From assembly GCA_937900515.1 (NCBI GenBank), contig CALCCU010000087.1, positions 1-33,536 of the forward strand: 33,536 nucleotides of DNA, written 5' to 3'. Positions within the stretch are counted from its first letter, which is position 1. Each line of letters opens with the position of its first letter. The DNA is from an uncultured Gammaproteobacteria bacterium (GTDB taxonomy: Bacteria; Pseudomonadota; Gammaproteobacteria; Nitrosococcales; Methylophagaceae). The translations under genes were made by a program, and so were the position numbers. This document shows positions 1 through 33,536 of the stretch, in pieces. Under the pieces are notes generated by a model. That model was not told where the DNA came from. It saw only the letters and a program-made list of their open reading frames with translations, and ran no database searches.

Positions 1-71
1 TGTGGACTAAACCAGAATATTCAGACATGCGTTTCGGCTTTGAAGTAACAATGTATATCTGTAACCGTTAA
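1..71 (+). CDS. pqqA: PQQ precursor peptide PqqA (5' base missing)
   Basis: This is the ribosomal peptide whose Glu and Tyr side chains become pyrroloquinoline quinone. The frame begins with TG at bases 1-2, so the A of the ATG lies just outside the window. The peptide is 23 residues, the usual length. It carries the conserved Glu-Val-Thr-Met-Tyr core, with Glu15 and Tyr19 at the spacing that PqqE cross-links. It is followed by a hairpin and then pqqB, the standard order. Its promoter is upstream of the window and cannot be judged. The call rests on the core motif plus the adjacent pqqBCDE genes. Confidence 0.95.
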   Translation, partial: WTKPEYSDMRFGFEVTMYICNR

Positions 72-89
72 TATCGGTTTTTGATATGT

Positions 90-111
90 GCTCGGGGCTT
101 TGGCTCCGAGC
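90..111 (+). terminator. Hairpin after pqqA, probable attenuator or 3' stabiliser
   Basis: A 9-bp stem (bases 90-98 with 103-111, one G-T pair) closes a TTTG loop 18 bases after the pqqA stop codon. Only a short run of T follows (ATTTTC), so it looks like a leaky terminator or RNA-stabilising hairpin rather than a full stop. A hairpin here fits the need for far more precursor peptide than enzyme, with partial read-through into pqqB. That role is inferred. Confidence 0.6.
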
Positions 112-140
112 ATTTTCATTGTTAAATCAGATGAATTTGT

Positions 141-160
141 AAATCAGGCCTATCTGATTT
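141..160 (+). repeat. Second hairpin in the pqqA-pqqB leader, with a duplicated left arm
   Basis: AAATCAG (141-147) and CTGATTT (154-160) form a perfect 7-bp inverted repeat around a 6-base loop, 27 bases before pqqB. A second copy of AAATCAG lies at 124-130, so the right arm could pair with either left arm, but not both. This allows two mutually exclusive structures upstream of the weak pqqB ribosome-binding site. Whether it regulates anything is unknown. Confidence 0.45.
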
Positions 161-187
161 AGTCGTGACTCAACGGAATAATTATTT

Positions 188-1102
188 ATGTATGTACATG
201 TTTTAGGTTCAGGGGCTGGTGGTGGTTTCCCTCAGTGGAATTGCAATTGCGTCAATTGCAAAGGTGTCCGTGAAGGAACTATCAAGACAACTCCCCGAAC
301 TCAGTCTTCAATTGCGATTAGTGCGAATGGTACCGATTGGATTTTATTCAATGCCTCGCCTGATATTAAAAAGCAAATGGATGACTTCCCTGCATTGCAG
401 CCAGCTCGTCAAGTACGTGATACAGCTATTACTGCTATCGTTATTACTGATGCTCAAATCGATCATGTAACTGGTATGTTAACTTTGCGTGAGCATAATA
501 AACCTTGGGATGTATATACAACTCAAGCAGTGTATGAAGATTTAACAACAGGTTTTCCAATTTTCAATATTTATGACCACTTCCGTGGAATAAATCATCA
601 TGAAATTGCAACAGATGAAAGTACGTTCACAATCCCAACAGCAGAAGGATTAGTGTTTACGCCTGTACCTCTAAAGAGTGAAGCTCCTCCATACTCACCG
701 CATCGTCACAATACTGTCCCTGGCGATAATATCGGCATGTTAATTGAAGATACGCGTAGCGGAAAGAGCTTATTTTATGCGCCAGGTTTAGGTGAAGCTG
801 AACCTCACGTTCTTGAATATATGCGTAATTCAGATTGTGTATTAGTTGACGGTACAGTGTGGACAGATGATGAAATGTCTCATGAAGGTATTAGCGATAA
901 GCGAGCACAAGAAATGGGCCATCTAGACCAGTCAAGCGATGGCGGTATTATGGATATTTTGAAAAGCATGGAAAAACCACGCAAGTTCTTAATTCATATT
1001 AACAATACCAACCCAATTTTAAACGAGGATTCTCCCCAGCGTAAAATCTTAGATGCTGCAGGAATTGAAGTGTCATACGATGGCATGGAACTCGAGCTTT
1101 AA
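188..1102 (+). CDS. pqqB: PqqB, metallo-beta-lactamase-fold PQQ biosynthesis protein
   Basis: PqqB is a cytoplasmic metallo-beta-lactamase-fold protein, thought to act as an iron-dependent hydroxylase on the Glu-Tyr intermediate before PqqC. The 304-residue length is typical. The N-terminus reads GSGAGGGFPQWNCNC followed by VNC, the family's Cys-x-Cys-x-x-Cys zinc site at about residues 19-24. TDAQIDH (around residue 90) is the altered metal motif of the family. The ATG has only a weak upstream purine stretch, and the gene lies after the leader hairpins, which suggests lower expression than pqqA. It is followed by pqqC after 28 bases. Confidence 0.97.
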   Translation: MYVHVLGSGAGGGFPQWNCNCVNCKGVREGTIKTTPRTQSSIAISANGTDWILFNASPDIKKQMDDFPALQPARQVRDTAITAIVITDAQIDHVTGMLTLREHNKPWDVYTTQAVYEDLTTGFPIFNIYDHFRGINHHEIATDESTFTIPTAEGLVFTPVPLKSEAPPYSPHRHNTVPGDNIGMLIEDTRSGKSLFYAPGLGEAEPHVLEYMRNSDCVLVDGTVWTDDEMSHEGISDKRAQEMGHLDQSSDGGIMDILKSMEKPRKFLIHINNTNPILNEDSPQRKILDAAGIEVSYDGMELEL

Positions 1103-1130
1103 ATAATAAGAATTAATAAGGAATAGAAGC

Positions 1131-1883
1131 ATGTCAGAACAAACACCTTGGACACACGAAGAATTCGAAGCACAATTACGTGCTAAGTCAGATATGTACC
1201 ATTTTCATCATCCATTTCATCAGCTGATGCATGCGGGTAAAATGACAAAAGAACAAGTCCAAGGCTGGGTTGCAAACCGTTTTTATTACCAAACGGCTAT
1301 TCCTATTAAAGATGCTGCGATCATGTCTAACTGTACGGATCGTGAAGTACGTAAACATTGGGTTCAACGTATTTTAGATCATGATGGACATGACGGTCAT
1401 GGGGATGAGCCAGCTGATGTAGGTGGTATTGAAGCATGGTTACAATTAGGTGAAGCTGTTGGTTTGACACGTGAAGAGTTATGGTCAGAAGAGCATGTAT
1501 TACCAGCTGTTCGTTTTGCTATTGATGCATATATTAACTTTGCGAAACAAAGACCATGGCAAGAAGCAGCAAGCTCTTCATTAACTGAATTATTTGCTCC
1601 GACGATCCATAAACATCGTATTGACCATTGGCCTGAACATTACCCTTGGATTGAGCCTCAAGGTTATAATTATTTCAAAAAACGTTTACATGAAGCTCCA
1701 CGCGATGTCATGAATGGTTTACAAATTACTATGGATTACTACACAACACGTCCTGAACAAGAGCGTATGCTAGGTATTTTACAATTCAAACTAGATGTAC
1801 TGTGGACTATGTGTGATGCTATGTGGATGGCATACGTTGAAAAACGTCCTCCTTACCGTACAGACTTGGAAGTAGAAAAATGA
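1131..1883 (+). CDS. pqqC: PqqC, pyrroloquinoline-quinone synthase
   Basis: PqqC performs the last step of PQQ synthesis, the cofactor-less eight-electron oxidation and ring closure of AHQQ using O2. The 250-residue protein matches the family length (about 250) and its all-helical heme-oxygenase-like fold. Conserved stretches include [21 protein letters not shown] and the His/Asp-rich loop [10 protein letters not shown] near residue 84. An AAGGA ribosome-binding site precedes the ATG. Its stop overlaps the pqqD start (ATGA), so the two are translationally coupled. Confidence 0.97.
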
Positions 1884-2164
1884 CAGCACGCGTATTTAAC
1901 GCAGATAGCATTCCGGTACTAGCACTGGGATATCGTTTTCAATGGGAACCTGCACAGAACTGTAATGTGCTGTTATATCCTGAAGGCATGGTTAAATTAA
2001 ATGGTGCCGCTGGTGAAATATTAAAGCGCATTAGTGAAAAGAAACAAACAGTAGCTGAATTGATTGCTGAATTAACAGTTGCCTTTGAGGGCGCTGATTT
2101 AGGTGATGATGTGTATCAGTTTTTAGAGGAGGCTTTCAACAATGACTGGATCCGACCAGAATAA
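1880..2164 (+). CDS. pqqD: PqqD, PqqA-binding RiPP recognition chaperone
   Basis: PqqD binds the PqqA peptide and presents it to the radical SAM enzyme PqqE; it is the founding RiPP recognition element. The 94-residue length is normal. The start gives the family pattern around residues 10-40 ([23 protein letters not shown] and LNGAAGEIL, each shown in part). It overlaps pqqC by four bases and pqqE by 23 bases, so the three are coupled and probably made in matched amounts. Some species fuse pqqC and pqqD; here they are separate. Confidence 0.95.
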
Positions 2165-3326
2165 AGCACCAGGAAGTATTGGTGGCTCGATTGGCAGTGT
2201 GCGTGATCAAGTTCGTCAACCTCTATGGTTATTAGCTGAGCTTACCTATGCCTGCCCTTTGCAATGTCCTTATTGTTCAAATCCAATGGACTTTGCCAAT
2301 GTTAAGAAAGAATTAACTACTGAAGAATGGTTAGATGTATTCCGTCAAGCACGAGCGATGGGAGCGACTCAATTAGGTTTGTCAGGTGGTGAACCATTAA
2401 CTCGTCCTGATTTAGTTGAATTGGTACGTGAAGCACGAAAAATGGGCTTCTATACTAACTTGATTACATCAGGTGTAGGAATGGATGCATCTAAAGTTGC
2501 TGAGTTAAAAGAAGCAGGTTTAGATCATATTCAAGTGAGCTTCCAAGCAAGCTCTGAAGATTTGAATAACCTGATTGCTGGCACTGATGCTTTCAAGCAT
2601 AAAATTGAAATGGCCAAAGCAGTTAAAGCGAATGGTTATCCGATGGTATTGTGTTTTGTAACACATCGCCAAAACATTGGACAAATGGATGAAATTCTAG
2701 ATTTGGCAATTAATCTAGAAGCTGATTATGTTGAACTTGCTACCACTCAATATTATGGGTGGGCAATGCATAACCGTGATCAGTTATTACCATTGAAAGA
2801 ACAGCTTGAAGAAGCTGAGGCGGTTGCACACCGGTATCAGGAAGAACAAAAAGGTAAGATGAAAATCTACTATGTTGTGCCTGATTATTATGAAGATCGT
2901 CCTAAAGCCTGTATGAATGGCTGGGGGAATGTGTTCTTGACTGTCACTCCAGATGGTACTGCATTACCGTGTCATGCTGCTCGTGAATTACCTGGAATGA
3001 CATTACCTAATGTTAAAGATATGAGCGTTGAAGAAATTTGGCATGGTTCAGATGACTTTAATAAATTCCGTGGTTTTGAGTGGATGTCTGAACCTTGTCG
3101 TTCATGTGATGAAAAAGAAAAAGACTTTGGTGGCTGTCGTTGCCAAGCCTATATGCTAACAGGTGATGCAACTAATACTGATCCTGTTTGTTCTAAATCA
3201 CCTAATCGTCATCTTGTTGATGAAGCGATTGCAAAAGGCCGTTTAGAATCTGAAAAACCAGTGGATGAAGCTAAGCCATTAGTATTCAGAAACCCCAAAA
3301 ATTCTAAACTGATCAGTGGGCTTTAG
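2142..3326 (+). CDS. pqqE: PqqE, radical SAM PqqA cross-linking enzyme
   Basis: PqqE makes the carbon-carbon bond between Glu and Tyr of PqqA in the first committed step. The radical SAM CxxxCxxC motif is at Cys38, Cys42 and Cys45. A C-terminal SPASM region, with Cys residues around [28 protein letters not shown] and PVCS, supplies auxiliary clusters. The start has a strong AGAGGAGG site inside the end of pqqD, giving a 23-base overlap. The 394-residue length is normal. Its last 11 bases overlap the GTG start of the following ABC ATPase. Confidence 0.97.
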
Positions 3327-4248
3327 TTCAGCAATTCGTACCCAAGATCTGACTAAGCAATATGGTCAGGTCTTAGCGGTACAGGAACTTAATTTAGATA
3401 TTCAGCCAGGACAGTTTTACGGTTTATTAGGCCCAAATGGTGCTGGGAAAAGTACCACCATTCATATGCTAACAACGATGACGGCTGCAACGAGTGGGCA
3501 TGCATGGATTGCAGGGCAGATGATTTCAGAAGATCCTGTAGCCATTCGCCGAGCTGTGGGTTTAGTTTTTCAAGATTCAGCACTTGATCGTACGATGTCC
3601 ATTGATGAAAACCTTCAATTTGCAGCGGCAATGTACAACTTATCACCTACAGAAGCTAATGCACGTATCGATGAATTGTTGACTGTATTTGGTTTACAGC
3701 ATAAGCGAAAAGCAAAATTGCTAGCACTATCAGGCGGACAACGTCGAGCGGTTGATATTGCTCGTGGTGTGCTGCATCGACCAAAAGTCTTATTCTTAGA
3801 TGAGCCTACTATTGGACTTGATTTGCCTAACCGCCGTTCAATCTGGCGATTTGTGGAACAATTACGCCGTGAAGAAGGTATGACGGTCTTCTTAACAACG
3901 CATTATTTAGAAGAAGCTGCAGCTTGTGACCATGTTGATTTTATTCAAAAAGGTAAACTCCAGCATGGTGGAACACCGACCGAGTTAACGCAGAAATTAG
4001 GTGAAAATATTCTAGAAATTAGAACGCCAAACCCTGAAAGTATCGCGGCACAATTATCTCCACTGTTTGGTTCACCCATCCAAGAAGATGAAGAGTTAAG
4101 TTTTAAAATTCAGCAAGACGACGTCGATTTTTATCAATTGCAACAAACTCTTGGCGACACTGTGTCATCAATGCAATGGCGCAAACCTAATTTGAATGAT
4201 GTCTATTTATGGACTTTTTGTAATCCTGAGCAAGGCGAGATGAAATGA
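3316..4248 (+). CDS. ABC transporter ATP-binding protein of the PQQ-associated type
   Basis: This is the cytoplasmic ATPase of an ABC-2-type exporter. It shows Walker [10 protein letters not shown] at residues 39-47, signature LSGGQRRAV near 137, Walker B VLFLDEP near 158 and the H-loop TTHYLEEA. Its 310 residues include a C-terminal extension typical of DrrA-like exporters. The start is GTG, inside the last codons of pqqE (11-base overlap), with no clear ribosome-binding site, so it is probably translated by coupling. Families of this kind are known next to PQQ-dependent alcohol oxidation genes (TIGR03864-like), but the substrate is not known. Export of PQQ or a by-product is a guess. Confidence 0.88.
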
Positions 4249-5024
4249 GTTGGCGTCCAGTTAAAGCGGTAGTCGGACGAGAAATGAGTAAGTTATTTCG
4301 TCAGCGTGCTCGTCTAATTAGCTCAATGGTTAGACCGATGATTTGGTTACTAGTGATAGGTTCTGGTGTCGGCAGTATGTTGCAGGGAGCACAACAAGAA
4401 GGTTATTTAACCTTTCTTGTGCCTGGTATTGTGGCGATGACGCTATTATTCGCTGCCTTATTATCTGCACTCACATTAGTCTATGACAAAGAATTTGGTG
4501 TAATGAGAATGATGATGATTGCTCCGATTTCTCATTATTGGATTGTATTATCAAAACTAATCGCAGCTACGTTAACCGCTATGGTTCAGGCGACTTTATT
4601 GCTTGTATTGCTTTTAGCACTCGGTTTAATAAGTGTTAAAATTGCATTAAGTCTATTATTACCAGCCTTATTAACGGCTGTTTGTTGCGCGGCAATTGGT
4701 GGTCTCATTGCTGTGTGGTCTAAGAGTATTGATAATTTTGCAGTGATTATGAACTTTTTTATTTTCCCTGTTTTCTTTTTGAGCGGTGCTTTATATCCCG
4801 TCAATCAACTACCGGACTACCTTCACTATATTGTATTAATCAATCCATTTAGCTACGGCGTTGATTTACTTAAACATGCGGTGCCCAATGTGAATACCGA
4901 TTTCTCGATTACGACTGATATCGCTGTGTTAGTAGGCTTTTCAATTATCGCTATTGCTATTGCCTGTTGGCGGTTTTCACGTGAATCTGTTCATGAGCCA
5001 TTATTTCATAGGGCTTCAAAATAA
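4245..5024 (+). CDS. ABC-2-type transporter permease, partner of the upstream ATPase
   Basis: A 259-residue integral membrane protein with about six hydrophobic segments and an ABC-2 permease layout. Its N-terminus has the VVGREMSKLFRQR element that precedes the first membrane span. Later it shows the FFLSGALYPVNQLPDYL pattern common in DrrB/NodJ-like permeases. It overlaps the ATPase gene by four bases (ATGA), so the two form one exporter. It ends the pqq transcription unit, with only three bases before the stop codon of the convergent msrA gene and no visible terminator between them. Substrate unknown. Confidence 0.88.
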   Translation: MSWRPVKAVVGREMSKLFRQRARLISSMVRPMIWLLVIGSGVGSMLQGAQQEGYLTFLVPGIVAMTLLFAALLSALTLVYDKEFGVMRMMMIAPISHYWIVLSKLIAATLTAMVQATLLLVLLLALGLISVKIALSLLLPALLTAVCCAAIGGLIAVWSKSIDNFAVIMNFFIFPVFFLSGALYPVNQLPDYLHYIVLINPFSYGVDLLKHAVPNVNTDFSITTDIAVLVGFSIIAIAIACWRFSRESVHEPLFHRASK

Positions 5025-5027
5025 GAT

Positions 5028-5495
5028 TTAGTGGCAACTGCCTAGACCTTTTTTCTCTAAATAACATTGGTGATATTCTTCAGCTGGATAAAACGTTGCC
5101 GCGGAAGTAATTTCAGTAGCGATGGGAGCAGGATAGTAATGAGATTCTTCTAGGTGTTGTTTTGAGGCCTGTGCTTGTTGTTGTTGCTGCTGATTGTGAA
5201 AGAAGATACCACTACGATATTGTGTGCCAATATCAGGACCTTGTCGGTTAAGCGTGGTTGGGTTGTGTAATTTCCAAAAAATATCGAGTAATGAGTTAAA
5301 GCTAACGACGCTGTCATCAAAGGTGATTTCGATTGCTTCAGCATGGCCTGTTTCCCCTGTACACACTGACTTATAATCGGGATCAATTGTCGATCCATTA
5401 ATATAACCAACACGTGTTGAAATTACGCCCGTTACCTGTCTAAATTGTGCTTCTACGCCCCAAAAACAACCCGCAGAAAATGTTGCAATTGCCAT
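5028..5495 (-). CDS. msrA: Peptide-methionine (S)-S-oxide reductase MsrA
   Basis: MsrA reduces the S-epimer of methionine sulfoxide in oxidised proteins, using thioredoxin. The catalytic motif GCFWG is at residues 9-13, with Cys10 the nucleophile. The conserved blocks TGETGHAEAIEI and NRQGPDIGTQYRSGIFF (both in part) follow. At 155 residues it is a compact form without the N-terminal extension of E. coli MsrA. A run of six glutamines (about residues 102-107) lies in the usually charged helix after the GIFF block. A C-terminal Cys (GLGSCH) could act in resolving the disulfide. It is transcribed alone, facing the pqq operon. Confidence 0.95.
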   Translation of the reverse strand: MAIATFSAGCFWGVEAQFRQVTGVISTRVGYINGSTIDPDYKSVCTGETGHAEAIEITFDDSVVSFNSLLDIFWKLHNPTTLNRQGPDIGTQYRSGIFFHNQQQQQQAQASKQHLEESHYYPAPIATEITSAATFYPAEEYHQCYLEKKGLGSCH

Positions 5496-5581
5496 AATTA
5501 AATCTCACTATTAGTGTTTAATGTACATGATACAATACTGGTCATTTATACCGTATATAAAGCACTTAATTAGAGAACAAA

Positions 5582-7270
5582 ATGAACGACGACGCCACAA
5601 TCAAACCGAATAATTTTATCCGTAACATTATCAATGCCGATCTTGCCGAAGGTAAGAATGAAGGGCGAGTTCATACACGTTTTCCACCAGAGCCTAACGG
5701 CTATTTGCATATCGGTCATGCTAAGTCTATTTGCTTAAACTTTGGGTTGGCCAATGATTATGACGGTGGCTTATGCAATCTTCGTTTTGATGATACTAAT
5801 CCAAGTAAAGAAAATGAAGAGTTTGTTAATGCCATTGAAAAGGATGTCCGTTGGTTAGGATTTGATTGGCAAGAGCGTTTATTTTTCTCATCAAATTACT
5901 TTCAAAAGTTGTTTGATTATGCCGTACAACTGATTGAGCAAGGCGATGCCTATGTGTGTGATTTAACCGCTGAAGAAACACGCGAATATCGTGGTACATT
6001 AACTGAGCCAGGTAAGAATAGCCCATATCGTGATCGTTCCATTGCAGAAAATTTAGATCTTTTCAATCGCATGCGTGCTGGTGAATTTCCTGATGGATCT
6101 AAGTTACTACGTGCAAAAATTGATATGGCATCACCGAATGTAAATATGCGTGATCCTGCTGTTTATCGTATTCGTCATGGTGTAGTCCATCATCAAACTG
6201 GCACTGAGTGGTGTATCTACCCAATGTATGATTATACTCATTGTCTTTCAGATGCCATTGAAGGAATCACACACTCTATATGTACTTTAGAGTTTGCTGA
6301 TCATCGCCCATTATACGATTGGTTCTTAGATACTTTAAAAGTTGAATGTCATCCACAACAAATCGAGTTCTCTCGCCTGAATCTGCAATATGCCATCACG
6401 AGTAAACGTAAACTGACTCGCTTGGTTGAAGAAAATATTGTTGATGGTTGGAATGATCCGAGAATGTCTACTATTTCTGGAATGCGTCGTCGAGGTTATC
6501 CTGCTTCAGCAATTCGTGAATTCTGTGAGCGTATTGGTGTAACGAAATCTGATAACTCGGTTGAAATGGAAATCTTGGATGCCTGTATTCGTGAAGAGTT
6601 AAATGAAACAGCACCTCGTGCGATGGTTGTACTTGATCCAGTTAAAGTTGTCATTACTAACTACCCTGAAGATCATACGGAAGAGTTAATCGCCCCAAAT
6701 CATCCACAAAAAGAAGAAATGGGCACGCGTATTGTGCCGTTTACACGTGAACTTTATATTGACCGCGCTGACTTTAAAGAAGAGGCTAACAATAAGTTTA
6801 AGCGTTTGGTTAAAGATAAAGAAGTCCGCTTAAGAAACGCTTATGTAATTCGCTGTGATGAAGTCATAAAAGATGATGCTGGCGAAATTACTGAGCTACA
6901 TTGTAGTTATGACCCGGAAACATTAGGCAAAAACCCTGAAGGTCGTAAAGTGAAAGGTGTGATTCATTGGGTTTCTGCTGAGCATGGTGTTCAAGCAGAG
7001 GTACGGTTATATGACCGTCTATTTACAGTACCTCATCCTGATAGTGATAAATCGGTAGATGATTTTATTGATTTACTTAACCCCAACTCTTTAGTAACGC
7101 TGTCGAAAAGTGTGGTTGAAAAAAGTTTAGCTTCAACGGATGCTGGCGTTGTCTATCAGTTTGAACGTGAAGGTTATTTTTGTGCTGATGAAGAATTATG
7201 CAAGAATGGTAATTTAGTCTTTAACAGAACTGTTACATTGCGTGATACGTGGGCAAAAATTGATCAATAA
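5582..7270 (+). CDS. glnS: Glutaminyl-tRNA synthetase
   Basis: GlnS charges tRNA-Gln directly. It is a class I synthetase with HIGH at residues 43-46 and the KMSKS-like loop ITSKRK near residue 271. [15 protein letters not shown] and the catalytic-domain block RFDDTNP are diagnostic. The C-terminal anticodon-binding beta barrels are complete, and 562 residues is close to the 554 of E. coli. The ATG follows an AGAGA purine stretch. It is divergent from msrA, and the 86-base gap should hold both promoters. Having GlnS is typical of gammaproteobacteria. Confidence 0.98.
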
Positions 7271-7308
7271 GTGAGTATTAGACCCTAGTGTAAGCAAAAG
7301 GAATGAAC

Positions 7309-7962
7309 ATGTCACAATCTTTGAAAAAAGCTCATTTTAATATGCTAGAACAACAGATTCGGCCGAGTGAGGTGCGTAATGCTCGCGTGTTAAAGGCTCT
7401 TGAAGATGTACTTAGAAGTGATTTTGTTGATGAATCATTATCCGGACTTGCCTATGCAGATACAGAATTACCAATAGGGTTTGATCAAACTATTCTTTCT
7501 CCTGTATTTGTTGCCAGAATGTTGCAAGCAGTTGACGTTCAAGCTGATGAGCATGTTTTAGAGATCGGTACGGGTACAGGTTATGTCACTGCATTACTGT
7601 CTCAGCTAGCTAAGCATGTTACTACTGTTGAGATGATTGCTGATCTATCAGAGCTTGCCGCACGTAATCTGAGCGATAATGACAATGTAACTTTTGCAGT
7701 GGGTGATGCATCAAGAGGCTGGTCTTTGACTGATCGTATTGATGTGATTGTTTTAACTGCAGCGTTCCACGTTATTCCAGATGAATATTTACAAAGCCTG
7801 AAAGTAGGCGGTCGAATTCTTGCTGTAGTAGGGAAAAATGATCCTATGATGGTGACGGTAACTCGTCGTATATCGGAACGAGAATGGCAAACGGACAGTG
7901 TATTTGAGACCGTTATTCCAGCAATTATCAATGAAGAACCTCAACCACAATTTGAATTTTAG
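7309..7962 (+). CDS. Protein-L-isoaspartate O-methyltransferase family protein
   Basis: A SAM-dependent methyltransferase of the Pcm family, which repairs isoaspartyl residues in aged proteins. SAM-binding motif I is VLEIGTGTGYVTALL. Upstream is the family N-terminal block NMLEQQIRP, with the Ser/Thr-poor stretch LPIGFDQTILSP in place of the usual GQTISQP, so activity on isoaspartate is not certain. I chose the second ATG (7309) because the AAAAGGA site is about seven bases before it but only one or two before 7303. It is followed after 15 bases by a rhodanese gene and then tolC, an arrangement common in gammaproteobacteria. Confidence 0.85.
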   Translation: MSQSLKKAHFNMLEQQIRPSEVRNARVLKALEDVLRSDFVDESLSGLAYADTELPIGFDQTILSPVFVARMLQAVDVQADEHVLEIGTGTGYVTALLSQLAKHVTTVEMIADLSELAARNLSDNDNVTFAVGDASRGWSLTDRIDVIVLTAAFHVIPDEYLQSLKVGGRILAVVGKNDPMMVTVTRRISEREWQTDSVFETVIPAIINEEPQPQFEF

Positions 7963-7977
7963 AGAGAATAATCTACG

Positions 7978-8301
7978 ATGAAACAAATGACCGCAACGGA
8001 GTTACAGGACTATTTGGCTACAGGTGTATCGGCTGTTAAAATTGATGTTCGTGAGGCTCATGAACTTCAGAATGGCATGATTGAAGGTGCGCAGCATATT
8101 CCCATGCAAACTATTCCTGAGCAAATATTGAATATTGAGCAACATAAAAATGATCCTATTGTATTGATTTGTAGAAGTGGCATGCGTAGTGATCAAGTCG
8201 GCCAATATTTGGAACAAAGTGGTTTTACTGATGTCATAAACCTAGTCGGTGGAATGAATGCTTGGGCAAAAGATATCGATACCACAATGAATGTATATTA
8301 A
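7978..8301 (+). CDS. Single-domain rhodanese-like sulfurtransferase
   Basis: A 107-residue cytoplasmic single rhodanese domain that would carry sulfane sulfur on a cysteine persulfide. The active-site loop is CRSGMRS, starting at Cys65. The N-terminal block KIDVREAHEL is the CH2A motif of the family. Length and layout resemble GlpE. It sits between the Pcm-type methyltransferase and tolC on one strand with short gaps, so it is probably in their operon. A physiological donor or acceptor cannot be named from the sequence. Confidence 0.9.
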   Translation: MKQMTATELQDYLATGVSAVKIDVREAHELQNGMIEGAQHIPMQTIPEQILNIEQHKNDPIVLICRSGMRSDQVGQYLEQSGFTDVINLVGGMNAWAKDIDTTMNVY

Positions 8302-8320
8302 TTATTTCAAGGATTCGATA

Positions 8321-9640
8321 ATGTTTAAACGTCTTAAGCTAGCAGTACTAATCGTCGCGTCGTTTGTTACAACGGTTAGTTCGGCAGAAGATTTAATCCA
8401 AGTCTATGACATGGCATTAAAAAGCGATCCACAATTATTAGCAGAAGCATCCTCTCGTCAGGCTGTTGCTGAATTGAATGAACAAGCAAAAGCACGGTTT
8501 TTACCCGTAGTAGGGTTATCAGCTAATGATAGTCAGAATTGGGCTGACGTCTCATCATCCACTAATAATAAGAATTATGATTACAATAGCTATGGTTATA
8601 CATTGAGTGTGACTCAGCCAATTTATCGTCGTCAGAATAGTATTCAACAACAACAAGCTGATATTGCTATTGATAGTGCGGAAGCTAGTTACAAAATTGC
8701 AGAACAAGAACTCATTATTCGTGTGGCAGAAGGTTATTTCGACTTTCTAAGCCGACAGGATGAGTTAACCTTTGCTATTGCAGAGCAAAAATCTATTGCT
8801 CAACAGTTAGATCAAACTCAACAACGCTTTGATGTTGGTATGTCGACGATAACAGATGTGGTTGAATCTCAAGCGGCCTTTGATTTGTCTAATGCCACGG
8901 TCATTACTGCTAAAAATGAATTAGCAAACAGTAAAGAGCGTTTAAGAGAAACCGCGGGTACTTATATTGAGTCGTTAGCAGCGTTAAAAGAAGAAAGCCC
9001 ATTAGTTCGCCCTGAACCAGAAGATATTAATGCTTGGAGTGAAGTGGCGCTTAAGCAAAATCCAACTTTAGTGGTCGCTCATTCTGCAGTTAATAATGCA
9101 GCTCAAACCATTGAGTTGCAAAGAAGCGGTCATTACCCGACTTTAGATATTGTTGGCCAAGCGGGCTACAACTCGCAGAATGATAGTTTGATCGGCGGTG
9201 ATAGTCGCTCACACAATCAGAGTTTAAGTCTGCAATTGAACCTGCCGATTTACGAAGGTGGTGCGGTGACTTCTAGAACGCGTGAGTCAGGATTTCGCTT
9301 AGACCAAGCAATGCAAAATGAAGAGCAGCAACGTCGTCTGATTACTCGCTTGAGTCGAGAGTCATACAATAGCGTGATTTCAGGCATCAGTCGTGTAGAA
9401 GCATTAAAACAGGCCGTTAAATCAAACGAAAAAGCTTTAGAATCAACAGAAGCAGGTTATGAAGTGGGTACGCGTACAACGGTTGATGTATTGAATGTGA
9501 GAAGCAATTTATACAGAGGCTTACGTGACTACGCTAGCTCTCGTTATGACTATATTTTATCAAGTTTACGCTTGAAGCAAGCTGCTGGCACATTGAGTGT
9601 TGCTGATCTTAAGCAGCTTAATCAATGGCTAGGCAATTAA
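8321..9640 (+). CDS. tolC: TolC-family outer membrane efflux channel
   Basis: TolC trimers form the outer-membrane duct for type I secretion and tripartite efflux pumps. The product has a signal peptide (residues 1-22, cut after VSSA) followed by two outer-membrane-efflux repeats. These share the related motifs LSVTQPIYRR and LQLNLPIYEGG and the helical pattern YEVGTRTTVDVLNV. An in-frame ATG at 8291 was rejected because AAGGA at 8309-8313 fits the ATG at 8321. The resulting 439 residues match TolC. No adaptor or pump gene lies nearby, so it is probably a general exit duct. It may be co-transcribed with the rhodanese. Confidence 0.95.
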   Translation: MFKRLKLAVLIVASFVTTVSSAEDLIQVYDMALKSDPQLLAEASSRQAVAELNEQAKARFLPVVGLSANDSQNWADVSSSTNNKNYDYNSYGYTLSVTQPIYRRQNSIQQQQADIAIDSAEASYKIAEQELIIRVAEGYFDFLSRQDELTFAIAEQKSIAQQLDQTQQRFDVGMSTITDVVESQAAFDLSNATVITAKNELANSKERLRETAGTYIESLAALKEESPLVRPEPEDINAWSEVALKQNPTLVVAHSAVNNAAQTIELQRSGHYPTLDIVGQAGYNSQNDSLIGGDSRSHNQSLSLQLNLPIYEGGAVTSRTRESGFRLDQAMQNEEQQRRLITRLSRESYNSVISGISRVEALKQAVKSNEKALESTEAGYEVGTRTTVDVLNVRSNLYRGLRDYASSRYDYILSSLRLKQAAGTLSVADLKQLNQWLGN

Positions 9641-9643
9641 GTT

Positions 9644-10210
9644 TTGCAACACCATCATCCAGACCTTTTACTTAGTGATAATAGTTTATTTGTCGTTATT
9701 GATATTCAAGAGCGTCTGGTTGCAGCCATGCCTAATGATGTTGCTCAAAGGACGATTAAGCAAACAGGTCGACTTCTGACGGCAGCTACACAGCTAGATA
9801 TTCCTGTTCTAATTACAGAGCAATACCCAAGAGGATTGGGATCTACCTTGAGTCAATTAACGGAGAAAGCTGACTCAGTAACAGTAATAGACAAAACCAG
9901 TTTTTCTTGTGCCAAGGTAGATGGATTTATGCAGCAGCTTGATGCGATGGAACGTCAACAAGTCATCCTTTCAGGTATGGAAAGTCATATTTGTATATTG
10001 CAAACAGCACTGGATTTAAAGGCAAAAGGCGTACAAGTCTTTGTGGTTGAAGATGCTGTATGTTCGCGGACACAAACTAACAACCTAAATGCTATTAAGC
10101 GAATGCAGCAAGCAGGTATTATCATAACAAGCATGGAGTCAGTATTATTCGAATGGTTGGCCGATGCAAAACATGCTGACTTTAAAACCTTATCGAAATT
10201 AGTTATATAA
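9644..10210 (+). CDS. Isochorismatase-fold cysteine hydrolase
   Basis: A 188-residue cytoplasmic protein of the isochorismatase/YcaC family. The Asp-Lys-Cys triad is visible: Asp20 in VVIDIQER, Lys84 in VIDKTSF and Cys117 in SHICILQ. The start is TTG, three bases after the tolC stop codon; no ATG or GTG lies before the catalytic Asp, which makes the TTG necessary. The family covers hydrolases of small amides and carbamates as well as proteins of unknown substrate. Placement right after tolC suggests co-transcription but does not reveal the substrate. Confidence 0.88.
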   Translation: MQHHHPDLLLSDNSLFVVIDIQERLVAAMPNDVAQRTIKQTGRLLTAATQLDIPVLITEQYPRGLGSTLSQLTEKADSVTVIDKTSFSCAKVDGFMQQLDAMERQQVILSGMESHICILQTALDLKAKGVQVFVVEDAVCSRTQTNNLNAIKRMQQAGIIITSMESVLFEWLADAKHADFKTLSKLVI

Positions 10211-10229
10211 AGCATAGATAAAAGTATCG

Positions 10230-10598
10230 ATGAAGTTCTCCTTAGCCATAATCACATTATTAGTTTCTATCAATGCCTCGGCATTTAATTTAGATGCTGA
10301 ATTAGCGCCATTAGTGAAAAAGGTAAAGGGCTGTGTAGTGAAACAAATGGGCGATTCAGCATTACTTTCCCCTGAATTCAAAGAAATGATGGCGAATGGC
10401 CTAGTGGATTCAATGTATGCAGAATTAATAAAATCTTTGACAGTGTCACCAACAGATATTCCGCCTGAGTTTCAAGCTGATACTAAAGCTTGCATCGGCA
10501 GTGTAATGCCTGTCAGTTGTGACATATTATTGAGTGAACAAGTAAATACTAAACCCTGTCAAACGCTGCAGGACAAAGCACAGAAATATCAAAAATAA
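10230..10598 (+). CDS. Small secreted protein with four cysteines, unknown
   Basis: I do not recognise this 122-residue protein. It has a clear signal peptide (residues 1-18, ending NASA), so the mature form of about 104 residues should be periplasmic. Four cysteines (KGCVV, KACIG, VSCDI, KPCQT) could form two disulfides. The rest is mostly charged and predicted helical, with no heme CxxCH motif. It follows the isochorismatase gene by 19 bases on the same strand and may be the last gene of that unit. It ends three bases before the stop of the convergent radical SAM gene. The signal peptide and clean frame make a real gene likely. Confidence 0.75.
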   Translation: MKFSLAIITLLVSINASAFNLDAELAPLVKKVKGCVVKQMGDSALLSPEFKEMMANGLVDSMYAELIKSLTVSPTDIPPEFQADTKACIGSVMPVSCDILLSEQVNTKPCQTLQDKAQKYQK

Positions 10599-10601
10599 CG
10601 A

Positions 10602-12113
10602 TTAGTTATGCATTAACTGACGCTTATTGGCGACACCTTGTTTACTCGCTTTTTTGGCGACAGTAGTCTGTTCATAACCAGGAATACCTTTAAGTTTAGC
10701 CCGTTCAAAATCTAGGGCTAAGTGCTCCTTAACTACCTCAATACTTAAGTTAAATTGAGTCGTTAAGATTTCATAGAGCAGTTCAAACAATCGTTTTAGA
10801 GCGATCTTCCATGTGCTTCCAGCTAGTAAAAATAATTCATCTGATAACTGCATGAAGTTTTTGAATGGCTGTTCAGAAAGAATCAAGGGTAAGGTGTTCG
10901 TAAAACGGCCAGAGTTACCAATCATATCCCAGAAGCGAGCAAAACGGTTAACACGCTGCATTTCAGTAAATGAAATGTCTTTAGTCGTTAATATATTGTA
11001 GGGAGCCTCAGGGTTGTAACGTAGCTGATAGGTTTCATTATGACGGTTGAGTGGAGCACCTCGTAAGCGCTTTAATATGCCCATTTGAATTTCATGCGGC
11101 TTAAGAGCCACTAACTGATCAAAGCTATCGCCAAAATTATCTAGAGTATCACTAGGTAGGCCAAAAATAAGATCGGTATGGAGATGAGCACCTGTATTTT
11201 CACGTAGCCAAAGTAGGTTTTGTTTTGTTTTCTCATTGTTTTGTTTGCGGCTAATCAGATCTTGAATTTCAGGATCAAACGTTTGCACACCAATCTCAAA
11301 TTGTAAGCTATGTTTAGGGAAACGTTGTAAAGCCTCTTTTAACTTGTCTGGTAAATTATCAGGCACTACTTCAAAGTGTAAATATAGATCATCAGTCATT
11401 CTTTCTAAGAAGAATTCTAAGATGGCAATACTGGTGCTTATTTTCAGGTTAAAGGTGCGGTCAATAAATTTAAAGTTACGCACGCCACGAGCTAACAATG
11501 AATCCATTGCATCAAAAAAGGGTTGTAGAGAAAATGCTTTAACTGTTTTATCTAATGCCGATAAACAAAACTCGCACTTGAATGGACAGCCTCGCGAGGC
11601 TTCAACATAAATAAGACGGTTACGAATATCTTCATCACTATAGTATTCATAAGGTAAAACTAATGATTCTAGCGGTGCAGCTTCACCTGTAATAAACTTT
11701 TGTTCTGGTAGATCCTGATTCAGTAATTGCTGACATAACCGTGGCAGACTGAGTTCACCAGGACCAGAAATAACATAGTCAGCAATGTCTGTCACTGGCG
11801 GCACGTCTGGGTGATGACTGACTTCTGGTCCGCCCAGTACAATAATGACGTCGGGTGAAATTTGCTTGATCATTGCAACGACGTTATTTACTTCGCTAAC
11901 ATTCCAGATATAAACACTAAAACCAATGATTTTAGGATTATCGGCTAGTAACTGCTCGACAATATTAATCGGCAACTCTTGTATCGTGAATTCGATGATG
12001 GTGGTCTGCTGCTGCAGTTTGCCAAAATTTGCGAATAGATAACGTAAGCCAAATGCAGTGTGCATATAGCGAGCATTAAGGGTGCTGAGAATAATATTAG
12101 ATTTAAGTGACAT
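10602..12113 (-). CDS. B12-binding radical SAM protein (DUF4080 type)
   Basis: A 503-residue enzyme with an N-terminal cobalamin-binding domain (about residues 5-130, with VLGGPEVSHHP) and a radical SAM domain with CxxxCxxC at Cys176, Cys180 and Cys183. The C-terminal region from about 390 fits the DUF4080 extension. The VSHH segment differs from the DxHxxG of base-off B12 enzymes, so the cobalamin may bind base-on. B12-dependent radical SAM enzymes usually methylate unactivated carbons or rearrange rings, but this subfamily has no firmly assigned substrate. No peptide precursor or pathway gene lies beside it. It is divergent from the gpx gene. Confidence 0.9.
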   Translation of the reverse strand: MSLKSNIILSTLNARYMHTAFGLRYLFANFGKLQQQTTIIEFTIQELPINIVEQLLADNPKIIGFSVYIWNVSEVNNVVAMIKQISPDVIIVLGGPEVSHHPDVPPVTDIADYVISGPGELSLPRLCQQLLNQDLPEQKFITGEAAPLESLVLPYEYYSDEDIRNRLIYVEASRGCPFKCEFCLSALDKTVKAFSLQPFFDAMDSLLARGVRNFKFIDRTFNLKISTSIAILEFFLERMTDDLYLHFEVVPDNLPDKLKEALQRFPKHSLQFEIGVQTFDPEIQDLISRKQNNEKTKQNLLWLRENTGAHLHTDLIFGLPSDTLDNFGDSFDQLVALKPHEIQMGILKRLRGAPLNRHNETYQLRYNPEAPYNILTTKDISFTEMQRVNRFARFWDMIGNSGRFTNTLPLILSEQPFKNFMQLSDELFLLAGSTWKIALKRLFELLYEILTTQFNLSIEVVKEHLALDFERAKLKGIPGYEQTTVAKKASKQGVANKRQLMHN

Positions 12114-12175
12114 CGAACTATTTTATCTTACATAGGTCAATAACAGCAGATAAATGTCATGCAAGGAGAAATGAC

Positions 12176-12652
12176 ATGTCAGTAATTTATGACTTTTCAA
12201 TAAATAGCCTTCAAGGTAAGCGGGTCGATTTATCGTTATTTAAGGATAAAGTTATTTTGATCGTGAATACCGCTAGCCAATGTGGGTTTACCCCTCAATA
12301 TGAAGGTTTACAAGAATTACACGATAAATATAAAGAGCAGGGCTTGGTAGTAATAGGATTTCCTTGTAACCAATTTGGCAAGCAAGAACCGGGTGATGCG
12401 AAAGTAATCTCTGAAGGTTGCCTTATTAATTATGGTGTCGACTTTTTGATGTCTGAAAAAGTAGAGGTGAATGGAGCTGGCAGTCACCCTATATTTACCT
12501 ACCTAGAAGACTCGCTACCAGGTGTGTTTGGTAATAATATTAAGTGGAACTTCACTAAATTTCTTATAGGGCGTGATGGCAAACCACTTCAACGCTTCGC
12601 GCCAATTACCCAACCCAAAAAGCTGGAAAAATATCTTAAACAAGCCCTCTAG
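12176..12652 (+). CDS. Glutathione peroxidase family protein, cysteine type
   Basis: A thiol peroxidase that reduces hydroperoxides. The peroxidatic residue is Cys36 in NTASQCGFTPQY, a cysteine in place of selenocysteine. The family blocks GFPCNQFGKQEP and KWNFTKFL supply the Gln, Trp and Asn of the catalytic tetrad. The 158-residue length is normal for bacterial BtuE-like enzymes, many of which use thioredoxin rather than glutathione. A longer frame opens at 12107, but AAGGAG at 12163-12168 is seven bases before the ATG at 12176, which also matches the family N-terminus. It is cytoplasmic and monocistronic, with a hairpin after it. Confidence 0.95.
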   Translation: MSVIYDFSINSLQGKRVDLSLFKDKVILIVNTASQCGFTPQYEGLQELHDKYKEQGLVVIGFPCNQFGKQEPGDAKVISEGCLINYGVDFLMSEKVEVNGAGSHPIFTYLEDSLPGVFGNNIKWNFTKFLIGRDGKPLQRFAPITQPKKLEKYLKQAL

Positions 12653-12677
12653 GTGTAGAGTGGTTTTGAAGGAAAGA

Positions 12678-12703
12678 GGAGAAGGGCATTGCACCCTATC
12701 TCC
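12678..12703. terminator. Hairpin between the convergent gpx and small membrane protein genes
   Basis: GGAGAAGGG (12678-12686) pairs with CCCT and TCTCC (12694-12703) across a 7-base loop, with one bulged A. This gives nine pairs, 26 bases after the gpx stop. The T-rich tail on either side is weak. It lies between two converging genes and could serve both strands. Confidence 0.45.
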
Positions 12704-12728
12704 TTCAATTCAGTTAATTGAGCAGCAT

Positions 12729-13001
12729 CTATTCGCGTAACCATTCCCATGAATGCATGACTTCATTTTCATGGTTATAGGTTTGTTTATACCATTGAAT
12801 GCACATTTTAGCGGCTAACATCAATAACATCAGCACCCATAAAGACAAAAGTGAGGACATGCTGACCAAAGCCACATACCATAAATAGTGAGCGAGAGTA
12901 GTTTCGATGATAACACTAGTCGACGAGATCAATAGTGAACCGATGCTACTAAGCGTTAATACAAGAATGAGCTTATTAAGGAATTTATTTTGTATTGCCA
13001 T
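12729..13001 (-). CDS. Small membrane protein with two spans, unknown
   Basis: I do not recognise this 90-residue protein. It has two hydrophobic stretches (about residues 12-33 and 38-64), then a charged tail with two Trp residues, so it should be a two-span inner-membrane protein. Evidence that it is real: a near-perfect ribosome-binding site (TAAGGAGG) upstream of the ATG, and a promoter-like pair with a 14-base palindrome in its spacer immediately before. It is transcribed alone. Function unknown. Confidence 0.7.
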   Translation of the reverse strand: MAIQNKFLNKLILVLTLSSIGSLLISSTSVIIETTLAHYLWYVALVSMSSLLSLWVLMLLMLAAKMCIQWYKQTYNHENEVMHSWEWLRE

Positions 13002-13021
13002 AGTTCATTACCTCCTTAGTT

Positions 13022-13050
13022 AAAATAGCTGACTATAGTCAGGCTGTGAA
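13022..13050 (-). promoter_or_regulatory. Candidate promoter with a perfect palindrome in its spacer
   Basis: Read on the minus strand, TTCACA (13050-13045) and TATTTT (13027-13022) are separated by exactly 17 bases. The perfect 14-base palindrome CTGACTATAGTCAG (13029-13042) lies entirely within that spacer. Transcription would start just before the strong ribosome-binding site of the small membrane protein gene. A palindrome there is the position expected of a repressor or MerR-type operator, but no regulator gene is nearby. Confidence 0.45.
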
Positions 13051-13270
13051 GTTCAGATTTAAGGTGATTTATAATTAATTGGGATGACCACTATTCTGAC
13101 TTTTTGATTAACAGATTAGCTCGGCAAGATGAAATCAAGCTGAACTTGGTAATAAAATTTGTTTTTATATAGACTAAATTGATCAGTGAAATTGCGGCAA
13201 ATATGCCACTGGGGGTATCGACTGTAAAACTGACGATGTCTAAGCGACAAATAAGAAATGCCGAGTTAAA

Positions 13271-13924
13271 TTACAAGTTATTAATAGTCAAGTAACTATC
13301 TATTTCAGAGATGGTATTTTTACCAGGCGTTAATATATTGGCTATATCTAAGGCTGCTACTAATTGATTAAGCGCATTTTGGTCTGCTTTGGGTAAGGAC
13401 TGTGTAGAAGAATCAATATAGCTTTGTAGTTGTTTACTAATTTGAACGATATTTATATTTTTACTGTTGTCAGTTGGGTTGTTAAAGTCATCAAGTACCG
13501 TTTTAGCTTGCTGTAAAATATCAATGAGTGAATTATTAGGATCGACTTTTTTTACCGATGCGGTAAAGTCATCAATAAATTTGGATAGCTCATCCACGCT
13601 GGCAGCACTATCGTCAGACTCGCGAGTCACCGCTTTTGCACCTAATTTACTTGCTTCATCAGGTGTTATAAATCCGAACTCTTCTAGTCGTTGGATGAAT
13701 CCTGGCGTGATCGAGAATGATTCAATGCCAGCAGAAAAAAACTCTTCATTTAATTGTTGAATTTTTTGAGCTCGGGTGGAGATTTCTACTTGCTCACCTT
13801 TTACTGTTTTTTCAGTACTATTACTAGCAGCAGTTTGTGTCTTCACGACGGAGTTACTTTGCTGGGCCGCAGTTGTTTGGTTTTGATTGATTTGACTCGA
13901 TGTCGCTGAATTAATAGTCGTCAT
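13271..13924 (-). CDS. Unknown protein with a disordered Ser/Thr/Gln/Asn-rich N-terminus
   Basis: I do not recognise this 217-residue protein. The first 45 residues are low-complexity (Thr, Ser, Asn, Gln) with no signal peptide. Next comes VEISTRAQKIQQLNEEFF, which resembles a short motif seen in FlgM and some flagellum-associated proteins. The rest is acidic and helical, with TPDEASKLG and the end NTISEIDSYLTINNL. No flagellar gene lies in the window, so the resemblance is weak evidence. An AAGG ribosome-binding site precedes the ATG. It stands apart from both neighbours by over 100 bases and is probably transcribed alone. Confidence 0.65.
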   Translation of the reverse strand: MTTINSATSSQINQNQTTAAQQSNSVVKTQTAASNSTEKTVKGEQVEISTRAQKIQQLNEEFFSAGIESFSITPGFIQRLEEFGFITPDEASKLGAKAVTRESDDSAASVDELSKFIDDFTASVKKVDPNNSLIDILQQAKTVLDDFNNPTDNSKNINIVQISKQLQSYIDSSTQSLPKADQNALNQLVAALDIANILTPGKNTISEIDSYLTINNL

Positions 13925-14012
13925 TACTCGTATACCTTATTTTTGACACACGGAGTAATTAGCAACTTATATGCCTGTATTTTTCCTAATACAAGCCTTA
14001 CCGCCTAGTTTT

Positions 14013-14036
14013 AAAAAAGCTATAACTAACTTAGCT
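14013..14036 (-). terminator. Weak candidate terminator downstream of sbcB
   Basis: On the minus strand, AGCTA (14036-14032) and TAGCT (14022-14018) form a 5-bp stem with a 9-base loop, followed directly by a run of T (14017-14013). The stem is short, so this is a weak call. It lies 11 bases after the sbcB stop, where a terminator would be expected. Confidence 0.35.
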
Positions 14037-14046
14037 AAGCCATTAA

Positions 14047-15474
14047 TCAGTTTTTAAGTTTATTTCCATATTCTTCTAACTGATTCAAAACTAATCTCTT
14101 CTCAGCCGAACTAGTTTCTTGTCGACATGTTTCAATTTCTTCAAAAAACCTCGAAAAGGTCAAAATCTTACTATTAGACTCATCTGTTAAACGTTGCTGA
14201 CGATATTGCTGCCACTGCTCTTGCTCATCTGTTGATAAACTCTCCGGCCAATTTCTCGCACGATATCGAAATAACATCTCAGGCAAGCGAGCATCATCAA
14301 ACGGAATTGACATGGTTTTCAATATGGAAGGCTCAGCTTCTCGGATCATTTCCATCTTACGTTTATCATTACCACTGAAAAAGCCACCACCATACAAATT
14401 AGCATCAGGGTCATCATTGGCTTCATAGTCTGGTTTGGTGAAGATAGCATTAATTTTTTCAGTTAAATCACCCGCGGCATTGAGCTGTTGCAGATGAGCG
14501 TAATGTTGTTCACGATCGATTTCTAAACGTTGAGCCGCCTCAGCATTTAATGTACTTTCTGGAACCACTACCGGGCATTTATTAATATGTATTGTTTTAA
14601 GTGCGGGTCGAGATACGCCTTCCGGAAGCTCTTTAAACCGTGTGTATAAACGCTCACGTAATGTATCGGCATCTAGGTTTATTAGATCGCTCGGGTCATG
14701 GCGTAAATCATAAACAATGATGCCGTTATTATTCGTCGGATCTTGAGCGATAGGAACCACTAAAGCCGTGCCACAGTATTCGCTGGGGTACATGCGTGAC
14801 ACATGAATTACAGGTGTGCGATCACGAAGATTTAATAAGGGTGCCACTGCATTTTTTTGACGATGTTGAAATACATAGTCATACAGTTTGGGCTGTGCTG
14901 TTTTAATTAGCTTTGCAACAGCGATGGTAGCTTTTACATCTACTAATGCATCATGAGCACCAGCGTGTTCAATGCCGTTAGCTGCAGTAAGAGCTTCTAG
15001 TCTAAAGCTCGGCTTACCGGCTTCGCTATCAGGCCAGTTAATTCCTTCTGGACGTAAAGCTCTTGTAAGACGAGCCATATCAATGATGTCCCAACGTGAG
15101 TTACCATTTTGCCATTCGCGTCCATACGCATCGTAAAAATTACGATATAAAGTGAAGCGAGTAAACTCATCATCGAAACGTAAGCTGTTATAACCAACAC
15201 CACAGGTATTGGGCTGGGAAAATTCATTATGAATTTGTTTGATAAACTCAGCCTCAGTTATGCCTTTTTCATTGGCTTCCTGTGGCGTAATACCTGTGAC
15301 TAAACAAGCATACGGTGAGGGTAGGCTATCATCGGCTTGTTTACAATAAATCATCAGCGGATTACCAATAATATTTAAATCTTCATCGGTGCGAATTCCT
15401 GCAAATTGCGAGGGGCGATCATAACGAGGATCAATGCCAAAGGTTTCGTAATCGTGCCAGTACAGTGTGCTCAT
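14047..15474 (-). CDS. sbcB: Exodeoxyribonuclease I
   Basis: ExoI degrades single-stranded DNA from the 3' end in mismatch repair and recombination. It is a DEDDh exonuclease: Asp8 and Glu10 in HDYETFG, Asp in NSLRFDDEF and the His and Asp in GAHDALVDVKATI. The SH3-like and helical C-terminal regions characteristic of SbcB follow, including FFSGNDKRKM and LPEMLFRYRARNWPE. The 475 residues equal E. coli SbcB. A TAGGAA site lies before the ATG. It lies 47 bases downstream of the DNA ligase gene on the same strand, with which it may share transcription. Confidence 0.97.
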   Translation of the reverse strand: MSTLYWHDYETFGIDPRYDRPSQFAGIRTDEDLNIIGNPLMIYCKQADDSLPSPYACLVTGITPQEANEKGITEAEFIKQIHNEFSQPNTCGVGYNSLRFDDEFTRFTLYRNFYDAYGREWQNGNSRWDIIDMARLTRALRPEGINWPDSEAGKPSFRLEALTAANGIEHAGAHDALVDVKATIAVAKLIKTAQPKLYDYVFQHRQKNAVAPLLNLRDRTPVIHVSRMYPSEYCGTALVVPIAQDPTNNNGIIVYDLRHDPSDLINLDADTLRERLYTRFKELPEGVSRPALKTIHINKCPVVVPESTLNAEAAQRLEIDREQHYAHLQQLNAAGDLTEKINAIFTKPDYEANDDPDANLYGGGFFSGNDKRKMEMIREAEPSILKTMSIPFDDARLPEMLFRYRARNWPESLSTDEQEQWQQYRQQRLTDESNSKILTFSRFFEEIETCRQETSSAEKRLVLNQLEEYGNKLKN

Positions 15475-15521
15475 GATTTATTTCCTATGCTAGTCGCAAG
15501 GTTTACATATTAAGGATATTG

Positions 15522-16361
15522 TTATTCTACGGGTCTTTCACGCATAAATACTGGGAATCTTGGTATTTTATTTTTGGTGAGGCCGAAATATTTAAAGGTG
15601 ATAATACTACCAATTTTAGGTGGGTGTTGGCGTTGTTGGTCTGATAAGCCGGAGCCTATAAAAAAAGTCAGGCCCGATGCCAGTTTGCAGTGTAAAGCAC
15701 CCGTTTGTCCCTTGTATTTTCCTTTACCAGTTTTGTAGGCAATCACTATGCATTCCGTATCTTGATACTGTTTGACTTTTAATGCACCACTGGATCGACC
15801 TGTTTGATAGAGAGTCGCTGGTTTTCGAACGACTAATCCTTCACCTCCTAAAGCAATGACTCTGTTGAGTTCTGTTTGTAATTGTTCCGAGGAGTTAACT
15901 GTTGTTTGTGGAATGACTTTTAGAAATTTAGAGGGGTGTTTGTTTAGAAAATGTTTTAAAACTGACAGTCTAGCTAATAAGCTTCCTGGTTGATTAGGTA
16001 CTTCAAAAATATTGTAGCTGATGCTTTTCCAACGTTTGTCTGGTGTCTGAGTGCGAACGATTGAGCTAATGGTTTCGAAGTCATTACGGTGAGTCCATAA
16101 TTCGCCATCAATAGCGAAAGGCGGTAAGCTCTGGATAAACCAGTCAGGAGCAGCTATAGGATTACCTTTACGGGTTGTCAGTGTCCTACCATCCCAAATG
16201 GCTCGAATGCCATCGAGTTTTTCACTCATCAACCAACCTGTGACATCTTGCGATTTATCGTAGGTTTTAAGTAATAAAATCTCCATGTTTTGTGCATGAC
16301 ACAAAGGGCTAAAACATAGCAGTACTGTTAATAGCCCTTTAAAAATCCATTTAAATGTCAT
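15522..16361 (-). CDS. ligE: LigE-type ATP-dependent DNA ligase with signal peptide
   Basis: A minimal ATP-dependent DNA ligase. The adenylation motif is KLDGIR with Lys48 as the nucleotidyl acceptor, followed by the downstream motifs DGELW, GEGLVVRKP and ALKVKQY and a short OB domain. Residues 1-23 form a signal peptide (cut after CHA), so it should act in the periplasm, as proposed for Lig E in naturally competent proteobacteria. A longer frame begins at 16409 but overlaps hemL; the ATG at 16361 places the signal peptide at the N-terminus and is preferred. At 279 residues it matches Lig E. The replicative ligase would be NAD-dependent LigA elsewhere. Confidence 0.9.
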   Translation of the reverse strand: MTFKWIFKGLLTVLLCFSPLCHAQNMEILLLKTYDKSQDVTGWLMSEKLDGIRAIWDGRTLTTRKGNPIAAPDWFIQSLPPFAIDGELWTHRNDFETISSIVRTQTPDKRWKSISYNIFEVPNQPGSLLARLSVLKHFLNKHPSKFLKVIPQTTVNSSEQLQTELNRVIALGGEGLVVRKPATLYQTGRSSGALKVKQYQDTECIVIAYKTGKGKYKGQTGALHCKLASGLTFFIGSGLSDQQRQHPPKIGSIITFKYFGLTKNKIPRFPVFMRERPVE

Positions 16362-16377
16362 CGTAGCGCTTATTCTT

Positions 16378-17667
16378 TTATAGTGTTGCGAATACCTTTT
16401 CTGCAGCATCTAATGTAGCTTGAATTTCTGCTTCGCCATGAGCGGCTGAAACAAATCCCGCCTCATATGAGGAAGGGGCAAGATAAACACCTTGTTCTAA
16501 CATGCCGTGGAAGAATTTCTTGAAACGCTCTTGGTCGCATTTGCTGACTTGTTCGAAACCGGTCACTTGTTTTTCATCAGTGAAAAATATGCCGAACATC
16601 CCACCCACTTGATTAGTTGTGAGTGGAATACCAGCTTTATCAGCACGTTCTTGTAAACCATCAACCAGTGCTTTTGCAGTAGCTGATAAGTTTTTATGAA
16701 AGTCAGGTGCTTGTACCAATTTAAGGGTACTTAACCCAGCAGCCATGGCAACAGGGTTGCCTGATAATGTACCCGCTTGATAAACAGAGCCGAGTGGTGC
16801 AATACATTCCATTACTTCGCGTTTACCGCCAAAAGCACCAACAGGTAAACCACCACCCACAACTTTACCTAATGTTGTTAAGTCAGGTTTTACATCATAG
16901 TATTCTTGCGCGCCACCTAATGAAACACGAAAGCCAGTCATGACTTCATCAAAAATAAGTACGGCGCCGGATTGGTCGCAAATTTCACGTAAACCTTGTA
17001 AGAAACCATCTTCTGGTGGAATGCAATTCATATTGCCTGCAACAGGTTCAACAATGATGCAGGCAATTTGGTCGCCTAATTCGGCGAAGCATTCACGAAC
17101 TGAATCTAGATCATTATAGATAAGGGTTAGTGTATGCTCGGCAAGCGAAGCGGGTACACCAGCGGATGAAGGTTCGCCAAGGGTTAATGCGCCCGAACCT
17201 GCTTTCACTAGTAATGAATCTGCATGGCCATGATAGCAACCTTCGAATTTAACAATTTTGTCACGGCCAGTGTAACCACGCGCAAGACGAATGGCGCTCA
17301 TAGTCGCTTCTGTTCCAGAGCTCACCATGCGAACTAACTCCATTGAAGGCACTAGACGACAAAGTGTATTAGCCATTTCGATTTCGATTTCAGTCGGTGC
17401 ACCAAACCCTAAACCATGTGAAACTGATTCTTGTACAGCACTAATCACTTCAGGGTGTGCATGGCCTAAAATCATTGGCCCCCATGAGCCGATGTAATCG
17501 ATATAACGTTTACCTTCAGCATCGGTTATCCAGGCACCTTTACCTTCGCGGAAGAATATAGGATCGCCGCCTACACCTTTAAAGGCGCGTACAGGTGAAT
17601 TAACACCACCAGGAATATGGTTTTGGGCTTCTGAAAAAAGGTCGTGATTAGTATGTGTAGTTGTCAT
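16378..17667 (-). CDS. hemL: Glutamate-1-semialdehyde 2,1-aminomutase
   Basis: HemL converts glutamate-1-semialdehyde to 5-aminolevulinate, the C5-route precursor of heme and, further on, cobalamin. It is a class III PLP aminotransferase. The PLP lysine is Lys268 in [17 protein letters not shown]; the VIFDEV-like motif is [12 protein letters not shown], and the N-terminus has [16 protein letters not shown]. The 429 residues equal the usual length. It is the first gene of a minus-strand run with the DNA ligase 16 bases downstream. Heme demand is high here, since the window also encodes cytochrome bd and a c-type heme protein. Confidence 0.98.
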
Positions 17668-17970
17668 GAGGAACCGTAATCTCGTTATATGTTAGGCGAA
17701 TTAATAAGCTAACTTATGATTATATATTACCGTGATAATTTCTGGGGGAATCGAGTGACTAACTCTTCTAATAATACAGATACAAATGAGCTATGACGAA
17801 ACGCGTATAGCGGTATTTATAATAGTTAACTTTGATGGTTGTACTACTTGACTCGTCGCTATAGGTCTAATCTTTTTGGAATAGAATCAAAAAAGTAAGC
17901 CTTATTAGGTGAACAAGTTTGAAGATATGCGATAATCGCGATTTATGATTAAGAATAGTACCAACCTATT
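17668..17970. other. Divergent intergenic region between hemL and the sensor kinase gene
   Basis: This 303-base AT-rich stretch should hold the hemL promoter (minus) and the kinase promoter (plus). TATAAT occurs on the minus strand at 17724-17719 and on the plus strand at 17818-17823, both without a convincing -35 element. A small dyad, GCGA-TAA-TCGC, lies about 40 bases before the kinase gene. I see no open frame or RNA gene in it. Confidence 0.4.
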
Positions 17971-19302
17971 ATGAGCTTAAAATTTCGTATTATTGTGATT
18001 GTCACGATTATCTTATTGATCAACTTCGCTGCGGCGGGATATTTCATGGTCAAAAATGCTCGTCAGGCACTAGTTTCAGAGATGGATTCCAGTACTCAGT
18101 TGGCAAAAGGGCTACTAATCAATGCATTACCAACCTTACGATTTTCTAATGATCTAAGTGAACGCTTAAAACTAATTGTCGATAGTGTAAGAGATACCCG
18201 TCATATCCGTGCATGGTTTGAAGATATGCATGGCAAACCACTTATAGGGAATGAAGAGCAAACTCAATTTATAAATAAACCTGATGAGGTTCCTGATTGG
18301 TTTATTCGAATCATGGAGCCTGAAGCTGTTGCTTTTAGGCGACTGATTACCAAAGGTAGTAAATCGTATGGTTACCTAATTGTTGAAGCTGACCCTAGTG
18401 ATGAGGTGAGTGAGGTTTGGCGAGATGTAAAAGTTTTATTTAGCCTAGGTACTTTTTTCTTAGTACTTATCTTAATACTTATTTATATAGCCCTTCGCCA
18501 AGGACTAAGATCTTTAGGTTTATTAGATGAAGCTCTTGGTAAATTAGAAAAAGGTGACTTCACTGCTCGAGTCGAAACTTCTGTTGTGCGTGAACTGGCA
18601 CCGATTCAGAACCGCTTCAATCATATGGCGAGAGTATTAGAAAAAACGATGGCAGAAAACCACTCTTTAGCCGGTAATATGCTAGCTGTTCAAGAATCTG
18701 AGCGTCGTGATTTATCGCGTGAACTGCATGATGAGCTGGGACCTTGTTTGTTCGGTATTCGTGTTGATTTGTCTGAAATAGAGCGCATGGCTGCTGAGCA
18801 TCATATTATTGAAATTGAAAATAAAGTTGATTCAGTTAAATCTATTACCAACCATATTCAATCGTTAGTTAGAAAGATGTTAAGTCGTTTACGACCGCTC
18901 ACTCTTGATGATTTAGGCTTGGCAGATGCTTTGAGAGATATGATTCGCAATTGGCGAGAAAGACAGCCGGAGATAGATTGGGAGTGGGACTTCGTCGGAG
19001 ATTGCAGTGCTTTACCTGATACTATTCAAGTAACGGTGTACCGTATTGTGCAAGAATGTATGACTAATAGTGTGCGACATGCTAAACCTAAACATGTCAA
19101 AGTAGAGTTACGTCTAGAACGAGACAATCTAAAAATAACCGTAACGGATGATGGTATAGGTTTAAAAGCTGATGTTATTCGAGGCTTTGGTTTAATAGGT
19201 ATGCGTGAACGAGTCTCAGCTCTTGGAGGTCGAATTGCATTTGATACTGAAGAAGGTAAAGGGTTGCAAGTCAGGGTCTTAATACCGCTAAAGGATAAAT
19301 AA
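17971..19302 (+). CDS. NarX/UhpB-type sensor histidine kinase
   Basis: A 443-residue membrane sensor kinase. It has a transmembrane segment at about residues 7-26, a periplasmic domain of about 125 residues, a second span near 150-172 and a HAMP linker (LGKLEKGDFTARV). The HisKA_3 box has the phospho-acceptor His253 in SRELHDELGP, and an HATPase domain follows (QECMTNSVRHA, DDGIG, GLIGMRERV). The periplasmic domain lacks recognisable ligand motifs, so the signal is unknown. Its stop codon overlaps the start of the response regulator by one base. The TonB operon starts about 320 bases after the pair and is a candidate target. Confidence 0.93.
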   Translation: MSLKFRIIVIVTIILLINFAAAGYFMVKNARQALVSEMDSSTQLAKGLLINALPTLRFSNDLSERLKLIVDSVRDTRHIRAWFEDMHGKPLIGNEEQTQFINKPDEVPDWFIRIMEPEAVAFRRLITKGSKSYGYLIVEADPSDEVSEVWRDVKVLFSLGTFFLVLILILIYIALRQGLRSLGLLDEALGKLEKGDFTARVETSVVRELAPIQNRFNHMARVLEKTMAENHSLAGNMLAVQESERRDLSRELHDELGPCLFGIRVDLSEIERMAAEHHIIEIENKVDSVKSITNHIQSLVRKMLSRLRPLTLDDLGLADALRDMIRNWRERQPEIDWEWDFVGDCSALPDTIQVTVYRIVQECMTNSVRHAKPKHVKVELRLERDNLKITVTDDGIGLKADVIRGFGLIGMRERVSALGGRIAFDTEEGKGLQVRVLIPLKDK

Positions 19303-19943
19303 TGGAACATGCTGTAACAACAACGATTTTAGTAGTCGATGACCACCCGATTGTAAGAGCGGGCTGTCGACAACTTATTCAACAAATACCATCAGCAAAT
19401 GTAGTTGAAGCTGAAACAGGTGAAGATGGTTATCGCTTATTCCAAGAAATCTATCCGGATATGGTGTTACTTGATATTACTCTACCTGGTATTGGTGGAT
19501 TAGAAATATTAAGGAAAATGCGAGCAAATCGTGAAAATGCCAAAGTACTGATGTTTAGTATGCATGAAGACCCCGTGTTTGCATCTCGAGCCATGCAAGC
19601 CGGCGCAAGAGGTTATATCACCAAGAATAATGCTGCCGATCATCTCGTTGAAGCGGTACAAAAAGTCTTAGATGGGAAAACTTACCTTAGTCCCGACACT
19701 GCTCAGCAGTTGGCAATGTTAAATGTAGGGGCAGAGACGAGTCAGTTAAGCGATTTATCTCGCCGAGAGTTGGAAATTTTACGATTACTTGGTGAAGGTA
19801 AAAGTATGACGGAAATAGCGGATTTATTGGGTATTAGCTATAAAACTGTGGCAAATAATTTAACGCAAATAAAAAGTAAATTAGCGATTAGTAAAACTGC
19901 TGAATTAATGCGTTTTGCAATTAGTCACGGCTTATCTTCATAG
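19302..19943 (+). CDS. NarL/FixJ-type response regulator
   Basis: A 213-residue DNA-binding response regulator, partner of the kinase with which it shares one base (TAATG). The receiver domain has the acidic pair Asp13-Asp14 in VVDDHP and the phospho-acceptor Asp58 in VLLDIT. The C-terminal LuxR-type helix-turn-helix spans about residues 145-210 (LSRRELEILRLLGEGKSM, ISYKTVANN). Targets are not known; dyads downstream in the intergenic region before the TonB operon are possible sites. It is followed by a strong terminator 160 bases later. Confidence 0.95.
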   Translation: MEHAVTTTILVVDDHPIVRAGCRQLIQQIPSANVVEAETGEDGYRLFQEIYPDMVLLDITLPGIGGLEILRKMRANRENAKVLMFSMHEDPVFASRAMQAGARGYITKNNAADHLVEAVQKVLDGKTYLSPDTAQQLAMLNVGAETSQLSDLSRRELEILRLLGEGKSMTEIADLLGISYKTVANNLTQIKSKLAISKTAELMRFAISHGLSS

Positions 19944-20006
19944 CTTTTTTCTAAATTACATAGATACAGAGAGGAAGAACTTCCTGATTTATTAGGATAA
20001 GTCGCT

Positions 20007-20037
20007 CATTCTAAAATAGATTGATCTACGTAGAATG
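20007..20037. repeat. Compound inverted repeat upstream of the TonB operon
   Basis: Outer arms CATTCTA (20007-20013) and TAGAATG (20031-20037) enclose inner arms TAGAT (20017-20021) and ATCTA (20024-20028). Both pairs are exact, and they sit nearly concentrically, separated by AAA on one side and CG on the other. No T run follows, so it is not a classical terminator. An operator for the neighbouring response regulator or an RNA stem are both possible. Confidence 0.45.
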
Positions 20038-20105
20038 TATCTCAAGTTTTAAGAATTCAGCTTCTTAACCAACTTAATTTTCTCTCTCCTTCTTATTGAA
20101 GGTTT

Positions 20106-20134
20106 AACCAGACCCTAGTGTCTGGTTTTTTTTT
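20106..20134 (+). terminator. Strong intrinsic terminator
   Basis: AACCAGAC (20106-20113) pairs with GTCTGGTT (20120-20127) around the loop CCTAGT, and T continues to 20134. The 8-bp GC-containing stem with a long T tract is a textbook rho-independent terminator. It separates the two-component unit, and the dyads after it, from the TonB operon. Confidence 0.85.
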
Positions 20135-20265
20135 GGGTGAGATCCCTGATTTTTAATTCGTTTTTGCGTTCCACTTAGCTCCATTCCTTGATAGTATTGC
20201 TCTTTAAGTTTGATATCAGTCGATAACGACATTGATTAAGACATAATTTTGTTTTGGGTTACTAC

Positions 20266-21036
20266 ATGTACAAAAAGAAATGGATTGGACTATCGCTGTC
20301 TGGACTAATGGTGCTGCTCAGCATACCTACTTTAACTTTTTCCGACAGTCTTCAAAGCTCAATAGAAGCCCAAGTAAAAACGGACATTGCAGCACAACAA
20401 TCTCAAAAAAATATTGATAATGTGTCTGACGAAACAGTACAAATGTTGGCCGAGTACCGAGAAGTACTAAGACAGACGGAAAGCCTCCATGCGTATAACG
20501 AGCAATTAAATAAGCTTGTTACTTCACAAAGTGAGGAACTGGATGCAATTGATCTTCAATTAAAGAATATTGAAGCTACTCAGCGAGACATTGTTCCTTT
20601 AATGCTGAAAATGATAGATACCATGTCATTATTTGTTGAGCTGGATGTACCTTTTTTACCAGAAGAGCGTCAGCAGCGCGTAGCTCAACTACAAACCTTG
20701 ATGGAACGTGCTGACGTAACCCTTGCAGAAAAGTATCGTCGTATATTAGAAGCGTATCAAGTCGAAACTGAGTATGGTCGTACTATTGAATCGTATAAAG
20801 GTGAGTTAACCCTAGATGATAAAACACGAACGGTAGATTTTCTTCGTATCGGACGAGTTAGCTTATATTACTTAAGCTTAGATGGTATGGAAGCGGGGGT
20901 ATGGAAAAAACAAGCATGGCATAAATTGGGCGACCAATACAGACAGTCTATTTCACATGCTATAAAGGTTGCCAAAAAACAATTACCACCTGACTTATTA
21001 GTGTTGCCTGTTCAAACTGCGGAGGCGGCACAATGA
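20266..21036 (+). CDS. DUF3450 periplasmic coiled-coil protein of the TonB system
   Basis: A 256-residue DUF3450 protein. After a signal peptide (about residues 1-26) it is mostly helical coiled coil, then the family blocks DFLRIGRVSLYYLSLDG and VWKKQAWHKL. The family is regularly found first in TtpC-ExbB-ExbD-TonB operons of marine gammaproteobacteria and is thought to work in the periplasm with the TtpC-type protein. Its biochemical role is not settled. The ATG at 20266 is preferred over an in-frame TTG at 20254. It overlaps the next gene by four bases (ATGA). Confidence 0.88.
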   Translation: MYKKKWIGLSLSGLMVLLSIPTLTFSDSLQSSIEAQVKTDIAAQQSQKNIDNVSDETVQMLAEYREVLRQTESLHAYNEQLNKLVTSQSEELDAIDLQLKNIEATQRDIVPLMLKMIDTMSLFVELDVPFLPEERQQRVAQLQTLMERADVTLAEKYRRILEAYQVETEYGRTIESYKGELTLDDKTRTVDFLRIGRVSLYYLSLDGMEAGVWKKQAWHKLGDQYRQSISHAIKVAKKQLPPDLLVLPVQTAEAAQ

Positions 21037-22391
21037 AAAAATTAGTAGCACTTGTGCTAGCGGTCGCACTATCATCTTCTGTTTATGCGGCAGACAAACC
21101 TGAAAACTTAGACGCGCTTTTAGAACAAGTAAAACGAGAGCGTGTTTTAGAACAGCAGCAAAATAAATTACGTGAAGCTGAGTTTGTTAATGAGCGAGAT
21201 CAGCAAGCGCAGTTACTTGAGCAAGCTAAAAAACAACTTGCTTTTGAGGAACAAAGAACGGAACAACTTAACCAATCTTTCCAAGATTATGAAAAGGGAT
21301 TGGCAGAGAAAGAGCAGCTATTACAAGAAAAATCAGGCTCACTAGGTGAGCTGTTCGGTACGGTTCGTCAAATGGCTAATGATAGCCGTAGTGTTGTAGA
21401 TGGATCGATGACGTCAGCAACAAATAAGGCTCGTACTGAGTTTTTGACTACGTTAACAGAGCGTAAGCAGCAACCTACGATTGAAGAATTACGACAGTTT
21501 TGGCTAGTCCTACAAGAAGAAATGACAGAGTCAGGTAAAGTAAGTCGATTTACTGCACCGATCATTACTGATCAGGGTGAAGTTGATGAGCGTACAGTGA
21601 CTCGTATCGGCGTTTTCACAGCCTTTAGTGATGGTAAGTTCTTAAGATATTTACCTGAAACAGGTAATTTAGTGGAATTGGGTCGTCAACCTGTAGAACG
21701 TTTACGTGACTTAATTAGTGACTTTGAAAGCAGTACAGAATCAGAAATGATGCCTGTTGTCATTGATCCAACTCGCGGCGCTATTATGGCTTTATTAGTT
21801 CAAGCGCCAGATCTTAAAGAACGAATTCAGCAAGGTGGTTGGATTGGCTTTATCATTCTAGGCTTAGGTCTGGTCGGGTTACTTGTCGCTGTTCAGCGTT
21901 TTATTTATTTAACTATTGTTGGACGAGGTGTGGCTAAGCAGCAAAAACTAAGTGCTGTTAATTTGAAAAACCCTTTGGGTCGAATTTTATCGGTTTATAG
22001 CGATACCGTTCAACAAGATATTGAAACCTTAACTTTGAAATTAGATGAAGCGATTCTTCGTGAAATCCCTAAAATTGAACGAGGCCTAATCACTCTTGCC
22101 ATTTTGGCGGCGATTGCCCCAATGCTTGGTTTACTCGGTACCGTTTCAGGCATGATTGAGACATTCCAGTCGATTACATTATTTGGTACAGGTGACCCTA
22201 AATTAATGTCTGGTGGTATTTCTCAGGCATTGGTAACGACTGAATTAGGTTTAGCTGTCGCGATACCGCTGCTATTAATTCACAGTGCGATATCAAGCAA
22301 AAGTAACCGTTTAGTTCAAATTTTAGATGAAGAAAGTGCAGCCCTTGTTGCACGCAATGCAGAAAAGCAGAATGGAAACTCTGACAAATAA
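21033..22391 (+). CDS. TtpC-like MotA/TolQ/ExbB proton-channel protein
   Basis: A 452-residue long form of ExbB. A signal peptide (1-19) is followed by a periplasmic coiled coil (about 25-100) and a further periplasmic domain. The MotA/TolQ/ExbB channel domain lies from about residue 265 with three membrane spans, the last two around GLITLAILAAIAPMLGLLG and ALVTTELGLAVAIPLLL (each given in part). In Vibrio, TtpC is required together with ExbB2-ExbD2-TonB2 for iron-siderophore uptake, and this gene fits that type. It overlaps both neighbours, so the subunits are coupled. Confidence 0.92.
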   Translation: MKKLVALVLAVALSSSVYAADKPENLDALLEQVKRERVLEQQQNKLREAEFVNERDQQAQLLEQAKKQLAFEEQRTEQLNQSFQDYEKGLAEKEQLLQEKSGSLGELFGTVRQMANDSRSVVDGSMTSATNKARTEFLTTLTERKQQPTIEELRQFWLVLQEEMTESGKVSRFTAPIITDQGEVDERTVTRIGVFTAFSDGKFLRYLPETGNLVELGRQPVERLRDLISDFESSTESEMMPVVIDPTRGAIMALLVQAPDLKERIQQGGWIGFIILGLGLVGLLVAVQRFIYLTIVGRGVAKQQKLSAVNLKNPLGRILSVYSDTVQQDIETLTLKLDEAILREIPKIERGLITLAILAAIAPMLGLLGTVSGMIETFQSITLFGTGDPKLMSGGISQALVTTELGLAVAIPLLLIHSAISSKSNRLVQILDEESAALVARNAEKQNGNSDK

Positions 22392-22896
22392 CCTCTTTAA
22401 CATTGAGTTACTACTAGAAAGCGGTGGAACCGTCTTGTGGTTAATTCTGTTGTCATCCGTACTAATGTGGACGTTGATTATTGAGCGTTATATGTTTGTG
22501 TACGTCATGCACCCCAAACAAGTGAAGCAATTATTACAAAGTTGGCAACAACGAACAGAGCGTCACAGTTGGTATGCACAGAAAATAAGACAAGGCATGA
22601 TCTCTGAGAGTAGCGCCTCTCTACATCAGCATTTAATGGCCATAAAAACATTGATCGTAGCCTTACCTATGCTTGGTTTATTGGGAACAGTGGATGGCAT
22701 GATCCAAACCTTCGATGTATTGACTGTCTTTGGAACGGGTAATGCCCGAGGCATGGCAGGCGGAATATCTGTCGCCTTGATCACTACAATGGGTGGTTTA
22801 TTAGCAGCATTGTCAGGTATGTATTTTAGTACGCAGCTAGAGCAACGTGTTGCAAGGGCAGAGGAGCAGATTGCTGATGGTTTACGTAGACACTGA
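22372..22896 (+). CDS. exbB: ExbB proton-channel subunit
   Basis: A 174-residue ExbB that uses the proton gradient to energise TonB together with ExbD. It has three membrane spans and the conserved channel block LPMLGLLGTVDGMIQTF followed by GISVALITTMGGLLAAL. An open frame begins at 22327, but the ATG at 22372 gives the standard ExbB2 length and N-terminus. That start lies 20 bases inside the upstream gene. The operon thus has two channel-type proteins, the long TtpC-like form and this short one, as in the Vibrio TonB2 system. Confidence 0.93.
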   Translation: METLTNNLFNIELLLESGGTVLWLILLSSVLMWTLIIERYMFVYVMHPKQVKQLLQSWQQRTERHSWYAQKIRQGMISESSASLHQHLMAIKTLIVALPMLGLLGTVDGMIQTFDVLTVFGTGNARGMAGGISVALITTMGGLLAALSGMYFSTQLEQRVARAEEQIADGLRRH

Positions 22897-22928
22897 ATAT
22901 CTAGACATTGGATACCTTGAGATGAATT

Positions 22929-23336
22929 ATGAGAAATAGACATTCACGTCGTCAAAGTGGCGCTATAGCTGAAGTTAATATGACGCCACTTATTGATATG
23001 GTCTTTATTTTATTGATCTTCTTTATTGTGACTACTTCTTTCGTCAAAGAAACAGGTGTTGATGTGAGTCGACCTTCTGCAAAAACTGCCGTCAAAAAGG
23101 AACACGCAAATATTCTGATATCAATTACCCCCAATGGTGAGATTTGGATGGATAAACGACAAGTAGATCGTCGTGCTGTTCGTGCCAATGTTGAACGAAT
23201 GCATGCTGAAAATCCAGAGGGTTCGGTGATTATTTTAGCGGATCAAGAAGCTAAAACAGGCATTTTGATTGAGGTGATGGATCAAGCACGTTTGGCTGGT
23301 GTATCAAATGTTTCCATTGCTGCTGAACGTGATTAA
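22929..23336 (+). CDS. exbD: ExbD biopolymer transport protein
   Basis: A 135-residue ExbD with one N-terminal membrane span and a periplasmic domain. The diagnostic segment is EVNMTPLIDMVFILLIFFIV, in which the Asp of PLID is the proton-carrying residue. The C-terminal domain keeps the ExbD fold pattern VIILADQEAKTGILIEVMDQ (given in part). It lies 32 bases after exbB and 14 before tonB. Confidence 0.96.
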   Translation: MRNRHSRRQSGAIAEVNMTPLIDMVFILLIFFIVTTSFVKETGVDVSRPSAKTAVKKEHANILISITPNGEIWMDKRQVDRRAVRANVERMHAENPEGSVIILADQEAKTGILIEVMDQARLAGVSNVSIAAERD

Positions 23337-23350
23337 GGTTAACTGATTAG

Positions 23351-24004
23351 ATGCGTTTAGCCATTGGCTTAATTGTTGCGATAGTGGTCAATTTTGGTTT
23401 GTTTACCTTAATGCAGAAAATGACCTCTTCAGATAGTATTGATCGTGTAGTCACCGAAGATATACGCTTATTAGATTTTGTGCGTCTTAAGCGTGAAACT
23501 CAAACTGAAACAAAAAAGCGAGAGTTGCCAAAGAAACCACCACCGCCTAAGAAGCCACCACCACCACCAAAAGCACCAGCACCAAAAGCAGACAAATTAA
23601 AAGCACCTACACCAAAATTGGATGTACCCCGGATTGATGTACCTCTCAATATAGCTGGTGGTCCTTATTTAGGTGATTTCTCCAATGCACCTAGTGCAGC
23701 ACCTGCAGCTCCGGTTACTGCGCCTACAATGGATGACGAAGTGATACCGTTAGTACGGATCCCGCCTCGTTATCCACGTTCTGCATCTCGTAGAGGGATA
23801 GAAGGTGTGGTGACAGTGTCGTTTATGATTACTAAAGATGGCCAAGTTCGTGACCCCGTTGTTGTGAGTGCCAAGCCTGAAAATATCTTTAACAATGCTG
23901 CATTAAAAGCAATTAAAAAGTGGAAGTTTAAAGCTAAGCTTGTGAATGGGCAGCCTGTAGAGCGTCAAGCCACACAAGATATTGAATTCAAGTTGGCCAA
24001 ATAA
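23351..24004 (+). CDS. tonB: TonB energy-transducing protein
   Basis: TonB spans the periplasm and opens outer-membrane receptors. The 217-residue product has an N-terminal membrane anchor (about 1-24), a Pro-Lys-rich rod (KKPPPPKKPPPPPKAPAP, about 56-80) and a C-terminal TonB domain with RYPRSASRRGIEGVV and ALKAIKKWKFKA. The YP pair in RYPRSA is the family mark. No TonB-dependent receptor is in the window, so the substrate is unknown. Its stop is immediately followed by the TPR gene. Confidence 0.96.
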   Translation: MRLAIGLIVAIVVNFGLFTLMQKMTSSDSIDRVVTEDIRLLDFVRLKRETQTETKKRELPKKPPPPKKPPPPPKAPAPKADKLKAPTPKLDVPRIDVPLNIAGGPYLGDFSNAPSAAPAAPVTAPTMDDEVIPLVRIPPRYPRSASRRGIEGVVTVSFMITKDGQVRDPVVVSAKPENIFNNAALKAIKKWKFKAKLVNGQPVERQATQDIEFKLAK

Positions 24005-25228
24005 ATGATACAACTCAAGCAACTTATTGCTATTTTATTGTTACTGCATATCTCACCGCTGTGGGCCAAAAGTGATGATAAGTACCTACTGACCGAAAAA
24101 ACATATAAGGCACTCAGTGTAGCCCAAGAGTTAATGGCGGAAGATAAAAATACCCAAGCTGAAAAGCAGTTGAATAAATTGCTAAGCGAAGTAACTGCGG
24201 GTTCTTATGAACAAGCTGTTGTGCAGCAAACTTTGGGTTATTTGTATTCGAGTAAAGAAAACTACAAAAAAGCCAGTCAGTTGTTTCAGCAAGCATTAGA
24301 TTCAAAAGCACTACCTGATAAGGTGAGCCGTGATTTGCAATACAATCTAGGCCAATTATTGCTGGCGGATGATCAATATAAGAAAGGTGTTCAAATTTTA
24401 GAACAATGGTTACAGAATGAAGCTCAGCCGCCTACTAGTGCTCGAGTCTTGTTAGCGAGCGCCTACTATCGACTTCAAAGTTATACTAAAACTATTGAAC
24501 ACATTAGCATTGCAATTAAGAAAGATAAGTCTGCAAAAGAGGCGTGGTATCAAATATTGTTATCGGCTCACTTGGAGCTTAAGCAATATAAATCAGCCAT
24601 TAAAGTATTAGAAACACTCGTTTCAACATATCCTTACAATAAAACGTATTGGTCACAGTTAGCATCGCTCTATCTACAACAAGATAAAGACTTTACGGCC
24701 TTAGCAGTGAAGATGTTAGCTCAACGTTTAGAGCTTGGCGATAGTAAGACATTGATTAATTTAGCTGATATGTATCGTTATTTGAGAGTGCCATACAAGT
24801 CCGGTAAATTATTAGAGTCCGCATTAGATGCAGGAGTTATTGATGCGAATTACGATAACTTGAATAAATTAGCAGATAGTTGGCTAGCGGCTAAAGAAAA
24901 TGTAAAAGCAGTTGAAGTGTTAAAACAATTAACTGCATTAGATAGCAGTGGCGAGTCAGATCTAAAGCAAGGTCGAGTATTATTTGGTATGGAAAAGTGG
25001 CAGCAAGCGGAGCAGTCATTGTCGAAAGCTGAGGAAAAGCTATCAGGAAAAAAAGTCGGTATGACTGCTTTGCTAATAGGAATGACTCAATTTCACCAAA
25101 ACCATTTACAGCAAGCGAAAAAGAATTTTATCAAGGCTACCAAATACAAAGGAGAGCGTAATCAAGCAGGACAATGGTTACGGCATATAGAACGATTATT
25201 AGAGGAACAGTCTAATGAAAAGTCGTGA
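24005..25228 (+). CDS. Secreted TPR-repeat protein of the TonB operon
   Basis: A 407-residue protein with a signal peptide (about 1-21, ending PLWA) and tandem tetratricopeptide repeats through most of its length. Repeats are visible at AVVQQTLGYLYSSKENYKKA, at EAWYQILLSAHLELKQYKSA and at TYWSQLASLYLQQ. TPR proteins regularly end TtpC-type TonB operons, where they probably hold protein partners in the periplasm. The ATG directly follows the tonB stop codon. The end overlaps the next gene by 14 bases, which ties the aldolase-fold gene to this operon. Confidence 0.9.
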   Translation: MIQLKQLIAILLLLHISPLWAKSDDKYLLTEKTYKALSVAQELMAEDKNTQAEKQLNKLLSEVTAGSYEQAVVQQTLGYLYSSKENYKKASQLFQQALDSKALPDKVSRDLQYNLGQLLLADDQYKKGVQILEQWLQNEAQPPTSARVLLASAYYRLQSYTKTIEHISIAIKKDKSAKEAWYQILLSAHLELKQYKSAIKVLETLVSTYPYNKTYWSQLASLYLQQDKDFTALAVKMLAQRLELGDSKTLINLADMYRYLRVPYKSGKLLESALDAGVIDANYDNLNKLADSWLAAKENVKAVEVLKQLTALDSSGESDLKQGRVLFGMEKWQQAEQSLSKAEEKLSGKKVGMTALLIGMTQFHQNHLQQAKKNFIKATKYKGERNQAGQWLRHIERLLEEQSNEKS

Positions 25229-25778
25229 AGACTTAAAGCTGCAACTGGTCGAACACTATAAATGGTTGCGCCAATATGGTTGTAATGATTCTCATAGTGG
25301 CAATGCATCATTTCGTTGGCAGGATGAAGTCTGGGTAACACCAACTGGCTGTTGTGCTGATACTTTACAAGCTGACGACTTAATTTGCTGTGATATTAGT
25401 GGACGAGTTGATGAGGGCGCTTCACTTGATGCGCCATTACATATTCAGATCTATCAGAAAAATACCAAGGCTCAGGCAGTATTTCATAGTCATGGCCCTC
25501 ATACTGTTGCAATGACTTTTTCTGGCCAAGACTTTGTGCCGATTGATTTTGAAGGGCAATATTACTTTCCCTTAGTTCCTGTTATTACTATCGCTTATGA
25601 TCGCTACGTTCATGAAGCACCAGCGGCAGTTGCGAATGTGTTGGCCGATCATAAAGTTACCGTTGTAAGAGGACACGGCGTGTATGCAGTAGCAGAAACA
25701 ATCAACCTTGCTTATAAGTGGAGTTGTTCTGTGGAACTATCGGCTAAAACGGCTTGGTTAGAAAAGCAGATTAATTAA
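25215..25778 (+). CDS. Class II aldolase/adducin-fold protein
   Basis: A 187-residue cytoplasmic protein of the FucA/AraD/adducin fold, whose members are zinc-dependent aldolases, epimerases or dehydratases on sugar phosphates. The metal site is visible as HSHGPH near residue 92 and RGHGVY near 153, and the N-terminal SGNASFR is the phosphate-binding loop. The predicted substrate is open: MtnB-like dehydratase and fuculose-type aldolase are both possible, and no other methionine-salvage gene is present. AGAGGA precedes the ATG, which lies inside the TPR gene. It is followed 71 bases later by ovoA. Its cytoplasmic role in a TonB operon is unexplained. Confidence 0.85.
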   Translation: MKSREDLKLQLVEHYKWLRQYGCNDSHSGNASFRWQDEVWVTPTGCCADTLQADDLICCDISGRVDEGASLDAPLHIQIYQKNTKAQAVFHSHGPHTVAMTFSGQDFVPIDFEGQYYFPLVPVITIAYDRYVHEAPAAVANVLADHKVTVVRGHGVYAVAETINLAYKWSCSVELSAKTAWLEKQIN

Positions 25779-25803
25779 AATAACAATCACTGTAACTTTG
25801 CTG

Positions 25804-25817
25804 TGACTTATTAGTCA
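25804..25817. promoter_or_regulatory. Dyad TGACT-N4-AGTCA upstream of ovoA
   Basis: A 5-4-5 inverted repeat lies 32 bases before the chosen ovoA start. The same half-sites, with a 2-base spacer, occur in the palindrome at 13029-13042. The position is suitable for an operator, but no matching regulator is known and five-base arms can arise by chance in AT-rich DNA. Confidence 0.3.
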
Positions 25818-25849
25818 AAGCACTTCCATAAATGTATAAGGACGTTGAA

Positions 25850-27952
25850 ATGTCATCAGCTGACTATTTGAGAACGCCATTGCTGACTGGTAATGATATC
25901 GAAGCGAAACGTGCAGAAATAAAAGCATATTTTAATGCTACGTCTGATCGCTATGAGTCTTTGTTTGAAGTATTAATTGATGATAAAGCTTATTATCAGC
26001 GGCCTATTCCGTTGAGGCACCCACTGATTTTCTATTACGGGCATACAGCTACTTTTTTTGTTAATAAACTTATTTTGGCTGGCTTAATACAAAAGCGTAT
26101 CAACCCCGATTTTGAATCAATGTTTGCTATAGGTGTTGATGAGATGAGCTGGGATGATCTCAATCAAACTCATTATGACTGGCCGGAAGTGAGTGCTGTT
26201 AAAGCTTATCGTCAGCAAGTCCGGGCCTGTATCAATAACTTAATCGACTCGGCCCATCTGAGTTTACCGATCGATTGGGATAATCCTTGGTGGACGATTC
26301 TGATGGGCATTGAGCATGAGCAAATTCATATCGAAACATCATCTGTATTGATTCGACAACAAAATTTAGAGTGGATTAAACCTCATCCAGCTTGGAAGAC
26401 TTGTCAAAATAGCGGGCTTCCTCCTGAAAATTCATTATTAACGGTATCTGCTGGAAGGGTTGAGTTAGGTAAACCCTATGATGATCCAATTTATGGTTGG
26501 GATAATGAGTATGGTCATCATCAAGCTGATATAAAGTCATTTGAAGCAAGTAAGTACTTAGTTAGCAATTATGAGTTTTTAGCGTTTGTTGAAGCAAATG
26601 GCTATAGTAATGATGACTATTGGTTAGAAGAAGGACTGCAATGGCGTAAGTTTACCAAAGCCAAGCATCCTACCTTTTGGATAGATTCAGAACAAGGCTG
26701 GCAGTGCCGATTAATGACTGAAGTCATCGCGATGCCGTGGGATTGGCCTGTTGATGTGAATTATCATGAAGCAAAAGCATTTTGTAACTGGAAAGCTGAA
26801 CAAACTGGAGAGGCCGTTCGTTTACCCTCTGAGGATGAATGGTACAGATTGTATGAGCAGGCTGGAGTCAGTGAACTCACACAGCAGCAAGCAAGTGCTA
26901 ACTTACACTTAGACCATTACGCTTCTTCTTGTCCAATTAGCCAATTCTCTCAGGGTGAGTTTTTTGATGTGGTTGGTAATGTCTGGCAGTGGACAGAAAC
27001 GGCTATCTATCCTTTTGATGACTTCAAAGTACACCCTTATTACGATGACTTTACAATGCCAACTTATGATGGTCGGCATGGTCTGTTTAAAGGCGGCTCG
27101 TGGGCTTCGTGTGGCAATGAAACTCAACGTGCTGCTCGATATGCCTTCCGCAGGCATTTTTTCCAACATGCCGGTTTTCGCTATGTTGTCGCTGAACCAC
27201 TTAAGGAGCCTGTAGTGTCTCACTATGAAGACGATAAAATGCTATCTGAATATGCTGAATTCCATTATGGCGATAGCTATTTTGGTGTTGATAACTTCCC
27301 GCAGCGTTTAGCCCAAATTGCAATTGATGCCATGGGTGATAAACCTGCTGTTAAGGCTCTAGACTTAGGTTGTGCAGTTGGTCGAGCTAGTTTTGAGTTA
27401 GCAAAGCATTTTGATCATGTTACTGGTATAGATTTCTCAGCACGATTGATTAACCTAGGGGTTCAACTTGCAGAGCAAGGTGTGACGCGGTATAGCATCG
27501 CAGATGAAGGTGACTTGAGATTATATCGCGAGCGACATTTAGCTGATTTAGGTTTGGATGATGTTACTGATAAAGTTGAGTTTTTACAGGGTGATGCTTG
27601 TAATCTGAAACCTATTTTTACAGGCTATGATCTAGTATTAGCAGCTAACCTAATCGACCGCTTGTATGAACCAGCCTTATTCTTAAACTCAATCCATAGT
27701 CGTATTAATCAGGGCGGAGTATTAATGATTACCTCACCTTATACATGGCTTGAAGAACATACTAGTAAAGAAAATTGGGTAGGAGGCTTTAAACAGGATG
27801 GTGAAAACGTCACTACCATCGAAGGGCTTAAAGCGATGTTGGGCGAGCATTTTGAATTAATATCCGAGCAACAAGTTCCTTTCGTTATTAGAGAGACTAG
27901 TCGCAAACATCAGCATACCTTGTCAGATGTGAGCATTTGGGTGAAAAAGTAA
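25850..27952 (+). CDS. ovoA: OvoA, 5-histidylcysteine sulfoxide synthase and methyltransferase
   Basis: OvoA is the iron enzyme that joins cysteine to carbon 5 of histidine using O2, the first step of ovothiol synthesis. Its C-terminal domain methylates the imidazole in the last step. Domains in order: DinB-like (about 40-200) with His65 in YYGHTA and the HxxxHxE set His156, His160 and Glu162; FGE-sulfatase domain (about 210-460) with GNVWQWTE and GGSWAS; SAM methyltransferase (about 470-700) with ALDLGCAVGR near 502. The full 700 residues match OvoA. The ATG at 25850 is chosen over 25832 because AAGGA at 25838-25842 is seven bases before it. Confidence 0.93.
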   Translation: MSSADYLRTPLLTGNDIEAKRAEIKAYFNATSDRYESLFEVLIDDKAYYQRPIPLRHPLIFYYGHTATFFVNKLILAGLIQKRINPDFESMFAIGVDEMSWDDLNQTHYDWPEVSAVKAYRQQVRACINNLIDSAHLSLPIDWDNPWWTILMGIEHEQIHIETSSVLIRQQNLEWIKPHPAWKTCQNSGLPPENSLLTVSAGRVELGKPYDDPIYGWDNEYGHHQADIKSFEASKYLVSNYEFLAFVEANGYSNDDYWLEEGLQWRKFTKAKHPTFWIDSEQGWQCRLMTEVIAMPWDWPVDVNYHEAKAFCNWKAEQTGEAVRLPSEDEWYRLYEQAGVSELTQQQASANLHLDHYASSCPISQFSQGEFFDVVGNVWQWTETAIYPFDDFKVHPYYDDFTMPTYDGRHGLFKGGSWASCGNETQRAARYAFRRHFFQHAGFRYVVAEPLKEPVVSHYEDDKMLSEYAEFHYGDSYFGVDNFPQRLAQIAIDAMGDKPAVKALDLGCAVGRASFELAKHFDHVTGIDFSARLINLGVQLAEQGVTRYSIADEGDLRLYRERHLADLGLDDVTDKVEFLQGDACNLKPIFTGYDLVLAANLIDRLYEPALFLNSIHSRINQGGVLMITSPYTWLEEHTSKENWVGGFKQDGENVTTIEGLKAMLGEHFELISEQQVPFVIRETSRKHQHTLSDVSIWVKK

Positions 27953-29124
27953 TGACTAACTTTGATCAAATAATTGATAGAACTACGAGTGACAGTGTTA
28001 AATATGATGCACGTAAAGCAGTATTTGGTCGAGAAGATGTAACACCACTTTGGGTGGCTGATATGGATTTTCCAGTCCCTGATGCAGTGAGCAAAGCCTT
28101 AATTGAGCGGGCAAAACATCCAGTGTTTGGGTATACCTTACACTCAGACTCAATGTTTGAAGCGATGCAAGATTGGTTTTTAAAACGGCACAATTGGGTG
28201 ATAGCCCAAAAAGAGATCATTATGTGTCCTGGAGTTGTACCTTCGATGCATGCCGCTATTCTTGCTTTGTCAGAGCCAGGCGATAAAGTGATCGTGCAAC
28301 CTCCTGTTTATCCACCTTTTTTTAGCGCTGTTACGGAAACAAAGCGTGAGTTACTTTTAAACCCACTAGTAATAAAAGATAAGCAATATCAGATTGATTT
28401 TGACCATTTAGAACAATGTGCTGCACAAGGGGCAAAGCTATTATTGTTGTGCTCTCCGCATAATCCTGTCGGCCGAGTCTGGTTGAATGAAGAGTTAGAG
28501 AAATTACTTGATATAGCCCGTCGCTATGATTTGATTATTATTTCTGATGAAATTCATGCTGACTTAGTTTTTCCTCACTATCAGCATACAGCGCTTGCTA
28601 CTTTAACAGACGATGTCAGTATTGTATCTGTTGTGTCACCGAGTAAGACTTTTAATATTGCCGGTCTAGGGTTGTCCTGTTTGGTTTCTAAAAATATTGA
28701 ACATCGCAAAGCGATTAAAAAAGTATTTGAAGAGTGGCACATGAGTGCATGTAATCCTTTTAGTATTGTTGCATTTGAAGCTGCGTACCGCAATGGTGCC
28801 GATTGGTTGGATGATTTGATGGAGTATCTGGCACAAACCAAGTTAGATGTGGAAGCTTTTTTTGAGAAAAATCTACCCGCGATTAAAGTATTTGAGGCGC
28901 AAGGTACCTACTTGTTATGGCTTGATTGTCGATCATTAAACATGACGGATTCAGAGTTAAAATCCTTTTTTATTGATAAGGCAAAGTTAGGTTTAAATAC
29001 AGGATTGAGCTTTGGTGAGTCGGGTAGTGGTTTTATGAGACTTAATATTGCAGCGCCAAGAGTGGTTATTATGAAGGCGTTAAATGACCTTAAACTCGCT
29101 TTTGATAAAAGAACATCAGTTTGA
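27952..29124 (+). CDS. ovoB: PLP-dependent lyase, OvoB candidate (PatB/MalY-like)
   Basis: A 390-residue fold-type I PLP enzyme of the MalY/PatB class, which cleave carbon-sulfur bonds. The PLP lysine is Lys232 in SPSKTFNIAGL; SDEIHADLVF and CSPHNPVGRVW are family blocks, and the start gives the PatB-like VTPLWVADMDFP. Because it starts within the OvoA stop codon (TAATG), it is most simply OvoB, which cleaves the histidylcysteine sulfoxide to the free thiohistidine. By sequence alone it could also be a cystathionine beta-lyase; the coupling to ovoA decides. A GTG at 27937 would add five residues and is less likely. Confidence 0.85.
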   Translation: MTNFDQIIDRTTSDSVKYDARKAVFGREDVTPLWVADMDFPVPDAVSKALIERAKHPVFGYTLHSDSMFEAMQDWFLKRHNWVIAQKEIIMCPGVVPSMHAAILALSEPGDKVIVQPPVYPPFFSAVTETKRELLLNPLVIKDKQYQIDFDHLEQCAAQGAKLLLLCSPHNPVGRVWLNEELEKLLDIARRYDLIIISDEIHADLVFPHYQHTALATLTDDVSIVSVVSPSKTFNIAGLGLSCLVSKNIEHRKAIKKVFEEWHMSACNPFSIVAFEAAYRNGADWLDDLMEYLAQTKLDVEAFFEKNLPAIKVFEAQGTYLLWLDCRSLNMTDSELKSFFIDKAKLGLNTGLSFGESGSGFMRLNIAAPRVVIMKALNDLKLAFDKRTSV

Positions 29125-29233
29125 ATTTTTTAACTATAGTAATAGTAAAAACTTAAATCGGGAATTTCTTCACTCCTAAAATATTGTCATACTAGTGTAA
29201 AATCAAATCGTTACGATAGCACTTAATAAAGAA

Positions 29234-29249
29234 CGAAGTATTTACTTCG
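29234..29249. repeat. Near-perfect palindrome upstream of the winged-helix gene
   Basis: CGAAGTA (29234-29240) and TACTTCG (29243-29249) form a 7-bp inverted repeat with a 2-base centre, 46 bases before the ATG of the small winged-helix gene. It could be an operator, possibly autoregulatory, or an RNA stem in the leader. No clear promoter could be matched around it. Confidence 0.35.
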
Positions 29250-29294
29250 ATTTCTGATATTCAAGATGAACTTCATTGCAAAGGAAGAGTTGAA

Positions 29295-29489
29295 ATGACA
29301 ACAATTGGTACAGCAGCTGGCACCGTATGGACTTACCTCGATACGAATGGAGCAAGTAGTGCAACTAAGATAGCGAAAGACACAGGCTTGGATGCGAAAA
29401 GTGTACAACGCGCTATTGGCTGGTTGGCAAAAGAAGATAAATTACTTATTTTGACTAAAGGTCGAACAGAGACTATTTCTTTAAAATAA
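29295..29489 (+). CDS. Small winged-helix protein (DUF2582 type)
   Basis: A 64-residue protein that is one winged helix-turn-helix: GTAAGTVWTYLD, then NGASSATKIAKDTGL for the turn, DAKSVQRAIGWLAKEDKL for the recognition helix and a short wing (ILTKGRTETISL). It fits the DUF2582 family of small bacterial proteins, whose DNA target is not established. AAGGAAG lies ahead of the ATG. It is monocistronic, with its own palindrome upstream and a terminator after it. Confidence 0.82.
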   Translation: MTTIGTAAGTVWTYLDTNGASSATKIAKDTGLDAKSVQRAIGWLAKEDKLLILTKGRTETISLK

Positions 29490-29494
29490 AGATA

Positions 29495-29525
29495 AGCCTG
29501 CATGGTAGCGCATGTTGGCTTTTTT
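29495..29525. terminator. Terminator between the winged-helix gene and the cyd operon
   Basis: AGCCTGCATG (29495-29504) pairs with CATGTTGGCT (29511-29520), with one T-T mismatch and one G-T pair, around loop GTAGCG, and five T follow. It lies six bases after the winged-helix stop. On the other strand the last codon of the heme protein gene sits in the same T run, so it may end both units. Confidence 0.75.
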
Positions 29526-30081
29526 ATTGTGCTGCTTGGTGAATGGTGAATGCGCCTCGAATATCACCTACAGAAAACCCTGTTGCTTGATCGTCAGGGT
29601 ACAGTGTATGAATCCTTGCTTGCACATTAGCAGCGATATTACTGCCATGACAGGTCAAACAGACTTGCCCTGTCGGTATCGCTTTCATCATTCGCATCTC
29701 TATTCCTTCATCAGTAGATATTGCTTCGCTGAATGCTAATGAATTTATTGAATCACCGCTTTGTTTGAGATACTCGAATTGAGTCAAGATTTCAGACTCC
29801 CACTTATCTGCTTTATTCTTGTTATTGCGAACTTTGAGACTCGTACGACCTATTTTCATATTGTATTTTTGGGATAGATTTTCAGCTATCTTAGGCGCGA
29901 CTTGATTACAAACTGTAATTGCCTCAATCGGACCACCTGCCTTCATTGCAGTAATTAACTCAGCTTTTAGCGAAGTTGCAAACTCTTTGATGGCTGATTG
30001 GCTTTGTTGTGTGAATGCCAAATGTTCATTGGCGGAAGCATTAAAAGAGAGTAAAGCGGTTAATAAGATGGCTATTTTCAC
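29524..30081 (-). CDS. Secreted monoheme Tll0287/DUF3365-type cytochrome
   Basis: A 185-residue protein with a signal peptide (1-17, ending NASA) and a single heme c motif CLTCH at Cys141-His145. Upstream is the Tll0287-like (DUF3365) fold, marked by AVCNQ-like ITVCNQVAPKIAENLS and KIGRTSLKVRNNKN. Such domains occur as small heme proteins and as sensory domains in chemoreceptors and kinases, so a role in redox or ligand sensing is possible. It starts with GTG one base inside the ybgE stop codon (TAGTG), which makes it the last gene of the cyd operon. A cofactor link to oxidase bd is unproven. Confidence 0.87.
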   Translation of the reverse strand: MKIAILLTALLSFNASANEHLAFTQQSQSAIKEFATSLKAELITAMKAGGPIEAITVCNQVAPKIAENLSQKYNMKIGRTSLKVRNNKNKADKWESEILTQFEYLKQSGDSINSLAFSEAISTDEGIEMRMMKAIPTGQVCLTCHGSNIAANVQARIHTLYPDDQATGFSVGDIRGAFTIHQAAQ

Positions 30082-30356
30082 TATAAAACTCCTATTTTAT
30101 TCATAAGTATTATTAGGCTTGGAATCATGATTAACCAAGCTATTATTGGACTTAAAAGGTATCGGTATAGGCGACTGATAGGTTTAAATCCAACGCCGTG
30201 AATAAACCCTAGCATGATGCCTAATAGCAATAGCATTAAAAAATTATGATTAACGCTATTGTCGTTGTTCGTTACAGTATTTGGTGCAAGCAAAATAACC
30301 GTAGAGAGTACTATAGCGAGCAATAACGAAAGTGACTTACTTAGTGTGCCGTACAT
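30081..30356 (-). CDS. ybgE: YbgE/CydE small membrane protein of the cyd operon
   Basis: A 91-residue inner-membrane protein with three hydrophobic segments. The FIHGVGFKP block near residue 52 is the family mark of YbgE, which accompanies cydX in many gammaproteobacterial cyd operons. Its role is not settled; assembly or stability of oxidase bd is the usual suggestion. It follows cydX by four bases. Its stop codon overlaps the GTG of the heme protein. Confidence 0.88.
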   Translation of the reverse strand: MYGTLSKSLSLLLAIVLSTVILLAPNTVTNNDNSVNHNFLMLLLLGIMLGFIHGVGFKPISRLYRYLLSPIIAWLIMIPSLIILMNKIGVL

Positions 30357-30360
30357 GTTG

Positions 30361-30462
30361 TTAGTCAGCGTTATCCATATCTTCTGATTCCAGCCACATC
30401 ACGTTAATAATGCCGAAAGCGACAGCAAGAAGCACACCCAAAAGCCATGTGAAATACCACAT
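30361..30462 (-). CDS. cydX: CydX, small subunit of cytochrome bd oxidase
   Basis: A 33-residue single-span peptide starting MWYFTWLLGVLLAVAF, which matches CydX, a subunit that stabilises the heme groups of CydAB. It lies immediately after cydB. Two ATG codons stand in tandem (30465 and 30462); the second is chosen because it matches the family start MWYF and is six bases from AGGAG. The acidic tail (LESEDMDNAD) is also typical. Easily missed because of its length. Confidence 0.93.
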   Translation of the reverse strand: MWYFTWLLGVLLAVAFGIINVMWLESEDMDNAD

Positions 30463-30471
30463 CATTATCTC

Positions 30472-31614
30472 CTAATAGGTTGTATGTTGATTGCTACGAA
30501 TAAAGTGTGTGTCTAATTGACGCCACATTTTTCTATAAGTCCAAAAACTATAGAGAGCAATAATAGGTATAAAGATGACTGCCACCCAAAACATAATTTG
30601 AAGCGTCAATAAACTAGATGTTGCATCCCACAATGTTAAGCTACTGTTAATAGCTGTACTCGAAGGCATAATAAATGGAAATAAAGAAAACCCTGCAGTT
30701 AGAATGATGCCTGTAATAGCTAAGCTACTGCCCACAAAAGCTAGGCCTGCGCGATCATTATGAGCTGAGATATAAACGGTTATTGCACCCAGAAAACCTA
30801 AAATAGGTGCTGCTACCATCCATGGATATAAACCATAATTAGTCAACCATGCACCTGCTTGTTGACTGACTTGCTTCTGTTCTGGTGTAAAGGCTAAATT
30901 TGCATCAGGCATAGAGTTGATAACAAAACCATCGATGCTATAAGTAAGCCAGCCCCCTGCTGTTGCAAAAAGTATGATCAACAGTAGGGATGTCAACTTT
31001 GCAGTACTGCGTGATCGCGCTTCTAGACCATCTAAAGTACGCATTTGAAGCCATGTCGCACCATGCATTACGACCATGGTTAAACTGATAACACCAGTTA
31101 ATAAGGAGAAGGGGTTTAATAGATGTAAGAATGTGCCAGTGTAGAAAGGACGCATAAATTCATCAAAATGGAATGGCACACCAATGAGTAAATTACCAAA
31201 AGCGACGCCAAAAATCACAGGAGGAACAGCACTACCAACAAATATACCCCAGTCCCAGCTAGTACGCCAAGCAGGGCTGCTTAATTTACTACGGTAATCA
31301 AAGCCAACTGGCCGAAAGAAAAGGGCGAACAGCGTAATCATCATCGCTAAATAGAAGCCTGAGAATGCCATTGCATAAACTAAGGGCCATGCTGCAAATA
31401 GGGCTCCGCCTGCTGTTACTAACCAGACTTGATTTCCTTCCCAGTGGGGACCAATGGAATTAAGCATGATACGTCGCTCTTCATCACTATTACCTATTAA
31501 CGGCAATAATGTTCCAACGCCCATATCAAAACCGTCTGTAAGAGCAAATACAATCAGTAAAACACCTATTAGTGCCCACCAAATTAGTTTGAGTGTTTCA
31601 TAGTCTAAGGTCAT
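30472..31614 (-). CDS. cydB: Cytochrome bd ubiquinol oxidase subunit II
   Basis: CydB is the second large subunit of the bd oxidase that reduces O2 to water with quinol electrons at high affinity. The 380 residues (E. coli 379) contain eight to nine membrane spans. Conserved blocks include ALTDGFDMGVGTLLP, GPHWEGNQVWLVTAGGALFAAWP (given in part) and VPFHFDEFMRPFY. The start ATG is six bases after the cydA stop codon, so they are one unit. Nothing is missing. Confidence 0.97.
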   Translation of the reverse strand: MTLDYETLKLIWWALIGVLLIVFALTDGFDMGVGTLLPLIGNSDEERRIMLNSIGPHWEGNQVWLVTAGGALFAAWPLVYAMAFSGFYLAMMITLFALFFRPVGFDYRSKLSSPAWRTSWDWGIFVGSAVPPVIFGVAFGNLLIGVPFHFDEFMRPFYTGTFLHLLNPFSLLTGVISLTMVVMHGATWLQMRTLDGLEARSRSTAKLTSLLLIILFATAGGWLTYSIDGFVINSMPDANLAFTPEQKQVSQQAGAWLTNYGLYPWMVAAPILGFLGAITVYISAHNDRAGLAFVGSSLAITGIILTAGFSLFPFIMPSSTAINSSLTLWDATSSLLTLQIMFWVAVIFIPIIALYSFWTYRKMWRQLDTHFIRSNQHTTY

Positions 31615-31620
31615 TTTTGA

Positions 31621-33180
31621 TTATCCTTTAGGATGAATTTCAAAGTGATAACGACCTGTATGCAAACTACTAGGGCCTAATCGTGCAAAGCGAATCATCA
31701 GGTACATTTCGACAATAAATAGCAATGTATAAAAAACAATAAATGCCATTAGACTGCTGTATACCGTGTCAACGGAGATACTTGAAACGGATAAGTGTGT
31801 AGGTAAAATACCACTGATTGACCATGGTTGACGGCCTACCTCAGCAACGACCCAACCAGCTTCTGCAGCAATCCATGGCAGAGGCAGTGCGAATAAGGCT
31901 ATTCGTAATAACCAAGGTTTTTTATACTCTTGTCGTTTGGCACAGTGATAGAAAGCGAGAGCAAAGATAAGTAGCATGGCGACACCACTTGCTACCATAA
32001 TTCTGAAACTCCAAAATAATGGTGCCACAGGCGGAATTGAGTGGCGAGCAGCAAGTTTAATTTGCTCATCCGTTGCATTACTTACATCATCTGTATATTT
32101 TTTCAATAATAGCCCATATCCTAAGTCATTTTTAACTGCTTCAAAGCGTTGCTTAGTATTGTCATCTTTTTGACCGCTTCTTAGTTGCTCTAGTAGCCCA
32201 TAAGCAATTATCCCATTACGAATACGGTGCTCATTTTCAATAATAATGTCATGGATCCCCATTACTTCTTCATTAAAAGAGCGAGTTGCAATTATCCCCA
32301 TGAGGTAAGGGATCTTGATGGCATAATCTGTTTCCATTGTGTCGTCATTCGGCATACCGAATAAAGTGAATGCTGCCGGTGCTTCTTCTGTGTGCCATTC
32401 AGCTTCAATGGCGGCTAACTTAGTTTTTTGAACATCACCAATTTCATAGCCACTCTCATCACCAAGTAAAATAACTGAGAAAATAGAAGCTAAGCCAAAA
32501 CCTGCTGCGATGGCGAAAGAACGTCGTGCAAAACCAATATCACGACCTTTTAATAAATAATAAGCACTAATGCTTAATACAAACATGGCGCCTGTAACGT
32601 AACCTGCCGCGACAGTATGAATAAACTTAACCTGTGCAACAGGGTTAAGAATAACTTCTGAGAAATTAGTCATTTCCATTCGCATGGTGTCGTAATTAAA
32701 CTCTGCGCCAACTGGATTTTGCATCCAGCCATTAGCAATCAGAATCCACAAGGCAGATAGGTTTGAGCCTATAGCTACGAAAAAGGTAGACATTAAATGC
32801 TGCTGTTTGCTTAAACGATCCCAACCCAGCAAGAACATTCCCACGAATGTCGATTCGAGCATGAATGCCATCATGCCTTCTATAGCGAGTGGGGCACCAA
32901 AAATATCACCGACATAGTGAGAGTAATATGCCCAGTTAGTTCCAAATTGGAACTCCATGGTGAGTCCTGTTGTGACGCCAAGAGCAAAGTTGATAGCAAA
33001 TAATTTGCCCCAAAACTTAGTCATATCTTTATAAATCTGCTTGCCTGTCATGACATAGACAGACTCCATAATGACTAACATCCACGATAAACCGAGTGTC
33101 AATGGCACGAATATGAAGTGATACATTGCCGTAATGGCAAACTGTAATCGAGATATATCGACGAGTTCTTCAGAAATCAA
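31621..33180 (-). CDS. cydA: Cytochrome bd ubiquinol oxidase subunit I, TTG start
   Basis: CydA carries hemes b558, b595 and d and the quinol site. The 519 residues match E. coli (522). The heme ligands are His21 in MYHFIF, His in [13 protein letters not shown] and Met in [11 protein letters not shown]. The quinol-loop block is long, and [13 protein letters not shown] is intact. The gene starts with TTG, overlapping the cydP-like stop codon as TTGA. The site AAGGAG is seven bases upstream, which supports this start; a TTG suggests tuned, modest initiation or coupling. The predicted high O2 affinity suits microaerobic growth. Confidence 0.95.
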
Positions 33181-33362
33181 TGGGGTTCTCCTTGCGCAGT
33201 ACCATGATTAAATAGTTTGTCAGCAACTGTCTGAGGGCTATCTATCGCCTGTGGCTCATCGAAAAAATAATGCCAAATGATAAATAGCAAGATAACTTTT
33301 ATTATCAGAACCACAATAATCTCCCTGAATAAGCGTTTATCTTGGGTAGGTTTGCTCACCAT
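33177..33362 (-). CDS. cydP: Small single-span membrane protein of the CydP type
   Basis: A 61-residue protein with one membrane span (about residues 17-34, [19 protein letters not shown] in part) after a basic N-terminus, and a polar C-terminus. It is first in the cyd operon, overlaps cydA by four bases and resembles the putative small oxidase subunit annotated as CydP in other proteobacteria, including the REI-x(6)-K-x(5)-I-I-W pattern. The role as a subunit is inferred from family naming and position only. Confidence 0.72.
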
Positions 33363-33392
33363 TTCACCGTCATTTTAGGTCAATAAATTACC

Positions 33393-33422
33393 TATATAAA
33401 ATAGGGTTACCATAATTGTAAC
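33393..33422 (-). promoter_or_regulatory. Candidate cyd promoter with a dyad at its -35 region
   Basis: On the minus strand GTTACA (33422-33417) and TATATA (33398-33393) are spaced by 18 bases, upstream of the cydP-like gene. The inverted repeat GTTAC-N7-GTAAC (33406-33422) covers the -35 element, where a repressor would act. No FNR box (TTGAT-N4-ATCAA) is visible; an ArcA-like site is not convincing. The remaining 114 bases to the window end show no gene. Confidence 0.35.
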
Positions 33423-33536
33423 AGTGAACACGATAGCTCGTTTATTGAATTGGGCTATGTGTTATTTGCCGTTTAGTTATGGCAACGAATATATTTTGTA
33501 TTAAAAACTTAATTAAAAGCATTACCTGAGTGACAG

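Follow-up and report, generated by a model that had tools for sequence, protein, structure and literature searches.

Cytochrome bd is a backup oxygen-using enzyme and a sulfide-resistant oxidase. The stand-alone DUF3365 protein is a little-studied heme protein that is predicted to be secreted. The DUF3365 family comprises about 20,000 sequences, nearly half of them stand-alone domains, for which only likely redox-related roles have been proposed (PMC12889525). According to the same preprint, relatives fused to signalling modules have NO-sensor properties, and a stand-alone P. putida member with a Cys-ligated heme showed no strong binding of either O2 or NO; a term search of the preprint's main text returned no occurrence of "cyd," "cytochrome bd," "operon" or "sulfide." A table in PMC9230427 includes a DUF3365 protein. 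Expression of cydAB is induced by sulfide, with a predicted tie to SQR via the quinone pool (PMC7315123), and the passages of PMC6096048 on bd and sulfide in Alishewanella name cydE, cydA and cydB and no DUF gene. TsdA and SoxA, two sulfur enzymes, have catalytic c-type hemes ligated by His and Cys (PMC9562282). Here, we analyzed a stretch of 33,536 nucleotides from an uncultured bacterium of the Methylophagaceae (the window), in which a stand-alone DUF3365 gene closes a cyd operon. The recurrent tie to bd and sulfide-oxidation genes is the first concrete, testable physiological setting found for stand-alone DUF3365 within the literature under that name. The position of DUF3365 relatives beside bd and hydrogen sulfide-removal genes in some other marine bacteria suggests a possible role in sulfur-tolerant respiration and may show how some marine bacteria assemble a sulfide-tolerant respiratory branch.

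The genes run on one strand in the order cydP-cydA-cydB-cydX-ybgE-DUF3365, with cydA, cydB, cydX and ybgE contiguous. All six open reading frames described in an earlier sequence-only reading, from the cydP-like gene to DUF3365, are present on the minus strand, and profile matches assign their families:

33177..33362, minus strand: cydP-like small membrane protein, 61 aa (NF045611, 48.4 bits; cut-off 29.6)
31621..33180, minus strand: cydA, quinol oxidase bd subunit I, E. coli-type, 519 aa (PF01654, 581 bits)
30472..31614, minus strand: cydB, subunit II, 380 aa (PF02322, 347 bits; TIGR00203, 508 bits)
30361..30465, minus strand: cydX, 34 aa (PF08173, 57.5 bits; TIGR02106, 58.1 bits)
30081..30356, minus strand: ybgE, 91 aa (PF09600, 78.2 bits; cut-off 25.2)
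30079..30083, minus strand: TAGTG, 1-nt overlap of the ybgE stop and the DUF3365 GTG start (read from the sequence)
29524..30081, minus strand: stand-alone DUF3365/Tll0287 (sCache_heme) protein, 185 aa (PF11845, 93 bits; cut-off 24.1)
29295..29489, plus strand: convergent DUF2582 winged-helix gene (PF10771, 66.6 bits)

The best NCBIfam match of CydA is PRK15097 (893 bits, below its cut-off of 968), and YbgE scores 53.6 bits against TIGR02112, below the cut-off of 89.55. The gaps after cydA are, in order, 6, 6 and 4 nt, followed by the 1-nt overlap of ybgE and DUF3365; at the other end, the TTG of cydA, if it is the true start, overlaps the cydP stop. The convergent DUF2582 gene, which synteny identifies as a frequent downstream neighbor in Methylophagaceae, marks the end of the operon. 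An internal promoter ahead of DUF3365 was considered and dropped, as the 13 sigma-70-like sites in the operon region, against 13.9 expected in shuffles, are at chance level. Judged from the sequence, DUF3365 is probably cotranscribed and translationally coupled with the bd oxidase genes.

PF11845 is the sole Pfam domain above cut-off in the 185-aa protein, which carries no fused signalling or output domain. Its N terminus, MKIAILLTALLSFNASA-NE, resembles a signal peptide when judged by eye. The single CLTCH heme motif that had been noticed in the last gene is indeed there, at 141-145, and both this CXXCH motif and the axial Cys58 align with Tll0287. We infer that the protein is periplasmic and carries attached heme. 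An AlphaFold2 model (pLDDT 95.7) has a Cache-type sensor fold, and the structure closest to the model is Tll0287 itself (PDB 5b82; Z 17.6 over 151 residues, next best 9.1), which was also the sole match below E 0.001 in the structure search. The CXXCH motif is present in 164/164 relatives and the axial Cys in 163/164, the exception being a truncated frame; these proteins were gathered with a profile made from Cys-bearing members, and six loci without a match to that profile (L214, L219, L220, L221 and L229 of the order set, and L068) lie outside the 164.

Within the Methylophagaceae, both genes occur in 18 of 50 genomes; DUF3365 is found in 30 of the 50, two of these with the fused form only, and is linked to cyd in 7. 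Wherever a genome holds a cyd operon of the linked clade together with a stand-alone DUF3365 gene, the two are adjacent (7/7). The overlap of the ybgE stop with the GTG start, pointed out in the sequence-only reading and confirmed in the window as TAGTG, has counterparts across two genera: six of the seven linked genomes have a 1-nt overlap, which in five is TAATG, taking that ATG as the start (three of these five frames hold earlier start codons too), and in the seventh (L056) the two genes are separated by 5 nt. The CydA proteins of the linked operons form one clade (13 rows, support 95/91), and the pair sits at the same OvoA-side locus in the window and in five of the six other linked genomes; the cyd operon and DUF3365 therefore look ancestral. 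At the OvoA-side locus of relatives, DUF3365 alone is retained; G185, G192, G195, G197, G198 and G209 carry cyd operons of the linked clade that lack a DUF3365 neighbor. SQR gave no match at E 1e-20 in the window's genome (96.8% complete) and a match in one of the seven linked genomes (G201), and no SQR, PDO, FisR-like or TauE gene was found near DUF3365 in the window or at 27 other loci of the family. The first blastp step of an 80-locus scan recovered the DUF3365 frame in 69 loci and missed it in 11, whereas the check for SQR, PDO, FisR-like and TauE neighbors took in all 80. Among 47 loci outside the family, no DUF3365 neighbor common to all groups (Thioalkalivibrio, Thiodiazotropha and others) was found; each group in this named scan has its own.

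A sample of 184 genomes of the class held both genes in 30 genomes (odds ratio 0.42, P 0.005), which is below expectation, and so rejects the general co-occurrence of cyd and DUF3365 for which the sequence-only reading had suggested looking across genomes. The window's genome is alone in that sample, among the matches listed, in having a cyd-DUF3365 operon. Thus, the situation in which that reading would have called the link accidental, that homologous cyd operons almost never carry the gene, was found class-wide but not in two families, where the genes are linked. The link between cyd and DUF3365 is not accidental, but neither is it general.

The second family is that of Colwellia, which was picked after linked cases had been seen and whose genomes were then drawn regardless of linkage; DUF3365 adjoins cydA in at least 14 of its 138 genomes, against a chance expectation of about 0.16 for 40 randomly placed genes with shared ancestry ignored. 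In this set, 40 stand-alone loci were inspected; the remaining matches are fused sensors and short frames (about 12 genomes), none of them within 60 kb of a listed CydA by the listed coordinates. The gene orders are DUF-cydAB-DC, SQR-DUF-cydAB-DC, cydAB-DC-DUF and DUF-CIO-type cydAB-DC, with E. coli-type and CIO-type CydA distinguished by match length, so that the pairing spans two families and five gene orders in all. CydX was examined in the window and at some Colwellia loci. CydD and CydC exceed the NCBIfam cut-offs in L115; in L168 and L176, CydD/CydC is the best family for the tested proteins, yet below cut-off.

The neighbors at the 40 stand-alone loci include a FisR-like N-domain (18 loci), cydA (14), SQR (10) and PDO (8), where the labels SQR, PDO, TauE and FisR-like denote tblastn matches to identified seeds, and where the Blh-like PDO seeds and the SQR of L184 fall below NCBIfam cut-offs. 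Either cydA or SQR/PDO/TauE is present at 21 of these loci, and 17 lack all of these neighbors (cyd, SQR, PDO, TauE and FisR-like genes), with a contig end less than 3 kb away on one side at 7 of the 40, including 5 of the 17. Full-length SQR (at least 79% identity), identified through PDB 3sz0 (E 1e-155), occurs in 16 genomes of the family, and DUF3365 lies beside it in 9. The FisR-like genes beside DUF3365 in this family encode sigma-54 regulators, and all 22 FisR-like domains in a 60-locus census contain C-x10-C-x6-C. Three genomes from an order-wide draw (G561, G522 and G533), which may belong to the Colwellia family, show the same theme of cyd and sulfur neighbors. SoxX-SoxA or DsrE2 adjoins DUF3365 at single loci. 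On a quick DUF3365 tree (50 of 141 branches below 80, nineteen duplicate loci excluded), the linked state takes 12 parsimony changes, against a mean of 23.5 and a lowest value of 19 in 100 shuffles, and it is thus partly inherited and partly re-formed.

We give an even chance to a model in which the DUF3365 protein serves bd-dependent respiration under reactive sulfur, as a periplasmic sulfur-redox partner. The protein would be a stand-alone sCache_heme (Tll0287) protein of the periplasm with one c-type heme. Its gene, the final one of an old cyd operon in the Methylophagaceae, would be expressed with the bd oxidase through translational coupling. In the periplasm, its His/Cys-ligated heme would react with exported thiols, sulfide or persulfide, and Cys58 would act as the reactive ligand, like the Cys ligand in TsdA and SoxA, while the sulfide-resistant bd would meanwhile sustain quinol oxidation. 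We infer this sulfur role and heme chemistry by analogy, and we prefer them to gas sensing because of the SQR, PDO and FisR-like neighbors and the catalytic His/Cys c-hemes of TsdA and SoxA. Counting against a sulfur role are the lack of a close SQR in the window's genome and the many relatives that hold DUF3365 without cyd. A bolder version, which we consider doubtful, is that the stand-alone DUF3365 proteins form a novel class of sulfur oxidoreductases, with a His/Cys-ligated heme on a Cache sensor fold, that draw either electrons or sulfane sulfur from thiols, sulfide or persulfide in the periplasm; they would have been recruited repeatedly into bd and SQR/PDO operons as a sulfide-proof module, of which the window's version lost, or never had, the SQR.

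Other readings account for part of these observations. DUF3365 directly adjoins cydDC in Colwellia-type operons, heads three CIO-type cydAB-cydDC operons with no SQR or FisR-like gene nearby, and is kept in the Methylophagaceae operons mostly without SQR, as would suit a helper of the bd oxidase that involves no sulfur chemistry and acts in assembly, in electron exchange or, alongside CydDC, in the heme or thiol redox balance of the periplasm. Such a helper nevertheless seems rather unlikely, given that at least 11 of the 50 Methylophagaceae genomes hold DUF3365 without any CydA match and that the gene has an SQR or PDO neighbor but no adjacent cyd in L181, L184, L191, L196, L200, L206 and L208. 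It is improbable that the cyd operon and DUF3365 merely share a locus and that their coupling is functionless: each gene does occur at the OvoA-side locus without the other, and class-wide co-occurrence is negative, but two genera share the 1-nt overlap, the pairing recurs in several gene orders of another family, and the linked state changes 12 times on the tree where shuffles average 23.5.

The sequence-only reading had proposed that the heme protein reports on or serves the bd oxidase. Its tie to bd has gained from the two families and five gene orders, whereas its suggestion of gas sensing has lost ground. A sensor that monitors the oxidase through NO, CO, O2 or redox state would fit the Cache-type sensor fold and the NO-sensor properties of fused relatives (PMC12889525); it is quite improbable for a protein that lacks an output domain and retains its axial Cys, the Cys-ligated stand-alone member having bound O2 and NO weakly in that preprint. 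An O2/NO gas sensor was set aside on these grounds.

The proposed sulfur-redox partner of bd can be placed beside several known systems. Tll0287 of Thermosynechococcus (5b82) and stand-alone sCache_heme proteins share with the window protein the Pfam family, fold, CXXCH motif and axial Cys, as well as a single domain and an export-signal-like start; a term search of the main text of PMC12889525 on such proteins returned no cyd operon, whereas the window gene lies inside one. Compared with the FisR-regulated SQR/PDO/TauE operon described for A. baumannii and Cupriavidus (PMC7315123), loci of the Colwellia family combine FisR-like, SQR, PDO, TauE and bd genes variously, while the window has the bd and DUF3365 part only, with no SQR, PDO or FisR-like gene. 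TsdA and SoxA (PMC9562282) are alike in having a c-type heme motif and an aligned Cys at the second axial ligand position; they differ in that the window protein, as modeled, has a Cache fold with one heme motif and no cytochrome c fold. The E. coli-type cyd operon has the content and order cydA, cydB, cydX, ybgE in common with the window. The E. coli operon continues into ybgC-tolQRA; the window differs from this type in its added leading cydP-like gene and its overlapping terminal heme c gene.

The neighbors of DUF3365 genes in related bacteria, the ligation of the heme and the literature, when combined, lead us to infer that the heme c protein encoded at the end of the window's cyd operon may act in the periplasm as a redox partner for reactive sulfur within a respiratory branch based on cytochrome bd oxidase (bd). 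Inspection of the sequence and its reading frames bore out the sequence-only reading of six genes in which the GTG start of the DUF3365 gene overlaps the ybgE stop, here by one base; the genes have almost no gaps between them, and family scans named them.

33362 to 29524, minus strand: CydP, CydA, CydB, CydX, YbgE and Tll0287-like/DUF3365 genes
25832 to 29124: OvoA-like gene (706 aa), then a PLP aminotransferase-fold gene, possibly OvoB, the C-S lyase that acts in ovothiol synthesis
15522 to 16409: ORF that by eye resembles an ATP-dependent DNA ligase; its start looks like a signal peptide, and it overlaps a hemL-like gene at that gene's end
188 to 3326: genes that by eye are pqqB-, pqqC- and pqqE-like, fitting a methylotroph

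Upstream of cydP, 174 bases remain before the end of the contig. The N-terminus of the DUF3365 protein resembles a signal peptide by eye, the CLTCH heme motif reported earlier lies at residues 141-145, and C58 aligns at the position of the axial Cys of Tll0287. An AlphaFold2 model (pLDDT 95.7) matched Tll0287 with a Z score of 17.6, the next structure scoring 9.1, and a genome search found no second match to the family elsewhere in the window's genome. The axial Cys is kept in 163 of 164 relatives and CXXCH in all 164. Lipobox-like starts in two related loci (ALAGC in L055:7703-8272, HLAAC in L061:6921-7490) suggest that some relatives may be membrane-held lipoproteins.

The proposed association with cyd held as an operon link in the window's genome and failed as general co-occurrence. 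Across a class-wide set of 184 genomes, DUF3365 in any architecture was found in 86 and CydA in 85, and the two together in 30, which is below expectation (odds ratio, 0.42; P = 0.005); among the matches listed, they shared one operon only in the window's genome, and in G104 they lie 3 kb apart on opposite strands. A scan of named genomes, in which the best 80 of 278 confirmed DUF3365 loci were kept, yielded four Colwellia-type records reading cydA-cydB-cydX-cydD-cydC-DUF3365; CydD and CydC at locus L115 exceed the NCBIfam cut-offs. Among eight Colwellia-type genomes, all picked for having DUF3365, a long E. coli-type CydA match occurs in exactly the four with the cydC-DUF3365 operon.

Within the Methylophagaceae, DUF3365 is present in 30 of 50 genomes (in two of them solely as a fused protein of 487-488 aa), CydA in 24 and both in 18. 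In seven of these 18 (the window's genome G000 and G201, G212, G213, G226, G227, and G228), DUF3365 directly follows cydAB-ybgE, and the 1-base overlap recurs in six of the seven. The 11 unlinked genomes comprise two with CydA of another clade (G191 and G199), seven with CydA of the short CIO length, one with a CydA fragment (G230), and G185, which carries a cyd operon of the window's clade and, elsewhere, the fused form only. Window-clade operons that do not adjoin DUF3365 occur in six genomes (G185, G192, G195, G197, G198, and G209), and CydA from these Methylophagaceae operons forms a single clade of 13 rows (support, 95/91). Most cyd-less genomes have DUF3365 at the same site, between ParE and the OvoA/DUF2582 side; the pair of OvoA-like and PLP aminotransferase-fold genes often neighbors the DUF3365 locus in this family. 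Eleven of 28 loci have a YgaP-like membrane gene upstream of DUF3365 on the same strand, ten of them at a distance of no more than about 230 nt; in L056 this gene precedes the cyd operon. On an OvoA tree of 29 rows, from which G195, G201, and G209 are absent, the locus shows four changes in the presence of cyd and three in that of DUF3365. The simplest reading of these sequences is an ancestral operon with both cyd and DUF3365 followed by separate losses; the DUF3365 protein thus has no dependence on bd, and bd none on it.

The family of Colwellia (138 genomes; DUF3365 in 60, CydA in 122) places DUF3365 beside both cyd and sulfide genes. DUF3365 neighbors cydA or cydC in at least 14 genomes, immediately ahead of E. 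coli-type cydA in eight, immediately behind cydC in three and immediately ahead of the shorter CIO-type cydA in three. Four of the eight read SQR-DUF3365-cydA-cydB-cydD-cydC, with a gene like persulfide dioxygenase (PDO) after cydC in two. Sequence identifies the SQR as a sulfide:quinone reductase (PDB 3sz0; E = 1e-155). The MBL-fold gene is closest to Blh/PDO, though it scores below the cut-off of that model; the regulator combines PAS, sigma-54 and Fis-type domains, and the small neighboring gene resembles YgaP. Nine of the 16 genomes with full-length SQR (identity of ≥79%; a seventeenth, G352, holds a fragment) have DUF3365 adjoining it. In four others, SQR lies directly before cydA with no space for DUF3365 (G242:C69, G358:C90, G331:C6, and G348:C1), so the SQR-bd pairing also occurs without the heme protein. 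Among 40 stand-alone loci, a FisR-like domain was found at 18 (the L199 match is weak), cydA at 14, SQR at 10 and PDO at 8; 21 have cydA or SQR/PDO/TauE, and 17 have no cydA, SQR, PDO, TauE or FisR-like gene in the neighborhood. The FisR-like regulator is present at all 11 linked loci with E. coli-type cydA and at none of the three CIO-type loci of this set, and all 22 FisR-like domains in a 60-locus census carry C-x10-C-x6-C, presumably the spacing of the reactive cysteines in Cupriavidus FisR. Three small genomes (L176, L177, and L178) have DUF3365 as the first gene of CIO-type cydAB-cydDC operons, on a tree branch adjoining L208, where DUF3365 precedes a PDO-like gene. In the named scan, DsrE2 precedes DUF3365 in L102, and L104, a Colwellia, has the order PDO-TauE-DUF3365.

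An order-wide set of 217 genomes, which overlaps the Colwellia family in part, contains DUF3365 in 49 and CydA in 188. The 20 loci fetched add at least one more that is linked to cyd (G571, with a DUF3365 identical to the one in G362), an SQR-linked DUF3365 with a FisR-like gene and cydA within reach (G533), and FisR/DUF3365/PDO/TauE clusters (G561 and G522); most of the remainder had no seed match near DUF3365. Five loci (L214, L219, L220, L221, and L229) are short-frame PF11845 matches missed by the A1-alignment profile and probably represent another subtype. A DUF3365 tree comprises 145 rows, of which 25 are linked; parsimony gives 12 changes of the linked state, gains and losses counted together, against a mean of 23.5 and a minimum of 19 in 100 shuffles, so part of the linkage is inherited and part has formed anew.

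Evidence from the window's own lineage counts against the sulfur role in this organism. A genome search found no close SQR in the window's genome, SQR is missing from six of the seven linked Methylophagaceae genomes, and no PDO or FisR-like gene lies within the window; the sulfur reading here thus rests on relatives. Methylotrophs of this group probably produce sulfide from methylated sulfur compounds.

The DUF3365 family and the cyd genes are each already known separately; among literature titles and abstracts, with most subscription journals outside the scope, we found none joining DUF3365 to cyd, SQR or FisR. PMC7315123 describes FisR, SQR, PDO and TauE and reports that sulfide induces cydAB, for which it predicts a link to SQR via quinone, and sulfide-resistant respiration supported by bd is the subject of PMC4815019. 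According to PMC12889525, a stand-alone DUF3365 member of P. putida has stable Cys/His ligation, does not bind O2 or NO strongly and is regarded as redox related; term searches of that main text gave no mention of cyd, operon or sulfide. In PMC9562282, a class is proposed for the His/Cys c-hemes of TsdA and SoxA, in which sulfur chemistry takes place on the Cys ligand. At locus L099 of the named scan, SoxX and SoxA come after DUF3365 in what looks like a single operon (5685-7611), and its relative L106 has a SoxA match nearby; SoxA itself bears a Cys-ligated heme (PMC9562282).
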